A stretch of 64,000 nt of DNA from Candidatus Nanopelagicus limnes (lineage in GTDB: Bacteria; Actinomycetota; Actinomycetes; Nanopelagicales; Nanopelagicaceae), in the NCBI RefSeq assembly GCF_002287885.2, contig NZ_CP016768.2, positions 310,001-374,000 on the forward strand. The letters run 5' to 3'. Shown here piece after piece: positions 1-64,000 of this stretch. Below the pieces are notes generated by a model. The model saw only the letters and a list, made by a program, of their open reading frames with translations, searched no databases and was not told the origin of the DNA. The position numbers and the translations under genes are program-made. Position 1 is the first letter of the stretch. Each line of letters opens with the position of its first letter.

Positions 1-2484
1 TACTTGTTTTGCCTTAAGGAGTGCTTCACGTGCTGCAGCGGCATCTTTAGTGGCTCGATCAGCTAGCACCTTATCTTTATTGGCTTGATTTTGCGCATTT
101 TGATAGGCCTCTTTAATTTTATTTAGGGCAGAGGTTGCATTTGAATCAGGGATCAAGTCTTCTTGGTTAGAATTCAACTCAAGCTCTATATCTTTTGCAA
201 CTAGATTATTTGAATTGGTGGCTTGTAGTAAGGCTTTATAAGCCATCTCTGCATTTTTCTTACTAGCCTCTGCTGCGCTGATTGCGGATTGAGCAACCTT
301 GTTTAGTGAATCATATTTTGTAGTTAACTCTTTGTAGTTTACTTCTAGTCCTTTTATTTCACTTTCAATTTTAGTTAATTGAGTTTTAGTAGATTCAATC
401 TCATTTTCAAGTTGAACAACCCTGTATTGCGCATTTCCAAAGGCTGTAATCGCTTCCTTCTGATTATCAGCAGCAACCTTTAAGCTCTTTCCTAGAGCCA
501 ATAACTCATTTTTAGCAAGGTTTAAATCAGCAAGAGCTATGTTTTCTTCCTTCTTTAATGCAGCAAGTGCTTTGTTTGATTTGGCTGCTTCAGAGATTGC
601 TGATTCATATGCTGAATTTATGCTTTTAGATGATGTGTTTAAACTCTTATCAGTTTTTTCTGCTGTGTCCTTAATCTTTTCAACCAGTTTTTTAACTGTG
701 GACTTATCTTTTGCAATTTGATTTCGAGCAGCTTTTCGCTTTGCTTCCTCTTTTGCGATTGCCTCTGCTGCTGCGCGATCTGCTGCAGCTTTTGCTCTTG
801 CCGCCGCTTCCTCTGCTGCTATTTTTTCAGCTGCTGCTTTTTCTTCAGCAGCTTTTGCTTCCGCCGCTAATCGGGCAGCCTCTTGTGCTTGTATTTCTAA
901 TTCTCGTGCACGATTTGCGGCCTCTTGTGCGGCTCTTGCTTCTGCGGAGGTAACGCTTGCACTCGGTGCGTTATTTGAAGATCCAGAAGAGGTGCGAGCA
1001 GCAAGGGCTGCTGCAGCGGCTGCTTCTTCTCTTGCTCTAACTGCAGCAGCAGCTGTCGTTGATGCGAGATCTGCAGCAGCAGCTGAAGCTGCAGCAGTGT
1101 TAGACGCAGTACTAGATGCAGCTGCCACATTTTGGAATGCTGCAAGTGCTTGGCTCGCCAAGCTTGCAGAGTTACCACTGTCGGAAGTAATGCTTGCCAA
1201 GGTTGATGAGGCACTTTCCATTGATGCAGCAGAGTTACTTGCCACAGTTTCGGCCGCAGCCTTACGAGCAAGGTCAGCTTCAGCTGCTGCTTTTTCAGCT
1301 GCTGCAGTTAAAGCAAGCGCTTCTTTGGCCTTAATCGCATTTTCTAAACGGGTGCGTTCTGCAGCTGCTGCAGCAGCGGCATTATCTGCAGCTGTTCTAG
1401 CTTGAGCGGCGGCAATGAAAAGTGCTTGAGCAGCATCTGCGATAGCTTTCTTTTCAGCCAATGCAACATCAGCTAATCTCTTGGCTTCACGGGCTTCTGC
1501 AGCTGCAGCACTATCTCGATCAGAGATTACCTTTGCGGCAAGGTATGCAGCGCGAAGTGAAGCTAATTCATCTGCAGTTACAAATACTGGCGTAGTGTTA
1601 CTTTGAATTTTTAGATTACTTTGAGGTAAGAATTCAGTGAGTAATTCACTTTTCTTAATAGTCACAGATTGTGTGCCTATTAGTGAATCTGCCATTCTAA
1701 GTGAGACAGATCCACCGGCAGCCAAGTAAGCATCTAATGCATTTGTAGTTGCACTTGCACTTGCCCTTGCTTCAGCCTCTTTGGCAATTCTTAATGCTTC
1801 CTTTTCTGCAATTGCCCGATCTAGAGCAATTCTCTCTGCCGCAAAGGCTGCTGCAGCTGCATCGGCTAATCTTTTTTTCTCAACTGCAATAACTCTTTGC
1901 CTTTCAGACTCAGCTCTAGCCTCTTCAATTTCGCGAGCAATTCGCTCCTGTGCTGCTGCAAGTGCTGCTTGCGCAGCAACAATTGCTCGCTGTGCTGCGG
2001 CCTGCTCTTCAATTTTTCTGGTTAATTCTGCATCGGCTAAACGTTTGGCAGTTGCAGCCAAATCGGCAACTCTTCTTGCCTCCGCAGCAGAAGCAGCAGC
2101 TTCAGCTGCAGCGGCTGCTAAATTTCCTTGTCTAATTTTTTCAGCAAGTGCGTCCGCCGCAGCTTTATCCGCCGCAGCTTTAACAGCAGCAGCCGCCGCA
2201 GCTTCACGTTGTGCTGCAGCCTCTGCCGCAGCTCTTGCAGCAGCAGCATCTTGGGCAGCTCTAGCAGCAGCAGCTGTAGCTTCACGTTCTGCTGCAGCTT
2301 GCGCAGCAGCAGCTTGCTCGGCTGCAACTACTGGACTTAAACAATCTGGAAGATCTGGTGGGTATGCAGCTTCACCTTGGCAAATAGCAGCGTTAGCAGT
2401 TGTAACGGGAAGTTGGGAAAAGGGAAGTGAAAGCACAACAGTGGCAATGACTGCCAGATATTTACGCTTCACAGATTCCACCAT
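1..2484 (-). CDS. Giant Ala-rich secreted coiled-coil protein (partial, runs off the left edge)
   Basis: The minus strand is open without a stop from an ATG at 2484 to base 1, giving 828 codons and no end. The first ~32 residues are a signal peptide: a basic start (VESVKRKY), a hydrophobic core and a TTANA-A cleavage site. The mature protein starts with a short two-Cys segment (ICQ..PDC). It is then dominated by Ala, Glu, Lys, Arg and Gln in heptad-like runs, about residues 45-245, 310-420 and 505-828. Non-repetitive breaks lie at about 250-310 and at a Ser/Ala/Asn-rich linker at about 420-505. It starts 15 bp after the DUF4012 gene, so it is probably cotranscribed with it. An extended surface or wall-associated rod is inferred; no family is recognised. 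The plus-strand frames over this stretch are GC-skew shadows. Confidence 0.85.
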   Translation of the reverse strand, partial: MVESVKRKYLAVIATVVLSLPFSQLPVTTANAAICQGEAAYPPDLPDCLSPVVAAEQAAAAQAAAEREATAAAARAAQDAAAARAAAEAAAQREAAAAAAVKAAADKAAADALAEKIRQGNLAAAAAEAAASAAEARRVADLAATAKRLADAELTRKIEEQAAAQRAIVAAQAALAAAQERIAREIEEARAESERQRVIAVEKKRLADAAAAAFAAERIALDRAIAEKEALRIAKEAEARASASATTNALDAYLAAGGSVSLRMADSLIGTQSVTIKKSELLTEFLPQSNLKIQSNTTPVFVTADELASLRAAYLAAKVISDRDSAAAAEAREAKRLADVALAEKKAIADAAQALFIAAAQARTAADNAAAAAAAERTRLENAIKAKEALALTAAAEKAAAEADLARKAAAETVASNSAASMESASSTLASITSDSGNSASLASQALAAFQNVAAASSTASNTAAASAAAADLASTTAAAAVRAREEAAAAAALAARTSSGSSNNAPSASVTSAEARAAQEAANRARELEIQAQEAARLAAEAKAAEEKAAAEKIAAEEAAARAKAAADRAAAEAIAKEEAKRKAARNQIAKDKSTVKKLVEKIKDTAEKTDKSLNTSSKSINSAYESAISEAAKSNKALAALKKEENIALADLNLAKNELLALGKSLKVAADNQKEAITAFGNAQYRVVQLENEIESTKTQLTKIESEIKGLEVNYKELTTKYDSLNKVAQSAISAAEASKKNAEMAYKALLQATNSNNLVAKDIELELNSNQEDLIPDSNATSALNKIKEAYQNAQNQANKDKVLADRATKDAAAAREALLKAKQV

Positions 2485-2499
2485 TCATGACTGCCTTTT

Positions 2500-3933
2500 T
2501 TAACATTTGTCTTTGATCGAAAGTTTGGTTTCTAGCACAAGAGGTTGATCAACAAAGGAAATCTTACCGACTCCGCCACTGAAATTAGCCAGCAGTTCTT
2601 CACTAGCACCTGGTGCTAGGTCAACATCTGCTACATAAATAGGTCTTTTGCGTTCTACCGACGCACCACCTAAATCTGCTGTTCGGTTTTCCCGCGATAC
2701 GCTGATAAGACGGGCATTCGTAGGACCGTAAATGAAAACTTTAAATCGGTGGGCACCTGTTACTAATGAGGCAGGTTTTCCTTTATCAGCCCGAGTTAAT
2801 ACATAGGGTGATAGCCCAACCCCAGTCTTTAAAGTATTTGTCACTCTAATACGAACCTGAGTCTGCCTATCCTTTTCGCAAGATTTACTCTCAATTTCAA
2901 CTGAGCGATCTAGGTAGTAATCAAGTTTGCCGGCATCAATATTTTGAATCACAGTCCGAAATTCGTTATTTCCCTCAAGCGACATAAATCCACCGAGCCG
3001 TGTTTCGCTGAGCTTTTTCTGAGCGCTCTCATCAGTTGAATAAAACAAAATCCTATTAGCAACAATTCCGTCACGGATTGCTTGGGCCATCTTTAACTTT
3101 GAGTACTCACCAGAGTTCAAAAGTTTGACTGTGGCATTCATGATATCTACTAGATACTGTTTACGGGCCTTGTTATCCTTTTCAAATCTCTTGTAAGCAT
3201 CCTTTAAGGTGCCCGCTACCAAATTCTCTGAGGTTATTTTCTCACCAGAATTTAAGGTAATTGGACCAGTAGATCGCAGAATATAACTTAAAGCTGTTGG
3301 GTCAATTGCAATTACGCCATTAAGTGATTGACCAAACTCTTTTTTCCACAGTGCAAGCCAAATTTCGGCACCATAAGGAAAGTGTGGAGAAAGATTGGAG
3401 TTTTGTAAGATGGCGGGATTCTCACCATAAAGCCTTTTATACTCATCGGGCATATCTATTGGAATCTTTTCAAGAGATGATCCATACAAAGGCTCATTTG
3501 ATCCAGTCGCAATTACTTTTAGTGAACCTTTTTTAAACTCCACAATTGCATAAGCCCCCAAGATCCCACCGGTACCACGCGCTTCTGCGCTATTTTGAAA
3601 TGCGATTAAGTATCGCTTTGGCTTATCAGTTCCGGCAAGTATTGGCCCAGTAGAGACTGCTGCGGTGATCTCATTTTTAATATTAGAAAAATTCAAGCCA
3701 AATAGTGAGCTAATCTGTTTTGAAATTGGTAGATCAATAATTGAAAAGACTCTATTTATATCTGAGTTCAACGAATCTGCTGAAGTAATCGCGCTCTGTT
3801 CTGAGTAATCACTCTTAACAACTTTTATATAACCTCTGGCATGGCCAACTGCAGGTATTGAAACCGCTAATAAGAGTAGGAGCCAAATTAGAGGCAGAGT
3901 AAGAAGTGCCCATAAGTACTTAACCTTTAACAA
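2500..3933 (-). CDS. DUF4012 domain-containing membrane-anchored protein
   Basis: This 477-residue protein has one N-terminal membrane segment (about residues 8-28, Leu/Ile-rich) followed by a large extracytoplasmic region. The segments RYLIAFQNSAEARGTGG (about 105-125) and GVIAIDPTALSYILRSTGP (about 220-240) are typical of DUF4012 proteins, which occur in actinobacteria near polysaccharide genes; no reaction is established for them. The gene overlaps the phosphatase-like gene upstream by 7 bp and is followed after 15 bp by the Ala-rich secreted protein. An envelope-polymer or protein-assembly role is inferred from context only. Confidence 0.8.
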   Translation of the reverse strand: MLKVKYLWALLTLPLIWLLLLLAVSIPAVGHARGYIKVVKSDYSEQSAITSADSLNSDINRVFSIIDLPISKQISSLFGLNFSNIKNEITAAVSTGPILAGTDKPKRYLIAFQNSAEARGTGGILGAYAIVEFKKGSLKVIATGSNEPLYGSSLEKIPIDMPDEYKRLYGENPAILQNSNLSPHFPYGAEIWLALWKKEFGQSLNGVIAIDPTALSYILRSTGPITLNSGEKITSENLVAGTLKDAYKRFEKDNKARKQYLVDIMNATVKLLNSGEYSKLKMAQAIRDGIVANRILFYSTDESAQKKLSETRLGGFMSLEGNNEFRTVIQNIDAGKLDYYLDRSVEIESKSCEKDRQTQVRIRVTNTLKTGVGLSPYVLTRADKGKPASLVTGAHRFKVFIYGPTNARLISVSRENRTADLGGASVERKRPIYVADVDLAPGASEELLANFSGGVGKISFVDQPLVLETKLSIKDKC

Positions 3934-4784
3934 GAGATCACTCCAAATTCATCAGCCATATAAGAGGCTAAGTATGAGTCAGGAAGACGTCTGGCGCGTG
4001 AATGGCGCGGTGCGGTAACAATCACAATTGGAATTTGATTGGCATGAGCAGCTAACGCGTTTCGCCAAGTGGGTGAGATGAAGAATTTTTCTGGAAAATC
4101 TACCTCTCTAATATGAGTCAATATTTGATTAGATGTAGTTGGTGGAAAACCGCTTGTAGATAAATGATCGATATCAAAGAAAACTCTCTCTAAAGAAAGC
4201 TCCTCTATCTCATCAGATAAGGGGGCACGTAAGTCGGCATCGATCAAAGTTGCTCCAAGTGTTGTTCTTTCAAATTGGGCGTTTGTTAAGGCCATTGATA
4301 AATCAGTTACACCATGTGGAATTACAGCATGGATTTTGTGGGTATGAGCAAAGCCCTTCTTATCAATTACTGCCCGCAGTGTTAACGCCCCAACCTTGCC
4401 TAGCTCTCTTGCCATCGCATCGGTAGAAAGTCCTTCTGGATCAACTGGAATAAAATCCTTATCAGAGATTATCTCTTCATAACTTCGCAAATCTCCAAGG
4501 TAGCCAAGAGTGCGAATGATTTCACCTTGCTCATTATCGGCAGTTATTACTAAATCAGCTGTCAAGATTGCAGATAGATCATCCTCTTTGGCAGTTGAAC
4601 TTAACTTTGTTATTGGAACACCCCAAGATTTAGCAATTGCTATAACTGAGTCCAGTATTGGTGTTCCTAAGTGCGCACTTACGCCAGTTGAGGTGATTTG
4701 ATCATCTGGAAAGTTTGCTTCTAAGACTGCTTGGGCGAAAGGGGATCGAGCCTGATTCATTCGGCAGACAGTCACAATACGCAT
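3927..4784 (-). CDS. Low-molecular-weight protein-tyrosine-phosphatase-like protein with extra C-terminal domain
   Basis: The N-terminus carries a CX5RS phosphatase loop, CRMNQARS, with C7 and R13 as expected nucleophile and phosphate-binding residues, and a DP motif at about 115-116 (FIPVDPEG) as candidate general acid. LMW phosphatases are usually about 150 residues; this one is 285. The last ~135 residues form a second domain I do not recognise, with a late hydrophobic strand (IPIVIVTAP). The loop lacks the usual Gly and second Cys of CxGNxCRS. The nearby tyrosine autokinase (5336) suggests a Wzb/Wzc-like kinase-phosphatase pair, although the two genes are on opposite strands. The start is the ATG that gives the short loop distance; it has a TANNNT hexamer six bases upstream and no leader. 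Confidence 0.75.
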   Translation of the reverse strand: MRIVTVCRMNQARSPFAQAVLEANFPDDQITSTGVSAHLGTPILDSVIAIAKSWGVPITKLSSTAKEDDLSAILTADLVITADNEQGEIIRTLGYLGDLRSYEEIISDKDFIPVDPEGLSTDAMARELGKVGALTLRAVIDKKGFAHTHKIHAVIPHGVTDLSMALTNAQFERTTLGATLIDADLRAPLSDEIEELSLERVFFDIDHLSTSGFPPTTSNQILTHIREVDFPEKFFISPTWRNALAAHANQIPIVIVTAPRHSRARRLPDSYLASYMADEFGVISC

Positions 4785-4788
4785 GGCA

Positions 4789-4796
4789 TAAGGTTA
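4789..4796. promoter_or_regulatory. Candidate overlapping divergent leaderless promoters
   Basis: Only 16 bp separate the ATG of the phosphatase-like gene (4784, minus) from the GTG of the VanZ-like gene (4801, plus). On the plus strand TAAGGT (4789-4794) lies exactly six bases before the GTG. On the minus strand TAACCT (4796-4791) lies exactly six bases before the ATG. Both fit the TANNNT -10 element of actinobacterial leaderless transcripts, and they share four base pairs. No Shine-Dalgarno sequence fits in the gap. Confidence 0.5.
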
Positions 4797-4800
4797 CTGC

Positions 4801-5235
4801 GTGGGAGTCAAAGACAAAAACATCCGAAAGCGAGATCTCTTCGCGATCGTATTGATAATTTACCTAATTGCGCTACTTACATTCACATTTTTCCCAAGAC
4901 CAATCCTTGAATCTGGTAGTCCATCAGCAATTGCTGAGTATTTACAAACACATGCAAATTTTTTTTATAAGATTCTTTACGCAGATACTCATCTGGTTGC
5001 AATTGGAAATCTCTTTATGCTCACACCCTTTGTTTACTTAGCTAAGTTGGTATTTCCACAAGTAAAATTGATAAAACTTTTCTTACTTGGAGTATTTCTC
5101 TCCCTGACAATTGAGCTTTCCCAGCTATTTATCCCAGGCCGAGTTAGTGATCCAGTGGACTTTTTGGCCAACTCCGCAAGCGTGCTTTTGGGCATTTTTC
5201 TAGTTCGGTTATTACTACCAAAGCAGCCTCGTTAG
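4801..5235 (+). CDS. VanZ-like family membrane protein
   Basis: This 144-residue protein has about four membrane segments. Its C-terminal part, ELSQLFIPGRVSDPVDFLAN (about residues 107-126), is the conserved VanZ-family signature of polar residues between helices 3 and 4. Family members include the teicoplanin-resistance accessory protein VanZ; most have unknown cell-envelope roles. The GTG start sits immediately after a TANNNT hexamer, suggesting a leaderless mRNA. It is divergent from the phosphatase/DUF4012 unit and upstream of the tyrosine autokinase, within the exopolysaccharide region. Confidence 0.8.
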   Translation: MGVKDKNIRKRDLFAIVLIIYLIALLTFTFFPRPILESGSPSAIAEYLQTHANFFYKILYADTHLVAIGNLFMLTPFVYLAKLVFPQVKLIKLFLLGVFLSLTIELSQLFIPGRVSDPVDFLANSASVLLGIFLVRLLLPKQPR

Positions 5236-5335
5236 CCATTTTGGGGTCAATTTGATGAGGCCCCTTTCTACGCAGGCCAATACGCTTAAGCCAGAAGTTA
5301 AACGGAGTTTTCTAATCTGAAACTGAGGTGATGAG

Positions 5336-6859
5336 ATGGAGCTATTGCAGTACTGGCGCCTGATCATTCAAAATCGTTTAATAATTTCACTTTGCACTCT
5401 CGTTGGTTTTGTTGCAGCAATTGCAATCACATTTACAACCACACCTACTTATCAAGCAAAGTCTCAAATATTTGTTTCAACTCCTGCCTCAACAGTTGAT
5501 ATCTCAGCACTTGCTACTGGCTCCTCTTTCTCACAGCAACGAGTGAAGTCATACGCGCAGATTATTAACTCACCCCTAACTCTCGCCCCTGTTGTTAAGA
5601 AGTTAAATCTTTCAATCACCCCAGAAGAGTTAAGTGCGATGGTTTCAGCTTCGGCCCCTCTTGATACAGTTTTAATTGTCTTAACCGTTACCGATACTGA
5701 TCCACAACGGGCAGCAGATATTGCAAACGCTGTTGCTAAGCAGTTTGGTGTAACAGTTGCTAAATTAGAGTTACAAGGAATTGGAAGTGATTCACCAGTT
5801 AAGGTTTCAACAGTTTTAAATGCCGTACCTGCCAGCTCACCTGCCTCACCTAAGAAAGCAATCAATCTAGCTCTTGGATTACTTCTTGGCTTTGGTCTTG
5901 GAATTGGTTTAGCTTCCCTTCGCAGACTTCTAGATAACACAATTAAGAATGAAGATGACCTACAAGGAACTCCATTACTTGCTGCAATCGGTTTTGATAT
6001 CTTGGCTGATGAGAAGCCATTGGTTACCCAAATTGGACGCTACGCAGCACGTACAGAAGCATTTCGTACTTTGCGTACCAATTTACAATTCTTAAGCCCA
6101 GATGCTCACCCACAAGTAATTGTTTTCACCTCAGCTCTTCCAGGTGAGGGTAAGTCAACTAGTGCAATAAACTTAGCTATCTCACTCGCCCAAGCTGGGG
6201 CTAAAACGATTCTGGTTGAAGCTGATCTTCGCCGTCCAAAGATTCCGGTGTACTTAGAGTTTTCAAATATGGCTGAGGGGTTAAGTGAGTTAATCAGCGG
6301 CCAAAAGAAGATGACATCAGTAATGCTTAAGAAATTAATTCGCAAAAATGATTCTGGCCTTAATGTACTTTTGTCAGGAAAGGTTCCACCAAATCCATCA
6401 GAGTTACTAGGCTCTGCAAAATTTGATGAACTTATCAAGATGTTACGTAAGCAGTATGAGTATGTAATTATTGATTGCCCACCATTACTTCCTGTGACGG
6501 ACGCGGCGATTGTGGCAGCAAAGGCAGATGGCGCTGTACTGGTTATCCATGCAGGTGTTACTAAGAAGCCTCACTTCATTGGCTCACGAGATGCTATGAC
6601 TGCTGTTGGTTCCACAATTCTAGGAGTTGTATTAAATAAGATTCCTGAAGCTTCCCTTGAGTATGAGTACGGCTATCGTTACGGATACCCACGTTATTAC
6701 GGCGCTCACTACCGTCCATACGCCAATCGCGCTGATGCTCAGAACTACGCACCAAGTGCGCAGGATTTAGCTCGCCTTGATCTTGAAGAAAGCCTTGAAC
6801 ACATTAAGGGCAAGCGATTTAAAGCAGAGTTACTACGTCAATCTCGCAGCAAGAAGTAA
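5336..6859 (+). CDS. Polysaccharide co-polymerase / BY-type tyrosine autokinase
   Basis: This 507-residue protein fuses an N-terminal Wzz-like chain-length domain, with membrane helices near 13-33 and 174-193, to a cytoplasmic bacterial tyrosine kinase domain. Walker A is ALPGEGKSTS (about 267-276), Walker A' is VEADLRRP (about 294-301) and Walker B is YVIIDCPP (about 376-383). The C-terminal part holds a Tyr cluster (EYEYGYRYGYPRYYG, about 442-456, and further Tyr to 471), the expected autophosphorylation tail. In this family, kinase cycling controls polymerisation and export of capsule or exopolysaccharide. A GAGGTGATG ribosome site precedes the ATG. The phosphatase-like protein at 3927 is a possible partner. 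Confidence 0.92.
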   Translation: MELLQYWRLIIQNRLIISLCTLVGFVAAIAITFTTTPTYQAKSQIFVSTPASTVDISALATGSSFSQQRVKSYAQIINSPLTLAPVVKKLNLSITPEELSAMVSASAPLDTVLIVLTVTDTDPQRAADIANAVAKQFGVTVAKLELQGIGSDSPVKVSTVLNAVPASSPASPKKAINLALGLLLGFGLGIGLASLRRLLDNTIKNEDDLQGTPLLAAIGFDILADEKPLVTQIGRYAARTEAFRTLRTNLQFLSPDAHPQVIVFTSALPGEGKSTSAINLAISLAQAGAKTILVEADLRRPKIPVYLEFSNMAEGLSELISGQKKMTSVMLKKLIRKNDSGLNVLLSGKVPPNPSELLGSAKFDELIKMLRKQYEYVIIDCPPLLPVTDAAIVAAKADGAVLVIHAGVTKKPHFIGSRDAMTAVGSTILGVVLNKIPEASLEYEYGYRYGYPRYYGAHYRPYANRADAQNYAPSAQDLARLDLEESLEHIKGKRFKAELLRQSRSKK

Positions 6860-6871
6860 TCTCAAGCCCCT

Positions 6872-8302
6872 TTAGTAAGCGCCCTTACCTTTAAATACCG
6901 CTCCAACTGTGGCGATAATGATCCAAAGATCTCTGGTAAAGCTCCAGTTAATTAAATAATTTAAATCAAGAGCAACGCTAGTGCGTAGATCCAGATCAGA
7001 TCTGCCAGAAATCTGCCAAGGCCCAGTAATGCCTGGCTTTGCGATTAAGCGCCTCTCATAAATTGAACTATAAACACTTACCTCACTTGGTAGAGCAGGA
7101 CGTGGTCCAACCACAGACATAGAGTTGTTTAGTACATTTAAAAACTGTGGAAGTTCATCTAATGAGTACTTACGCAAGATACGTCCTACCGGGGTAATAC
7201 GGGGATCCACCGGGTTCTTAAACAACACATGAGATGAGCCATGCACATTCTCAACCTCGGCAAGCTTCTTATCCGCACCCTTAATCATGGAGCGAAACTT
7301 ATAAAACTTAAAGGACTTACCATTTAAACCAATGCGCTTTTGTGAGTAAAAAATAGGTCGACCGCTTGTGATCAGCACTGCAATAGAAATGACTAGGAAG
7401 AGTGGACTTAAGAGAATCAAAATCACAACGGCAAAGACTAAGTCAAAGGTGCGCTTAATTGCTCTAGAGATGAGTGAGATCTCAGATTTTTCAAAGGTTA
7501 AAAATGGAATACCTTCTTGCGGGGAGGGGATAAGCCAGTAGCCAAGGTTTCCTGAATCTAGTGGAATCCAGTTAACATGAATATCTAAATCCTCACAGTA
7601 ATGAATAAATTTAGAGAAGTTTGGATCAGATTCCATTCCAGGCAAAAGCAGAACTTCAGTAATTTTGTTATGGCGCAGCAGGCGATCAAAATCCTCCACC
7701 CACTTTAAGGTTATTTCTGGGCAGACTAAGCGAGCTGAAATTGTGAAGCCAAGTGAGCGGTTTTTAATTAACCAATCACTGTGAGCTTCTAGATCCTTCT
7801 TCTGCCTGCCAACAATCATCATCTTGGAGGTGACCTTCTTTTTCATGATCATGGGGCGCAGCGCTAACCAATAAATCATGATGCGAACAATAAATAAATA
7901 GATCAATCCACTTCCTAGCATTACTAGGAAGAGGGATCGAGAAAAGGAAGCCTTTAATATAAAGGAGATGAAACCTAGGAAGAAAAAGAAGGTGAAGGAT
8001 CGTTTAATAATCATTCGCAGGTTAAAGACCACAAGGGTTGCGTGATTGAATCGGTAGGTACCAGTTGCAATTAATGTGCCAACCCAGGCAATAATTAAGA
8101 GGCTTAAAATTCCACGGTACTCAAACTGTGCAATCGCTGGAACGCCATCAATGGAGTCCTGAGCATCTGGAAACCTAAAGTTATAGGCGGTAATCGCCGA
8201 GAACGCTATCGCTATTGCATCGGGAATTAACATCAAAGCCAAAATCACAACCTGTTGCGGGTTGGCATTTTCCTTTACTCGCTGAATCAATGGCTTCTTC
8301 AT
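6872..8302 (-). CDS. Exopolysaccharide polyprenyl-phosphate sugar-1-phosphate transferase (WbaP/WcaJ type)
   Basis: This 476-residue membrane enzyme should start the polysaccharide repeat unit by moving a sugar-1-phosphate from a UDP-sugar to undecaprenyl phosphate. The N-terminal half has four or five hydrophobic segments and a soluble nucleotide-fold-like part. The C-terminal bacterial sugar transferase domain (about 283-476) begins with the re-entrant helix KRTFDLVFAVV and carries FKFYKFRSM, YSLDELPQFLNVL, SMSVVGPRPALP and KPGITGPWQISGRSDL. The substrate sugar cannot be read from the sequence. It overlaps the upstream sensor kinase gene by 4 bp, so the initiating enzyme is cotranscribed with a two-component system. 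Confidence 0.92.
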   Translation of the reverse strand: MKKPLIQRVKENANPQQVVILALMLIPDAIAIAFSAITAYNFRFPDAQDSIDGVPAIAQFEYRGILSLLIIAWVGTLIATGTYRFNHATLVVFNLRMIIKRSFTFFFFLGFISFILKASFSRSLFLVMLGSGLIYLFIVRIMIYWLALRPMIMKKKVTSKMMIVGRQKKDLEAHSDWLIKNRSLGFTISARLVCPEITLKWVEDFDRLLRHNKITEVLLLPGMESDPNFSKFIHYCEDLDIHVNWIPLDSGNLGYWLIPSPQEGIPFLTFEKSEISLISRAIKRTFDLVFAVVILILLSPLFLVISIAVLITSGRPIFYSQKRIGLNGKSFKFYKFRSMIKGADKKLAEVENVHGSSHVLFKNPVDPRITPVGRILRKYSLDELPQFLNVLNNSMSVVGPRPALPSEVSVYSSIYERRLIAKPGITGPWQISGRSDLDLRTSVALDLNYLINWSFTRDLWIIIATVGAVFKGKGAY

Positions 8303-10011
8303 AATTGAGCTCCCTTTTGATTTGTATCGATTACAAAGAGTAGAACTGTTTTATTATCCACCCGAGACAGAGACCAGCTTTTAGCAAATGTATTAAATAG
8401 AATTGAACCTAAACCCCGTGAATTTGTATCACTCTCAAGGTGTCCATTATCCATAATATTCACCTGCAAATCCTTCCCGCTAAATGTTGCAGAAATAGAG
8501 ATCTCATTAGCGCCCCCGTGACGAATTGAGTTGACTACACCCTCAGTAATCAACTGGGAAACAATCTGGCTATATTCCTTCATACTCTCAAGATCTACTG
8601 GCAACTCATAACTTATTTTTGCCATCCCTGCCCAAGAGGTAGATAACTCACTAACTTGTGCTGCCGGAGTTTTTATCATGGCAGGCACATATGGGTGAGA
8701 GATTTTTTCCATTCGCTCAAGAATTTGCTGGGTAACCTCAGGGGGAAACAAATCAAAGTTACTTTCAGCGGCTTTTAATAGTAGGAGTTTGCAGGCAATC
8801 AACTGTGATTGAACCTCGGCATGAAGATACTGCGCAAACTGCGCATCTGAATTATCAGAACGAGTTCTATCAACAAGATTTGCCAACTCACCACGATTGA
8901 TAATCTCCTTAAGGTAATCAAAAGCAAAATCTTGACCCTCCCGAAGGCTAATTACGAAAGTGGCAATTATGTAGAGTGATACTTGTGTAATCATGCTTAC
9001 GATATAACCCTGCACAATTGATTCAAGAGATTCAGGTGATGCCATTGGAATTTTAGATTGGAAGATATAAGTAACTGGATAAGCGATAAAAACTACGCCG
9101 GCTAAGAATGCTAAATTATACTTGGTTAGTTTACTTACAGGATTTTTTCGATATACCAACCAGTTAATGACCAGAGTCAAAAAAACCCAAAAGGATTGAA
9201 TAATTAGAGTGCCGAGCAAACCAATACGATTGGTTTGGGTGATAATTGAAAATGGTATAGAGAAAATAATTACGGTAACTACTGGAATTCTGTTGCTATC
9301 TAGGCAAGAGCGAATTACTGAGAATATTCCAGCACGCACCCAAGTTAGCTGTCCATCGCGCCAACGCGATTTAGATAAGGGCCTGATATGTTGATTAATC
9401 AAAGCATCGATGTCATCTGATGCTTTAACGATATCTTCTCTGCCGGGGGAGCTTCCCACCAAAGCAACGATTTTTTCCTGCAGTATTCCAATAATTCTAG
9501 TTAATTCATGTGATGATTCCTTGGCAGCAGATGGAGTTCCCAGTAGTTGCTTTTCTAAAATTTCATTAAGAATTTCTTTTACTCTGCTACGAAATTTTGA
9601 CCCGTGCTCAAGAATAATCGAACCAATCATATTCCAGTAAAACACAGCAACTGCTGAATTTGTCACACGGGCTAGGAATGATTGTTCATCTTGCATGTCA
9701 AAGATTGGCGGCAGAATTGAAATCAAAATTCCACGAACTATGCCCATCATAAAAATAAGAATTACCTGCTCAGTAAAAGTTTTTCCACTCCTGCCATAGA
9801 TTACAAAAGGAAACATAGCAAAATGGGCGATGATTCCAATCAGCAACCAGGTTGAGATATCCCTTAAACTATCAACATTGTATTGACCAAAGAATATTGG
9901 CAGCAGAACTGAAATCGGTAAAAACCACCAAAAAACTGATGAGGTTAGTAATTGTTTTGGCTGTATTTTAAATAAGCCTGCAGCGTAAAAATTTGAGGGC
10001 AGCCTGTTCAT
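8299..10011 (-). CDS. Membrane sensor histidine kinase
   Basis: This 570-residue protein has two hydrophobic blocks: about 20-135 (three or four helices) and about 225-355 (four or five helices), separated by a helical cytoplasmic stretch. After the second block, YLHAEVQSQL (H397) resembles the phospho-acceptor helix of NarL-associated kinases. The HATPase_c domain follows: N-box TEGVVNSIRHGG (about 489-500), MDNG (520-523) and a glycine turn SRGLGSILF (531-539). It should autophosphorylate and signal to the response regulator at 11396. It overlaps both neighbours by 4 bp and lies directly upstream of the sugar transferase, pointing to control of surface polysaccharide. The signal is unknown. 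Confidence 0.82.
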   Translation of the reverse strand: MNRLPSNFYAAGLFKIQPKQLLTSSVFWWFLPISVLLPIFFGQYNVDSLRDISTWLLIGIIAHFAMFPFVIYGRSGKTFTEQVILIFMMGIVRGILISILPPIFDMQDEQSFLARVTNSAVAVFYWNMIGSIILEHGSKFRSRVKEILNEILEKQLLGTPSAAKESSHELTRIIGILQEKIVALVGSSPGREDIVKASDDIDALINQHIRPLSKSRWRDGQLTWVRAGIFSVIRSCLDSNRIPVVTVIIFSIPFSIITQTNRIGLLGTLIIQSFWVFLTLVINWLVYRKNPVSKLTKYNLAFLAGVVFIAYPVTYIFQSKIPMASPESLESIVQGYIVSMITQVSLYIIATFVISLREGQDFAFDYLKEIINRGELANLVDRTRSDNSDAQFAQYLHAEVQSQLIACKLLLLKAAESNFDLFPPEVTQQILERMEKISHPYVPAMIKTPAAQVSELSTSWAGMAKISYELPVDLESMKEYSQIVSQLITEGVVNSIRHGGANEISISATFSGKDLQVNIMDNGHLESDTNSRGLGSILFNTFAKSWSLSRVDNKTVLLFVIDTNQKGAQL

Positions 10012-11399
10012 GGCTTCACCTCCTTCATAATCTTTAAAGCGTTCAAACTTTCTTTAAGTAACTCACTAGCGTCTGAAAGCAGTTCAGTTTTTCGTTTTTG
10101 GTCAATTGATTCCATCGTACCCATCAAGTGTAGAGCCATACTCACGCCAGATATTTTGCCTTGCAAAGTTCCAAATTGACTCTCAGTAATTGATTGCTCC
10201 AATTCAAGATTTTGCAAGTGTAAAAGCTCAACGTTTTTCTCCAATTGAGCGCCAGATTCAATTAAGTTTTTAAAGCTTCCCTGCACAAGAACCAACATAG
10301 TTGCGATAACCGAGGCAATGTATAGGCCATAAGTTGTTTTAATCGCTGAGTACCAGGGTGCGTAAGGGTTATCTAGTACTAAGAGAAGTTTAGGTTGAAT
10401 TACGTTATAAACCGCCTGCAAAACAAATGCACCCATATATGCAAAGAAGTAGGCAGCTGATTTAAAACGCATATTCCTTTTTACTATCTGTGCAAGTGGG
10501 AAAATATAAGCTGTGACAATCACAGCGCCTACAAATCCAGCTTTAACTCCCTCAATGCCATTACGTGAATACTGACCTGAAAAACTTCCTAAGAGCAGAG
10601 TTATAAAGGTTATACGAACAGATAAGGTTCTTGGTAATAGCGCACTCCAGTAAGAGTAAGAATCTTGATCTTTATCTGGTCGGGGATTTACGAGTTGCTG
10701 ATTTTTAAGATTTCCTTTTTGAGATTGAAGTGAGTTTGCTACCGCCACGCTCTGTTCATAGAGAGTTTTAAGGCTCCTTGAATCCGTTTGATTTTGTGGG
10801 TCTTTAAGTAATTCATTTATGCCATCTTGTAGAGAATTTATCTGGGGCAGGATTTGGTTTTGAAAGACCTGCTGGGCAACAACTTTTTGTCGCTCCTCAG
10901 CCTCAATGAGGTTTTCTTGATCAGTTTGTAAGATCTGATCTAGGGAGTTTAAAGCCTTTATCTCAATTCGCTTTCGCTCAATGGAGCCAAAGAAAAATGC
11001 TACTAGGGCCATAGCCAAGCCGGTATAGGTCATTGATGGGAATATGCGGTTTAAGAAATCAAATTCGTAGCCAAAGTTCCAGTTTGCATTACATGCTGTA
11101 AAAAAGCCTCGAACAAAACCGGCGCCAAACCAAACAATAAGGCAGCGCCAAAGTGGTTGAAGCCGCTGGTAGCGATTTCCTAACAACACTGTCTGCATTA
11201 TGAATATATACAAAGCGCAAACTAGTTCACCACCAACTGCAATGACTACCGCCTCAGTAATCGAAGTTCTGTTAAATGATTGTTCACGTTCAATAGAGGT
11301 TAGAAAGCCAAACGGCATAACAATGGGAGTGTATGTGCGAATTGATACCGCCCAACGTCCAGTTGCGGCGTAGCGAAATCTTTGCAGGGCAAATTTCAC
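10008..11399 (-). CDS. Membrane protein paralogous to the adjacent kinase; apparent pseudokinase without ATPase domain
   Basis: The 463-residue protein repeats the layout of its neighbour: a hydrophobic N-terminal block (about 45-140), a long charged coiled-coil stretch (140-235), a second block of about four helices (255-375) and a C-terminal helix pair. At the place of the kinase acceptor motif it reads TLQGKISGVSMAL, with Gln413 where the neighbour has His397. The chain ends without N, G1 or G2 ATPase motifs. A regulatory or scaffold partner of the kinase is inferred. It overlaps the response regulator and the kinase genes by 4 bp each, so all three should be made together. Confidence 0.65.
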   Translation of the reverse strand: MKFALQRFRYAATGRWAVSIRTYTPIVMPFGFLTSIEREQSFNRTSITEAVVIAVGGELVCALYIFIMQTVLLGNRYQRLQPLWRCLIVWFGAGFVRGFFTACNANWNFGYEFDFLNRIFPSMTYTGLAMALVAFFFGSIERKRIEIKALNSLDQILQTDQENLIEAEERQKVVAQQVFQNQILPQINSLQDGINELLKDPQNQTDSRSLKTLYEQSVAVANSLQSQKGNLKNQQLVNPRPDKDQDSYSYWSALLPRTLSVRITFITLLLGSFSGQYSRNGIEGVKAGFVGAVIVTAYIFPLAQIVKRNMRFKSAAYFFAYMGAFVLQAVYNVIQPKLLLVLDNPYAPWYSAIKTTYGLYIASVIATMLVLVQGSFKNLIESGAQLEKNVELLHLQNLELEQSITESQFGTLQGKISGVSMALHLMGTMESIDQKRKTELLSDASELLKESLNALKIMKEVKP

Positions 11400-12043
11400 T
11401 TAATTACAACTTTTCCTTGTTGCCACATTCTTACCGCTAAAACACGTGGATTAAAATCCTCATCATTTTTTATACCCATGCTGGCAAAGGTTCGTTGCAC
11501 CAGAGTTTCTGCAGCACGCAGAGACGTCCCACGTTTTTTTGCAATAGCAGAGTTTGTATATCCTTCAGATAGCATCAGTAAAATCTCACCCTGCGTAGCG
11601 CTAATAAGTATTCGGTCATTTTCCACAACAGGCTTAACAGATTCAAAGGCAAGATTAGAGATGGAGTTTTCAACTGCTGTAACTAGATCTGAGATTGATC
11701 CAAGCGCTGACTTAACTAAGTAGGTTACGCCAGCAGGTAGTGCCATCCCATTTGGAACAGCCAGCGCGGGTGAGGCGTGTGAGGTTAAGACCACCTTGCC
11801 AACCCACGGGTGCTCTTTTTCGATGTAGTTCAAAAGATCTGCTCCACTTGGTCCGGTAATACCAAAGTTTAAATCCGTGATTACTGCATGTGGATCAAAG
11901 CTACCTATTTTGGCAATCGCATCTGCCACATTTGTTACAGCCTCAACTTGGAAATCAGCACTGGTTAGTACCTCGCGCAGAAGATTAAGCGTGAACTCCT
12001 CATCCTCAGCCACAAGTACACGGGCCTTAAATCCAGTAGACAT
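11396..12043 (-). CDS. Response regulator, receiver plus LuxR/NarL-type HTH domain
   Basis: The 215-residue protein has an N-terminal receiver domain with acidic pocket E13-D14-E15, phospho-acceptor D57 (VITDLNFG), T/S at VLTSHAS (about 85-91) and the conserved Lys in YLVKSALG (about 109-116). The C-terminal helix-turn-helix (about 150-200) reads MLSEGYTNSAIAKKRGTS, the GerE/LuxR recognition fold. It should be the DNA-binding output of the sensor pair downstream in the same operon. A GGAGA ribosome site sits just before the ATG. Its targets may include the polysaccharide genes on either side; that is inference. Confidence 0.9.
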   Translation of the reverse strand: MSTGFKARVLVAEDEEFTLNLLREVLTSADFQVEAVTNVADAIAKIGSFDPHAVITDLNFGITGPSGADLLNYIEKEHPWVGKVVLTSHASPALAVPNGMALPAGVTYLVKSALGSISDLVTAVENSISNLAFESVKPVVENDRILISATQGEILLMLSEGYTNSAIAKKRGTSLRAAETLVQRTFASMGIKNDEDFNPRVLAVRMWQQGKVVIK

Positions 12044-12112
12044 GACTCTCCAATTGGCTAGGTCTTAAGTTTAGGCGCTGGAAAGCAGAAAATATGTGCT
12101 TGCTATCGGTTT

Positions 12113-12328
12113 TTACTGATTTTGAATCAGATCATCAATCCATTCAAGAAACTTCTCACGCCCTTCAGCAGAATCTGAGCAAGCAGAAGTTAGTGTATTA
12201 GATAGCAACTTGTAAATCAAAAAAGTGGATGAACTTTATGCCCATGGCTGAATTGGACTAAAAACCACTTCTCAAATTCAACACTGACTGCAACTACAAA
12301 AACATCAAGCCAAAAAAATGAGAATCAC
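12113..12328 (-). pseudogene. Possible frameshifted small ORF in the 513-bp AT-rich gap
   Basis: The 513 bp between the response regulator and the flippase-like gene hold no intact ORF of size. On the minus strand an AGGAGG site (12340-12335) precedes a GTG at 12328. Its frame breaks at a run of seven T, continues in another frame (for example SVEFEKWFLVQFSHGHKV), breaks again at a run of six T (12224-12219), and continues as SDSAEGREKFLEWIDDLIQN to a TAA at 12113. Compensating one-base changes in the two runs would give one 71-residue ORF. It may be a decayed gene, a sequence error or chance. The rest of the gap (12329-12556) is AT-rich with short open fragments only. Confidence 0.3.
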
Positions 12329-12556
12329 GATATACCTCCTACTGGAATCAAATCAGAGTTCCAAAATTTGGGACTAAAACTAATTTCAATGGTTATCTAA
12401 GATACAACTTTTGCGTTACTCGCCGAAACTCAGAAGCAAATCTAAGAAATCGCAATTTAATCCTTTAAACACAAGATATATATGTCGGGTTTTGTTACTT
12501 CAACAAGACTGTAATATTTTCTGAAGATAGATATTACCCAAAACTTTGAACTTAAT

Positions 12557-13747
12557 TTAGTTTGAAATCCTTTTAACTAAGGTCGAACTACTAAGAGCGC
12601 GATCATAACAGTTGATGACATAAACACAGGAGAAGAGAGAACTTATGATAAAACCCAACTCTCCAAAAAAGTATGTTCCAATCAACTGAATCCCCAATGT
12701 TATAACCCACGTAAGCGTTCGTAATCTTAGGAATTTACTAAACGGCATCGCGTGCAAGTTAAGAACTGCAATTCTGGAATGAATAAAAAAAGTAACACTT
12801 GAAATACATGTTCCTAAAATTAACCAAGTATCAAATTTGATATTATTGAGTGTAATAAACGAGTAAAAAACTGAAAAAATAAAACAGCTCACGGCTAAAG
12901 AAAAAAAAGCCAAAAAGTTAATACTTCTTTGTTCCTTTTCGGTCGACTGCTTATTCACCAACTTTATTGTATAATAATTGTTTAGAGTAATGTAAAGCGA
13001 ACTCGCAGAATTAACAATCCAAGCAGTGAATAGTCTAATCTCTCCAGACAGAAGCGGATTGAACTGGAATAAAACTAAATTATAAAAGTAGAAAAGTAAA
13101 TGATTTGACAATGATTCGACCGTAATGGATTTTCTTGAAACAAATTGAAATTTGCCCAAATCTTCTTGATTATACCTGCCTAAAATCTTGTAGTACCTTA
13201 GAAAGAGAATTAGTAAATAGAAAAAAAGCGAGTAAAGCCAGAAATTTAGGGCTGATTCATCTTCTAGATTCAATGAAACTAACATTAAGTAAGTCAATAA
13301 AATGGATAAAAAAAGATTTACGCTCATAAATTGGAGTCTCTGGTAAAGAATCTGGATTTGCCTGAAATTATCCACCAAAATAACTTCTACTGAAATAATT
13401 ACCAAATGCCTAGTAGTTTCCGTATCAGTTCTTGTGAAGAAGCACGATAATAGGATCACAATTATTACAAATGGAGACGCAGCCAGTGTTCTCACACAGA
13501 CGACTTTCAAAATGCGTTCGAGCTTGATGTCATCTATAGGAAACTTGCTTTGAGTAAACTCCCCTGAGATCATATTTCGAGATATGGAGATAGCGGCATA
13601 AAGCGCTGTGATGTTAACGCCTATGGAGGCGACCTGAAGTATAGAAATATCACTGTATATATTTACTACAATCAAAAAGTTAAAGAGCGAAAATAATGCT
13701 TGCTCAACTAGCAATGCAAAATTCTTGCGGCTAATAAAGTGTTTCAA
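12557..13747 (-). CDS. Polytopic membrane protein, probable polysaccharide flippase (Wzx-like)
   Basis: This 396-residue protein is almost wholly hydrophobic, with roughly ten to twelve membrane segments and short basic loops. It has no clear signature motif. Its size, topology and place beside glycosyltransferases and a polymerase-like protein suggest the Wzx/MATE-like exporter that flips lipid-linked repeat units; this is inference from context. It overlaps the upstream glycosyltransferase by 4 bp and is the last intact gene of that chain. The base composition is visibly more AT-rich than the core genes, as is common for strain-variable polysaccharide genes. Confidence 0.6.
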   Translation of the reverse strand: MKHFISRKNFALLVEQALFSLFNFLIVVNIYSDISILQVASIGVNITALYAAISISRNMISGEFTQSKFPIDDIKLERILKVVCVRTLAASPFVIIVILLSCFFTRTDTETTRHLVIISVEVILVDNFRQIQILYQRLQFMSVNLFLSILLTYLMLVSLNLEDESALNFWLYSLFFYLLILFLRYYKILGRYNQEDLGKFQFVSRKSITVESLSNHLLFYFYNLVLFQFNPLLSGEIRLFTAWIVNSASSLYITLNNYYTIKLVNKQSTEKEQRSINFLAFFSLAVSCFIFSVFYSFITLNNIKFDTWLILGTCISSVTFFIHSRIAVLNLHAMPFSKFLRLRTLTWVITLGIQLIGTYFFGELGFIISSLFSCVYVINCYDRALSSSTLVKRISN

Positions 13748-14895
13748 TGCTCTAGATTTCTATTATTTATTACCGAGTCAAAAAGATCATTCACTTGTTG
13801 AATCCACTTACTTTCGGAGAATTCTGATTTCCACATGCTTATTGAATTCTTTGAGAACTGAGCTCTATTGCGGGCAATCATGCTAACTGCGTCAGCAATT
13901 GCCTCCATCCTAAAATTCTTCAATGTGATCCCACATTCGTATTCATCAATAAAATCAGAGGTTGAGTTCACTTCCCAGCCAATTATTGGTAAACCTGCTG
14001 CGGAATATTCAAGGAATGTAGTTGGTATCCCTTCAACTCCAAAGCTGGGAACAAATCCTCCAGTATAATTTGGAAGTAAATCCAATAATGTTTCGCGATC
14101 CAGATCCCCTTTTAAATTAAGATTTGTTTTGTTTGCACAGATAACTTCGAGTTGAGCTCTAGCTGGACCATCTCCATAAATGTCTAGCTGAATTGAGTCC
14201 GGGACATTCTTTGCCAGAGCAAGAATTCCCTTTTCTGCTGTGAGCCTTCCAACAAATACCCATTTATCTGAGAGGAATGTGGGCATGACATCATTGGAAT
14301 CAACAAAATTTGGAATTATACTCATACTCTTTGATTTAAGAGATGTCTGTAAAAATAGATTTCTCGCTTTTGGTGACAGAGCAACCCAATGATCAAGCTC
14401 ACTTCTTTCTGGAAGATCTCGATTCATTTTTAATCTTAAATACGTGGAAACGGTTTTAAGAATAGACCCATCGGCGCATTTTCTAATTAGTGACTTATAT
14501 GAAACACTTTGAGCGCAGATTAAGCATTCTTGATTCTGAAAAATAAAAGTTGAAGCGAGACAAAAAAAACGATAATTGTGTAGCCAGTAAATTCGTGGGA
14601 TTTCCTTTTTTCTTATCCATCTTGAGCTGAAACCTGGATACAAATTATGGATGAGGATTATGTCAGGTTCAAATTCTTTAATTTGCCTCCACGGGCTTTG
14701 GCCCATATTGAAAGCCCAAGTGAATCCTACTTTCAGCTTTTCAAGCCTACTGTTCAAAGTTTGATTGGAATATCTTCCAATCAAGGTAACAGTATGGCCG
14801 TGTTTTCTAAGAGCTCTCACATGGGCCTCAACGACAGTGTTTTCTCCACTAGCAGCGCCATTCTTGTAGAAATGATGCACAATAACTATTTTCAT
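13744..14895 (-). CDS. Glycosyltransferase family 4 (GT-B) protein
   Basis: The protein is 383 residues from the ATG at 14895, chosen because it overlaps the stop of the previous gene (ATGA) and begins with the family-typical strand MKIVIVHHFYKNGAASGENT. A longer in-frame start at 15006 would run far into the previous gene. The C-terminal Rossmann domain has KWVFVGRLTAEKGI, a glycosyltransferase group 1 motif, and a sugar-nucleotide E-x7-E-like region (GVEGIPTTFLEYSAAGLPII). It should add a hexose-type sugar to the polysaccharide unit; donor and linkage are unknown. A Cys-containing loop (NQECLICAQSV) is unusual but seen in some relatives. Confidence 0.85.
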   Translation of the reverse strand: MKIVIVHHFYKNGAASGENTVVEAHVRALRKHGHTVTLIGRYSNQTLNSRLEKLKVGFTWAFNMGQSPWRQIKEFEPDIILIHNLYPGFSSRWIRKKEIPRIYWLHNYRFFCLASTFIFQNQECLICAQSVSYKSLIRKCADGSILKTVSTYLRLKMNRDLPERSELDHWVALSPKARNLFLQTSLKSKSMSIIPNFVDSNDVMPTFLSDKWVFVGRLTAEKGILALAKNVPDSIQLDIYGDGPARAQLEVICANKTNLNLKGDLDRETLLDLLPNYTGGFVPSFGVEGIPTTFLEYSAAGLPIIGWEVNSTSDFIDEYECGITLKNFRMEAIADAVSMIARNRAQFSKNSISMWKSEFSESKWIQQVNDLFDSVINNRNLEH

Positions 14896-15629
14896 TGCGT
14901 CTCGATCACAATTTTTTTTCGTAGAATTATCAAAAGGAAGCCCCAGGACTTGATAAAATAGCGCTTGAAAAGTCTCCGAGGTTCTTGACTGAATCGGAAT
15001 AGCCATTCCAAGCCCATTTTTTGAATGACTTCGGGAGCCTCTTTTTTTGTTCCAGCTAGAAAATCTAAAGCTGCGCCGACACAGATTATATATGCGCCTT
15101 TTTTGGTGTTATACAACTCTTGGGCTAAGAAATCTTGCTTTGGAGTCCCTACCCCAACCCAAATGTAATCAAATTTTCGGGAGCTCATTTTGTTTAATAT
15201 CTCGTTGTTCAAAACTTCGATATCGTCAGAAAACGGTGGTACTAAAAAATCACACTCTAAACGTGGATAAAATTGATCAATTACTTTCTTTAGTTGAAAA
15301 GAATTGTCATTATTTGGGCATATAAACAAATGAACAATTCCATTTGGCGAAGTGGAGAGAATTGATTTCATAAGATCAATGCCTCGAATTTGAAAAATAT
15401 TGATTCGAAGCAATTTACTTAATGAGACCTGCAACAGCTTTCCATCAACAAAATTATAATCAGACTTTGCTAGTAAACTGAAATAGTGACTATTACTATT
15501 TGCCAATGCTAAATTGTAGGTATTTAGCAAATGGACAACTTTGCTTTCGTTTGAACTCAGTACACCCATTCTTGACTGAACCGAAGTTTGCGAAATGCTT
15601 AGAATTTTGATTACTTTGACGTTAGTCAT
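14892..15629 (-). CDS. WecG/TagA/CpsF family glycosyltransferase (GT26)
   Basis: The 245-residue protein has the GT26 layout: an N-terminal region with NSNSHYFSLLAKS and FVDGKLLQV (about 43-70), then a C-terminal half with FDYIWVGVGTPKQDFLAQ (about 153-170), ICVGAALDFLAGTKKEAP and the closing GLEWLFRFSQEPRRLFKRY (about 205-223). Members transfer N-acetylmannosaminuronic acid or N-acetylmannosamine to lipid-linked GlcNAc, usually as an early step of a surface polymer. Here it probably acts after the polyprenyl-phosphate sugar transferase. It overlaps genes on both sides by 4-8 bp. Confidence 0.88.
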   Translation of the reverse strand: MTNVKVIKILSISQTSVQSRMGVLSSNESKVVHLLNTYNLALANSNSHYFSLLAKSDYNFVDGKLLQVSLSKLLRINIFQIRGIDLMKSILSTSPNGIVHLFICPNNDNSFQLKKVIDQFYPRLECDFLVPPFSDDIEVLNNEILNKMSSRKFDYIWVGVGTPKQDFLAQELYNTKKGAYIICVGAALDFLAGTKKEAPEVIQKMGLEWLFRFSQEPRRLFKRYFIKSWGFLLIILRKKIVIETQ

Positions 15630-16902
15630 CTTTTGATAAATCCAATAACTTGCCTCCGCCTAGAAAGAAGCTGAATGGTAATATCCCAAAGGGTGATTCC
15701 ATTACAACACCGAACAAAGCAATAATGTATATAACGATTAGTATATTGGCTGGGAAATCGAATACTTGTAGTCGAGCTCTTTGAGCACGGATGTATGAAA
15801 AGCAGATCAAATGCCACATAATGAGGCCTAGGTATCCGAATCGCCCAAAGTTTCCATAGAACCAAGAGTGAGGAGACCTAACATCTCGCGCACCTGATAA
15901 AAAAACATATGCTTTGGATTCTAGAACCATTTCTCTACCGGGCCCAGCGCCAAGAAATTCCAACTGATTTTGGTATATCCATCCAGTGAGCAATTTTTGC
16001 GACTCAATTCTCGCATTTGCAGTTCCTGAATTCCTGGTGTCCTGTATCAATTTACCTGGCGAGAATAAGTTTTCTATTCCGATTCGACTCAGAGCGCTCT
16101 TCTGAGGCAACATGGGAGCTACAAGAGTTAAAATAGGAATTGCAACGATGGATAGAGCTAAGCATGCGTTCAGAAAACTTGTTTTTTGAAAAGGGTCAAT
16201 TTTCTTTCTTGATTTTGCAACAAAATAGATTGACAACAGAACAAAAAAAAGACCGACATAACTTGCTCGACTGTACTGCAGAAGTATGCTTGACAGCAGA
16301 AATAACCTAACAAGTGTATTGTCTCTCAATTTGGCTCTCGGAAATGAGCCCCAAAGAAGTAATCCAATGCAGAGAGAGATTCCTGAGTGATCCCACCGTG
16401 CACTGAAAATCGGCACTCCTGAAAATTGCTGGAGAGCAGAAAATTCTTTCAAAATTCCAAGCAAAACTAGATCAGTCCAAATTGCGCCGAATAAAGTGGC
16501 ATAACGCGCAACTTTTATTGTTCGGATCCAAGCAGTTTCTGGGAATTTCCTAATGATTACAGGCGTTGCTATTAGGTATAAGAAGGGAACTAAATCGCGA
16601 AGGCGCGTGATCAGGGGCAAGTTCAAGTTTCTGAATATCTGAAAAGAAATAAAAAGCGTCAGTATGAATGTTATAAGGATGGTATTTTTCGAATTAAAAC
16701 TTTTTTTCTGAAATATCACTATCCCAAGCAGCCCAAAGAAATAGAATAAATCGACTAAAAATAAATTATAATTTGGAAACCCTATATATGAAATCCATCT
16801 ACCACCAAACAGCGAAAGAGACACAGCTAGAATTATTAAATTTTCTGAAGTAACAGTGAATCTCTGCGAATGAATATCTTCATTTAACACCTCTTTTGTC
16901 AT
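15622..16902 (-). CDS. O-antigen polymerase/ligase-like membrane protein (Wzy-like)
   Basis: This 426-residue protein has about ten to twelve membrane helices and one large hydrophilic loop (about residues 265-330) containing GAGPGREMVLESKAYV and RSPHSWFYGNFGRFGYLG. A periplasmic-side loop with an H-S-x-(Y/F) segment late in the chain is the hallmark of the Wzy/WaaL polymerase-ligase family. It should join lipid-linked repeat units into the polymer outside the membrane. It overlaps the flanking glycosyltransferase genes by 4 and 8 bp. Sequence conservation in this family is low, so ligase versus polymerase cannot be decided. Confidence 0.75.
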   Translation of the reverse strand: MTKEVLNEDIHSQRFTVTSENLIILAVSLSLFGGRWISYIGFPNYNLFLVDLFYFFGLLGIVIFQKKSFNSKNTILITFILTLFISFQIFRNLNLPLITRLRDLVPFLYLIATPVIIRKFPETAWIRTIKVARYATLFGAIWTDLVLLGILKEFSALQQFSGVPIFSARWDHSGISLCIGLLLWGSFPRAKLRDNTLVRLFLLSSILLQYSRASYVGLFFVLLSIYFVAKSRKKIDPFQKTSFLNACLALSIVAIPILTLVAPMLPQKSALSRIGIENLFSPGKLIQDTRNSGTANARIESQKLLTGWIYQNQLEFLGAGPGREMVLESKAYVFLSGARDVRSPHSWFYGNFGRFGYLGLIMWHLICFSYIRAQRARLQVFDFPANILIVIYIIALFGVVMESPFGILPFSFFLGGGKLLDLSKDD

Positions 16903-18020
16903 GATTGATTATCCAAAGAGTTCATTATCCGTTCCCAATTTAGAAATTTTGAAAACTCTTGATAATTGGAAATGTATCGAGTGTTATGTTGCTGTGGTGT
17001 CAACTCCCCAATGTAATTGATGCCCTCGATAACATCTTCCACTGACAAGCTTGTTACGTAGGCCATATTCGAAATTTGCACTACACGCCCAATCTGCATT
17101 TGTGTTGATATAAGTGTTGGTACACCCATCAAAATCGCATCTATTGGGCTTCGCCCGTAACTTTCCCATCGAGAAATATGCAAGAAGCCTCGGGCGTGCT
17201 TCATAAGTCGGTACAACTCAGTAGAGTTCAAATTTCCGAGTAGTACAACTTCCTCTTCTAGCCCCAATTTACGCAAAAGATTTTGCAGCTCAATAACGCC
17301 ACCATTGTAATCTGGACCAGCTAGCAGTAACTTCTCACTTCTGCCTGCTAGTTTCCAACAAGTTACTAGTAAGTCTAAACCCTTGAAATTGAGATCAATG
17401 CGACCGGCATATAAGAAATAATCCCCATCTCCCACCCAGCTTTTATTCAACTGACTGGTCACATCTATTCCGGTGGGTGCGATTGCTATTTTTGCTGACT
17501 TGCATATCTCGGAAACATATTTCGCTTCACCTTCAAAGTATAAGTGAACAAAATAGGCATTCTTAATTACAAATTTTTCAAGAAAAATACGTAACTTAAG
17601 CCATTTTAATGTCTTTACAATTTGCGGTTCGTAGACGCCATGCGGCATCAATGCATAAGGAATATTGTGGATAAAACAATATGCTGCAACTACAAAATTG
17701 GATAATGTCCACCCTTCATGCAGATAAACTAGTGAACTCTTTTTTTTCAAAAATTGGAATTCAATAGGAATTGAGAAAACCCTGTGATTAAGAAAATGTC
17801 TTATAGGCACCTTGGATCCAATGTCCCCAAGTGGATTTAGCCCGTTCTGCATGTAAGCTGATATCAAATTTGGTATTCCGTAATCAGAAAAAACTTTCAT
17901 CCAATCAGCATTAGTTGAACTCACGCCACCTGTTGTGAAACTTCCTGGGCGAGCATAGTAGGAAATTAAGGTCCCATTTTCAGATTTCAGGCGAGCAAAG
18001 ATTGAAGGCCTTGGCGACAT
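16899..18020 (-). CDS. Glycosyltransferase family 4 (GT-B) protein
   Basis: This 373-residue protein has a weak N-terminal acceptor domain with LVYLHEGWTLSNF and YALMPHGVYEPQ (about 95-140). The C-terminal donor domain is clearer: DYFLYAGRIDLNFKGLDLL (about 217-235), KLLLAGPDYNGG, and HISRWESYGRSPIDAILMG (about 299-317), which holds the E-x7-E-like element. It is the first gene of the minus-strand chain that ends at the flippase-like gene. Donor and acceptor sugars are not readable. The start has a TATGGT hexamer five bases upstream, so a leaderless mRNA is possible. Confidence 0.85.
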   Translation of the reverse strand: MSPRPSIFARLKSENGTLISYYARPGSFTTGGVSSTNADWMKVFSDYGIPNLISAYMQNGLNPLGDIGSKVPIRHFLNHRVFSIPIEFQFLKKKSSLVYLHEGWTLSNFVVAAYCFIHNIPYALMPHGVYEPQIVKTLKWLKLRIFLEKFVIKNAYFVHLYFEGEAKYVSEICKSAKIAIAPTGIDVTSQLNKSWVGDGDYFLYAGRIDLNFKGLDLLVTCWKLAGRSEKLLLAGPDYNGGVIELQNLLRKLGLEEEVVLLGNLNSTELYRLMKHARGFLHISRWESYGRSPIDAILMGVPTLISTQMQIGRVVQISNMAYVTSLSVEDVIEGINYIGELTPQQHNTRYISNYQEFSKFLNWERIMNSLDNQS

Positions 18021-18088
18021 GTTTCACCATATCAGATAAAATAAAATGTAGGGTAGAGTCTCGATTAACGCTTAGGGGACATAGGCCT

Positions 18089-18934
18089 ATGAAAGAGAAC
18101 TGTATAAAGGCAGCTGGCTTCCTTCTAAGCCTAATCAACTTTCGCCTGTACTATAGATTTTGTTCGTTAATGGTTCGGAAAATGACAGGTGAACGTGTTG
18201 TATCAGTATCAAATTTCGCAATTAAATTTGAAAAAAATGATCCATACTGGTCACAGTTAATATCTAAACATTTCAAGTATGAATTAGAATTAGAAACTTG
18301 GCTAAGAAATGAGTGCTCAGCTGACGATTTCTTTGTGGACTGTGGCGCAAATATTGGATATTGGTCTTTATTTGTATCGAAGGAACTTAATGTAAAGACT
18401 TTTGTGGCCATCGAGCCAAACCCAAGAGTCTTTCAACTTTTAATTGAAAATTTGAGACTAAACAATATCCCAGAATTTGCACTGGAAGGCGCTGTTGGAG
18501 ATCTGAGTCAAGGAGATTCAACAACAAGTCTTTATCTTGACCTGAGCCCAGGCATGCATGTCGGTGCTTCAATTTATCAAGAAAATTCTTCTAGTATGGA
18601 AATCTTTCAAGTTCCATTAATTCAACTTTTGAATGTATTTGAGCCAGCGATTAAGAATAATCAAAATATCTTACTCAAACTTGATGTTGAAGGAGCAGAG
18701 ATATCTTGCATTAACCAAATTCCCAATTCAATTAGGAGCCGCGTCCGTATAATCTATGAAGATCATGGGAGAGATCTGGAGTGTTTAACAACAAAATGGC
18801 TTTTGTCCACAAAGGCGTACAAAATATATTTTCTTCAACGCTCAGGTTCATTAGAAATAAACTCAATTGACACTCTGGCTTATTTGAAAAAGCGAACGAA
18901 TAAAGGCTATAACCTAGTAGCCGTACCTATGTAG
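18089..18934 (+). CDS. FkbM family SAM-dependent methyltransferase
   Basis: The protein is 281 residues from the ATG at 18089, preferred because AGGGGAC lies eight bases upstream; the longer frame from 18002 would overlap the divergent glycosyltransferase. The SAM site reads DDFFVDCGANIGYWSLFVSK, followed by the acidic ribose-binding FVAIEPNPRVFQLL. A later LLKLDVEGAEISCINQI is the FkbM-family signature. Enzymes of this family O-methylate sugars or lipids in surface polysaccharides and antibiotics; methylation of the polysaccharide encoded next door is inferred. It stands alone on the plus strand at the right end of the polysaccharide region. Confidence 0.85.
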   Translation: MKENCIKAAGFLLSLINFRLYYRFCSLMVRKMTGERVVSVSNFAIKFEKNDPYWSQLISKHFKYELELETWLRNECSADDFFVDCGANIGYWSLFVSKELNVKTFVAIEPNPRVFQLLIENLRLNNIPEFALEGAVGDLSQGDSTTSLYLDLSPGMHVGASIYQENSSSMEIFQVPLIQLLNVFEPAIKNNQNILLKLDVEGAEISCINQIPNSIRSRVRIIYEDHGRDLECLTTKWLLSTKAYKIYFLQRSGSLEINSIDTLAYLKKRTNKGYNLVAVPM

Positions 18935-19024
18935 TTTTTCCTGAGAGCTGGAACTGATTTTAAGTTAGATATGACCAACATTTAGATATATTTGTCTAGG
19001 CTTGAACCCGAAATCATTTAAAAG

Positions 19025-19097
19025 TGGGTTGTGAGGGACTCGAACCCCCGACCCGGTGATTAAGAGTCACCTGCTCTACCAACTGAGCTAACAACCC
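19025..19097 (-). tRNA. tRNA-Lys (CUU)
   Basis: The minus strand folds as a 73-base cloverleaf. The acceptor stem is GGGTTGT/ACAACCC with discriminator A, the D-arm contains AGCTCAGTTGGTAGAGC, the anticodon loop is CTCTTAA (anticodon CTT) and the T-arm holds GGTTCGAGTCC. CCA is not encoded. It lies between the FkbM gene and gdhA, at the edge of the polysaccharide region. Confidence 0.95.
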
Positions 19098-19201
19098 GGC
19101 TCTTTGCTACTGGCCGACCCTATCAGCACTTTAATGGTGGGGTTACTCTCATTTAATGACTACTTCGCCTGCCCGATTAAGGTTTTTTCAGGTTAATCAT
19201 T

Positions 19202-19207
19202 TAGATT
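19202..19207 (+). promoter_or_regulatory. Candidate leaderless -10 element of gdhA
   Basis: TAGATT fits the actinobacterial -10 consensus TANNNT and ends six bases before the gdhA ATG. No Shine-Dalgarno-like sequence at normal spacing stands out, so the mRNA may start at the ATG. Confidence 0.45.
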
Positions 19208-19213
19208 AGGTCT

Positions 19214-20452
19214 ATGACAACGACGTCAGGTGTTTCTGCCTTTGCTGAGGTTAATGAGTTAGTCGCCCAAGCCGGTTCGGTCTTAAATTTAAAAAAAGGT
19301 TTAGTAGATGCAATTAGCGCTTGTGAGCGCGAGGTAACAATATCTATTCCACTACATCGAGATAGTGGCATTGAAGTTTTAACTGGTTACCGTGTGCAGC
19401 ACTCAAGTGCAAGAGGACCAAGAAAAGGTGGAATTAGATTTCACCAAGATGTTGATATTGATGAGGTTAGAGCGCTTGCTTCCTTAATGACTTGGAAGAC
19501 CGCACTTATTGATGTGCCATTTGGTGGCGGCAAAGGTGGAGTAGCAGTTGATTCAACAAAGTTAACACCTCTTGAAAAAGAGGAGGTAATCAGAAGGTGG
19601 ACTAGAACCTTGATAAATGTTTTAGGACCAAACCGAGATATTCCTGCCCCTGATTTAGGAACAGATGCGCAAACTATGGCTTGGCTAATGGATGAGTTTC
19701 ATAGAATCGAAGGATTTCAACCTGCTTGTGTTACCGGTAAACCAGTTGGTTTATTTGGAGCACCTGGTAGGGAGGAGGCAACAGGCCGTGGTGTTGCCCA
19801 AATAACTGCAGCCACCTTGCAACAAAATAATAAAAAGGTAGAAGGTGCCACCGTTGCAATTCAAGGCTTTGGAAATGTTGGCAGGTATGCAGCCCTTGTC
19901 TGCCAAGAGCTTGGCATGAAGGTAATAGCACTCTCTGATATGTCTGGTGGCATAGTGGATAAAAAAGGCATTGATATTAAAGCGATCTTTGATGTGAAGA
20001 GTTTGGCGGATGTGAAAAGTGATAACCGGATTGGCTCAGCTGAAGTACTTGAGATTGAGTGTGATGTTTTAATTCCAGCAGCCTTAGGTAATGTAATTAA
20101 TGACTCTAATGTGGACAAGATAAAGGCAGCATTTATTGTCGAAGGTGCTAACCAGCCAATTATGACCAGTGCCGATAAGAAGCTGCGGGCAAATAAGATT
20201 GTGATCGTGCCTGATATCTTGGCAAATAGTGGTGGTGTGATGGGCTCCTACTTTGAGTGGACCCAAAATATTCAACAATTTTCCTGGCCAAAAGAGAAGT
20301 TTCGAGCTGAGCTTGATGTGAGAATGCAAACTGCTTTTGTAAATGTAAATGAGACCGCTAAAAAGTATAAGACTGATCTACGCTCTGCAGCCTTTATTGT
20401 TTCTGTTGCCCGAGTAGCAGAGGCCTTTAGTGTTAGAGGATCTTTAGTTTAA
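19214..20452 (+). CDS. gdhA: Glutamate dehydrogenase (Glu/Leu/Phe/Val dehydrogenase family)
   Basis: This 412-residue protein is the right size for the short hexameric glutamate dehydrogenases, which interconvert glutamate and 2-oxoglutarate plus ammonium. The catalytic region has GPRKGGIRFHQDV and TWKTALIDVPFGGGKGGV (about 74-117) with the substrate- and proton-handling lysines. The Rossmann part has AIQGFGNVGRYAAL (about 215-228). NAD versus NADP use cannot be settled by eye. The gene is monocistronic between two minus-strand tRNA genes. A branched-chain amino-acid dehydrogenase is less likely given the length and the GGGKGG segment. Confidence 0.9.
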   Translation: MTTTSGVSAFAEVNELVAQAGSVLNLKKGLVDAISACEREVTISIPLHRDSGIEVLTGYRVQHSSARGPRKGGIRFHQDVDIDEVRALASLMTWKTALIDVPFGGGKGGVAVDSTKLTPLEKEEVIRRWTRTLINVLGPNRDIPAPDLGTDAQTMAWLMDEFHRIEGFQPACVTGKPVGLFGAPGREEATGRGVAQITAATLQQNNKKVEGATVAIQGFGNVGRYAALVCQELGMKVIALSDMSGGIVDKKGIDIKAIFDVKSLADVKSDNRIGSAEVLEIECDVLIPAALGNVINDSNVDKIKAAFIVEGANQPIMTSADKKLRANKIVIVPDILANSGGVMGSYFEWTQNIQQFSWPKEKFRAELDVRMQTAFVNVNETAKKYKTDLRSAAFIVSVARVAEAFSVRGSLV

Positions 20453-20471
20453 AAGCTTTCAATTAATAATG

Positions 20472-20548
20472 TGGGGTGAGCGACGGGGCTCGAACCCGCG
20501 ACATCCCGGACCACAACCGGGTGCTCTACCAGCTGAGCTACGCCCACC
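20472..20548 (-). tRNA. tRNA-His (GUG)
   Basis: The minus strand gives a cloverleaf with the extra 5' G(-1) at 20548 opposite a discriminator C, both hallmarks of tRNA-His. The acceptor stem is GTGGGCG/CGCTCAC, the anticodon loop TTGTGGT (GTG) and the T-arm GGTTCGAGCCC. An encoded CCA ends the gene at 20472. Confidence 0.96.
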
Positions 20549-20620
20549 ATGTTTATTGCTTGGCTAATGATACGGCAAAATTCCTTAACCTTTTTTCAAC
20601 CATTATTTACGCATATCTTA

Positions 20621-21169
20621 TTAGGGAATAAAGATTGCGCTGCGGTAGTAATCAAGCTCTGCAATGGAATCCCTGATATCACCTAACGCCCGATGGTTGC
20701 CATCTTTGGCAGGGGCTGCAAAGTAGGTTTTTGGATGCCACCTTCTTGCTAACTCTTTGATGGTTGAAACATCAATAGTTCGATAATGCAGGTAGGCATT
20801 TAACTTTGGTAGATCTCTGGCAATAAAGGCGCGATCAACATAGACAGAGTTTCCAGCCAATGGGGATTTGCCCTCACTTGGTGCGTACTTTTTTAAGTAG
20901 GTAATAATCGCATCATCCGCCGCTGCAAGTGTGGTGCCATTTGGGATCTGCGTAATCAGGCCAGAGCTGGTGTGCATGTTTTTAACAAAATCATCCATGC
21001 CATCTAACTTGGATTGCTCACATTTGATTACTAAATCAACACCTTCACCCAACACATTAAGTTGGGCATCAGTTACTAAAACAGCGATCTCAACCAAGGC
21101 ATCTTTATTGATATCTAGCCCGGTCATCTCACAATCGACCCAGATTAGGTGTGGCAGATCTTGGCTCAT
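20621..21169 (-). CDS. orn: Oligoribonuclease
   Basis: The 182-residue DEDDh exonuclease degrades two- to five-base RNA fragments, especially dinucleotides, finishing mRNA decay and pGpG removal. Motif I is LIWVDCEMTGLD (D12, E14), motif II includes NSVYVDRAFIARDLPKLN, and motif III is HRALGDIRDSIAELDYYR near the C-terminus with the catalytic His and Asp. Length and motifs match the family closely. A TAGGCT hexamer lies eight bases before the ATG, so the leader is very short or absent. The gene is divergent from pstC. Confidence 0.95.
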   Translation of the reverse strand: MSQDLPHLIWVDCEMTGLDINKDALVEIAVLVTDAQLNVLGEGVDLVIKCEQSKLDGMDDFVKNMHTSSGLITQIPNGTTLAAADDAIITYLKKYAPSEGKSPLAGNSVYVDRAFIARDLPKLNAYLHYRTIDVSTIKELARRWHPKTYFAAPAKDGNHRALGDIRDSIAELDYYRSAIFIP

Positions 21170-21204
21170 AGGTGATTAGCCTATTGGGTTGATCTGGCCA
21201 AATA

Positions 21205-21233
21205 GTTCACCGTTAGTTCACCTTAGTTTTACC
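21205..21233 (+). promoter_or_regulatory. PhoP-like box upstream of pstC
   Basis: Three repeats are phased exactly 11 bp apart: GTTCACC (21205), GTTCACC (21216) and TTTTACC (21227, five of seven matches). This matches the direct-repeat unit of actinobacterial PhoP operators as known from Streptomyces. It lies 44-72 bp before the pstC start, so phosphate-starvation control of pstCAB is likely. Confidence 0.75.
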
Positions 21234-21276
21234 CGATAGCCCCATAAATAAGTGGGGTAAATAGCAGGATTGCCAC

Positions 21277-22257
21277 GTGAGCCTGAGCATGCAAGAGAAA
21301 AAAACCATTCCAGCCCCAAGGGTAATCACCACCAAGCCGCGTTTTACCGACAAGGTTTTTCGAGGTGTTGTAACTAGCGGTGGATTAATTGCCGGCTTAC
21401 TTCTTGGCTTAATTGGATTCTTTTTAGTCTTTAATGGTTTTGAAGCGATGCGTGCTGCCGGTCTTTCATTTCTTACTGGCTTTGATTGGGTGGATGCAAT
21501 TCCAGAGGAAGGCCAAGCGGCCTCTTATGGAATTGGCGCGATGCTATACGGAACTATTGTTACTGGAATTTTGGCGATGATTATGGGCGTACCAGTTGCA
21601 GTTGGTACCGCGTTGTTCCTTTCTTATTACGCACCGGAGTGGATTAAAAAACCAATGGTGGTGGTCGTTGATGTAATGGCAGCAATTCCATCAATTGTTT
21701 ATGGTTTATGGGGATACTTTGTTTTAATGCCCCATGCTGAGTACTGGGCAAAGTTAATTCATAAGTACTTTGGCTTCATTCCATTTTTTGATATGCCAGC
21801 GCCAGTCTTTACCAGATCACCTTTTATTGCAGGACTAGTTCTTGCCATCATGATTATTCCAATTGTTACTGCCGTATCACGCGAGGTATTTGCCCAAACA
21901 CCATTGGAGCGAATTCAAGCAGCTTACGCTCTCGGTGCTACTAAGTGGTCGATGATTAAAGCGGTTGTATTCCCGTATGGCAGAGGCGGCGTTATTGGTG
22001 GAGCGATGTTGGGATTGGGAAGAGCATTAGGTGAAACAGTTGCCGTTTACACAGTTTTGAATTTAGTTTATGACATAAGAATTGAAGTTTTGCTAAGCGC
22101 CGGCGGCTCTGTTGCCTCCATGATTGTTAATAAGTTTGGTGAGGCAGATCCAGTTGAGCTTCAGGCATTAATGGGCGCAGGCTTTGTGCTCTTTATGGTG
22201 ACCTTATTAGTTAACTTCTTAGCTAATTACATTATTAATAAGACAGCTAGGGAGTAG
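21277..22257 (+). CDS. pstC: Phosphate ABC transporter permease PstC
   Basis: This 326-residue protein has six membrane helices after a basic cytoplasmic N-terminus. It carries the PstC loop FNGFEAMRAAGLSFLTGFDW and the ABC-permease EAA loop QAAYALGATKWSMIKAVVFP (about 210-229), then GGAMLGLGRALGETVAVY. With PstA it forms the membrane channel for high-affinity phosphate import. The start is the GTG at 21277 with AGGA upstream; an ATG four codons later is possible. It heads pstC-pstA-pstB behind a PhoP-like box. Confidence 0.95.
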   Translation: MSLSMQEKKTIPAPRVITTKPRFTDKVFRGVVTSGGLIAGLLLGLIGFFLVFNGFEAMRAAGLSFLTGFDWVDAIPEEGQAASYGIGAMLYGTIVTGILAMIMGVPVAVGTALFLSYYAPEWIKKPMVVVVDVMAAIPSIVYGLWGYFVLMPHAEYWAKLIHKYFGFIPFFDMPAPVFTRSPFIAGLVLAIMIIPIVTAVSREVFAQTPLERIQAAYALGATKWSMIKAVVFPYGRGGVIGGAMLGLGRALGETVAVYTVLNLVYDIRIEVLLSAGGSVASMIVNKFGEADPVELQALMGAGFVLFMVTLLVNFLANYIINKTARE

Positions 22258-22261
22258 AAAG

Positions 22262-23317
22262 ATGAGCCAAACTACCCTTAATGTGAAGCCTGAGCACCCA
22301 TGGAAGTTAACCCCAAAGGATTTAGTAACAGATTTACTTGGCGCACTTTTTACATTACTTAGCACCTTAGCAATTGTTGGCTTCTCACCCCTTAAGGGCA
22401 AGTTAGGTTTTGCCCTCACCTTAATTGTGATGGCAATTGTTACTGCAACCGTTATGAGTTGGATTAGATTAGATCGAAAAGCAGCCGTTAACTCCTCAAC
22501 TACGGTCTTGGTCTATATCGCAGCCTCATTTGTAATCATGGCGCTAGCTTCTGTGCTTTATGAAATTATCAGATTAGGCGCTCCTGGTTTTTCTCTCTCA
22601 ATATTTACTAAAGATATGTCAGAGACAGCTTCTGATATGCCACTTACAGAGGGTGGCTTACTACACGCAGTAATTGGCACCGCCTACATCGTCATCTTTG
22701 CCACATTAATTGCCACACCAATTGGAATCCTGACCGCGCTATATATTGTTGAGGTTAAGGGCAGATTTGCTGGAACAGTAAGATTTTTTGTGCAGGCAAT
22801 GAGTGGTGTGCCATCTATTGTGGCTGGCTTGTTTATCTTTGCATTTTGGATGATTCAATTAGGAAATTCCTACTCAGGAATTGCTGGCGGATTTGCTTTG
22901 ACGGTATTGATGATTCCAACTGTGGCAAGAACAGCAGAGGAGGTTTTAAAATTAATCCCGCAAGATCTTCGTGAGGCAGGACTTGCTTTAGGTGCTACCC
23001 AATGGCGAACAGTTGCGATGGTGGTTATTCCAGCAGCCCGTAGCGGATTAATTACTGCAGTTATCTTAGGAATTGCACGAGTTGTCGGTGAGACTGCGCC
23101 TTTGTTGTTAACTATTGGTGGCGCGGATGCGATTAATTTAAATCCAACCGCTGGCAACATGTCAGCTTTTCCATACTATGTCTGGAAGAACCTACTTATC
23201 GGCAGTGAGAATGCGATTAGTAGAGCCTGGCTTGGTGTCTTTGTATTGATGATTTTAGTTCTAATATTTTTTGCTCTAGCTAGATACTTTGGCGCAGCAA
23301 AGGGAAGTAGAAAATGA
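22262..23317 (+). CDS. pstA: Phosphate ABC transporter permease PstA
   Basis: This 351-residue permease has about eight hydrophobic segments, two of them in an N-terminal extension (about 25-90) beyond the usual six-helix core. The EAA loop reads [20 protein letters not shown] (about 239-258), followed by [18 protein letters not shown]. It starts four bases after pstC and its stop overlaps the pstB start (ATGA), so translation is probably coupled. It pairs with PstC in the phosphate importer. Confidence 0.95.
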
Positions 23318-24240
23318 GTAATCAAAATGAATCAGGCAATCGAGAGGATAATATGAGCCAAATGACCGGAAAGCAGACAACTGCAAAGAGTACTTCTGCA
23401 CCATCGGGGGGTTCTCGCTCACTTGGTGATGTGGCCTCAGCACGAACAGTTAATGCTGGTAAGCCTAACTCCGGCGGTAGTGGCCTTGAGGCAAGAGGAG
23501 TACATGCCTGGTTTGGTAAGAAACATGTTTTAGAAGATATCTCAATGGATTTTGCAACTGGAACAGTTACGGCATTAATTGGTCCATCTGGTTGTGGAAA
23601 ATCTACATTTATCCGCACCTTAAACCGAATGCATGAATTTATTCCAACTGCTGCCCTTGCTGGTCAGGTATTACTAGATGGCAAGGATGTTTATGAGCCA
23701 GGAGTTGATGTAACAAAGATTCGTCTTAAGGTAGGAATGGTTTTCCAAAAACCAAACCCATTTCCATCAATGACTATCAAAGAGAATGTTTTGTCAGGCT
23801 TGAAGTTATCTCAAATCAAAATTGAAAACTCAGATGAGTTACTTGAGAGCTGTTTAAGAAGAGCTGGATTGTGGGATGAGGTTAAGGATCGACTTAATGA
23901 ATATGGTGGCTCCCTTTCTGGTGGTCAACAACAACGCCTATGTATTGCCCGATCCCTTGCAGTTAGCCCACAGGTTTTACTAATGGATGAACCATGTTCT
24001 GCGCTAGATCCAGGATCAACTCTTCGAATTGAAGAGACAATTCGTGAGTTAGCAAACACCATGAGCGTTGTAATTGTTACCCACAATATGCAACAAGCTG
24101 CCCGCGTATCTGATTACACCGGCTTTTTCCTATCCGATGGCGGACCTGGTCGATTGGTGGAGAGTGCAACTACGGTTGAGATCTTTACTAATCCAAAGCA
24201 GAAGCGCACTGAGGATTATGTCTCTGGCAGATTTGGTTAA
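23314..24240 (+). CDS. pstB: Phosphate ABC transporter ATP-binding protein PstB
   Basis: Walker A is [19 protein letters not shown], the Q-loop is [12 protein letters not shown], the signature is [16 protein letters not shown] and Walker B is [12 protein letters not shown], all PstB-typical. The protein is 308 residues from the ATG overlapping pstA, which has GGGAAG upstream. This gives a polar Ser/Gly/Thr-rich N-terminal extension of about 50 residues before the ABC fold. A second ATG at 23353, preceded by GAGAGG, would shorten this by 13 residues. The ATPase powers phosphate import by PstSCA. Confidence 0.95.
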
Positions 24241-24256
24241 TTTCTAGACACCAATT

Positions 24257-24285
24257 GTTAACTTAATTTACACATTTAGTTCACC
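24257..24285 (+). promoter_or_regulatory. Degenerate PhoP-like box upstream of pstS
   Basis: GTTAACT (24257), TTACACA (24268) and GTTCACC (24279) are spaced 11 bp apart; only the last is a perfect unit. The box lies between pstB and pstS, suggesting that pstS has its own phosphate-controlled promoter in addition to read-through from pstCAB. Confidence 0.55.
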
Positions 24286-24315
24286 AGAAAAACCTTGGTA
24301 ATTACCCTTGCTTAA

Positions 24316-24338
24316 CTAGGTTTGCCCCAACAACCTAG
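24316..24338 (+). promoter_or_regulatory. 5' leader hairpin just before the pstS ribosome site
   Basis: CTAGGTT (24316-24322) can pair with AACCTAG (24332-24338) around a nine-base loop. The strong ribosome site AAGGAGG (24342-24348) follows at once, five bases from the ATG. Such a hairpin could protect the 5' end of an abundant mRNA or end read-through weakly; there is no T-run. Confidence 0.4.
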
Positions 24339-24352
24339 GCCAAGGAGGCTTT

Positions 24353-25540
24353 ATGAAGTTTCGCAAGAAAATTGCAGTGGCAGCACTTGCCACATCAGCA
24401 TTAATTCTTACCTCAGTTCCAGCACATGCTGGTTCAATCAATGGCAGCGGTGCAACATTTGCACAGCCACTAATTGATGTTTGTAAAGTAGAGTTCACAA
24501 AAGCTACCGGACACACAATTAATTACACCGCTGGTGGTTCTGGTAAAGGACGAACAGATTTCACTAACAACCTAGTTGATTTCGCAGCCTCAGATGCTGT
24601 TTACACCTCAGGTTTCCCCGCTCACTTAGAGTACGCACCAGTTTATGCAGCTCCAATCGCAATTTTTTATAACCTACCAACAGTAAAAGAGCCGATCAAT
24701 ATCAGTGCTGAAACTCTTGCACAGATCTTCGGTGGCGAAATTACAAAGTGGAATGATCCTCGAATCATTGAAGAAAACCAGAATGTCACAATCAAGACAC
24801 CTGTTTACAAGACTAAAAAAGAGGTAGTAACAGTTGGTGGCAAGAAGGTTACTAAGACTGTTCCGGTACTAGATAAAAATGGTAATCCAACAGTACTTCG
24901 CACCACTTCTAAGACTGTAAATATCACTCTTCCAAACCAAGCAATCACCGTTTACTACCGAACAGATTCATCTGGAACATCAGAGCAATTTGGTAAGTTC
25001 TTACAAGGTGCTAATGCTGGAAAGAATGCAGGAGTTTGGCCAAAGACAGCGAGTGGAACATTTGCTAACTCAACACCAAATAACATCGCAAACTCATTTA
25101 ACTTCCAAGGTGCATCAGGTTCAGCTTTAGTTGCAGCTGGTGTTAAGGGCAAGATTGGCGGAATTGGTTACGGTGAACTTTCTTGGGCAACTGATAACAA
25201 ACTTCCAGTAGCAAGCATTAAAAATGCCGCTGGTGAATTCGTTGCACCATCAGCTGCTGGTACCTCTGCCTTCTTAGGTGGCGGCACAATTCAAGCAAAC
25301 GGTAGCTTGGTTGCAGATTATGTAAAGGCAATCACTGGCGCATACTCAATTGGAACAGCTTCCTACGGTTTGGTATACCCAGAGTCAGCTAAAAAAGATC
25401 CAGAAAAACAAAAGATCGTAGCTGAATGGCACACCTATCTGTTAGAGCAATGCCCTAAGAAGTTCCCTGAGAAGGGTTATGTGGCACTAACCGGACCTTT
25501 GTATGACAAAGCAAAGGCACAGATTGCCAAGATCAAGTAA
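24353..25540 (+). CDS. pstS: Phosphate-binding protein PstS
   Basis: This 395-residue exported protein has a signal peptide (KKIAVAALATSALILTSVPA, cut near AHA-G). No Cys lies at the cleavage site, so it looks secreted rather than a lipoprotein. Mature motifs are INGSGATFAQPLI, INYTAGGSGKGRTDF, VDFAASDAVYT and YRTDSSGTSEQFGKFL, all phosphate-binding elements of PstS. An insert of about 40 Lys/Thr/Val-rich residues (about 145-188) precedes the last motif and is longer than usual. Unlike most actinobacteria, pstS follows pstCAB instead of leading it, with its own box and strong ribosome site. Confidence 0.93.
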   Translation: MKFRKKIAVAALATSALILTSVPAHAGSINGSGATFAQPLIDVCKVEFTKATGHTINYTAGGSGKGRTDFTNNLVDFAASDAVYTSGFPAHLEYAPVYAAPIAIFYNLPTVKEPINISAETLAQIFGGEITKWNDPRIIEENQNVTIKTPVYKTKKEVVTVGGKKVTKTVPVLDKNGNPTVLRTTSKTVNITLPNQAITVYYRTDSSGTSEQFGKFLQGANAGKNAGVWPKTASGTFANSTPNNIANSFNFQGASGSALVAAGVKGKIGGIGYGELSWATDNKLPVASIKNAAGEFVAPSAAGTSAFLGGGTIQANGSLVADYVKAITGAYSIGTASYGLVYPESAKKDPEKQKIVAEWHTYLLEQCPKKFPEKGYVALTGPLYDKAKAQIAKIK

Positions 25541-25556
25541 TTAACTAACGTAAAAC

Positions 25557-25592
25557 AAAACCCCCGCACATCCTAGAGTGCGGGGGTTTTTT
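25557..25592 (+). terminator. Rho-independent terminator of pstS
   Basis: CCCCCGCAC (25561-25569) and GTGCGGGGG (25578-25586) form a perfect nine-pair stem with an eight-base loop, followed by six T. An upstream A-run (25557-25560) makes it partly bidirectional. Confidence 0.92.
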
Positions 25593-25712
25593 ACATTTAT
25601 TGATCAGGACTTAATCTGATTTGAGCATGAAAGTAGATTTAAGAAATCATTTAGGGTAGATTTACTTTTGTAGCTGTAACGAACCACAGATTGCTAGATA
25701 AAGATCTGCGTT

Positions 25713-25793
25713 ATGGGTGTGGACTCCGGAGGACCCGGGCCACTTAATAATACGCAAAGGGGTGGAATCCGGTTTACACCGGAGTCAGCCCAT
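25713..25793 (+). ncRNA. Structured 5' leader RNA, candidate riboswitch of unknown class
   Basis: GACTCCGG (25722-25729) pairs perfectly with CCGGAGTC (25779-25786). Outside it, ATGGG (25713-25717) pairs with CCCAT (25789-25793), whose last two bases are the start of the ATG. The closing helix therefore buries both the GGAG ribosome site (25781-25784) and the start codon. The ~50-base enclosed part has CCAC (25740-25743)/GTGG (25762-25765) pairing. An alternative local hairpin TCCGG (25768-25772)/CCGGA (25779-25783) competes for the same strand. This is a plausible translational switch; I cannot match it to a known riboswitch family. Confidence 0.5.
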
Positions 25794-27204
25794 GCCAGCG
25801 ATAAATCCAATTGTTTTAAACTCATTAGCAGATCTACAACCATCTTTGTATTGGTTAGATGCTGATCCATTAGAGCCAAGCTCTCACTCTGCCTTAACCA
25901 GTGATATTCAAACTGATCTTTGCATTATTGGCGCCGGCTACACCGGACTTTGGACGGCGCTCCTTGCAAAGGAGCGAGAACCAAACCGAGAGGTAGTAAT
26001 TATTGAGATGCGTGAGACTGGCAATGGGGCCTCAGGTAGAAATGGTGGATTTTGTAACGCATCTTTAACCCACGGTTTTGTTAATGGTTACACCCGCTTT
26101 CCTGATGAGATGGCGATAATTGAAAAGTTGGGGAGAGAAAATCTTGATGCGATGGAAGAGACAATAAAGAGATACAAGATTGATTGTGATTTTGAAAGAA
26201 ATGGTGAGCTGCGTATGGCAGTTGCCCCATGGCAGATGGCTGGTTTAAAAGAAGAGGCGATTGCTAGGAATAAAACTGGAGATCATGTTGAGGTATTAGA
26301 TAGGGATCAAGTTAGAGCATTAGTTAACTCACCGATTTATGAAGGCGCACTCTTTGATCATGATGGAACTGCGCTAGTTGATCCAGCCAGATTAGTTTGG
26401 GGACTTGAGAAGGCTTGTTTATCACTTGGAGTAAAGATCTATGAAAACTCTAAAGTGGATGAGTTAATAGATGATGGTGATCATGTTGTGGTTAAGAGCG
26501 CTTATGGATCTATAAGGGCTAAGAAGGTAGCCCTTGCCACAAATGTTTACACGCCCCTGATTAAGAGTGTTAAAAAATATGTAATTGCAGTTTATGACTT
26601 TCAATTAGTAACTCAGCCGTTAACTGCTGAGCAATTAGAAAGTATTGGTTGGAAAGGCCGGGAAGGACTCTCTGATGCTGGGTATCAATTCCATTACTAC
26701 CGGTTAACTAAAGAGAATGAGATTTTATGGGGTGGTTATGATGCGGTTTATAACTATGCAGGAAAGGTTCGCCAGGAGTATGAAACACGTCCTGAAACCT
26801 ATGCAAAGCTTGCAACTAACTTCTTTAAAACCTTTCCGCAGTTAGCTGGAATAAAATTCACCCATGGTTGGGGTGGGGCAATTGATACCTGCTCAAGATT
26901 TTCACCCTTTTGGGGACAAGCATTTGATGACAAGGTGGCATACGTTCTTGGCTATACCGGCTTAGGGGTAGCAACAACAAGATTTGGTGCATCAGTAATG
27001 CTTGATTTACTAGATGGTGTTGAAAGTGAAGCAACGCAATTATCGATGGTTAAACACAAACCAATTCCATTTCCACCAGAACCATTTAGATTCTTATTTA
27101 TCAGACTTACTCAATGGGCGATAACTAGAGCAGATAAGAATGGCGGTAAGCGTAATCTTTGGCTACGCCTACTTGATCGACTTGGATTGGGCTTTGATTC
27201 TTAA
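25792..27204 (+). CDS. FAD-dependent oxidoreductase (DAO family)
   Basis: The protein is 470 residues from the ATG at 25792, chosen because GGAG sits eight bases upstream and family members begin near PAINPIVLNSLADLQPSLYW. The FAD site reads DLCIIGAGYTGLWTALLAKE, followed by ASGRNGGFCNASLTHG; the C-terminal part has GYTGLGVATTRFGASVMLDL. DAO enzymes oxidise amines or amino acids (glycine, sarcosine, glutamylputrescine and others); the substrate is not readable here. It is a single gene after the pstS terminator with an unusual structured leader, so metabolite control is plausible. A longer frame from 25717 exists but would run through the helix. Confidence 0.85.
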   Translation: MPAINPIVLNSLADLQPSLYWLDADPLEPSSHSALTSDIQTDLCIIGAGYTGLWTALLAKEREPNREVVIIEMRETGNGASGRNGGFCNASLTHGFVNGYTRFPDEMAIIEKLGRENLDAMEETIKRYKIDCDFERNGELRMAVAPWQMAGLKEEAIARNKTGDHVEVLDRDQVRALVNSPIYEGALFDHDGTALVDPARLVWGLEKACLSLGVKIYENSKVDELIDDGDHVVVKSAYGSIRAKKVALATNVYTPLIKSVKKYVIAVYDFQLVTQPLTAEQLESIGWKGREGLSDAGYQFHYYRLTKENEILWGGYDAVYNYAGKVRQEYETRPETYAKLATNFFKTFPQLAGIKFTHGWGGAIDTCSRFSPFWGQAFDDKVAYVLGYTGLGVATTRFGASVMLDLLDGVESEATQLSMVKHKPIPFPPEPFRFLFIRLTQWAITRADKNGGKRNLWLRLLDRLGLGFDS

Positions 27205-27223
27205 ATTAAGTGTTAGGAGATAC

Positions 27224-27301
27224 TTACTTTCGCTTACTTGATCCATCTTTTGCGATTAGTAAGATTATCAAGATGGCAACTGCGGTAAGGATTGCTTCCA
27301 T
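27224..27301 (-). CDS. Possible 25-residue single-span membrane microprotein
   Basis: The minus strand has an ATG at 27301 and a stop at 27224 encoding MEAILTAVAILIILLIAKDG then SSKRK. A hydrophobic helix with a short basic tail is the usual layout of bacterial one-span microproteins. An AGGATA lies about 12 bases upstream, a weak ribosome site. It fills the otherwise empty stretch between the oxidoreductase and tRNA-Arg. It could be chance. Confidence 0.35.
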   Translation of the reverse strand: MEAILTAVAILIILLIAKDGSSKRK

Positions 27302-27360
27302 TGGTAAATTTTATCCTTAACCTGCTGCTTCAAACCAAATACTTGGCTTTGCTTCAAAAG

Positions 27361-27434
27361 CGCGCCTGGCAGGAATCGAACCTGCGACCTACTGCTTAGA
27401 AGGCAGTTGCTCTATCCGACTGAGCTACAGGCGC
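27361..27434 (-). tRNA. tRNA-Arg (UCU)
   Basis: The minus-strand cloverleaf has acceptor stem GCGCCTG/CAGGCGC with discriminator G, D-arm AGCTCAGTCGGATAGAGC, anticodon loop CTTCTAA (TCT) and T-arm GGTTCGATTCC. No CCA is encoded. It decodes AGA, a codon used often in this AT-leaning genome. Confidence 0.95.
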
Positions 27435-27485
27435 ATTATTTGAACGGGGTAAGTCTACCGATCACAACAGGTAAGGTTTGACCCT

Positions 27486-29153
27486 ATGGCTGAGTTTATT
27501 TACACGATGAAAAAGGCGCGCAAAGCGCATGGCGACAAAGTAATTCTTGATGATGTCACCTTGATGTTTTTACCCGGCGCCAAGATTGGTGTGCTCGGTC
27601 CTAATGGAGCTGGTAAATCAACAGTTCTGCAAATCATGGCAGGGCTGCAACAACCATCAAATGGTGAGGCTTATTTATCTCCTGGTTACTCAGTTGGAAT
27701 CTTGTTGCAAGAGCCGCCACTAAATGAGGATAAAAATGTTTTAGAAAATGTCCAAGAAGGCGTAGCAGAGACAATTGGATTGTTAACTAGATTTAATGCA
27801 ATCAGTGAAGAGATGGCAAATCCGGAAGCTGATTATGACAAATTATTAGCTGAGATGGGCACCTTGCAAGAGCAGTTAGATCATCGAAATGCGTGGGATT
27901 TAGATTCACAATTAGAACAAGCAATGGACGCACTTCGCTGTCCACCACCTGAAGCTGATGTGAAGGTCTTATCAGGAGGTGAGAGGCGCCGCGTTGCATT
28001 ATGTAAATTGCTATTACAAAAGCCAGATCTATTACTTCTTGATGAGCCAACAAATCATTTAGACGCCGAATCTGTGCTTTGGCTTGAACAACATTTAAGT
28101 AAGTATGAAGGAACTGTGGTGGCAATTACCCACGATAGATACTTCTTAGACAATGTTGCCCAATGGATCTTGGAGTTAGATCGAGGTCGTGCTTATCCAT
28201 ATGAAGGAAATTACACAACCTATTTAGAGACTAAAGAAGCTCGTATGAAGATTGAAGGACAAAAAGATGTTAAGCGGGCAAAGAGATTAAAAGAAGAGCT
28301 TGAGTGGGTAAGAATGAATGCCAAGGGCAGACAGACAAAATCTAAAGCTCGTCTTGCTCGTTATGAAGAGATGGCGGCTGAGGCTGATAAAACACGTAAG
28401 TTAGATTTTGAAGAGTTACAAATTCCACCAGGTCCAAGGCTTGGCGACATTGTGGTGGAGAGTAAGAATCTAGTAAAAGGTTTTGATGATCGTATTTTAA
28501 TTGATGACCTTTCATTCACGCTTCCCCGCAATGGAATCGTGGGAATTATTGGACCTAACGGTGCTGGAAAAACTACATTGTTTAAAACTATTTTGGGTAT
28601 GGAAAAAGCAGACTCAGGTGAGGTCAAAGTTGGCGAGACGGTAAAGATTTCCTACGTTGATCAGTCCCGTGGCGGGATTGATCCAAAGAAATCACTTTGG
28701 GAAGTTGTCTCTGATGGTCTTGATTACATAAAGGTTGGCAATGTTGAAATGCCAAGTAGGGCATATGTTTCTGCCTTTGGCTTTAAAGGTCCTGATCAAC
28801 AAAAACCTGCTGGAGTTTTATCAGGTGGCGAGCGAAATAGATTAAATCTGGCGCTAACACTTAAGCAGGGTGGAAATTTATTACTTCTTGATGAGCCAAC
28901 AAATGATTTAGATATTGAAACTCTTACCTCACTTGAGAACGCTCTCCTTGATTTTCCAGGGTGCGCTGTGGTTATTTCCCACGATCGTTGGTTTCTAGAT
29001 CGTATTGCAACCCATATTTTGGCTTATGAAGGTGAATCAAAGTGGTTCTGGTTTGAAGGAAACTTTGAAAGTTATGAGGAGAATAAGATCGCACGCCTTG
29101 GTATTGATGCAGCTCGTCCGCATCGTGCTACCTACCGTAAGTTAACTAGATAG
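27486..29153 (+). CDS. ettA: Energy-dependent translational throttle protein EttA (ABC-F ATPase)
   Basis: This 555-residue protein has the same length as well-studied EttA. It has two ABC domains without membrane helices: Walker A GPNGAGKST (about 39-47) with signature LSGGERRRVALCKLL, and Walker A GPNGAGKTT (about 357) with LSGGERNRLNLALTL. Both Walker B motifs read LLLLDEPTNHLD or LLLLDEPTNDLD. A charged linker (about 245-305, RMNAKGRQTKSKARL) is the P-site tRNA-interacting region of ABC-F proteins. It binds the ribosomal E site and gates elongation by ATP/ADP state. A TAAGGT hexamer eight bases before the ATG suggests a nearly leaderless mRNA. Confidence 0.95.
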   Translation: MAEFIYTMKKARKAHGDKVILDDVTLMFLPGAKIGVLGPNGAGKSTVLQIMAGLQQPSNGEAYLSPGYSVGILLQEPPLNEDKNVLENVQEGVAETIGLLTRFNAISEEMANPEADYDKLLAEMGTLQEQLDHRNAWDLDSQLEQAMDALRCPPPEADVKVLSGGERRRVALCKLLLQKPDLLLLDEPTNHLDAESVLWLEQHLSKYEGTVVAITHDRYFLDNVAQWILELDRGRAYPYEGNYTTYLETKEARMKIEGQKDVKRAKRLKEELEWVRMNAKGRQTKSKARLARYEEMAAEADKTRKLDFEELQIPPGPRLGDIVVESKNLVKGFDDRILIDDLSFTLPRNGIVGIIGPNGAGKTTLFKTILGMEKADSGEVKVGETVKISYVDQSRGGIDPKKSLWEVVSDGLDYIKVGNVEMPSRAYVSAFGFKGPDQQKPAGVLSGGERNRLNLALTLKQGGNLLLLDEPTNDLDIETLTSLENALLDFPGCAVVISHDRWFLDRIATHILAYEGESKWFWFEGNFESYEENKIARLGIDAARPHRATYRKLTR

Positions 29154-29166
29154 GTAGGGGTAGTAA

Positions 29167-29571
29167 ATGAAATACACCAGCAAGGTTTATGTTCGTTGGG
29201 CAGATTTAGATGCCTTTGGTCATGTTAATAATGCGGTTTATTTAACCTACGCAGAGTTAGCTCGAGTTGATTGGGGCGGTAAAGAGTTTGCGCCAAAGCA
29301 AGGTAGCTCTGTGTTAGTTGAGATGACAGTTGCTCACTCTGAGGTTGATTACCTACTTCCGATTACTAAATTTGGTGTTGATTATGATGTAAATCTTTGG
29401 GTAGAAAGTATTGGCAATACCTCATTCACAATGGCCTATGAAGTAACTAGAGATGGTGTGGTTTTTGCCAAGATGAAGACAGTTCAAGTAATGATTGATT
29501 TAGCGAAAATGAAATCTAGGCCAATTAGTGAGACTGAAAGAGCTTTCTTAAACAAGTATTTAGTTTCCTAA
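29167..29571 (+). CDS. Acyl-CoA thioesterase, 4-hydroxybenzoyl-CoA thioesterase-like hotdog fold
   Basis: The 134-residue protein has the YbgC/FadM-type motif VRWADLDAFGHVNNAVYLTY (about 9-28) with the catalytic Asp of DAFGHVNN, then a single hotdog domain. Members hydrolyse acyl-CoA thioesters; substrate range is broad and cannot be assigned. It follows ettA by 13 bp, with GGTAGGGG as ribosome site, and is followed four bases later by the MFS gene, so it sits in an operon-like run. Confidence 0.85.
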   Translation: MKYTSKVYVRWADLDAFGHVNNAVYLTYAELARVDWGGKEFAPKQGSSVLVEMTVAHSEVDYLLPITKFGVDYDVNLWVESIGNTSFTMAYEVTRDGVVFAKMKTVQVMIDLAKMKSRPISETERAFLNKYLVS

Positions 29572-29575
29572 GTAA

Positions 29576-30829
29576 ATGCTTAAATCTAGAATCCACCCAG
29601 CTTGGATTGTTGCTGGCATAACCTTTGGCACATTATTTGCTACCGCAGGTTTTAGAAGCGCGCCTTCTGTATTAATCCTGCCCCTTGAAGAGGATTTTGG
29701 TTGGCGCAGGGATGTTATTTCTCTAGCTGTTGCAATCAATGTTTTACTTTATGGTTTGACGGCGCCCTTTGCTGCGGCCTTAATGGAGCGATTTACTGTT
29801 CGAAAAGTTGTGATGGCAGCTTTAACCACTGTTGGCACCGGAGCGCTATTAACAATTTGGATGAGTCAAAGTTGGCATCTGATGCTGCTTTGGGGAGTAG
29901 TTGTTGGCGTTGGCACAGGATCAATGGCATTAGTTTTTGCGGCCACTATTGCAAATAGATGGTTTGTTAAAAAACGTGGGCTAGTAATTGGAATCTTGAC
30001 TGCAGCAGCAGCCTCTGGCCAATTAGTTTTCTTACCTGGTCTATCAAAGCTTGCCCAAGATCCAGGTTGGCGGGCATCCTCATTAGTAATCGCGCTCGGT
30101 GCTTATTTAATGGTGCCGTTGATCTTTTTCTTTCTTAAGGAGGATCCACAAAGTATTGGAACTACTCCATATGGCGCAGATAAAGATTGGGTGCCACCAG
30201 TATTACAAAAAGGTAATGCTGCAAAGGTTGCAATTAATACTTTAAAGGATGCCTCAAAGGTTAAGAATTTTTGGTATCTAGTTGGTTCATTTTTTGTTTG
30301 TGGTCTTTCAACTAGCGGCCTTATTGGCACACATTTTATTCCAGCAGCTCATGATCATGGAATGCCAACAGTTACTGCAGCATCCTTACTGGCACTAATT
30401 GGCGTCTTTGATGTGGTGGGAACCATTTTTTCTGGCTTTTTAACTGATCGAATTGATCCAAGAAAATTACTCTTTTTCTACTACTTACTTCGAGGGCTTT
30501 CTCTATTTTTACTGCCATCAATTCTTTTCTCAACACTTCATCCATCAACGCTAGTCTTCATAATTTTCTATGGCCTAGATTGGGTAGCAACTGTGCCACC
30601 AACGGTGTTGTTATGCCGTCAGGTATTAACTCCGGAAAAGGGCGCAATTATTTATGGTTGGGTCTTTGCAGCCCACCAAGTAGGCGGTGCTATCGCAGCC
30701 TTTGGCGCTGCGGTATTAAGAATTAAATTTGGAGATTACGCAGCAGCGTTTTATTTAACTGGAATTTTGTGTGTTGTTACCTCCTACTTTGTATTACAAA
30801 TTACCTTAAAAGAGAAGGTTAAATCTTGA
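29576..30829 (+). CDS. MFS transporter
   Basis: This 417-residue protein has about twelve hydrophobic segments in two halves with a central hydrophilic loop (about 195-220). The region between helices 2 and 3 (AALMERFTVRKVVMAAL) fits the MFS A-motif position, and a second copy appears as FLTDRIDPRKLLFF. It resembles the monocarboxylate/oxalate-formate group by the early PLEEDFGWRRDVISLA segment. The substrate is unknown. It starts four bases after the thioesterase gene and its stop overlaps the haemoglobin start by 4 bp. Confidence 0.85.
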   Translation: MLKSRIHPAWIVAGITFGTLFATAGFRSAPSVLILPLEEDFGWRRDVISLAVAINVLLYGLTAPFAAALMERFTVRKVVMAALTTVGTGALLTIWMSQSWHLMLLWGVVVGVGTGSMALVFAATIANRWFVKKRGLVIGILTAAAASGQLVFLPGLSKLAQDPGWRASSLVIALGAYLMVPLIFFFLKEDPQSIGTTPYGADKDWVPPVLQKGNAAKVAINTLKDASKVKNFWYLVGSFFVCGLSTSGLIGTHFIPAAHDHGMPTVTAASLLALIGVFDVVGTIFSGFLTDRIDPRKLLFFYYLLRGLSLFLLPSILFSTLHPSTLVFIIFYGLDWVATVPPTVLLCRQVLTPEKGAIIYGWVFAAHQVGGAIAAFGAAVLRIKFGDYAAAFYLTGILCVVTSYFVLQITLKEKVKS

Positions 30830-31203
30830 GCGAGAGTTTTTATGTAAGGGCCGGGGGAGAGAAAACCTTTAATGATTTAGTCTCTCACTTCTACGCATTA
30901 GTTGCAGTTAATCCAATCCTTCGCCCGATGTATCCAGAAAATGATCTACATGGTGCGGGAAGAAGGCTGCAAATGTTTTTAGAGCAGTACTGGGGTGGAC
31001 CAACTACTTATAGTGATGAAAGAGGCCACCCAAGATTGCGAATGCGTCACGCCCCATTTCATATTTCACGGATAGAACATGATGCTTGGTTAATCTGTAT
31101 GAAGGATGCGGTTAATGGTCTTGAGATTGGTGATGATTTAAAGGCTGAGTTATGGGAGTACTTAGAGGCAGCAGCTGCTGCGATGATTAACGCGGCTGAG
31201 TGA
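30826..31203 (+). CDS. Group II truncated haemoglobin (TrHbO type)
   Basis: The 125-residue protein has the 2-over-2 globin layout: FNDLVSHFYALVAVNPILRP with the B10 Tyr region, FLEQYWGGPTTYSDERGHPR, and RMRHAPFHI with the proximal His of helix F. A Trp at the G8-like position (DAWLICMKDAV) supports group II. Such proteins bind O2 or NO, with roles in oxygen delivery or nitrosative stress defence. It starts at a TTG overlapping the MFS stop, giving 4-bp coupling. Confidence 0.88.
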   Translation: MSESFYVRAGGEKTFNDLVSHFYALVAVNPILRPMYPENDLHGAGRRLQMFLEQYWGGPTTYSDERGHPRLRMRHAPFHISRIEHDAWLICMKDAVNGLEIGDDLKAELWEYLEAAAAAMINAAE

Positions 31204-31206
31204 GAA

Positions 31207-31770
31207 TTACCGCTTTGATTTAGGTTGAGACTTATTTCCAACCTTTAATATCTCACCATTTCGCAGATACCAAATAGTTCCTTTAGCATCTCTTACAGTT
31301 GTAATTCTAAGTCCAACGCTTTCAACAACGCCCTGCACATCTAAAACATCAATCTTGTCACCAACACCATATTGATCTTCAACTAACATAAAGATGCCAG
31401 ATAAAATATCTCGCACTAAAGTTTGTGCGCCAAGTCCTAATGCCACACCAATCACACCGGCCGAAGCAATCAGCGGCCCAAGATTTAAACCAAACTCAGC
31501 TAAAATCATAAAGATTGCAATTAACCAGATCACTCCATTTAATGTGGATTTTAAAACGGTGCTAGTTGTTTTAGCACGCTCTTTTTGTCTAATCCCAGAT
31601 CGTTTAGGTCCAGGGATTAAATCAGCGGTGGCAATTCGATTCATAAATCCGGTGATCCAGCGTTGGCCAAAACGGGCGATAGAAAGGGCCAAGATGATAA
31701 TTACGGTGATATTTAAGGGCGCTCCGGTGAACCAATCAAGGGCGGCTTCTAAATTCTTTGGCAGTTTCAT
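31207..31770 (-). CDS. Small MscS-family mechanosensitive channel protein
   Basis: This 187-residue protein has three hydrophobic segments: about 18-38, 75-95 and the pore-type helix GVIGVALGLGAQTLVRDILS (about 105-124). It then has the MscS beta domain IFMLVEDQYGVGDKIDV. It ends after about 190 residues, so the C-terminal alpha-beta cage domain of full MscS (286 residues in E. coli) is missing or very short. It is expected to relieve turgor on osmotic downshift. It is convergent with the haemoglobin gene, with only three bases between the stops. Confidence 0.85.
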   Translation of the reverse strand: MKLPKNLEAALDWFTGAPLNITVIIILALSIARFGQRWITGFMNRIATADLIPGPKRSGIRQKERAKTTSTVLKSTLNGVIWLIAIFMILAEFGLNLGPLIASAGVIGVALGLGAQTLVRDILSGIFMLVEDQYGVGDKIDVLDVQGVVESVGLRITTVRDAKGTIWYLRNGEILKVGNKSQPKSKR

Positions 31771-31904
31771 GGCTATTGTGTGAAAACCTTAACCCAATTG
31801 TAAGAAGGAATCTGCCCAGAAATGCTGTTTTTTTACCAACCTTGAGGCAAGATATGCCTACGCAGCACGAGCCACGCGCTGCCCCTTAAAGGAGAAAGCT
31901 TTCA

Positions 31905-32429
31905 GTGTCACAAACTTTGGTACTGAACGCCACCTACGAGCCACTAGGTGTCGTATCAGAGCGACGAGCATTGATCCTCGTCTTAAATCAGCGCGCTTCA
32001 ACTGTTGAAGATTCAGATCGCATACTTACCTACGCCCGCGGATCAATCACATTACCTGCGGTAATTAGATTAAATAAATTTGTAAAGATTCCATATCGCC
32101 ATGCGGTGCCACTATCGCGCAGAGCAATCTTTGCCCGAGATAACAATCGTTGTGTTTACTGCGGTGTTACTGCAACCTCAATTGATCATGTGATTCCAAG
32201 ATCAAGGGGCGGCGGTCATAATTGGGAGAATGTGGTTTCTGCTTGTCATAAGTGCAATCACTTAAAGGCTGATAAAACATTAAAAGATTTAGGTTGGCGC
32301 CTTCGCCACACACCGCGTGAGCCAGTAGGAGCAGCTTGGCGAATCTTGGGAACAGGTAAACCACATCGGATTTGGATTCCTTACTTAAAACCATTTGGGG
32401 TGGAAGCGATGGGGGCAGCAAGCGCATGA
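31905..32429 (+). CDS. HNH endonuclease family protein
   Basis: This 174-residue protein has an HNH domain at about 78-135: two CxxC pairs (CVYCG and CHKC), the metal-site segment SIDHVIPRSRGGGHNWENVV and a closing LKADKTLKDLGW. The zinc-stabilised HNH fold is common in actinobacterial chromosomes; this small type is ubiquitous in the phylum and its role is not established. The GTG start has a strong AAAGGAGAAAG site. It overlaps the next small gene by 4 bp. Confidence 0.85.
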   Translation: MSQTLVLNATYEPLGVVSERRALILVLNQRASTVEDSDRILTYARGSITLPAVIRLNKFVKIPYRHAVPLSRRAIFARDNNRCVYCGVTATSIDHVIPRSRGGGHNWENVVSACHKCNHLKADKTLKDLGWRLRHTPREPVGAAWRILGTGKPHRIWIPYLKPFGVEAMGAASA

Positions 32430-32602
32430 TTGAAGATGGCACCTTTGCAGGAGAAGGCTTAACTATTTTGCAGACACTTACCTATTTTGTGGTTGCACCA
32501 ACCATATTATTTGTGGTGATCTCATTTTTTGCCTACATCACCGCAAAAGAGACAAGAAGTAAGAAAAAAAGTAAGCCGGTATCGCTAACCTCAATTGAGT
32601 AG
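32426..32602 (+). CDS. Small single-span membrane protein
   Basis: The 58-residue ORF starts at an ATG overlapping the HNH stop (ATGA). It has an acidic N-terminus, one hydrophobic helix (LTYFVVAPTILFVVISFFAY, about 17-36) and a Lys/Ser-rich cytoplasmic tail. A longer in-frame start at 32372 would overlap the HNH gene more. No family is recognised. It is convergent with pepN, with one base between stops. Confidence 0.65.
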   Translation: MIEDGTFAGEGLTILQTLTYFVVAPTILFVVISFFAYITAKETRSKKKSKPVSLTSIE

Positions 32603-32603
32603 C

Positions 32604-35144
32604 TTATTTATCCTTAGCTTGAACTCTTAGCGCTCGCTCTAACGCATCCCTTCCTTCAGAGACTAATCTGCGAAGTCCATCCTGGCCATCTTTGCCAGTG
32701 GTATTTAGCCAATTAGAAGTTTTATCAACCGTCTCTTTAGTAGTCACAAATGTTGGATACATTCCCATTACAAACTTACTTGCCACCTCATATGACTTCT
32801 TACCCCAGGTCTCCATTAGTAACTCAAAGTAGGGATCAACGTAAGCGGTGAGTAATGGGCGATGCAGCGCTCGCATAAAGCCAGCAATCTTTGCCTCACG
32901 CTGTGAAGTTGAAAGCTCCTCAGTTGTAATTGATTTCCAGACATCACTCTTTGCCTCCGCCGTTGGCAGAGCTGCTAACGCAGTTGCATGGGAGAGGGAA
33001 CCAGTCAAAGTGTTATCTTTTAATAACTCAGCAGCAAGGGCTGACTTATCCATCAAACCGCGCTCTGCTAATGCGATTACAAATGTCCACCTTAAATCAG
33101 CATCAACTTTAAGCCCAGATAATTTGCCATCTAGTAACTCTTTGATTAAATCATTGTGCTCAGCACTGGAAGCAAATGAGGTGAAGTTTCTAGCAAACTG
33201 CAATTGGTGATCAGAGCCAGCTTTAGCTGCTCTTAACATCTGCTCATAAGCATTGCCAACCTTAAGGCGAGATGAATCTCGCTTACTTGGCGCCGAGTAC
33301 AACTCAACAGCGGTGATCAACTGATTTGCAATGATGGTGACAGTTGCAATGTCATCCTCTCCCGGCAGACCAGCAAGTGCGATATCGATAAAATCAGTTG
33401 CGCTAATTTCAGCATCTCGCAACATATCCCAAGCTGCAGACCAGCAAAGAGCCCTGGTTAGTGAATCATCAATCTTGCCTAGGTGTGCTTTAAGAGTTGC
33501 AATAGATCGATCATCAAATCTAACCTTGGCATAAGATAAATCGCGATCATTGATAACTAATAGATCTGCCACCTTTTGCCCGGCTAACTCAGCAACAACT
33601 GTTTTAGCACCTGCCACATCTAACTCCACTGTTTTTCTAAGTGCGATCTTGCTACCTACTAGATCATATAAACCAACTGCCATGCGGTGTGGGCGAAGCT
33701 CGGTCGATCCTGCTGGCATGGTTGGCACCTCTTGCACAACTGCTACAGATTTATAAGTATCATTTTCAATTTCAAGTGCTGGACGTAATGTGTTAACACC
33801 AGCTGTTTGTAGCCAGGTTGATACCCATGGCTTTAAGTCACGGCCACTTGTTTGGGTTAATTCATAAAGTAAGTCATCTAGTGTGGTGTTTTTAAAGGCA
33901 TGCTTGGTGAAGTATTTTTGTAATCCAAGGATGAAATTATCTCGTCCAACGTGGGCAACTAATTGTTGAAGAACTGATGCACCCTTTGCATAGGAAATAC
34001 CATCAAAATTTCCAGCAACAGTGTCAATATCTTTCATATCTGAAACAATTGGATGAGTTGAAACAAGTTGATCTTGGCGATATGCCCAATTCTTTCGCTC
34101 CTGATTAAAGCCAGTCCAAGAGTTTTTAAATCTAGTTCCCTCAACCATTGCTAAGTATGAGGACCACTCGGCGAATGATTCATTAAGCCAAAGATCATCC
34201 CACCACTTCATGGTGACCATATTGCCAAACCACATATGGGCCATCTCATGCAAGATTGTGTTTGCACGGGCGTTATACATACGCTCGGTAACTTTAGATC
34301 TAAATACTAAGAGACGTTCTAAGAATGTAACAGCGCCAGCATTTTCCATCGCGCCCCAGTTGAAATCAACCACAGCAATTTGGTCATACTTTTCAAATGG
34401 ATACTCAAGACCAAAGACTTTTTCAAAGTAGGCAAAGCCTTGTTTGGTAATTAAGAAAATATCCTCTGGATCTAAAAACTCAGCCAGTGATTTACGGCAG
34501 TAAATACCAAGTGGCACTTTCTTCTTACCAACATACTCATCCTGCACGTTGTAATAAGGACCTGCGATAAGGGCTGTGATGTAGGTGGAAATTCTTGGGG
34601 TAGTGGTAAAGCTCCACTTACTCTTTTTCTCACCAAGATCAATTTTTTCTTTTACTGGGTTATTTGAAATTACCTGCCAGTGATCAGGGGCGGTGACAGT
34701 TAAGGTAAAGGTAGCTTTTAAATCCGGTTGATCAAAACATGGATACATCTTTCTGATAAACGCTGTCTCACCTTGTGAGTAAAGATAAACCTCATTATCA
34801 ACTGGATCTACTGAGCGCTGCAGCCCCTCACCAGTCTTTGAGTACAAACCATTCATATGAATTACTAACTCATTTTGCGCAGCTAAGTTCTTAACAAAAA
34901 AGCTCTCACCATCATATGAGGCGGTATCGATTACTTCACCATTTAAGGTTGCTGAAATTACATTCTTACCAACTGCATCTAAAAATGTCTCATATCCTGG
35001 TTTATTGCAAGAGAACTTAATAATAGTTTTAGACTCAAAGATCTCTTCCCCTTTTGTTAAATCAAGGGTTAAGTCATAACTTTCAACTGCCAGATGTGAT
35101 GAACGCTGCGCCGCTTCTGCTCTAGTTGAGTTTAAACCTGGCAT
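32604..35144 (-). CDS. pepN: Aminopeptidase N (M1 family)
   Basis: This 846-residue zinc metallopeptidase removes N-terminal residues from peptides in the cytosol. The exopeptidase motif is WGAMENAGAVTFLE (about 262-275). The zinc site is HEMAHMWFGN (about 298-307), with the third ligand in NESFAEW about 18 residues on. Length fits the actinobacterial PepN group, with a C-terminal ERAP1-like helical domain. No signal peptide is seen. A GGGAG ribosome site precedes the ATG. It is divergent from trmB. Confidence 0.95.
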   Translation of the reverse strand: MPGLNSTRAEAAQRSSHLAVESYDLTLDLTKGEEIFESKTIIKFSCNKPGYETFLDAVGKNVISATLNGEVIDTASYDGESFFVKNLAAQNELVIHMNGLYSKTGEGLQRSVDPVDNEVYLYSQGETAFIRKMYPCFDQPDLKATFTLTVTAPDHWQVISNNPVKEKIDLGEKKSKWSFTTTPRISTYITALIAGPYYNVQDEYVGKKKVPLGIYCRKSLAEFLDPEDIFLITKQGFAYFEKVFGLEYPFEKYDQIAVVDFNWGAMENAGAVTFLERLLVFRSKVTERMYNARANTILHEMAHMWFGNMVTMKWWDDLWLNESFAEWSSYLAMVEGTRFKNSWTGFNQERKNWAYRQDQLVSTHPIVSDMKDIDTVAGNFDGISYAKGASVLQQLVAHVGRDNFILGLQKYFTKHAFKNTTLDDLLYELTQTSGRDLKPWVSTWLQTAGVNTLRPALEIENDTYKSVAVVQEVPTMPAGSTELRPHRMAVGLYDLVGSKIALRKTVELDVAGAKTVVAELAGQKVADLLVINDRDLSYAKVRFDDRSIATLKAHLGKIDDSLTRALCWSAAWDMLRDAEISATDFIDIALAGLPGEDDIATVTIIANQLITAVELYSAPSKRDSSRLKVGNAYEQMLRAAKAGSDHQLQFARNFTSFASSAEHNDLIKELLDGKLSGLKVDADLRWTFVIALAERGLMDKSALAAELLKDNTLTGSLSHATALAALPTAEAKSDVWKSITTEELSTSQREAKIAGFMRALHRPLLTAYVDPYFELLMETWGKKSYEVASKFVMGMYPTFVTTKETVDKTSNWLNTTGKDGQDGLRRLVSEGRDALERALRVQAKDK

Positions 35145-35229
35145 TTGGACTCCCTTTGTTCTTTTGAGTAACTACTCTTGCAATATTATTGAAGTCTGTA
35201 TCCAAGCAGAGATTGCAGGTTAAGCCAAG

Positions 35230-35886
35230 GTGGAGCGTCCCTCAATCCGCAGCTACTCACTACGTGGTAATCGGATGACCCGCGCCCAAAGCCTTGCGAT
35301 AAATGCGCATTGGGATCAATATGCAATCGCCTTAGCGCAACCTTTAAATCTAAATCAGAATTTTCCAGATAAGCAAAAAGTGATTTTAGAGATTGGCTCT
35401 GGAATGGGGGAGGCAACTGCGCAAATTGCGCAAGCAACACCTGATACTGGCTATGTTGCAGTTGAAATGCATGAACCAGGTCTGGCAGCGCTTTTGATGT
35501 TGATTGTTGAAAAAGAGTTAACAAATGTTAAATTCATTAGAGAAGACGCTATTTATCTTCTTTCCCATTTTATTGCTGATTCATCTTTAGATGGAATTCA
35601 TTTACTCTTTCCAGATCCATGGCCAAAAAATCGCCAACACAAGCGGCGGATTGTGCAGAGTGAGTTTGTGCAGATGGTGTGTGAAAAGTTAAAGCCAGGA
35701 GCTTTCATTCATATTGCAACTGATTGGCAGCCTTATGCTGATTGGATCAAGGTTAGATTTGATGCCAATTCAAGTTTTACCGGGGGAATTACCCCAAGGC
35801 CAGATTGGCGGGTGTTATCAAAATTTGAAGGACAAGGATTACGAAAAGGACATCAGGTAACAGATTTTAGGTATGTAAAGCTTTAA
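35230..35886 (+). CDS. trmB: tRNA (guanine-N7-)-methyltransferase
   Basis: This 218-residue protein methylates G46 in the variable loop of tRNAs using SAM. The SAM site is VILEIGSGMGEATAQIAQ (about 54-71), followed by YVAVEMHEPGL. The TrmB signature is LLFPDPWPKNRQHKRRIVQ (about 135-153). The GTG start lies near AAGG and gives a normal family N-terminus with a short basic lead. The stop overlaps the end of the convergent rpiB gene by 4 bp. Confidence 0.94.
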   Translation: MERPSIRSYSLRGNRMTRAQSLAINAHWDQYAIALAQPLNLNQNFPDKQKVILEIGSGMGEATAQIAQATPDTGYVAVEMHEPGLAALLMLIVEKELTNVKFIREDAIYLLSHFIADSSLDGIHLLFPDPWPKNRQHKRRIVQSEFVQMVCEKLKPGAFIHIATDWQPYADWIKVRFDANSSFTGGITPRPDWRVLSKFEGQGLRKGHQVTDFRYVKL

Positions 35887-36338
35887 ATCTTTCCATCACT
35901 TTCATACTTTGAGATTTGATTAATTCTTCTCACATGCCGCTCATCGCCCGTGAATGGTGTGGCTAAAAATGTGTCCACTAGCTCTAAACAAAACTTCTCA
36001 TCGTGCATGCGCCCACCTATGGAGATTACATTTGCATTGTTGTGCTCGCGGGCAAGTTTTGCTGTTTCAATTGACCAAACTAAAGCAGCTCTAACACCTG
36101 CTACTTTATTTGCTGCCATCTGCTCACCATTGCCAGAGCCACCTAAGACAATTCCAAATGAGGCAGAATCTTTTGCAGTTGCCTTCGCTGCTGGAATACA
36201 AAAAACTGGGTAATCATCTAGTGCGTCATATTCAAAAGGTCCATGATCTTCAACCTGATGACCTGCACTCTTTAAATGTTCAATGATCTTTGCTTTAAAT
36301 TCAAGACCTGCATGATCACTGCCGATATGAATCTTCAT
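35883..36338 (-). CDS. rpiB: Ribose-5-phosphate isomerase B
   Basis: The ATG at 36338 gives 151 residues starting MKIHIGSDHAGLEFK, the usual RpiB N-terminus; a TTG eight codons earlier would give an atypical extension. Other motifs are GIVLGGSGNGEQMAANKV (about 67-84) and REHNNANVISIGGRMHD (about 102-118). The Gly-Ser-Gly-Asn segment has Ser where many RpiB enzymes carry the catalytic Cys, but actinobacterial enzymes are known to use another residue. The enzyme interconverts ribose- and ribulose-5-phosphate. Confidence 0.93.
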   Translation of the reverse strand: MKIHIGSDHAGLEFKAKIIEHLKSAGHQVEDHGPFEYDALDDYPVFCIPAAKATAKDSASFGIVLGGSGNGEQMAANKVAGVRAALVWSIETAKLAREHNNANVISIGGRMHDEKFCLELVDTFLATPFTGDERHVRRINQISKYESDGKI

Positions 36339-36351
36339 GTGATTAGTTTGG

Positions 36352-36396
36352 CATAAAAACAAAACTGGCTTACCTTATTTTCATAAGGTGAGCCAG
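36352..36396 (-). terminator. Rho-independent terminator after the 172-residue secreted protein gene
   Basis: Read on the minus strand, a 14-pair stem (36396-36383 with 36378-36365, one G-T pair) has a four-base loop and is followed by TTTTGTTTTT. It lies between the stop at 36430 and the rpiB start, isolating rpiB from the upstream gene. Confidence 0.85.
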
Positions 36397-36429
36397 AAAT
36401 GTCTAGGATGGGAAGGAATTTAATACTTT

Positions 36430-36948
36430 TTAAGCGCGTGCTCCGCCCTTGTTACCTTTATGGCCAAAACCTTTAACTCGCTCAACCATTTTGGTTACGC
36501 GCTCTGTGGTCTTAGCTTTTTCAGAAGTTGCTTGAGCAGCAGTTAACTTACCTGCAGTCAGCGCAGCATCAATTTGCTTATTAATCTCAGCAGAGATTGC
36601 AGTAATTAATGCAGCCTTTTTATCACCTGCAATAGCAGCAAGTGTTTCACCAGCCTTTAATCTGGTCTTAACGGCCTCTAGTGAAATACCAAGAGTTGAG
36701 GTAACTACCGCATCAATTGCAGCACGATCTTTATCCATCGCTACCTTGCCAGCAGTTCTGGCATCTTTAGCAGCCTGAATAATTGCATCCGCTTGAGACT
36801 GGGTAATTGTTCCCTTACTTACTAAGGATGAAAGTAGAGAGGTAATTTTATCTCCACCTTTTCTATCATCAGCGGAAGCAACCGCACCCCCTGAAAGTGA
36901 TAGCGCAACTGCTGCAGTTGCAATTGCTGCAACGATTTTCTTTTTCAT
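36430..36948 (-). CDS. Secreted alpha-helical protein of unknown function
   Basis: This 172-residue protein has a signal peptide (KKKIVAAIATAAVALSLSGG, cut near ASA-D). The mature part is helical and rich in Ala, Lys and Thr. Two segments look alike: SKGTITQSQADAIIQAAKDA (about 49-68) and TAGKLTAAQATSEKAKTTER (about 135-154), both with a G-(T/L)-T-x2-Q-A core. This motif recurs in small exported helical proteins of Gram-positives whose role is unknown. The C-terminus is basic and Gly-rich (GHKGNKGGARA). An AGGATC-type ribosome site and its own terminator mark a single-gene unit. Confidence 0.7.
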   Translation of the reverse strand: MKKKIVAAIATAAVALSLSGGAVASADDRKGGDKITSLLSSLVSKGTITQSQADAIIQAAKDARTAGKVAMDKDRAAIDAVVTSTLGISLEAVKTRLKAGETLAAIAGDKKAALITAISAEINKQIDAALTAGKLTAAQATSEKAKTTERVTKMVERVKGFGHKGNKGGARA

Positions 36949-37243
36949 AGATCCTCATTTCTTCAAGTACCCACTGCACCTGATGTGAGTAGATAACAAC
37001 CTTTACCTGTGGCAGTTATCCATAACCTCTGTGTGCCAGGTCAGAGTATTTTTAACTGAGTTAATCATAAGCCCGCTTAAGAAGGTGCTAACTCTCATTT
37101 TTCTGAGAGTTGCGTGTGAGTTTTTAAGAGTGGGGGCCACCTCTCTAGTCACTGTGTGTAATTCATTCAATCATTTATCTTACGCAATGCCAATCAGGCT
37201 TTGCCATGGAACCCCTATTAAGGGGGATAGAGCAGGTGAAGAA
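36949..37243 (+). other. Intergenic region with leader hairpins before the collagen-like gene
   Basis: The 295 bp between the two divergent secreted-protein genes hold no convincing gene; an open frame from 37031 into the collagen-like gene lacks a signal peptide and is unlikely. Near the right end ACCCCTATTAAGGGGG (from about 37211) can form a hairpin just before the AGGTGA ribosome site, and GTGGGGGCCAC (from about 37131) is a second inverted repeat. Their role is unknown. Confidence 0.35.
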
Positions 37244-38173
37244 ATGGCACTTTCAAATCTAAAAATGAAAGTTTCAAAGATAGTGATTGCAGCAGTGCTT
37301 ATTTCATTGTTAATTCCGACAAATACAAATGCAGCAGGGCGAGTGGGTGATGTTGTAAACACCATAAGAAGTGGCAGTGGTATTCCATCTGCATCACTTG
37401 GTAATGATGGTGATTTTTATATTGATTTAAAGAGTATGAATTTTTACGGTCCAAAGAAGAGTAAACGTTGGCCTCTGCCAATCTCACTGCGTGGTCCAAT
37501 TGGAGCGAGTGGTCCATCAGGAGTGGATGGAAAAAATGGCTCTGCAGCAAGTGCAACAGCTGGGACAACTGGAGTTGCAGGTCCTAAAGGTGATGCGGGT
37601 GCAACAGGTGCAACGGGTGCGACCGGTTCAACTGGTGCAACCGGAGCAGCTGGATCAAACACTGGAACTGCTGGACCAAAAGGCGATGCCGGATCTGCGG
37701 GTGCAACTGGCGCCGCAGGAGCAAAGGGAGATACTGGAACTGCTGGGGCTTCAAGTTCTTATTTCGGTGGCATAACTTTTCCAAGCGTTCTAGCTGGTAT
37801 TTCTGGCTCCACTGCAATATCCAATGGCTTCGCAAATTTAATTGCAGGGAACAAATATTTACTAGATGTCATTATCTACACAACAAATAATGATCCAATG
37901 GGAGATTATCCAATCAAAGTATCTTTTACAGCTAGTACAGGTAGTCCAACTATCACTACAAAATACGTAGTTACTCGCGGACAAAGCTATAGAACATCGG
38001 CATCAAAAGTTGAATATTCGATCTTTGCTAAAGTAATTGTTGATGCCTCTTCTGTGGCTGATAACTTCACTTTAGTAGCAACAATTACTAGCGGAGCAAA
38101 CACAAGTGGATCTAATGAGCAATTAACTCTTGCAGGTGATTATGTAGCTGTAACAGTCGGATCTATTAACTAA
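37244..38173 (+). CDS. Secreted collagen-like (Gly-X-Y) protein
   Basis: The ATG at 37244, with AGGTGA upstream, gives a 309-residue protein with a clean signal peptide (KVSKIVIAAVLISLLIPTNT, cut near NAA). Next come about 70 residues, then a Gly-X-Y region with two interruptions (GPIGASGPSGVDGKNG, then many GAT, GPK and GDA triplets, to about residue 178). A non-repetitive, Ser/Thr-rich beta-type C-terminal domain of about 130 residues ends the chain. Such proteins form trimeric stalks on bacterial surfaces or spores. No LPXTG or membrane anchor is seen, so it may be released or non-covalently held. The DNA repeats follow the protein repeats. Confidence 0.8.
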   Translation: MALSNLKMKVSKIVIAAVLISLLIPTNTNAAGRVGDVVNTIRSGSGIPSASLGNDGDFYIDLKSMNFYGPKKSKRWPLPISLRGPIGASGPSGVDGKNGSAASATAGTTGVAGPKGDAGATGATGATGSTGATGAAGSNTGTAGPKGDAGSAGATGAAGAKGDTGTAGASSSYFGGITFPSVLAGISGSTAISNGFANLIAGNKYLLDVIIYTTNNDPMGDYPIKVSFTASTGSPTITTKYVVTRGQSYRTSASKVEYSIFAKVIVDASSVADNFTLVATITSGANTSGSNEQLTLAGDYVAVTVGSIN

Positions 38174-38176
38174 ATA

Positions 38177-38250
38177 TGGAGCGGGTGACCGGGATTGAAC
38201 CGGCACAGCTAGCTTGGAAGGCTAGAACTCTACCATTGAGCTACACCCGC
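38177..38250 (-). tRNA. tRNA-Gly (UCC)
   Basis: The minus-strand cloverleaf has acceptor stem GCGGGTG/CACCCGC with discriminator T, anticodon loop CTTCCAA (TCC) and T-arm GGTTCAATCCC. CCA is encoded at 38179-38177. It is convergent with the collagen-like gene and only 3 bp from its stop. Confidence 0.95.
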
Positions 38251-38367
38251 AAATTTGTTGCGTGATCTGCTACTGCTTCACCAAGTTTAACTTGGTATGC
38301 CGTTGCAGGTCATACCTTATTACTTCGGTTAGGAGAAGGGAAAATCACCCTCTAGACTTTCAGCCTT

Positions 38368-38443
38368 CGGGGCGTAGCGTAGTGGCTAGCGCGCCTGCTT
38401 TGGGAGCAGGAGACCGTGGGTTCGAATCCCTCCGCCCCGACCA
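38368..38443 (+). tRNA. tRNA-Pro (UGG)
   Basis: The plus-strand cloverleaf has acceptor stem CGGGGCG/CGCCCCG with discriminator A, anticodon loop TTTGGGA (TGG) and T-arm GGTTCGAATCC. CCA is encoded. It directly precedes tig, as in many actinobacteria. Confidence 0.96.
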
Positions 38444-38483
38444 AAATATTTAACATAACTAATTTTTAAAGGGAGTGAAGTAA

Positions 38484-39773
38484 TTGAAAAGTGATGTTGA
38501 GAAACTTTCGCCAACTCGGGTAAAGCTTTCAATTGAAGTTCCATTTGTTGATTTAAAACCACATATTGATGGTGCTTATAAAAGCTTAAGTGAAAAAATC
38601 ACTATTCCTGGATTTCGTAAAGGCAAAGTGCCATCGGCGATGATTGATCAGCGGGTGGGGCGAGGCGCAGTTCTTGATGAGGCGATCAACGCAGCTATTC
38701 CAACTTTTTACTCCCAAGCGGCTAAAGACAATGATGTATTAGTTATTGGTAGGCCAACTGTTGAAGTTACTGAGCTAAAAGATAATGAGAAGTTCAGCTT
38801 CACTATCGAGGTAGATATTAGGCCAGATATTGCATTGCCTAACTTTTCAGAGATCAAACTTGAAGTTGATGATGTCAAAGTAACTGAGGCTGATATTGAT
38901 GAGCAGGTGCAGGCACTTCGCACTCGTTTTGGCACCTTAACTACAGTTGAAAAAGTGGTTGCAACTGGGGATTTTGTAACTATTGATTTAGTTGCAACTA
39001 AAGATGGCCAACCATTAGATGGTGGCACAGCAAATGATCTCTCCTATGAGGTTGGTTCTGCTTCGATGATTGATGGATTGGACGAAGCGTTAATTGGTCT
39101 TGCAACTGGAGGAGAGAAGAGTTTTGAAACTGCATTAGTTGGCATGGCAGAGGGTGAAAAGGGAAGTGTGAAGGTGAGTGTTAAAGCAGTGAAAGAGCGA
39201 GAGCTACCCCCTGTCGATGACGCGTTTGCAAAGCTTGCATCTGAGTTTGAAACTCTTGCTGAACTAAAAGCAGACTTAACAACTAGATTAACTAGATTAA
39301 AAGAGATGGAACAGGGCGCTCAGGCAAGAGACTTGTTAGTGGAGAAGTTAATTTCATCCGTTGATATTCCCCTGCCTGCTGAGATTATTGAAGCTGAAGT
39401 AAATGATCACCTGGAAAAAGAGGGGCGATTAGAAGATGAGAAACATCGCGCCGAGGTTAATGAAGAGGTAAAGACCACAATTACTAGAGAGTTTTTACTT
39501 GATTCAATTGTTAAGGCAGAGTCAGTTGCAGTTAATGAATCTGAGTTAACAGAGTATTTAGTGCGAGCTGCATCTCGTTATGGCATGACCCCAGATCAAT
39601 TTATTAAAGAGGTATCACAAGCAGGTCAGGTAACAACTATGGTCGCTGAAGTGGCTAGAGCAAAAGCATTGGGTCAAGTACTAGGCCGGGTTAAGGTTGT
39701 TGATAAATCTGGGAAGAAAGTTGATCTTGAGGCGCTTGCCCCAAAGAGTGAACCTGAGAAAAAGAGCGAATAA
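38484..39773 (+). CDS. tig: Trigger factor, ribosome-associated chaperone and prolyl isomerase
   Basis: This 429-residue protein has the three trigger-factor domains: the ribosome-binding tail with GFRKGKVPSAMI (about 43-54), a PPIase domain (about 165-240, DFVTIDLVATKDGQPLDGGT) and the helical C-terminal chaperone arms. A Lys/Glu-rich tail ends it. It binds near the ribosome exit tunnel and shields nascent chains. The start is a TTG with GGGAGTGAAG at normal spacing; the preceding tRNA-Pro marks the start of the unit. ClpP genes follow after a ClgR-like box. Confidence 0.95.
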   Translation: MKSDVEKLSPTRVKLSIEVPFVDLKPHIDGAYKSLSEKITIPGFRKGKVPSAMIDQRVGRGAVLDEAINAAIPTFYSQAAKDNDVLVIGRPTVEVTELKDNEKFSFTIEVDIRPDIALPNFSEIKLEVDDVKVTEADIDEQVQALRTRFGTLTTVEKVVATGDFVTIDLVATKDGQPLDGGTANDLSYEVGSASMIDGLDEALIGLATGGEKSFETALVGMAEGEKGSVKVSVKAVKERELPPVDDAFAKLASEFETLAELKADLTTRLTRLKEMEQGAQARDLLVEKLISSVDIPLPAEIIEAEVNDHLEKEGRLEDEKHRAEVNEEVKTTITREFLLDSIVKAESVAVNESELTEYLVRAASRYGMTPDQFIKEVSQAGQVTTMVAEVARAKALGQVLGRVKVVDKSGKKVDLEALAPKSEPEKKSE

Positions 39774-39788
39774 TCGCTTAAGGCGAAC
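39771..39788 (+). promoter_or_regulatory. ClgR-like operator upstream of clpP1P2
   Basis: TAATCGCTTAAGGCGAAC fits the actinobacterial ClgR consensus (CGC-YNANR-GCG with A/T-rich flanks) at every defined position. It begins on the tig stop codon and ends 95 bp before clpP1. ClgR activates clp genes in Corynebacterium and Streptomyces; no clgR gene is in this window. Confidence 0.7.
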
Positions 39789-39882
39789 AAAGATCACACC
39801 TAAGTGGGGAAGCATTTTTGCTAAAAGATTGTTAAGGTCATGACAGTATTTTTTCAAGGCAAAATCAAACGAGGAGATAAAA

Positions 39883-40500
39883 GTGGAGCTAAGTACTACC
39901 CCACGAAATGCAACTAGTGGCGCTGGCGGACTTGATGATCAGGTCTATCAACGTTTACTAAAAGAGCGAATTATTTTCCTTGGTTCAGTTGTGGAAGATT
40001 CAATGGCAAATGCAATTTGCGCACAAATGTTGTTGCTCGCTGCTGAAGATCCAGAAAAAGATATTTATCTTTACATTAACTCTCCCGGTGGTTCGATCTC
40101 AGCGGGTATGGCAATTTATGACACGATGCAATACATCAAAAATGATGTGGCAACAGTTGCAATGGGTCTTGCAGCATCGATGGGTCAATTCTTACTTTGT
40201 GCTGGTACTGCCGGAAAAAGATACGCACTTCCACATGCTCGCATCATGATGCACCAACCATCTGGTGGCATTGGTGGAACCGCATCTGACATCAAAATTC
40301 AAGCAGAGCAAATGAGCTTTACTAAGAAGAGCATGGCGGAGTTAATATCATTTCACACCGGCCAAAAGGCTGAAACTATTACTGAAGATTCAGATCGTGA
40401 CCGTTGGTTCACAGCAGCTGAAGCTAAAGAGTATGGATTTGTTGATCATGTTGTTAAATCAGCTGGACAGGTATCTGGAAGCGGGGGCACATCACGATGA
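39883..40500 (+). CDS. clpP1: ATP-dependent Clp protease proteolytic subunit 1
   Basis: This 205-residue serine protease subunit has catalytic S99 ([11 protein letters not shown]), H124 ([10 protein letters not shown]) and D173 ([13 protein letters not shown]), with the same spacing as E. coli ClpP. The [20 protein letters not shown] segment forms the oxyanion region. Actinobacteria form a mixed ClpP1P2 barrel fed by ClpX or ClpC. The GTG start follows GAGGAGAT. The stop overlaps the clpP2 start by 4 bp, so synthesis is coupled in equal amounts. Confidence 0.95.
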
Positions 40501-41135
40501 AGCCAGATATGAATAGGGTAAATGAGATTACATCTCGTTACATCCTGCCAACTATTGAAGAGCGCACAAGTTATGGCTACAAACGCCTTGACCCGTATAC
40601 CAAGTTGTTTGAAGAGCGCATTATTTTCTTAGGTCAAGCAATTGATGACACTGTTGCAAATGATGTAATGGCGCAATTACTTACTCTGGAATCAATGGAT
40701 CCAGATCGCGACATCATGATGTATATCAACTCTCCAGGTGGATCCTTTACCGCATTAACTGCAATTTATGACACGATGCAATTCGTTCGACCAGATGTAA
40801 TGACAATCTGTCTTGGACAAGCTGCTTCTGCAGCTGCTGTATTACTAGCAGGAGGTGCTGCTGGAAAAAGATATGCGTTAGAGCATGCTCGAATCTTGAT
40901 TCACCAACCATATTCAGAAGGTGGCGGACAAGGTTCTGATATTGAAATTCAAGCAAAAGAGATTTTGCGCATGCGCACATTGCTTGAAGAAATGCTGGCT
41001 CGTCATTCAAAGAAGAGCCAAGCAGATATTGCCAAAGATATTGAGCGAGATAAGATTTTAACCTCAGCTGAAGCAGTTGAGTACGGGTTAATTGATCAAG
41101 TTCTTGCTACTCGTAAGGCAAAAGCGAAAGCATAG
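40497..41135 (+). CDS. clpP2: ATP-dependent Clp protease proteolytic subunit 2
   Basis: The 212-residue paralogue of ClpP1 keeps the full triad S111 ([12 protein letters not shown]), H136 ([12 protein letters not shown]) and D185 ([13 protein letters not shown]), so both subunits look active. An N-terminal extension of about 12 residues relative to E. coli may be a propeptide. The tail is Lys/Ala-rich. It is translationally coupled to clpP1 (ATGA overlap). Confidence 0.95.
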
Positions 41136-41146
41136 GCTGAAAGACA

Positions 41147-41677
41147 ATGATGTCTAAATTAAGTAGTTTAATTGAGATTACTTTATTTAGGGCGCGCTGG
41201 TTATTAGTTCCTCTATATGTTGGTTTAGTAGCCGCCCTAGTACTTTTGATTTATCGCTTCGCGCTTGAGTTTGTTCATATGCTTGAAAATGTTGGCGATG
41301 CCGATGCTCATAAGTTCACACTAGATCTGCTGGCGTTGTTGGATTTAACCTTGCTAGCTAATTTGATTCTGATTGTTATCTTTGCTGGTTATGAAAACTT
41401 TGTATCTCGTATTGATATTGCCCATGATTCAAAGGATCGACCACACTGGATGGGTACCATTGATTTTTCTGGTCTAAAGATTAAATTAATTGGTTCACTC
41501 GTTGCTATATCAGTAATTGAGTTGTTAAAAGACTTTATTGAGTTAAGTGGTCAAGCCGAGGTGACAGAGGGAACCGTTTGGCGAATCATTATTCACATTA
41601 CCTTTGTTATTTCAGGTGTTTTATTTGCTCTGATGGATTGGATTGCAGATAAGCGCAAGTTTGAGGGCACTTACTAA
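41147..41677 (+). CDS. YqhA/UPF0114 family membrane protein
   Basis: This 176-residue protein has four hydrophobic helices (about 18-40, 60-85, 112-130 and 147-165). The segment FRARWLLVPLYVGLVAALVL near the start and GYENFVSRIDIAHDS in the middle loop are UPF0114-family features. The function of the family is unknown. It lies 11 bp after clpP2 and before clpX, so it is probably cotranscribed with the protease genes; an insertion at this point is not the usual order in high-GC actinobacteria. Confidence 0.85.
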   Translation: MMSKLSSLIEITLFRARWLLVPLYVGLVAALVLLIYRFALEFVHMLENVGDADAHKFTLDLLALLDLTLLANLILIVIFAGYENFVSRIDIAHDSKDRPHWMGTIDFSGLKIKLIGSLVAISVIELLKDFIELSGQAEVTEGTVWRIIIHITFVISGVLFALMDWIADKRKFEGTY

Positions 41678-41783
41678 CTTCAATTCGTCTATAAGCGAAC
41701 AGATATACGCTCACTTTCCAAGCACCTAAGTCGCATCTCGTTCTACCCTTATCTCCTTCCCAACTGAACAGGAGTAGTAAAAG

Positions 41784-43082
41784 GTGACAACACGTATTGG
41801 CGAGAGTGGCGACTTACTGAAGTGTTCCTTTTGCGGCAAAACTCAAAAGCAGGTTAAGAAGTTAATTGCTGGTCCTGGCGTTTATATCTGTGATGAATGT
41901 ATTGATCTATGTAATGAAATCATTATTGATGAGTTAAATGAAACCTCATCTTTAGGACTTGCTGAATTACCAAAGCCACAAGAGATCTTTGAATTCCTAG
42001 ATCAGTATGTGATCGGACAGGATCAGGCTAAGAAATCTTTATCAGTTGCCGTTTATAACCATTACAAGCGGGTGCAATCTGGAGATTCAAAGCGCGAAGA
42101 TGCTATTGAATTATCTAAGAGTAATATTTTAATTTTAGGCCCAACTGGTTGCGGAAAAACACTGCTTGCTCAAACACTGGCCAGAATGTTAAATGTGCCA
42201 TTTGCAATCGCAGATGCCACCGCATTAACTGAGGCTGGTTATGTGGGTGAAGATGTAGAAAACATTTTGCTAAAACTTATTCAAGCTGCTGATTTTGATG
42301 TTAAAAAGGCTGAGACTGGAATTATTTATATTGATGAAATTGATAAGGTGGCTAGAAAAGCTGAAAACCCATCAATTACTAGAGATGTTTCAGGTGAAGG
42401 TGTTCAGCAAGCACTTCTTAAAATATTAGAGGGCACTACCGCCTCTGTTCCACCACAAGGTGGTCGTAAGCATCCACACCAGGAGTTCTTGCAAATTGAT
42501 ACTACAAATATTTTATTTATTGTTGGTGGCGCCTTCTCTGGCCTGGAGAAAATTATTGAAAGCCGCAAAGGAAAAGCAGGCGTTGGATTTAATGCCAAAT
42601 TACAAACTATTGATGATGTGGTGAAGACAGATATTTTCGGTGATGCAATGCCAGAGGATTTACTTAAGTTTGGCATGATTCCTGAGTTCATTGGTCGTTT
42701 GCCAATTATGACTAGTGTGGAAAGTTTGGATCAAAAAGCCTTGATGCAGATATTAACTGAGCCAAAAAATGCTTTGGTTAAGCAGTATCAAAAACTTTTT
42801 GATTTAGATGAGGTGGAGTTGGAATTTAGCAATGAAGCACTTGAAGTAGTGGCAGATCTTGCAATTAAGCGTGGCACTGGTGCACGTGGACTTCGCGCCA
42901 TCATGGAGGAGACTTTGCTTGGTGTGATGTATGAAGTACCAAGTCAAAAAGAGATTGGCAAGGTAATAATTACCCCAGCAGTTGTTAGGAAAGAGGAAGC
43001 ACCAACTTATGTGCCACGTCCTGCCGGTGGACCAAAGCGGGCGGTTAAGGGTGAAAAAGGCTCTGAGGAAAAAAGCGCATAA
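41784..43082 (+). CDS. clpX: ATP-dependent Clp protease ATP-binding subunit ClpX
   Basis: This 432-residue AAA+ unfoldase begins with the C4 zinc-binding domain [11 protein letters not shown]...CDECIDLC (about 14-45). Walker A is [16 protein letters not shown] (about 118-133), Walker B is [12 protein letters not shown], the RKH loop is [10 protein letters not shown] and sensor 2 is [11 protein letters not shown]. The ClpP-docking loop contains the IGF-like tripeptide region ([10 protein letters not shown]). It recognises, unfolds and threads substrates into ClpP1P2. The GTG start has AACAGGAGTAG upstream. Confidence 0.96.
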
Positions 43083-43094
43083 GATTCAACCCTT

Positions 43095-45692
43095 ATGAGT
43101 GGTGACAAAAAGAAAGAGTTAGCTGCCACATTTTCCCCTGCCGAGATAGAAGCTCCTCTATATAAGAAGTGGCAAGATGCTGGTTACTTTAAAGCGGATG
43201 CAAACTCTAAAAAACCGCCATTTACCATTGTTATCCCGCCACCAAATGTCACCGGTTCATTACATATTGGTCACGCCTTAGATCACACAATTCAAGATTT
43301 ATTAATTCGCATGAAGCGAATGAAAGGCTTTGAAGCCTTATGGCTGCCGGGCATGGATCATGCAGGCATTGCAACGCAAAATGTTGTGGAAAAACAATTA
43401 GCAACCCAAGGTAAATCTCGTCATGACTTAGGTCGGGAGGCTTTCATTGAAAAGGTTTGGCAATGGAAGGCAGAGTCTGGCGGTGCGATTTTAGATCAAA
43501 TGAAGCGACTTGGTGATTCAGTTGATTGGGATCGTGAAGCATTCACAATGGATGCAAATTTAAGCAAAGCGGTGTTAACAATCTTTAAACAGTTATATGA
43601 CAAGGGTTTGATTTATCGAGCAGAGCGAATCATTAATTGGTGTCCAAGATGTTTAACCGCACTCTCTGATATCGAAGTTGAGCATAAAGATGATTCAGGT
43701 GAGTTTGTTTCAATTAAATATGGTGATGATGATGTGAATATCACCGTTGCCACCACTAGAGCTGAAACCATGTTAGGTGATGGCGCAGTTGCGGTTAATC
43801 CAAATGATGAGCGATATAAGCATTTAGTTGGCAAGAAAGTGCTTCTGCCACTAGTTGATCGAATGATTCCAATTATTGCTGATGAGTTGGTAGATCCAGA
43901 TTTTGGAACAGGCGCAGTTAAGGTGACCGCCGCGCATGATCCAAATGACTTTGAGATGGGTATGCGCCACGGTGTTGAGTTAGTAATTATTATGAATGAA
44001 CATGGTGTGATGGCAGGAACAGGGACAAAGTTTGATGGCATGGATCGATTTGATGCCCGTAAAGCGGTAGTTGATGAACTTAGAAAATTAGGAAGAGTTG
44101 TGGCAGAAAAGCGGCCATATGTTCACGCAGTTGGACATTGCCAAAGATGTGACACAACTGTTGAGCCAAGACTTTCAAAGCAATGGTTTGTAAAGGTTGC
44201 ACCCCTTGCTAAAGCTGCCGGGGATGCTGTTCGTGATGGGCGAGTAAAGATAGAACCAGAGCAGATGTCGCCAAGATATTTTGAGTGGGTAGATAACATG
44301 CATGATTGGTGCATATCGCGCCAACTTTGGTGGGGCCATCGCATTCCAGTTTTTTATGGACCAAATGATGAGGTTGTAGTTTGTGGACCGGATGAAACAC
44401 CACCTGCTGGTTACACACAAGATCCAGATGTTTTAGATACCTGGTTTTCATCAGCGCTTTGGCCATTTTCAACCTTGGGTTGGCCAAATCAAACACAAGA
44501 TTTAAAGAAGTTTTATCCAACCTCAGTATTAGTAACTGGCTATGACATTTTGTTTTTCTGGGTAGCCAGAATGATGATCATGGGATTATTTGCAATGGAT
44601 GGCAAACAACCATTTGATGTGATTGTTTTGCATGGTTTAGTAAGAGATCAATTTGGTAAAAAAATGAGCAAGAGCCGGGGCAACACCATTGATCCAATTG
44701 AATTTATGGATAAGTACGGTTCGGATGCATTGCGCTTTACATTAGCTAGAGGAGCAAATCCGGGTACTGATCAAGCATTAGCTGAAGATTGGGTGGCAGG
44801 TTCTAGAAATTTTGCAACTAAGTTATGGAATGCCACAAGATTTGCGATGTTAAATGGCGCCAATGTTGATGGGCAGCTGCCAAAGAGTAAAGATCTAGGG
44901 GCAATTGATAATTGGATTTTGACCAGATTAGATCAAACAGTTGCATCAGCTGATGAATTATTTGAAAAATTTGAGTTTGCAAAAGCATGTGAGTTGATCT
45001 ATCACTTTGCTTGGGATGATTTATGTGACTGGTACTTAGAGCTTTCTAAATCAACCTTTAACGCAGGTGGGGCCGAGGCTGAAAAAAGTAAGCGAGTTCT
45101 AGGTGAAGTATTAGATCAACTACTTCGTTTAATGCATCCAGTGATGCCATTTATTACTGAGCAAATGTGGTGCACATTAACAAATGGGCAATCGCTAATG
45201 ATTTCAGATTGGCCAAAATCAAACCTTTCCACCCAAGATCATGAAGCAGTTAAATTAGTTGAGCAGATGCAAGAGATCATTACTGAGATTAGAAGATTTA
45301 GAAATGATCAGGGAATTAAGAGCACGGCCAAAGTAGCGGCAAAATTTACTGGCTTAAATAAGGTTGGTCTTGAAAATTATGAGGCGGCGATTAGATACGT
45401 AGTTAAGTGTGAGGCGGCTGGGGATAACTTCACAGCTAAAACACAAATTGGTGAAGTATTAATTGAATTTGATTTAACTGGCGCAGTGGATTTGGTTGCT
45501 GAGCGAGCTCGGTTAAGTAAGGATCTACAAACTGCGCAAAAAGATCGTGATACCGCCAAGATCAAATTAGATAATGAAGGGTTTATGGCTAAAGCGCCAA
45601 TGGAGGTGGTTACTGAGATCAGAGAGCGGCTTGCGCAAACATCATCTGACATTGAACGAATTACTGCCTTGCTTGAAAAACTTCCTAAGTAA
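43095..45692 (+). CDS. valS: Valyl-tRNA synthetase
   Basis: This 865-residue class I synthetase has the HIGH motif in GSLHIGHALDHT (about 54-65) and KMSKS in QFGKKMSKSRGNT (about 525). Its editing (CP1) domain lies between them and a coiled-coil arm (ERARLSKDLQTAQKDRDTAK) at the C-terminus. It charges tRNA-Val with valine and clears mischarged threonine. It starts 12 bp after clpX without a clear ribosome site, so translation may depend on coupling. folC begins on the base after its stop. Confidence 0.96.
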   Translation: MSGDKKKELAATFSPAEIEAPLYKKWQDAGYFKADANSKKPPFTIVIPPPNVTGSLHIGHALDHTIQDLLIRMKRMKGFEALWLPGMDHAGIATQNVVEKQLATQGKSRHDLGREAFIEKVWQWKAESGGAILDQMKRLGDSVDWDREAFTMDANLSKAVLTIFKQLYDKGLIYRAERIINWCPRCLTALSDIEVEHKDDSGEFVSIKYGDDDVNITVATTRAETMLGDGAVAVNPNDERYKHLVGKKVLLPLVDRMIPIIADELVDPDFGTGAVKVTAAHDPNDFEMGMRHGVELVIIMNEHGVMAGTGTKFDGMDRFDARKAVVDELRKLGRVVAEKRPYVHAVGHCQRCDTTVEPRLSKQWFVKVAPLAKAAGDAVRDGRVKIEPEQMSPRYFEWVDNMHDWCISRQLWWGHRIPVFYGPNDEVVVCGPDETPPAGYTQDPDVLDTWFSSALWPFSTLGWPNQTQDLKKFYPTSVLVTGYDILFFWVARMMIMGLFAMDGKQPFDVIVLHGLVRDQFGKKMSKSRGNTIDPIEFMDKYGSDALRFTLARGANPGTDQALAEDWVAGSRNFATKLWNATRFAMLNGANVDGQLPKSKDLGAIDNWILTRLDQTVASADELFEKFEFAKACELIYHFAWDDLCDWYLELSKSTFNAGGAEAEKSKRVLGEVLDQLLRLMHPVMPFITEQMWCTLTNGQSLMISDWPKSNLSTQDHEAVKLVEQMQEIITEIRRFRNDQGIKSTAKVAAKFTGLNKVGLENYEAAIRYVVKCEAAGDNFTAKTQIGEVLIEFDLTGAVDLVAERARLSKDLQTAQKDRDTAKIKLDNEGFMAKAPMEVVTEIRERLAQTSSDIERITALLEKLPK

Positions 45693-47039
45693 ATGAGTGA
45701 TCTTCAAAATATTACTGAGTTAGCCCAGGTTGAGGCTGCATTAAATAAAAGATGGCCTGAAAATAAGATTGAACCAACTTTGGATCGAATCTCAGCTTTA
45801 GTTGATGCCTTAGGCTCACCGCAGTTGTCATATCCATCTATTCATTTAGCTGGCACAAATGGTAAGACCACAACATCTCGAATGATTGATCAATTATTAG
45901 CCAATCTTGGTTATCGGGTTGGTCGTTATACCTCCCCACATCTTGAATCCTTTACTGAGCGAATCAGTATTAAGGGTGAACCAATTACCCCTGCGCAAAT
46001 GATCGCAACCTATAAAGATATTGCTTTGTATTTAGATTTAATTGATTCCCGCCAGCCACATCCAATCTCCTACTTTGAAGCAATGACCGCAATGGCATTT
46101 GTGGCATTTGCTGAATACCCAGTTGATATTGCAGTAATTGAAGCGGGGATGGGTGGGCAATGGGATGCCACAAATGTTTTAGCTTCTCAAGTATCTGTGA
46201 TGACGCCAATTGGCTTTGATCATATGGAGTATTTAGGGGATACCTTAGAAAAGATTGCTCAAACTAAAGCAGGTATTTTTAAACCAGAATCTAATGTTGT
46301 TATGGCAGCGCAAACTGCTGAAGTAGCAAAAGTATTAATGGCCCAGGTTGCAAAGGTTTCAGCAATTCCTTTTAGAGAAGGTATTGAATTTGCCGTTAAA
46401 AAACGATCCCTTGCAGTTGGTGGTCAATTGATTTCTCTACAAGGCTTACATGGGGATATTGAGGATATCTTTTTACCTCTTTATGGTGATCATCAAGCAA
46501 ATAACGCCGCCCTTGCCTTAGCTTCAGTTGAGGCTTTCACCAGCGTTGCGTTAGATCAAGAATTAGTAAGGGATGCCTTTAGCAAAGTTTCATCCCCTGG
46601 CAGATGTGAGATTGTCTATAAAGATCCAACAGTAATTATCGATGCTGCTCATAATCCACATGGGGCAGCAGCAATAGCTAAGACGATCAATAATGAGTTT
46701 GATTTTGAAATAGTAGTGGGTGTGGTTGCTGTCTTATCTGATAAAGATGTTGATGGAATTTTAAGAAACCTTGCCACTTGTCTTGATTACATAATTATTT
46801 GCCAAAACTCATCTGCTAGGGCAATGCCTGCTGATCAGTTGGCCAAGATTGCCAGTAATTACTTTAAGCCAGAGCAGATTGAGGTAATCTCAGATTTAAA
46901 GGCAGCGATTACATATGCAGTTGAGAAAGTAAGTATGGCTAACCAGGTTAATGAGGGTGTTGGCGCAGTATTGGTAACTGGTTCTGTTGTAACTGCCGGA
47001 AGTGCTAGAGGTATTCTTAACTCAATTGGAAAGGTGTAA
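45693..47039 (+). CDS. folC: Folylpolyglutamate synthase / dihydrofolate synthase
   Basis: This 448-residue Mur-ligase-type enzyme has the P-loop HLAGTNGKTTTSRMI (about 51-65), the folate-binding segment TSPHLESFTERI (about 81-92) and the second-domain motif VIDAAHNPHGAAAIAKT (about 312-328). It adds glutamate to folates, and may also make dihydrofolate from dihydropteroate as in bifunctional actinobacterial FolC. Its ATG directly follows the valS stop, the usual valS-folC order. Confidence 0.94.
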   Translation: MSDLQNITELAQVEAALNKRWPENKIEPTLDRISALVDALGSPQLSYPSIHLAGTNGKTTTSRMIDQLLANLGYRVGRYTSPHLESFTERISIKGEPITPAQMIATYKDIALYLDLIDSRQPHPISYFEAMTAMAFVAFAEYPVDIAVIEAGMGGQWDATNVLASQVSVMTPIGFDHMEYLGDTLEKIAQTKAGIFKPESNVVMAAQTAEVAKVLMAQVAKVSAIPFREGIEFAVKKRSLAVGGQLISLQGLHGDIEDIFLPLYGDHQANNAALALASVEAFTSVALDQELVRDAFSKVSSPGRCEIVYKDPTVIIDAAHNPHGAAAIAKTINNEFDFEIVVGVVAVLSDKDVDGILRNLATCLDYIIICQNSSARAMPADQLAKIASNYFKPEQIEVISDLKAAITYAVEKVSMANQVNEGVGAVLVTGSVVTAGSARGILNSIGKV

Positions 47040-47041
47040 TC

Positions 47042-47389
47042 ATGAGAGTAATGGCTGCAGCAGTTCTTGCAATGGAGTCGATCTTGATGGGATTTGCCCT
47101 CTTAATTGCCAAGGAGTCAGCTACCAGCCTGCAACTCTGGCTTGGTGGGCTGCTTTCAATAATTCTTTTTTTAACTGCTGGAGCATTAAAGCGCAAGGGT
47201 GGGTATTTGCTGGGAAGTATTTTGCAACTCTTCTTAATTAGTTATGGCTTAGTTGTGTGGCACATGTATTACATGGGCGGCTTATTTTTGCTTTTGTGGG
47301 TTGCAGCAATTTCACTTGGCCGCCGGGGTGAGGCGATAAAGGCGAGATTAATCGCGCAGTCGGATAAAGATGGGTCAAAACAGCCATAA
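47042..47389 (+). CDS. DUF4233 membrane protein
   Basis: The 115-residue protein has four hydrophobic segments and the short basic loop LKRKGGYLLGSILQL between helices 2 and 3, typical of DUF4233 proteins encoded between folC and ndk in actinobacteria. The function is unknown; strict synteny suggests a link to the folC unit or only historical order. It starts two bases after folC. The C-terminal tail is charged. Confidence 0.85.
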   Translation: MRVMAAAVLAMESILMGFALLIAKESATSLQLWLGGLLSIILFLTAGALKRKGGYLLGSILQLFLISYGLVVWHMYYMGGLFLLLWVAAISLGRRGEAIKARLIAQSDKDGSKQP

Positions 47390-47413
47390 TTTTCAGCCTG
47401 AGCCAAAGGTGCG

Positions 47414-47419
47414 TAGAAT
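47414..47419 (+). promoter_or_regulatory. Candidate leaderless -10 element of ndk
   Basis: TAGAAT fits TANNNT and lies exactly six bases (AAGAAA) before the ndk GTG. An AAAGG at 47405 is too far away (about 16 bases) for a normal ribosome site, which supports a leaderless start. Confidence 0.5.
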
Positions 47420-47425
47420 AAGAAA

Positions 47426-47845
47426 GTGAGTTCAGAGCAAACATTAATTTTGATTAAACCAGATGGCGTAAAGCGTGGTTTGGTTGGCGAAGTTATTGCT
47501 CGCATTGAACGCAAAGGTTATGTAGTTACCAACTTAAAAATGTTAACTGCAGATCGAGCTCTTCTTGCAAAGCATTATGCCGAGCATGAAGGTAAACCTT
47601 TTTATGAACCGCTACTTGAATTTATGCAATCAGGTCCGATCGTGGCAATGATTGCGCAAGGTGAGCGAGTAATTGAAGGATTTAGAAAGATGGCAGGGGC
47701 GACAGATCCAACAGTTGCCGAAGCTGGCACTATTCGAGGGGATTTAGCAAGGGACATGGGAACAAAGGTTGTGCAAAATATTGTGCACGGCTCAGATTCA
47801 GTTGAATCAGCCCAACGTGAAATTAAGATTTTTTTCGGCAACTAA
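47426..47845 (+). CDS. ndk: Nucleoside diphosphate kinase
   Basis: The 139-residue enzyme transfers the gamma phosphate from ATP to NDPs through a phospho-histidine. The N-terminal strand is QTLILIKPDGVKRGLVGEVI, and the active-site His lies in NIVHGSDSVESAQREI (about 115-130). Length and motifs are typical. The GTG start has a TANNNT hexamer six bases upstream, so its mRNA may begin at the GTG, independent of the folC unit. Confidence 0.96.
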   Translation: MSSEQTLILIKPDGVKRGLVGEVIARIERKGYVVTNLKMLTADRALLAKHYAEHEGKPFYEPLLEFMQSGPIVAMIAQGERVIEGFRKMAGATDPTVAEAGTIRGDLARDMGTKVVQNIVHGSDSVESAQREIKIFFGN

Positions 47846-47881
47846 GAAGTAACTAACAAGAGGTAAGAAGGAGAAGCGCAA

Positions 47882-48922
47882 ATGGCTAAAGGAACTAATC
47901 GGATGTCTTGGATTGGTCGCGATATGGCGGTAGATCTTGGCACAGCTAACACTTTGGTTTATGTGCGCGGTCGAGGCATTGTGCTAAATGAGCCCTCTGT
48001 AGTTGCAGTCAATCAAGATACTGGTGCAATTCTGGCAGTTGGTTTAGAGGCTAAGCGAATGATTGGTAGAACACCAGGAAACATTGTGGCAATTCGCCCT
48101 CTTAAAGATGGTGTGATTGCAGATTTTGATACAACTGAGCGAATGCTTAAGTACTTTATTCAAAAAGTTCACAAGAGGCGCTACTTAGCAAAGCCAAGAA
48201 TTGTTGTTTGCGTTCCATCTGGAATTACCGGTGTTGAACAAAGAGCGGTTAAGGATGCTGGTTATGCAGCTGGTGCTCGTAAGGTTTACATAATTGAGGA
48301 GCCAATGGCAGCAGCAATTGGTGCTGATCTACCAATTCATGAGCCAACTGGAAACATGGTGGTTGATATTGGTGGCGGAACAACTGAGGTTGCTGTTATT
48401 TCTCTCGGTGGAATAGTTGCAGCACTTTCAATTCGTGTTGGTGGCGATGAGTTAGATCAATCAATTATTAACTGGGTAAAGCGCGAGTACTCACTACTTC
48501 TAGGTGAGCGCACCGCTGAGGAAATCAAGATGGCAATTGGATCAGCATTTCCACTTCCAGGTGAGCCGGATGCAGAAATTCGTGGTCGTGACTTAGCTAC
48601 TGGATTACCAAAGACCATTTTGGTTACATCAGCTGATATCCGAAAGGCACTTGAGGAGCCGGTGGCAGCAATTGTTAATGCTGTGAAGAACACATTAGAT
48701 AAAACACCACCTGAGCTAGCGAGTGATTTAATGGATCGTGGCATCGTGCTAACTGGCGGCGGCGCTCTACTTCGTGGTCTTGATGAGCGTTTACGTCATG
48801 AGACTGGAATGCCAATTCATATTTCTGAGCGTCCATTGCAAGCAGTGGCTGAAGGTTCTGGAAAATGTATTGAAGAGTTTGAAGCCTTGGAGAAGGTTTT
48901 AATCTCTGAACCACGTCGTTAA
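47882..48922 (+). CDS. mreB: Rod shape-determining protein MreB
   Basis: This 346-residue actin-like protein has phosphate 1 motif [18 protein letters not shown] (about 15-32), phosphate 2 [19 protein letters not shown] (about 159-177) and adenosine motif [16 protein letters not shown] (about 289-304). It forms membrane-bound filaments that guide lateral wall synthesis. It heads the mreBCD-mrdA-rodA block, preceded by AGAAGGAGAAG. A complete set implies rod-shaped or elongating cells rather than purely polar growth. Confidence 0.97.
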
Positions 48923-48945
48923 TTAATTTGTAAGGGAGTTTATTT

Positions 48946-49860
48946 GTGGCTAGAGGCGGCGGTAATCGTTCGCGGCTGCTACTAATTCTCTTACTAGTTT
49001 CATCCCTTTTTCTTATTACCTTAGATCTACGTGGTGTAAACCTTGCCGGTTCGATTAGGTCCGGTGTTGCCACTGTATTTTCACCAGTTGAAAATCTCTT
49101 CTCAAAGTTATTTTCACCAATTGGAAACTTTGCTTCAGATTTTCGCAATTTCGGGCAATCCAAATCCAAAATTAAGCAGTTAGAAAAAGAGGTGGATTTA
49201 CTTAAATCCAAAGAGGTTCTAGATGAGGATCTAGTAGGACAGCTAAGCCAATTAAAAAATGTTTTAGATTTAGCAGGCCGTGGTGGATACAAAGTAGTAG
49301 CGGCTAAGGTAATTAATCGAGGATCATCGGCAACATTTAAACAGACCGTCACAATTGATGTTGGAAGCAGTGATGGTGTTTCAAAAAATATGACGGTAAT
49401 TTCTGATGGTGGTTTAGTTGGAGTAGTAAAGAGTGTTAACGCAAATAGCTCCATTGTGTTGTTAATGAGTGATCCAACATTTAAAATCGGTGTTCGAATT
49501 GCTGGCACACAAGGAATTGGCGTAGTTTCTGGGCAAGGCGGAAATAAGTATTTACTTCAATTATTAGATGCAACTGGTGAGATAAAAGTTGGCGATGTTT
49601 TAGTTGCTAGAGGCAGTGAAGGTGGCCGCCCATTTGTGCCAGGCGTGCCAGTTGGAACTGTAACTTCTGTACAAAGTAATGCTTCATCTATTACTCAAAA
49701 TGCTGATGTTGAAGGCTTAAGCAATTTAGATCGAATTGGTGTGGTCGCAGTTGTAGTTTCAGCTCCCAAGCAGGACCCACGAGATTCATTGATTCCAAAA
49801 CCTGCGCCAACAGTTACAGTTTTCATTACTCCTACACCAAGCCCATCTGCAAGTAAGTAA
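48946..49860 (+). CDS. mreC: Rod shape-determining protein MreC
   Basis: This 304-residue protein has one N-terminal membrane anchor (about 9-26), a coiled coil (KSKIKQLEKEVDLLKSKEVL, about 72-91) and a double beta-barrel periplasmic-type domain (about 110-270), with GGLVGVVKSVNANSSIVLLM. A Pro/Thr/Ser-rich tail follows. MreC bridges MreB/MreD to PBP2. It starts 23 bp after mreB with AAGGGAG upstream. Confidence 0.93.
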   Translation: MARGGGNRSRLLLILLLVSSLFLITLDLRGVNLAGSIRSGVATVFSPVENLFSKLFSPIGNFASDFRNFGQSKSKIKQLEKEVDLLKSKEVLDEDLVGQLSQLKNVLDLAGRGGYKVVAAKVINRGSSATFKQTVTIDVGSSDGVSKNMTVISDGGLVGVVKSVNANSSIVLLMSDPTFKIGVRIAGTQGIGVVSGQGGNKYLLQLLDATGEIKVGDVLVARGSEGGRPFVPGVPVGTVTSVQSNASSITQNADVEGLSNLDRIGVVAVVVSAPKQDPRDSLIPKPAPTVTVFITPTPSPSASK

Positions 49861-49865
49861 TCAGT

Positions 49866-50387
49866 ATGAGCAGGATTAGAGTTTTAAATACCAGCATTTT
49901 CTTGTTTGTAATTTTCTTACTTCAAGAAACGGTAGTTTCTCGTATCAATTTTCCAATTGATGGCTTCTCCTTATATCTAGCTGCATTAATGGTGCTGCTG
50001 TCGCTAGAGGATAGAAACGGCGCCTTAGTCTTTGGTTTTATTGGTGGCTTAATCATGGATTTGTCGGCCGCAGCTGATACTCCTTTTGGGCAGTGGGCAT
50101 TGGTGTTAACTGCGATTGGATATCTATTCTCAGTTAATAAGGAAAGTATTGGTGATTTCACCGATTCTCCAATAATATTTTTAGTCTTTATCAGCTTAGC
50201 TTCAGCGCTTTCGCTACTTTTATTCCTTGTAATTGGCGCGATGCTTGGACAAGAAAGTGGCACCTTCACTCATGCCATATCAATTATCTTTGCAAACACT
50301 CTTTGGAGCTTCCTAATAACACCACTGTTCCTACCGCTAATAATTAAGGCCAGAACTGCATTACTTAGTAATCGAGAGCGTGCATGA
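49866..50387 (+). CDS. mreD: Rod shape-determining protein MreD
   Basis: This 173-residue membrane protein has about five or six helices and the MreD element LVFGFIGGLIMDLSAAADTPFG in its first half (about 55-76), where the Asp-bearing helix is conserved. It works with MreC in activating PBP2-RodA. It starts five bases after mreC and overlaps mrdA by 4 bp. Confidence 0.9.
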   Translation: MSRIRVLNTSIFLFVIFLLQETVVSRINFPIDGFSLYLAALMVLLSLEDRNGALVFGFIGGLIMDLSAAADTPFGQWALVLTAIGYLFSVNKESIGDFTDSPIIFLVFISLASALSLLLFLVIGAMLGQESGTFTHAISIIFANTLWSFLITPLFLPLIIKARTALLSNRERA

Positions 50388-52504
50388 GCCTTAGATCTAG
50401 AATTAACTTAATCATCTTTCAAACCTTAGTTTTCTCTTTGATGTTTGCCTTATTTGGAAGACTTTTCTATTTACAAGTACTAGAAAGTGGCAAGTATCAA
50501 GATGCAGCAATAAGTATTCAAAGCCGAGATGTTGTTACGCCAGCTGTTCGTGGAGCAATTACAGATATCAATGGCACACCAATGGTGGTAGATCTGCCAG
50601 GACTTGTTGTTTCCATCAACCGAATTGAGATTGATAAACAACCAGATAAGGGCGTTAAAGTTTTGGCCCAGGTAGCTAATCTTTTTCAACTGGAGTACTC
50701 AGATATTTACCAACGTACTAGGTTATGTGGTGAGTTACCAAGAGATAACCGTGCTGGATGCTGGAATGGAACTAGATATCAACCTATTCCATTAGTAGGA
50801 GGAACGTCACAAGATTTAGCACTAAAGATTATGGAGAATGCTGATCTTTATCCTGGCGTTGAGGTGCAATCAGTTCCGATTAGAAGTTACCCTTCCCTTG
50901 AGGGTGAAAATGTTGCACATGTTTTAGGTTATGTGGGATCTGTAACTGATGAGGATTTAAAGAACCCTGAAATCAATTATTACCGCAATGAGGTAGTTGG
51001 TAAGACTGGACTTGAAACTAAATACAACCAGTACTTGCGTGGTACTCCTGGAGTTCGCACTTTTTTGGTTAATAGAAAAGAGATTGTTACCAAGCAGAAC
51101 AAGAATATTTCTGCCATTGCCGGAAATAATTTAATTACAAATATTGATGCCAAACTCCAAGCTGGAGTTGAGAAATCACTTGAGGCCGCAGTTAAGCGAG
51201 CTCGTGCATCAGGATATCGTGGTGATTCAGGAGCTGCAGTTGTACTAGAGATTAAAACTGGCCGGGTATTAGCCATGGCTTCATACCCAACTTATGACCC
51301 ATCAATTTGGCAAAAAGGATTAACAGTTAAGCAGGCAGAGGATTTATTTAGTGAAGCAAAAGGCGTGCCAGCACTATCTAGACCATTACAAGGTTTGTTT
51401 GCACCAGCCTCTACATTTAAATCTGTTTCAGTAGTTGCTGCCGCTGCTGCTGGTTACAATCTAAATACTAGTTACAACTGCCCAGCTTCAGTTGAGATCG
51501 GAACTCGAACATTTAGAAACTTCGACAGCATTGCTGCTGGACGTATTCCATTAGATGTTGGTCTTGCTATCTCATGTGACTCACTTTGGTATCAGATTTC
51601 CTATGATGAATGGGTTAGGGATGGTGGGTTAAGACCTAAATCTTCAGCAAATGATTATTTCTTTAAAGCAGCAAAAGATTTTGGCGTTGGGCTTTTAACT
51701 GGGATTGATCTACCAAGTGAATTGAAGGGCAGATTGCCAGATCGGCAATGGAAGCAAAATTGGTATGAACAAAATAAGGACTTCTACTGCAACTATAAGG
51801 ACCGAGCAAAGAAGCAAGATCTAACTGCATACTTAATCGAGATTGCACGGGAGAATTGCATTGATGGAAACAAGGTAAGAGCAGGAGATGCCGTTAACTT
51901 CTCAATTGGTCAAGGCGATACTTTGGTAACACCACTTCGACTTGCTCAAATTTATGCAGCAATTGCAAATAATGGAACCTATTACAAGCCACAGGTAGCA
52001 CGGGCAATTGTTGATGTAGATGGCAAATTAGTTAAAGAGTTTAAACCTGAGGTCGCCGATACGATAAAGATTGAACAAAGTACATGGGATTTTCTACATC
52101 GCGGACTTCGAATGGTTGTTACCAGAGGAACAGGTGCTGGAGTATTTTCAGGTTTTCCAATTGAGATCAGTGGTAAAACTGGAACTGCAGAAGTATTTGG
52201 AAAAAACCCAAATGGCAGCGCAAAGGATGACACCTCATGGTTTGCATCCTATGGACCAACAAATGATCCACAGTATGCAGTTGTAATGATGGTTAGCCAA
52301 GGAGGATTTGGTGCATCAACTTCTGGCCTTGGCGTTAGAAATATTTATGAAACTTTGTTTGGAGTAAGTGGTAACAAGGTGAACCCTGAAAAAGCAGTCT
52401 TCCCAAATGGTGTGCCAAGTACAATTGCAAAGGTTGACCTAAAGAAGGTGGCAGCTAAAGTAGATTTAACTGGAGTAAAAGTTGGCGGGGTGAAATTAAA
52501 GTGA
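50384..52504 (+). CDS. mrdA: Penicillin-binding protein 2 (class B transpeptidase)
   Basis: This 706-residue protein has one N-terminal membrane helix, a pedestal domain and a transpeptidase domain. The active-site serine is in APASTFKSVSV (SxxK, about 343-348), the second motif is SCDSLWYQ (SxN-like position) and the third is ISGKTGTAEVFG (KTG). A Cys-containing insert (RENCIDGNKVRAGD) precedes the final motif. It cross-links lateral wall peptidoglycan with RodA as glycan polymerase. The gene overlaps mreD and rodA by 4 bp each. Confidence 0.95.
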   Translation: MSLRSRINLIIFQTLVFSLMFALFGRLFYLQVLESGKYQDAAISIQSRDVVTPAVRGAITDINGTPMVVDLPGLVVSINRIEIDKQPDKGVKVLAQVANLFQLEYSDIYQRTRLCGELPRDNRAGCWNGTRYQPIPLVGGTSQDLALKIMENADLYPGVEVQSVPIRSYPSLEGENVAHVLGYVGSVTDEDLKNPEINYYRNEVVGKTGLETKYNQYLRGTPGVRTFLVNRKEIVTKQNKNISAIAGNNLITNIDAKLQAGVEKSLEAAVKRARASGYRGDSGAAVVLEIKTGRVLAMASYPTYDPSIWQKGLTVKQAEDLFSEAKGVPALSRPLQGLFAPASTFKSVSVVAAAAAGYNLNTSYNCPASVEIGTRTFRNFDSIAAGRIPLDVGLAISCDSLWYQISYDEWVRDGGLRPKSSANDYFFKAAKDFGVGLLTGIDLPSELKGRLPDRQWKQNWYEQNKDFYCNYKDRAKKQDLTAYLIEIARENCIDGNKVRAGDAVNFSIGQGDTLVTPLRLAQIYAAIANNGTYYKPQVARAIVDVDGKLVKEFKPEVADTIKIEQSTWDFLHRGLRMVVTRGTGAGVFSGFPIEISGKTGTAEVFGKNPNGSAKDDTSWFASYGPTNDPQYAVVMMVSQGGFGASTSGLGVRNIYETLFGVSGNKVNPEKAVFPNGVPSTIAKVDLKKVAAKVDLTGVKVGGVKLK

Positions 52505-53646
52505 GTCTAAATGTTAGATATCGACGCCCTGTAACTAGCAGTTTTGGCAACTTTGATAAGTTGCTTACTTTCGCAGTAGTAGGCCTACTTTTAATTGGCA
52601 CAATGTTGGTTTATGCCGGAACTAGAGAGTGGTTTCGCTCCTACGGATTAGATCCAGAGTATTACTTCAAGCGCCACACATTAAATATCATTATTGGTGG
52701 CTTGCTTGCATATGGAACAACTTTAATTGACTACCGATTATTACGTGCATACACGCCAATCCTTTGGTTAGCAGCTGTGCTTGGTTTAATAATTGTATTA
52801 ATCCCAGGACTTGGATCAGAGATAAATGGCGCTAGAGCTTGGATCTCCCTGCCTGGTGGATTTCAATTACAGCCTGCTGAATTAGCAAAGATTGCAATTA
52901 TTGTTGGAATGGCAATGATCCTGGCAGATCGCGAGCAAAGTGATAAAGATCCAACAGATCTTGATGTTGTAAAAGCCTTAGCAATTGCAGCAGTTCCTAT
53001 TTTGTTAATTGTGGCGCAACCAGATCTTGGAACTGTATTAATCATTTCAGCTGCTGTTGTGGCAATGATTGGCGCATCAGGTGCTCCTGCCAGGTGGGTA
53101 ATTGGTCTTTTACTTGCTGCAATTGTGGGTGTATTTGCGGCAGTACAAACTGGCGCAGTTAGTTCATACCAAGTAGCACGTTTGCAATCTTTTGTTGATC
53201 CATCTGCTGATCCGCAAGCAACCGGCTATCAATTGCGACAATCAAGAATCACTATTGGTTCTGGTGGATTATTGGGCAAGGGTTTATTTGAAGGTCCGCA
53301 AACAAATGGTCGATTTGTGCCAGAACAGCAAACAGACTTTATTTTCACAGTTGCAGGGGAGGAGTTGGGCTTTGTTGGCTGCTCGATAATTTTATTCCTC
53401 TATATGCTCTTCTTTATTAGGGCATTTGCAATCTGCCGGCGCAGTAGTGATTTATTTGGCAGATTAGTTTGTATTGGTGTTATAGCTTGGTTTGCATTTC
53501 AGACCTTTGAAAATATCGGTATGACAATGGGATTAATGCCAATGACTGGTGTGCCATTACCATTTTTATCCTATGGTGGATCATCAATGTTTGCTAATTT
53601 AATTGGTGTTGGTCTACTTCAAAACGTCCACGCAAGAAGCCGATAA
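52501..53646 (+). CDS. rodA: Rod shape-determining protein RodA (SEDS glycosyltransferase)
   Basis: This 381-residue SEDS protein has about ten membrane helices. Typical segments are INGARAWISLPGGFQLQPAE (about 103-122), VAQPDLGTVLIISA with the catalytic Asp region, and VPLPFLSYGGSSMFANLIGV near the C-terminus. It polymerises glycan strands together with PBP2. Overlap with mrdA supports tight coupling. About 200 bp without a gene follow before rne. Confidence 0.95.
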   Translation: MSLNVRYRRPVTSSFGNFDKLLTFAVVGLLLIGTMLVYAGTREWFRSYGLDPEYYFKRHTLNIIIGGLLAYGTTLIDYRLLRAYTPILWLAAVLGLIIVLIPGLGSEINGARAWISLPGGFQLQPAELAKIAIIVGMAMILADREQSDKDPTDLDVVKALAIAAVPILLIVAQPDLGTVLIISAAVVAMIGASGAPARWVIGLLLAAIVGVFAAVQTGAVSSYQVARLQSFVDPSADPQATGYQLRQSRITIGSGGLLGKGLFEGPQTNGRFVPEQQTDFIFTVAGEELGFVGCSIILFLYMLFFIRAFAICRRSSDLFGRLVCIGVIAWFAFQTFENIGMTMGLMPMTGVPLPFLSYGGSSMFANLIGVGLLQNVHARSR

Positions 53647-53846
53647 CACGCTTAATTTGCGCTTAGTTGGCAGTTCCACCGCCTTTCTGCGATACTTACA
53701 CCACGCAATCAGCGCGAGGATAAAGATCCAACGCCGCGATAGCGTCGATATTTTTAGCAAGTTAATTAACCAGATTAATTAAAAAAAGTATTGAAAGAGA
53801 TACTGCAAAACTGCAGTAATTAATTTTTGAAAAGGATTTGATTTAT
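53647..53846 (+). promoter_or_regulatory. Leader/promoter region of rne
   Basis: This gene-free stretch becomes AT-rich toward rne and holds inverted repeats such as CTGCAAAACTGCAG (from about 53803). A 5' UTR with RNase E autoregulation is known in other bacteria; whether it applies here cannot be judged. No terminator with a clear T-run is seen for the mre unit. Confidence 0.3.
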
Positions 53847-55916
53847 ATGGCCGATGAGCCTAAAGCACCACGTAAACGCGCTGCCAAAAAAGCAGTAGAG
53901 GGTGAAAGTAAGAAAGTAAGTAAAAAAGCTGCCGCTATTCCAGTTCCATTATTTCAAGCTGCGCCAACTACTAAAACTGCCAAGGTGGCAAAAGTCGCCA
54001 AGGTTGAAAAAGCAGAGCCAGTTGCCGCATCAACAAGTGATGAGAATGAAAAAGAAGAGTTTCGTCGCCGTCGCCGCAGAGGTGGCAGAGGCAGAAGGCG
54101 AAATGGCAAAGAGGGTTCTGATACTGATGAGAGCTCTGCAACTGAAGAATTAGATGAAACAACTGATAGTGATGGTGCAACCCATAAACGCCGACGACGC
54201 CGTAGGGCGCGTGGTGAGGGTGTAACACCAGGTGAAACTATTGAAGAAGATGGCGTACTAACTGTTGTAAAGGTTAGACCAGTTCGAGTTCGTGAGGCTC
54301 GTCCTGAAACACGTAAATTTGAAAGACGAGATCGCAATCGATTTGAGCGACCAGAGCGCAGAGAACGACGGGATTTCACTCGTAAACGCGGAACAGTAAT
54401 TACAGAGTCAGAGTTTTTAGCTCGCCGTGAAGCAGTTGAGAGATCCATGTTAGTTCGCCAAATTGCAGATCGAACTCAGATTGCAATCATTGAAGATGAT
54501 GTAATGGTTGAGCATTATGTAAACCGCAATAGCAATATTTCCTATGTTGGTAACGTCTATCTAGGTAAAGTACAAAACGTATTGCCTTCGATGGAGGCCG
54601 CTTTCGTTGATATTGGTAAGGGACGAAACGCAGTTCTCTACGCCGGTGAAGTTAACTGGGACGCTCATGGTTTATCAGATACTGCGCCTAGAAAAATTGA
54701 ACATGTATTAAAGAGTGGTCAATCTGTTTTAGTTCAGGTTACTAAGGATCCAATTGGTCAAAAGGGTGCCAGATTAACTTCTCAGATTTCTCTGCCTGGT
54801 CGCTACTTAGTTTATGTACCAGGCGGTGGCATGAGTGGAATTTCTAGGCGATTGCCAGATAATGAACGAAATCGATTAAAGGGAATATTAAAGAATTTAA
54901 TTCCAGAGCAAGCTGGCGTAATTATTCGAACTGCAGCAGAGGGAGCACCTGAAGCTGAGTTAGAAAGAGATGTAACTCGTCTTAAAGCGCAGTGGGATGA
55001 TATTGAAAAGAAATCAAATGAGTCCGGCACATCAGCGCCATCACTTTTATATGGTGAGCCAGATCTAACTGTTCGAGTTATCCGCGATATCTTCAATGAA
55101 GATTTCAATAAAATGTTAGTTCAAGGTGATCAAGCTTGGGATGACATTCAAAACTATATTGGTCATATCGCCCCAGAACTTGCCAGCAAAATTGAAAAGT
55201 GGGTAGGACCACGTGATCTATTTGCTGAAAACCGAGTGGAGGAGCAGTTAGCTAAAGCATTTGATCGCAAGGTTTATCTGCCATCAGGTGGTTCACTAGT
55301 TATTGATCGCACTGAAGCGATGATTGTTATCGATGTTAACACCGGTAAATTCATTGGTAAGGGTGGCAACCTTGAAGAGACTGTTACTAAGAACAACTTA
55401 GAGGCGGCCGAAGAAATTGCTCGTCAATTGCGCCTTAGAGATATGGGCGGAATTATTGTGATCGACTTTATCGATATGACATTGGAATCAAACCGAGAGT
55501 TAGTACTTCGCAGATTAGTTGAGTGCTTAGGACGAGATCGCACCAAGCACCAAGTTGCTGAAGTAACCTCACTTGGTTTAGTGCAGATGACTAGAAAACG
55601 AGTTGGCCAAGGATTAATCGAAGCTTTCTCAACAACTTGTGAGAGTTGTGGTGGTCGTGGAATTCATATTCATAGTGAGCCAGTTAAAAAAGTAGCTCTT
55701 GAAAAAGATATGGAGCAGCGCTACTCAAAAACTAGCAAAGCTAATGCTGATGAGGATTTATCAGATGATGAAGATAAATCAACCGATGAAGATTCAGATA
55801 ATGAGCCAATTGATAATTCAAATGAAGTTGAGCAAGTAGTTCAAACACCACCAGCACCTGCTGGCCGTCGAAAAGGTCGTCGGGCAGTGAGCACTGGGGT
55901 AATTTCAACCAACTAA
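53847..55916 (+). CDS. rne: Ribonuclease E/G
   Basis: This 689-residue endonuclease starts with a disordered, charged extension of about 190 residues containing Arg clusters (EEFRRRRRRGGRGRRRNG and KRRRRRRARGEG), as in actinobacterial RNase E. Then come an S1 domain (about 229-315, ISYVGNVYLGKVQNVLPSME), the 5' sensor/RNase H-like part, the catalytic Asp segments MIVIDVNTGKFIGKGG and GIIVIDFIDM, and the zinc-link CESCGGRG. An acidic tail ends it. The ATG at 53847 is preferred over a TTG at 53838, which lies too close to AAAGGA. It shapes mRNA turnover and rRNA processing. Confidence 0.95.
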   Translation: MADEPKAPRKRAAKKAVEGESKKVSKKAAAIPVPLFQAAPTTKTAKVAKVAKVEKAEPVAASTSDENEKEEFRRRRRRGGRGRRRNGKEGSDTDESSATEELDETTDSDGATHKRRRRRRARGEGVTPGETIEEDGVLTVVKVRPVRVREARPETRKFERRDRNRFERPERRERRDFTRKRGTVITESEFLARREAVERSMLVRQIADRTQIAIIEDDVMVEHYVNRNSNISYVGNVYLGKVQNVLPSMEAAFVDIGKGRNAVLYAGEVNWDAHGLSDTAPRKIEHVLKSGQSVLVQVTKDPIGQKGARLTSQISLPGRYLVYVPGGGMSGISRRLPDNERNRLKGILKNLIPEQAGVIIRTAAEGAPEAELERDVTRLKAQWDDIEKKSNESGTSAPSLLYGEPDLTVRVIRDIFNEDFNKMLVQGDQAWDDIQNYIGHIAPELASKIEKWVGPRDLFAENRVEEQLAKAFDRKVYLPSGGSLVIDRTEAMIVIDVNTGKFIGKGGNLEETVTKNNLEAAEEIARQLRLRDMGGIIVIDFIDMTLESNRELVLRRLVECLGRDRTKHQVAEVTSLGLVQMTRKRVGQGLIEAFSTTCESCGGRGIHIHSEPVKKVALEKDMEQRYSKTSKANADEDLSDDEDKSTDEDSDNEPIDNSNEVEQVVQTPPAPAGRRKGRRAVSTGVISTN

Positions 55917-56015
55917 TCAAGTGAATTTGACCAGGGGAAGATCAATCTCTACCCTTATCCATCTAGCCAGATTGGTAGTAATCGATCTAGGTTAATAACG
56001 AGCAAGGAGTTGACG

Positions 56016-56324
56016 GTGTACGCGATTGTTAAAGCAGGCGGACGACAAGAGAAGGTTTCAGTTGGTGAAACTCTTGTAGTTGATCGCATTGATGCTGCCG
56101 TTGGCGCTTCCGTAACTTTTCCAGCAGTACTGCTAGTTGATGGCGCAGATGTTATGGCTGATCCAAAAGCTTTAGCCTCTGTCAAAGTAACTGGTGAGAT
56201 ATTAGCTGAGCAAAAAGGTCCAAAGATTGCGATCCTTCGTTACAAGAGCAAAACTGGATATCGTCGTCGCCAAGGATTTCGTTCAAAATTAACTCGCGTA
56301 AAAATAACTGGAATTAACAAGTAA
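56016..56324 (+). CDS. rplU: 50S ribosomal protein L21
   Basis: The 102-residue protein starts YAIVKAGGRQEKVSVGETL, the universal L21 N-terminus, and ends with the basic RNA-binding YKSKTGYRRRQGFRSKLT. The GTG at 56016 is chosen because AAGGAG lies six bases upstream; a TTG at 56010 would have no spacing. It pairs with rpmA in the usual rplU-rpmA unit. Confidence 0.96.
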   Translation: MYAIVKAGGRQEKVSVGETLVVDRIDAAVGASVTFPAVLLVDGADVMADPKALASVKVTGEILAEQKGPKIAILRYKSKTGYRRRQGFRSKLTRVKITGINK

Positions 56325-56350
56325 CTACTACTTAAGGCAGGTGAAAGCAG

Positions 56351-56605
56351 ATGGCAAGTAAAAAGGGTGTCTCCTCCACACGTAATGGTCGCGACTCAAA
56401 TCCTCAGTACCTTGGCATTAAAAGATTTGCTGGCCAGGTAGTTAAGGGCGGGGAGATTTTGGTTCGCCAACGCGGAACCTACTTCCACCCAGGTAAGAAT
56501 GTTGGCATCGGAAAAGATGACACATTATTTGCGCTACAAGGTGGATCAGTTGAGTTCGGTCGCGCTCGCGGTCGTCGCGTAGTAAATATCGTTCCAGCTT
56601 CATAA
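56351..56605 (+). CDS. rpmA: 50S ribosomal protein L27
   Basis: The 84-residue protein begins [20 protein letters not shown] and keeps [19 protein letters not shown], matching L27, whose N-terminus reaches the peptidyl-transferase centre. No cleavable pre-sequence is present, unlike Firmicutes. It is followed by a terminator at 56625. Confidence 0.97.
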
Positions 56606-56624
56606 TTTCAGCGGATTTAAATTT

Positions 56625-56654
56625 ATGGGTCCGCTAACTGCGGGCCCATTTTTA
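56625..56654 (+). terminator. Rho-independent terminator after rpmA
   Basis: ATGGGTCCGC (56625-56634) pairs with GCGGGCCCAT (56640-56649), one G-T pair, with a five-base loop, followed by TTTTTATTT. It separates rplU-rpmA from obg. Confidence 0.9.
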
Positions 56655-56686
56655 TTTGATTCATAAGTGATGCGAAAGGAGATCCG

Positions 56687-58165
56687 ATGACAACCTTTGT
56701 TGATCGGGTTACCTTGCATGCCGATGCTGGAAAAGGCGGGGATGGTTGCGTCTCTGTTCACCGTGAAAAATTCAAACCATTAGGTGGTCCAGATGGCGGT
56801 AATGGTGGTCGCGGTGGCGACATTGTTTTAGTTGTCGATGCTGATGTGACAACCTTGTTAGATTTTCACCATTCACCACATCGCAAATCTACTGATGGCA
56901 AAAAAGGCGCTGGAGATTTTTGTAATGGCGCAGAAGGAAAAGACTTAATTTTGTCAGTTCCAAATGGAACTGTTGTTAAAGATGTTAGCGGTAATACCAT
57001 CGCAGATCTTGTTGGATTTGGCACCAGATTTATGGCAGCCCAAGGCGGCAAAGGTGGATTAGGAAATGCAGGCCTTGCTAACTCAAAGCGACGTGCACCA
57101 GGTTTCGCACTCCTTGGTGAACCAGGAGATAGTCGAACATTATTTTTAGAGCTAAAGAGCGTTGCCGATATTGGTTTAGTTGGTTATCCAAGTGCTGGAA
57201 AGTCTTCTTTAATTGCAGCAATGTCTGCTGCCAGACCAAAGATTGCTGATTATCCATTTACTACATTGGTTCCAAACTTAGGTGTGGTGCAGGCAGGGGA
57301 GACAAGATTTACAGCAGCAGATGTTCCCGGATTAATTCCTGGCGCGAGTCAAGGAAAAGGTTTAGGACATGAGTTTTTAAGACATGTGGAGAGATGCGCA
57401 GCATTAGTACATGTTTTAGATTGCGCAACACTTGAGACTGATCGAGATCCAGTTAAAGATTTTGATGTTATTGAAGAAGAGTTAAAAGAGTATGGTGGTT
57501 TAGCAGATCGACCAAGAATTATTGCGTTAAATAAGATTGATATTCCAGATGGTAAAGCTATGGCAGATATGGTTCAAAAAACTTTAGAATCTCGCGGCTT
57601 TGAAGTATTTCAAGTATCTGCTGCCTCACGTGAAGGTATGCAGGAATTAATTTATGCAATGGCGCAGATTATTCAAAAAGTGCGCAAGGCTCAGAAAGAG
57701 GAGCAGGTTGCCAGAATTGTGCTTCGACCGCTTGCTGTTGATGATGCAGGCTTTGAAGTAATTGCAAATGTTGATGGCACATTTAACATTACCGGCGATA
57801 AGCCAGAGCGATGGGTTAAACAAACTGACTTTGCAAACGCTGAAGCAATTGGCTATTTAGCAGATCGACTTGCCTCATATGGAATTGAAAAAGAGTTGTT
57901 TAAAAAGGGTGCAAAGGCAGGGGACGAAGTAAGAATTGGTTTAGGTGATGAAGCTGTGATTTTTGATTGGGAGCCAAGCATTGAAGCTGGCGCAGAATTA
58001 CTTGCTGGAGGTCCAAGAGGAGAAGATCTTCGTCTTTCAACACCTTGGCGAATGGATTTATTAGAGGATGATATTGATCAATTAAGTGATGATGAGATTG
58101 AAATGCAATGGGAGTACAACGTGGCAAATCCTAGAAATCCTCGAATTGATGAGGATGCTAAGTAA
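56687..58165 (+). CDS. obg: GTPase Obg
   Basis: This 492-residue protein has the Gly-rich Obg fold (about 1-158, [20 protein letters not shown]), the GTPase domain with G1 [13 protein letters not shown] (about 165-177), G3 DVPGLIPGA and G4 ALNKIDIP, and a C-terminal OCT domain (about 340-420, [20 protein letters not shown]). An acidic tail follows. It acts in 50S ribosome assembly and stress signalling. An AAAGGAGAT ribosome site precedes the ATG. Confidence 0.96.
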
Positions 58166-58171
58166 GAAGTT

Positions 58172-59332
58172 TTAATTCTTTAGATTTGAGATTTCAAGTA
58201 ATGCTTTTGCAGTATCTGACTCATGATCAGAATCAGTTGGATTATCACTTAACTTAACAATCACTGTTCGGGTAGCAGGATTTATAAATATAAATTGTCC
58301 ATGTAAGCCAAGTGCCAAACTAGTGTTTGGATATGGATGCCAAACTTGAGCTCCATAACCCCAATTTCGATCTAAGGTTGTAACTGGTGTGCTCAATCGT
58401 TTTAGCCAATTGTTATCAATTACTTTAGTTGGGCCGGCATACCCGCCATTTAAAAACAACATTCCAATTCGACCATAATCAATTGCCGAGGCGTTAAAAC
58501 AGCAGAATGTTTTTTCAGTTCCACCAATTCGATCAACATTCCAGGTGGCAGGATACTTAGCTCCGACTGCTTGCCAAACATTCTTACTAAAGTAATCAGA
58601 AACTCTTTTGCCAGTTACTTTCTTTATAATCATTCCAAGCATCTGCGTATCAACGCTCATGTATTCTGATTTTGAACCTGGTTCAAATGCCATCTTTCGA
58701 TTATTCTTTAGAAACCAATCTAGATCGGTTGTGGCATACATCTGTGCGATTGCAACACCCCAGCCAGAAGGACCTGATGGGTAGTTATCACTAACACCAA
58801 CTCCTGCTTGCATATCAAGTAATTGTTGAATGGTTACTAGATCAAAACTTGTACCAGCTTTTAGATTTGGGAAGTAATCAACAAACTTGTCACTTTCCTT
58901 AATTTTGCCTTGATTAATTAGCTGACCAATCATGATGGAGGTCATGGTTTTAGCAACTGAATAAGATGGCAGTTGCGTACTTTGGGTTACACCATCCTCA
59001 TACCACTCATATGTCATCACACCATTTCTAATAACAAGAAATGCATTGGTATCGGTCTGCTTTAAAAATTCATTAAATGCTAGAGAAGTTCCTTTATACA
59101 TAATCTCTGCTGGCATTTTCTCCGATGCCACCGGCAGTGCGATTGGTTTATCGGAAGGATCAATCACATGCCACGGCATGAGAGTGGGAGTCTTTGAAGC
59201 CGGGGCAAGTCCTAATTTAATTGATGCAATTGGCTCTGGATAATGAACTACTTTGGTAAAGATAAATAGTGCTCCATATAGCACCGCTAGTGAGATGAGG
59301 GTGTTTCTAATAATTCTAAACAAACGCATCAT
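58172..59332 (-). CDS. Membrane-anchored serine beta-lactamase-like hydrolase
   Basis: This 386-residue protein has an N-terminal hydrophobic anchor (about 9-27) and a class C beta-lactamase/DD-peptidase fold outside the membrane. The active-site motif is SYSVAKTMTS (SxxK, about 127-136), a Tyr motif lies near KSEYMSVDTQM (about 226-236), and a late LGLHGQFIFINPATRT matches the third-motif HxG position. It could be an esterase, D-aminopeptidase or wall-modifying enzyme; no resistance is implied. It is convergent with obg (six bases between stops) and takes the place where proB or nadD often follow obg. Confidence 0.85.
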   Translation of the reverse strand: MMRLFRIIRNTLISLAVLYGALFIFTKVVHYPEPIASIKLGLAPASKTPTLMPWHVIDPSDKPIALPVASEKMPAEIMYKGTSLAFNEFLKQTDTNAFLVIRNGVMTYEWYEDGVTQSTQLPSYSVAKTMTSIMIGQLINQGKIKESDKFVDYFPNLKAGTSFDLVTIQQLLDMQAGVGVSDNYPSGPSGWGVAIAQMYATTDLDWFLKNNRKMAFEPGSKSEYMSVDTQMLGMIIKKVTGKRVSDYFSKNVWQAVGAKYPATWNVDRIGGTEKTFCCFNASAIDYGRIGMLFLNGGYAGPTKVIDNNWLKRLSTPVTTLDRNWGYGAQVWHPYPNTSLALGLHGQFIFINPATRTVIVKLSDNPTDSDHESDTAKALLEISNLKN

Positions 59333-59338
59333 GGCAAT

Positions 59339-59344
59339 AGCCTA
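59339..59344 (-). promoter_or_regulatory. Candidate leaderless -10 element of the serine hydrolase gene
   Basis: On the minus strand TAGGCT (59344-59339) is followed by six bases and then the ATG at 59332. No ribosome site fits, so a leaderless mRNA is likely. Confidence 0.45.
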
Positions 59345-59440
59345 TTTCAATACTGCTCACCGCTCTGGCAGCCACAGCGGGAAAATATTGCAGTTATCAA
59401 ATGCAGATTAGGGTGAATTCGCCAGTGAATTAACACCAGT

Positions 59441-59446
59441 TATACT
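59441..59446 (+). promoter_or_regulatory. Candidate -10 element of gatC
   Basis: TATACT, a near-perfect -10 hexamer, ends eight bases before the gatC ATG. The mRNA would begin at or within one to two bases of the start codon. Confidence 0.5.
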
Positions 59447-59454
59447 CACCGATT

Positions 59455-59751
59455 ATGGCTGCAATCTCCCGCGATGAAGTGGCAAATCTTGCCCGACTAG
59501 CACGCATCTCAATGAGTGATGCTGAGTTAGATCATTTGGCAGGGGAGATGGATGTAATTCTTGGCGCAGTAGCAAGAGTGCAAGAGGTTGCTGGCGCTGA
59601 TGTGCCACCAACATCTCATCCATTAGCAGTTAACAATGTAACTCGCGAAGATGTTGTAACACCAAGCCTGACGCCAGAGCAAGCATTATCTGGCGCCCCT
59701 GCATCTAGTGAGCAAAGATTTAAAGTTCCTCAAATTTTAGGTGAAGAGTAA
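59455..59751 (+). CDS. gatC: Asp-tRNA(Asn)/Glu-tRNA(Gln) amidotransferase subunit C
   Basis: The 98-residue protein has the GatC layout: helices with [20 protein letters not shown] (about 7-26) and a C-terminal stretch that wraps around GatA ([14 protein letters not shown]). It stabilises the GatAB complex. The gene directly abuts gatA (stop TAA, then ATG), in the usual gatCAB order. Confidence 0.93.
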
Positions 59752-61251
59752 ATGAGCATTAGAGATAATGCCTGGCAGATGGCAGCTGCCCTAGATAAAA
59801 AAGAAATTTCAGCAGTTGAGTTAGCCAACCAACATTATGAACAAATCAATGCGGTAGATAAAGATGTCCACGCCTTTTTATATTTAGATAAAGAGGGCGC
59901 ACTTTCCCAAGCCAAAGAGGTAGATAAAAAGCGGGCAGCAGGTGAGAAATTATCACCACTTGCCGGCGTACCCCTTGCATTAAAAGATGTGATGACACAA
60001 AAGGATGTGCCAACAACTTGTGGCTCAAAGATTTTAGAAAATTGGCGTCCGCCTTATGACTCAACTGTGGTCACTAAATTAAAGGATGCTGGCGTAATTA
60101 TTTTAGGTAAAACTAATATGGATGAGTTTGCAATGGGTTCATCTACTGAAAATTCAGCTTATGGACCAACTCATAATCCTTGGGATCTAACTCGAATCCC
60201 TGGTGGTTCAGGTGGTGGATCTTCGGCCTCCTTGGCAGCATTTGAAGCACCGCTTGCAATTGGTACTGATACTGGTGGATCAATTCGCCAACCAGCTGCA
60301 GTAACTGGAACTGTTGGTGTTAAACCAACTTATGGCGGCGTATCAAGATATGGTTTAGTTGCATTTTCATCCTCGCTAGATCAAGCAGGACCATGTGCCA
60401 GAACAGTTTTAGATGCCGCCCTTTTACACCAAGTTATTGCAGGCTTTGATCCAAAAGATTCCACCAGCATTAATCAAGCGGTGCCTGATGTGGTTGCAGC
60501 TGCTAAAAAATTAAATATCAAAGGAATGAAAATTGGTGTGGTTAAGCAATTAGCAGGGGATGGTTATCAAAAAGGTGTTGAGAACAAATTTAATGAGGCA
60601 ATTGCTGAATTAGTTAAGTTGGGCGCTGAAATTATTGAAGTATCCTGCCCTAATTTTGAATACGCACTTGCTGCCTATTACTTAATTGCCCCAAGTGAGT
60701 GCTCATCAAACTTAGCAAGATTTGACTCAATTAGATTTGGTTTACGAGTTGGCGATGATGGCGTGAAGAGCGCGGAAGAGGTAATGAATTTAACTCGGCA
60801 AGCAGGCTTTGGCCGTGAGGTTAAACGTCGAATAATTCTTGGAACATACGCACTTTCATCTGGATATTACGATGCTTACTATGGATCAGCACAAAAGGTG
60901 CGCACACTAATCAAGCAAGATTTTGATAATGCCTTTACTAAGTGTGATGTTTTGGTTTCACCAACTGCGCCAACTACGGCATTTAAAATTGGTGAGAAAA
61001 GTAATGATCCACTTGCAATGTATTTAAATGATATTGCCACGATCCCAGTAAATATGGCTGGTATTGGTGGAATGAGCCTGCCTTGTGGATTAGCGGAAGA
61101 AGATAATTTGCCAGTTGGTTTTCAAATCATGTCACCTGCGATGAAAGATGATCGAATGTATTTAGTTGGCGGGGCGCTAGAGGCAGCATTACTTTCAAAG
61201 TGGGGCAAACCAATTCTAGATTTTGCGCCAAAGCTAGCAGGATCAAAATGA
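59752..61251 (+). CDS. gatA: Asp-tRNA(Asn)/Glu-tRNA(Gln) amidotransferase subunit A
   Basis: This 499-residue amidase-signature enzyme has the Lys of [15 protein letters not shown] (about 76-90) and the Gly/Ser-rich core [20 protein letters not shown], with [13 protein letters not shown] completing the Ser-cisSer-Lys triad region. It releases ammonia from glutamine for GatB. Its stop overlaps the gatB start (ATGA). Confidence 0.96.
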
Positions 61252-62744
61252 GTTTAAATTACGATGGCGCACTTGCAATCTATGAGCCAACCCTTGGCCT
61301 TGAGGTGCATGTTGAGTTAAATACAAAGTCAAAGATGTTTTGTGGTTGCGCAACTGAGTTTGGGGCGCAGCCTAATACTCAAACTTGCCCAGTCTGCCTT
61401 GGACTTCCTGGTTCACTTCCAGTTGTTAATAAACGTGCGATTGAAAGCTCGATATTAATTGGCCTTGCATTGAATTGTTCAATCGCGCCATTTTCTAGAT
61501 TTGCTCGCAAGAATTACTTCTACCCAGATATGCCAAAGAATTTTCAAACCTCTCAATATGATGAACCAATCTGTGTGAATGGCTACTTAGATGTTGATGT
61601 AGAAACTGATGAAGGAAATAAAACATTTAGAGTTGAAATTGAACGAGTTCACATGGAAGAGGACACAGGTAAATCACTACATGTTGGTGGGGCTACAGGT
61701 CGAATTCATGGGGCAGATCATTCACTTTTAGATTACAACAGAGCAGGTATTCCACTTGTTGAAATTGTCACCAAGATTGTGCCAAACACTGGAAAGTACG
61801 CCCCATTAGTTGCCAGGGCCTATGTTGCAACTTTGCGAGATATTTTGCGAGCCTTAAAAGTTTCTGATGTAAAGATGGAGCAAGGCTCACTTAGATGTGA
61901 TGTGAACTTGTCATTATCAAAAGTTGGCAGCGGCAAACTTGGCACAAGAAGTGAGACTAAAAATGTTAACTCACTTCGTTCTGTGGAGCGTGCGGTAACT
62001 GGTGAAATTATTAGACATGCAAATAGATTAGAAAGTGGTGAAAAAATTGTGCAAGAGACTCGTCACTTCCTAGAGGAAAGTGGTGAGACTAGACCTGGAA
62101 GATCGAAAGAGCAGGCAGAGGATTACCGATACTTCCCAGAACCAGATTTAGTACCAGTAGTTCCTGATGCAAAATGGATTGAAGAGCTGCGCACTTTATT
62201 GCCTGAAAAACCAGCAGACCGCAGAAAGCGATTACAAACTGCTTGGGCTGTGCCAGATAAAGAGATGAATGCGATGGTTAATGCAGAGCTTCTAGATACT
62301 GTGGAGCAAACAGTTTTACTTGGCGCAGATCCAACAAAGGCTAGATCTTGGTGGTTAGGTGAAATCTCAAGAATTGCAAATGATAAAGCAGTTTCTCCAA
62401 CTGATTTGATAACTGTAAATGATGTTGCTCAAATTATTGAGTTAATTTCTAAAGGTGAGCTAACTGATAAATTAGCCCGTCAAGTTGTTGAAGGGGTAAT
62501 TGCCAAAGAAGGCTCCCCAAGTGAAGTTATTGCAAAACGTGGACTAAAGGTTGTCTCAGATGATTCTCAACTTATGAAGGCGATTGAAGAAGCAATTGCT
62601 GCCGCTCCTGACACAGCTGACAAGGTTCGTGGTGGCAATATTCCAGCAGCTGGCGCTCTAATTGGAGCAGTGATGAAATTAACTGGCGGCCAAGCAGATG
62701 CGGCTAAGGTGCGTGAACTATTACTAAAGCATTTAGGGCAATAA
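61248..62744 (+). CDS. gatB: Asp-tRNA(Asn)/Glu-tRNA(Gln) amidotransferase subunit B
   Basis: The protein has 498 residues from the ATG at 61248, which overlaps the gatA stop; a longer frame from 61200 is unlikely. Motifs are [20 protein letters not shown] at the N-terminus, the zinc-type cysteines in [31 protein letters not shown], and the tRNA-binding YqeY-like tail with [20 protein letters not shown]. It phosphorylates and amidates Glu-tRNA(Gln) and/or Asp-tRNA(Asn). Its presence suggests that at least one of GlnRS or AsnRS is absent from the genome. Confidence 0.96.
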
Positions 62745-62753
62745 ACTAATCCC

Positions 62754-64000
62754 ATGAGCGAAAAAAATCCGCCAAACAAAATGAAGCCAAGATCTGGCTT
62801 AGTTACAGATGGCATGGAGCGCGCACCTGCAAGAGGAATGCTTCGCGCAGTTGGTTTTAAAGATGAAGATTTTGCTAAACCACAAATTGGAATTGCATCA
62901 TCTTGGAATGAGATCACTCCTTGTAATTTATCTTTAGATAGATTGGCAAAAGCTTCAAAGAAGGGTGTTATTGAAGCTGGTGGTTTTCCAATGCAATTTG
63001 GAACTATCTCAGTCTCTGATGGAATTTCAATGGGACATGAGGGAATGCATTTTTCACTTGTCTCTCGTGAGGTAATTGCCGATTCAGTTGAAACAGTTAT
63101 GCAGGCAGAGCGCTTAGATGGCATGGTTACATTTGCTGGTTGTGATAAATCATTGCCAGCGATGATGATGGCTGCAGCAAGAATGGATGTGGCATCAGTA
63201 TTTGTTTACGCCGGCTCAACTATGCCTGGCAAAGTAGATGGCCGTGATGTAACAATCATTGATGCATTTGAAGCGGTAGGTGCTTGCGCTAGAGGATTAA
63301 TCTCTCAAGATGAAGTAGATAAAATTGAAAGAGCTATCTGCCCAGGTGAAGGTGCATGCGGTGGTATGTACACCGCAAACACAATGGCAGCAGTAGGAGA
63401 GGCAATTGGTTTATCACTTCCAGGTTCTGCCTCCCCACCATCAATTGATCGACGCCGTGATGATTACGCAGTTAAATCAGGAGCAGCAGTTGTTGAGTTA
63501 ATTCGAAAAGGTATTACTACTCGACAAATTCTTACTAAAAAAGCTTTTGAAAATGCGATCACAGTTGTAATGGCCCTCGGTGGTTCTACCAACGCGGTGC
63601 TTCATCTACTTGCAATCGCGCATGAGGCTGAGGTTGATTTAACTTTGGAGGATTTCCAACGGGTCGGAGATAAGGTGCCACTTCTGGGAGATCTAAAACC
63701 ATTTGGTAAGTATGTAATGACAGATGTGGACAAAGTTGGCGGTATTCCAGTAATTCTTCGCGCACTACTTGATGCCGGACTTTTACATGGAGATTGTTTA
63801 ACTGTGACCGGCAAAACCATGGCAGAAAACTTAAAAGAAATAACTCCGCCAGACCCAGATGGTGAAATTCTTAAAGCGGTTAAAGATCCACTCTCCCTTG
63901 GCGGTGGAATTACAATTCTTAAAGGTTCACTAACCCCAGATGGTGCGGTGTGTAAAACAGCTGGTATTGGCGTGGATGTATTTGAAGGTCCAGCAAAAGT
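62754..64000 (+). CDS. ilvD: Dihydroxy-acid dehydratase (partial, runs off the right edge)
   Basis: An open frame from the ATG at 62754 runs to the window end (about 415 codons; the full enzyme is about 560-620). Motifs are [20 protein letters not shown] at the N-terminus, [18 protein letters not shown] with a cluster Cys, [17 protein letters not shown] with the second, and [16 protein letters not shown]. It is the Fe-S enzyme of branched-chain amino acid synthesis that makes 2-oxo acids from dihydroxy acids. It starts nine bases after gatB. Confidence 0.96.

Follow-up and report, generated by a model that had tools for sequence, protein, structure and literature searches.

An uncatalogued leader RNA of the Nanopelagicaceae, a candidate orphan riboswitch upstream of an amine-oxidase-type gene

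Validated polyamine riboswitches are scarce: a single class is established, derived from SAM-I, and its authors expect more to be found (PMC10853860). This spermidine riboswitch (Salvail et al. 2023) is a SAM-I variant which terminates transcription before polyamine synthesis genes (PMC10853860). The leader RNA described here shares with it a polyamine-related gene context, whereas it differs in having no SAM-I or other Rfam match, no visible terminator and a position before a likely catabolic gene; it also lacks the SAM-I architecture, as judged against the SAM-I model only. The potE and odc1 motifs (PMC8632094) are likewise lineage-restricted leaders with one main gene association and a link to polyamine metabolism, but the potE motif has been described as lacking good covariation or an expression platform and odc1 as a uORF element (PMC8632094), and going by these published descriptions the present leader is set apart by its covariation and by its adjacent Shine-Dalgarno (SD) sequence, hairpin P4 and AUG. 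With regard to translation, phage T4 gene 25 provides an experimental precedent in which a hairpin between SD and AUG shortens the spacing from 27 to 11 nt (PMC3014915), and as in T4 genes 25 and 38, a hairpin in our leader would bridge an over-long spacer, from 27–29 to about 13 nt. The T4 genes have no sensor domain, whereas the strands of the hairpin studied here are complementary to the core of a conserved domain upstream.

The leader lies in a 64,000 nt stretch of DNA (the window; positions 310,001 to 374,000 of NZ_CP016768.2) from Candidatus Nanopelagicus limnes, which has a complete genome of 1.24 Mb. The original prediction drew a structured leader at 25713–25793, upstream of a FAD oxidoreductase gene, and thereby missed a third of the element: this oxidase leader spans 25673–25794 on the forward strand, with its first helix (P1, at 25674) starting about 40 nt further 5'. 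From 5' to 3' it consists of P1 around P2, P3 with the core, a linker, the SD, P4 and the AUG at 25792, and its features and surroundings in the window are as follows.

25561–25593, forward strand: intrinsic-terminator-like hairpin with T run at the end of the upstream pstS gene (CCCCCGCAC...GTGCGGGGG then TTTTTT, identified by eye)
25657–25662, forward strand: -10 promoter box TAGATT, a TANNNT box being found 5' of P1 in homologues
25673–25745, forward strand: aptamer-like domain P1-P2-P3-core, based on the covariance-model match, pair counts, tree-based covariation and clean deletion in relatives
25674–25681, forward strand: 5' strand of P1, partner of 25709–25716 (both-sided changes in 6 of 8 pairs, 96–97% of cells paired)
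25687–25708, forward strand: P2 hairpin, 25687–25691 with 25704–25708 (both-sided changes in all 4 modelled pairs)
25709–25716, forward strand: 3' strand of P1, with the same pair counts as the 5' strand
25717–25722, forward strand: 5' strand of P3, partner of 25740–25745 (both-sided changes in 3 of 6 pairs)
25723–25739, forward strand: near-invariant core ACUCCGGAGGACCCGGG (UCCGGAGGACCCGGG present in 98/100 homologues), likely the ligand site
25740–25745, forward strand: 3' strand of P3, based on pair counts
25757–25764, forward strand: conserved Shine-Dalgarno sequence AAGGGGUG, complementary to the 16S tail GGATCACCTCC
25768–25783, forward strand: P4 hairpin U-CCGG-N6-CCGG-A in the SD-to-AUG interval, paired in all homologues
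25713–25793, forward strand: genus-specific alternative fold, 25713–25717 with 25789–25793 plus 25722–25729 with 25779–25786 (forced fold energy)
25792–27204, forward strand: DAO-family FAD oxidoreductase of 470 aa (PF01266, 197.6 bits)

The terminator-like hairpin sets the leader apart from the pst operon. P3, which is mismatched at 25718–25744 in the window and frequently carries one internal mismatch across the RNA family, encloses the near-invariant core CUCCGGAGGACCCGGG, within which a CCGG-AGGAC-CCGG hairpin (25726–25729 with 25735–25738) is proposed. The layout common to homologues comprises P1/P2, P3 around ACUCCGGAGGACCCGGG, a variable linker, AAGGGGUGA, CCGG-N6-CCGG, approximately 8 nt and the start codon, for which one locus (L138) has GTG in the position of ATG. 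A further hairpin in the linker 5' of the SD, inspected by eye, was inconsistent across genera and was not retained.

Orthologues of the oxidase were gathered by protein and their upstream regions compared. A covariance model made from eight divergent sequences, none of them a close relative from the clade of the window (R1), recovered the window at 25673–25794 with 78.9 bits (E 5e-18), and a second model made from 46 sequences (R2) gave 97.7 bits for the same match. Matches to R1 were found in 121/296 Nanopelagicaceae genomes representing 10/17 genera, while the oxidase gene is present at E<=1e-100 in 142/296; most R1 match positions in the family adjoin oxidase gene positions, every RNA locus with a readable downstream gene precedes the same FAD oxidoreductase, and some relatives have the oxidase gene without the RNA. 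Outside the family, R2 gave one weak match each in a class sample (394 genomes, E 0.008, genome G339) and a phylum sample (376 genomes, E 0.005, G910 = L189), the latter in a sequence without the core, and both were taken as chance; a 25-bit match (G458:C6) before an apparent electron-transfer-flavoprotein start also lacked the core and was rejected. A class-wide search with short patterns allowing one mismatch was uninformative, as G+C-rich genomes yielded chance matches at about the frequency seen with the reversed control, and viral contigs gave no match to the leader RNA. The suggestion that the leader belongs to no known class held, as the proposed Rfam search, run with Rfam 15 on the whole window, the leader alone and seven homologous loci, gave no covariance-model score at or above the gathering cut-off. 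SAM-I did not match the leader even at E<=10, and the best sub-threshold match, to the Brucella sRNA BSnc120 (RF02621; 17.8 bits with a cut-off of 114, E 0.18), is at chance level. A literature search that did not include the Weinberg 2017 motif paper found no published description of this leader RNA.

Covariation was assessed with increasing numbers of sequences. The eight-sequence set contained 19 cells with both-sided changes versus 5.9 in shuffles, the 46-sequence set 87 versus 23 in shuffles and 7–26 in slid controls, and the set of 100 sequences (95 distinct) 177 versus 47 in shuffles; with 46 sequences, 94.6% of the cells of the 26-pair model were paired and 15 pairs showed both-sided changes. 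Since shuffles ignore kinship, we also made a tree-based null in which substitutions were randomly redistributed over a FastTree tree, and scored column pairs by a G-test with average-product correction. With 46 sequences, model pairs in P1, P2 and P3 took the first five ranks among all column pairs; with all pairs counted only two, both in P1, passed E<0.05, and no false ones did. With 95 sequences the top four were model pairs, of which one passed E<0.05, while six passed if only the 26 proposed pairs were counted. Fitting to the model biases alignments A4 and A5 in its favour, but a structure-blind MAFFT alignment, free of such fitting, placed the same P1/P2 pairs on top. The core hairpin does not vary and P4, including its CCGG segments, hardly does, with one compensated CCAG/CUGG pair (L135); covariation therefore lends no support to the core hairpin or to core-P4 pairing. 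The leader is thus a real structured RNA, with a P1-P3 structure that covaries around a conserved core, the combination expected of a riboswitch at the sequence level.

These results refute an origin in chance inverted repeats, i.e. a G+C-rich block in an A+T-rich genome, to which we now give practically no credence: the folding of the single sequence is only mildly unusual, the leader region folding better than shuffles with a z-score of -2.3 (5 of 200), as such an origin would allow, yet it is conserved and covaries over 10 genera. It is also highly improbable that the leader is translated, either as a uORF or as an N-terminal extension from GTG 25717, since this frame, open in the window, is shifted or stopped in relatives (e.g. 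L011, L013, L014) while the RNA pairing is kept.

The helices originally drawn are present in the window: eight perfect pairs join 25722–25729 (GACUCCGG) to 25779–25786 (CCGGAGUC), five outer pairs join 25713–25717 (AUGGG) to 25789–25793 (CCCAU) and include the start codon (ATG 25792), and the competing local hairpin UCCGG/CCGGA (25768–25772 with 25779–25783), which is part of P4, shares its 3' strand with the eight-pair helix. As conserved features they did not stand, with C25724-G25784 found in 4/46 and G25715-C25791 in 5/46 homologues; the five outer pairs and the outer part of the eight-pair helix are confined to the window's own genus, whereas nearly all of the 46 homologues retain P1, P2, the core and P4, and most of them P3. 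Covariation in relatives, which had been proposed as the check on these helices, is found in P1-P3 instead. Similarly, the GGAG at 25781–25784, which had been taken for the ribosome site, occurs only in that clade, and the conserved site is AAGGGGUG at 25757–25764. In the window the fold of the original prediction, when forced, has a modelled energy of -46.1 kcal/mol versus -44.5 for the best completion of the conserved fold, and it would represent a genus-specific alternative that buries the AUG and half of P4. The notion of an unassigned riboswitch before a FAD oxidoreductase gene was therefore borne out by the ten genera, the covariation, the single gene and the lack of an Rfam match, but not in its helices or its ribosome site.

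In all 99 homologues with upstream sequence, a TANNNT box ends 6–10 nt 5' of P1, and in many it overlaps the stop codon of the permease gene that precedes the leader. With this spacing the transcript should start at P1, with a predicted start at approximately 25669–25673, at its foot, and not downstream of 25730; judged by this motif, and with the AUG right after P4, the leader sits in the 5' UTR of the oxidase mRNA. The conserved SD, of the form AAGGGGUG(A), pairs with the 16S tail (GGATCACCTCC, which occurs once in the genome) at -14.5 to -20.2 kcal/mol in the homologues and -15.0 in the window, versus -2.6 to -8.7 kcal/mol for the 16 nt before the AUG. It is separated from the AUG by 27–29 nt with P4 in between, and thus has the make-up of a split ribosome-binding site, a strong SD at an unusable distance with an intervening hairpin.

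Natural deletions separate the two halves of the leader. One genus has 13 loci (L168-L173, L176, L177, L179-L183) in which everything from P1 through the core is missing, while the promoter, a CAACUAC remnant, the SD (GAGGUGAUUU), P4 and the start codon are retained. In L128 and L130 both promoter and aptamer are missing, the permease gene extends into the remnant, and the SD (the full AAGGGGUGA in L128, AAGAUGUGA in L130), P4 and AUG follow, and in L174, L175 and L178 the whole leader is missing, with the ATG directly after the permease gene. As the aptamer is lost while SD, P4 and AUG are kept, the 5' part constitutes a regulatory domain that can be removed, and SD-P4-AUG a translation start unit. 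The distant orthologues L040 (597–664), L044 and L046 have no core, but do have a strong SD, with GUGGGUGA, and before the AUG, where P4 would lie, a different strong hairpin, and their bridged ribosome site looks independent. That P4 and SD persist in relatives without the upstream domain could also be expected of an unregulated, constitutive element, with P1-P3 shielding the mRNA at its 5' end and P4 doing no more than span the SD-to-AUG interval. Stems at the 5' end can stabilise mRNA, but a simple protective stem would not hold a 15-nt core in 98/100 homologues while its stems change freely, and we consider such an element quite improbable.

In the mechanism that we propose instead, transcription would start at the foot of P1, and P1-P2-P3 with the invariant core would form a sensor domain, while P4 would bring the strong, distant SD to a working distance from the AUG, as in T4 gene 25. 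Pairing of the core's CCGG segments could occur either within the core or with those of P4, so that the fold of the sensor would decide whether P4 forms and hence whether SD and AUG are usable; two exclusive states via CCGG strands, an idea of the original prediction, are plausible, if unproven. A compound of the polyamine pathway would favour the core fold, thereby free P4 and turn translation on. In the modelled energetics, the core-P4 fold lies within approximately 5 kcal/mol of the core-hairpin fold in nearly all of the 46 homologues, the outliers being L135 and the misaligned L033; the difference (core-P4 minus core-hairpin) averages 1.7 kcal/mol and ranges from -4.4 to 12.4, with misaligned P4 columns distorting the L033 value, and the sign of the difference varies among homologues. 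The core hairpin has a mean pair probability of 0.53, compared with 0.26 for core-P4 pairing, and these energetics permit switching without proving it. The frozen CCGG segments were rejected as proof of core-P4 pairing, as the 13 recent losers of the aptamer also keep the P4 CCGG.

The ON switch by a ligand-stabilised core is the favoured reading, and its main alternative is an OFF switch, with the SD masked by the folded core, either via ACCC:GGGU (25733–25736 with 25760–25763) or via a longer P4, and the ligand acting as a repressor. Both segments are conserved and complementary, but L133 and L136 have GAGGUG as their SD, so that one of the four ACCC:GGGU pairs is lost with the core unchanged, and catabolic genes are usually substrate-induced; we regard an OFF switch as possible, though on the unlikely side.

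Both the ON direction and a polyamine-pathway signal are suggested because the gene is probably catabolic and sits in a polyamine/agmatine/GABA gene set. The oxidase, 98% identical to a protein recorded under Candidatus Planktophila sp. BS7, scores below the cut-off for TIGR03329 and pipecolate oxidase, among solved structures its sequence comes closest, if weakly, to sarcosine oxidase beta subunits, and it is probably a catabolic enzyme of the amine-oxidase type. A polyamine transporter operon precedes the gene in most of the genera compared. In 8/16 neighbourhoods, from several genera, genes for an aminobutyraldehyde dehydrogenase, a PotD-like protein, PotA and two permeases are followed, in this order, by the RNA and oxidase; an agmatinase-like ureohydrolase comes next in five neighbourhoods and a GABA transaminase is nearby in most, with the aminobutyraldehyde dehydrogenase, PotA, agmatinase and GABA transaminase all above NCBIfam cut-offs. 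Polyamine transporters are known from acI genomes (PMC5301498, PMC5574706). In the genome of the window the polyamine (pot) cluster is intact but without the oxidase (G000:C1:390500-402500, L257), approximately 55 kb away, and the oxidase and its RNA thus remain linked even outside the operon. The window oxidase lies behind the pst phosphate operon, apart from the usual polyamine cluster. The gap in that cluster (L257 6586-9549) holds two adjacent genes whose products look secreted, resemble each other at the N-terminus and contain HExxH-like stretches (HEFYH/HEMLH), and elsewhere in the window (30826–31203) a bacterial-like (truncated) globin gene follows an MFS transporter.

The ligand is probably polyamine-related, with the qualification that association with a single gene makes for weak evidence on a ligand. 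In S. coelicolor, SCO5671 is the predicted gamma-glutamylpolyamine oxidoreductase (PuuB orthologue) and alone in its pathway is not clearly polyamine-induced (PMC5403932), which may count against a polyamine ligand if SCO5671 is orthologous to the window oxidase. The single gene association and narrow distribution would also fit autoregulation, and a regulator or the oxidase itself could bind the short invariant core, with no small-molecule ligand involved; with no candidate RNA-binding protein linked to the leader RNA and the oxidase kept where the RNA is lost, we consider a protein-binding leader unlikely.

Overall, we think it likely that the leader is an uncatalogued cis-regulatory RNA, an orphan riboswitch candidate of the Nanopelagicaceae that controls translation of the oxidase through a core/P4 switch turned on by a polyamine-pathway signal. 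More tentatively, and with considerable doubt, it could represent a new riboswitch class for a polyamine-pathway compound, which permits P4 to bridge SD and AUG, controls translation by distance and turns on catabolism; candidate compounds are putrescine, spermidine, agmatine, a glutamylated polyamine or a guanidino acid. The finding adds a well-supported orphan regulatory RNA from some of the most abundant freshwater bacteria, in which close relatives without the sensor constitute a built-in natural experiment and the shortlist of ligands is testable. If the bridging-hairpin mechanism is true, these bacteria would use an unusual control of translation by distance instead of simple masking of the ribosome site.
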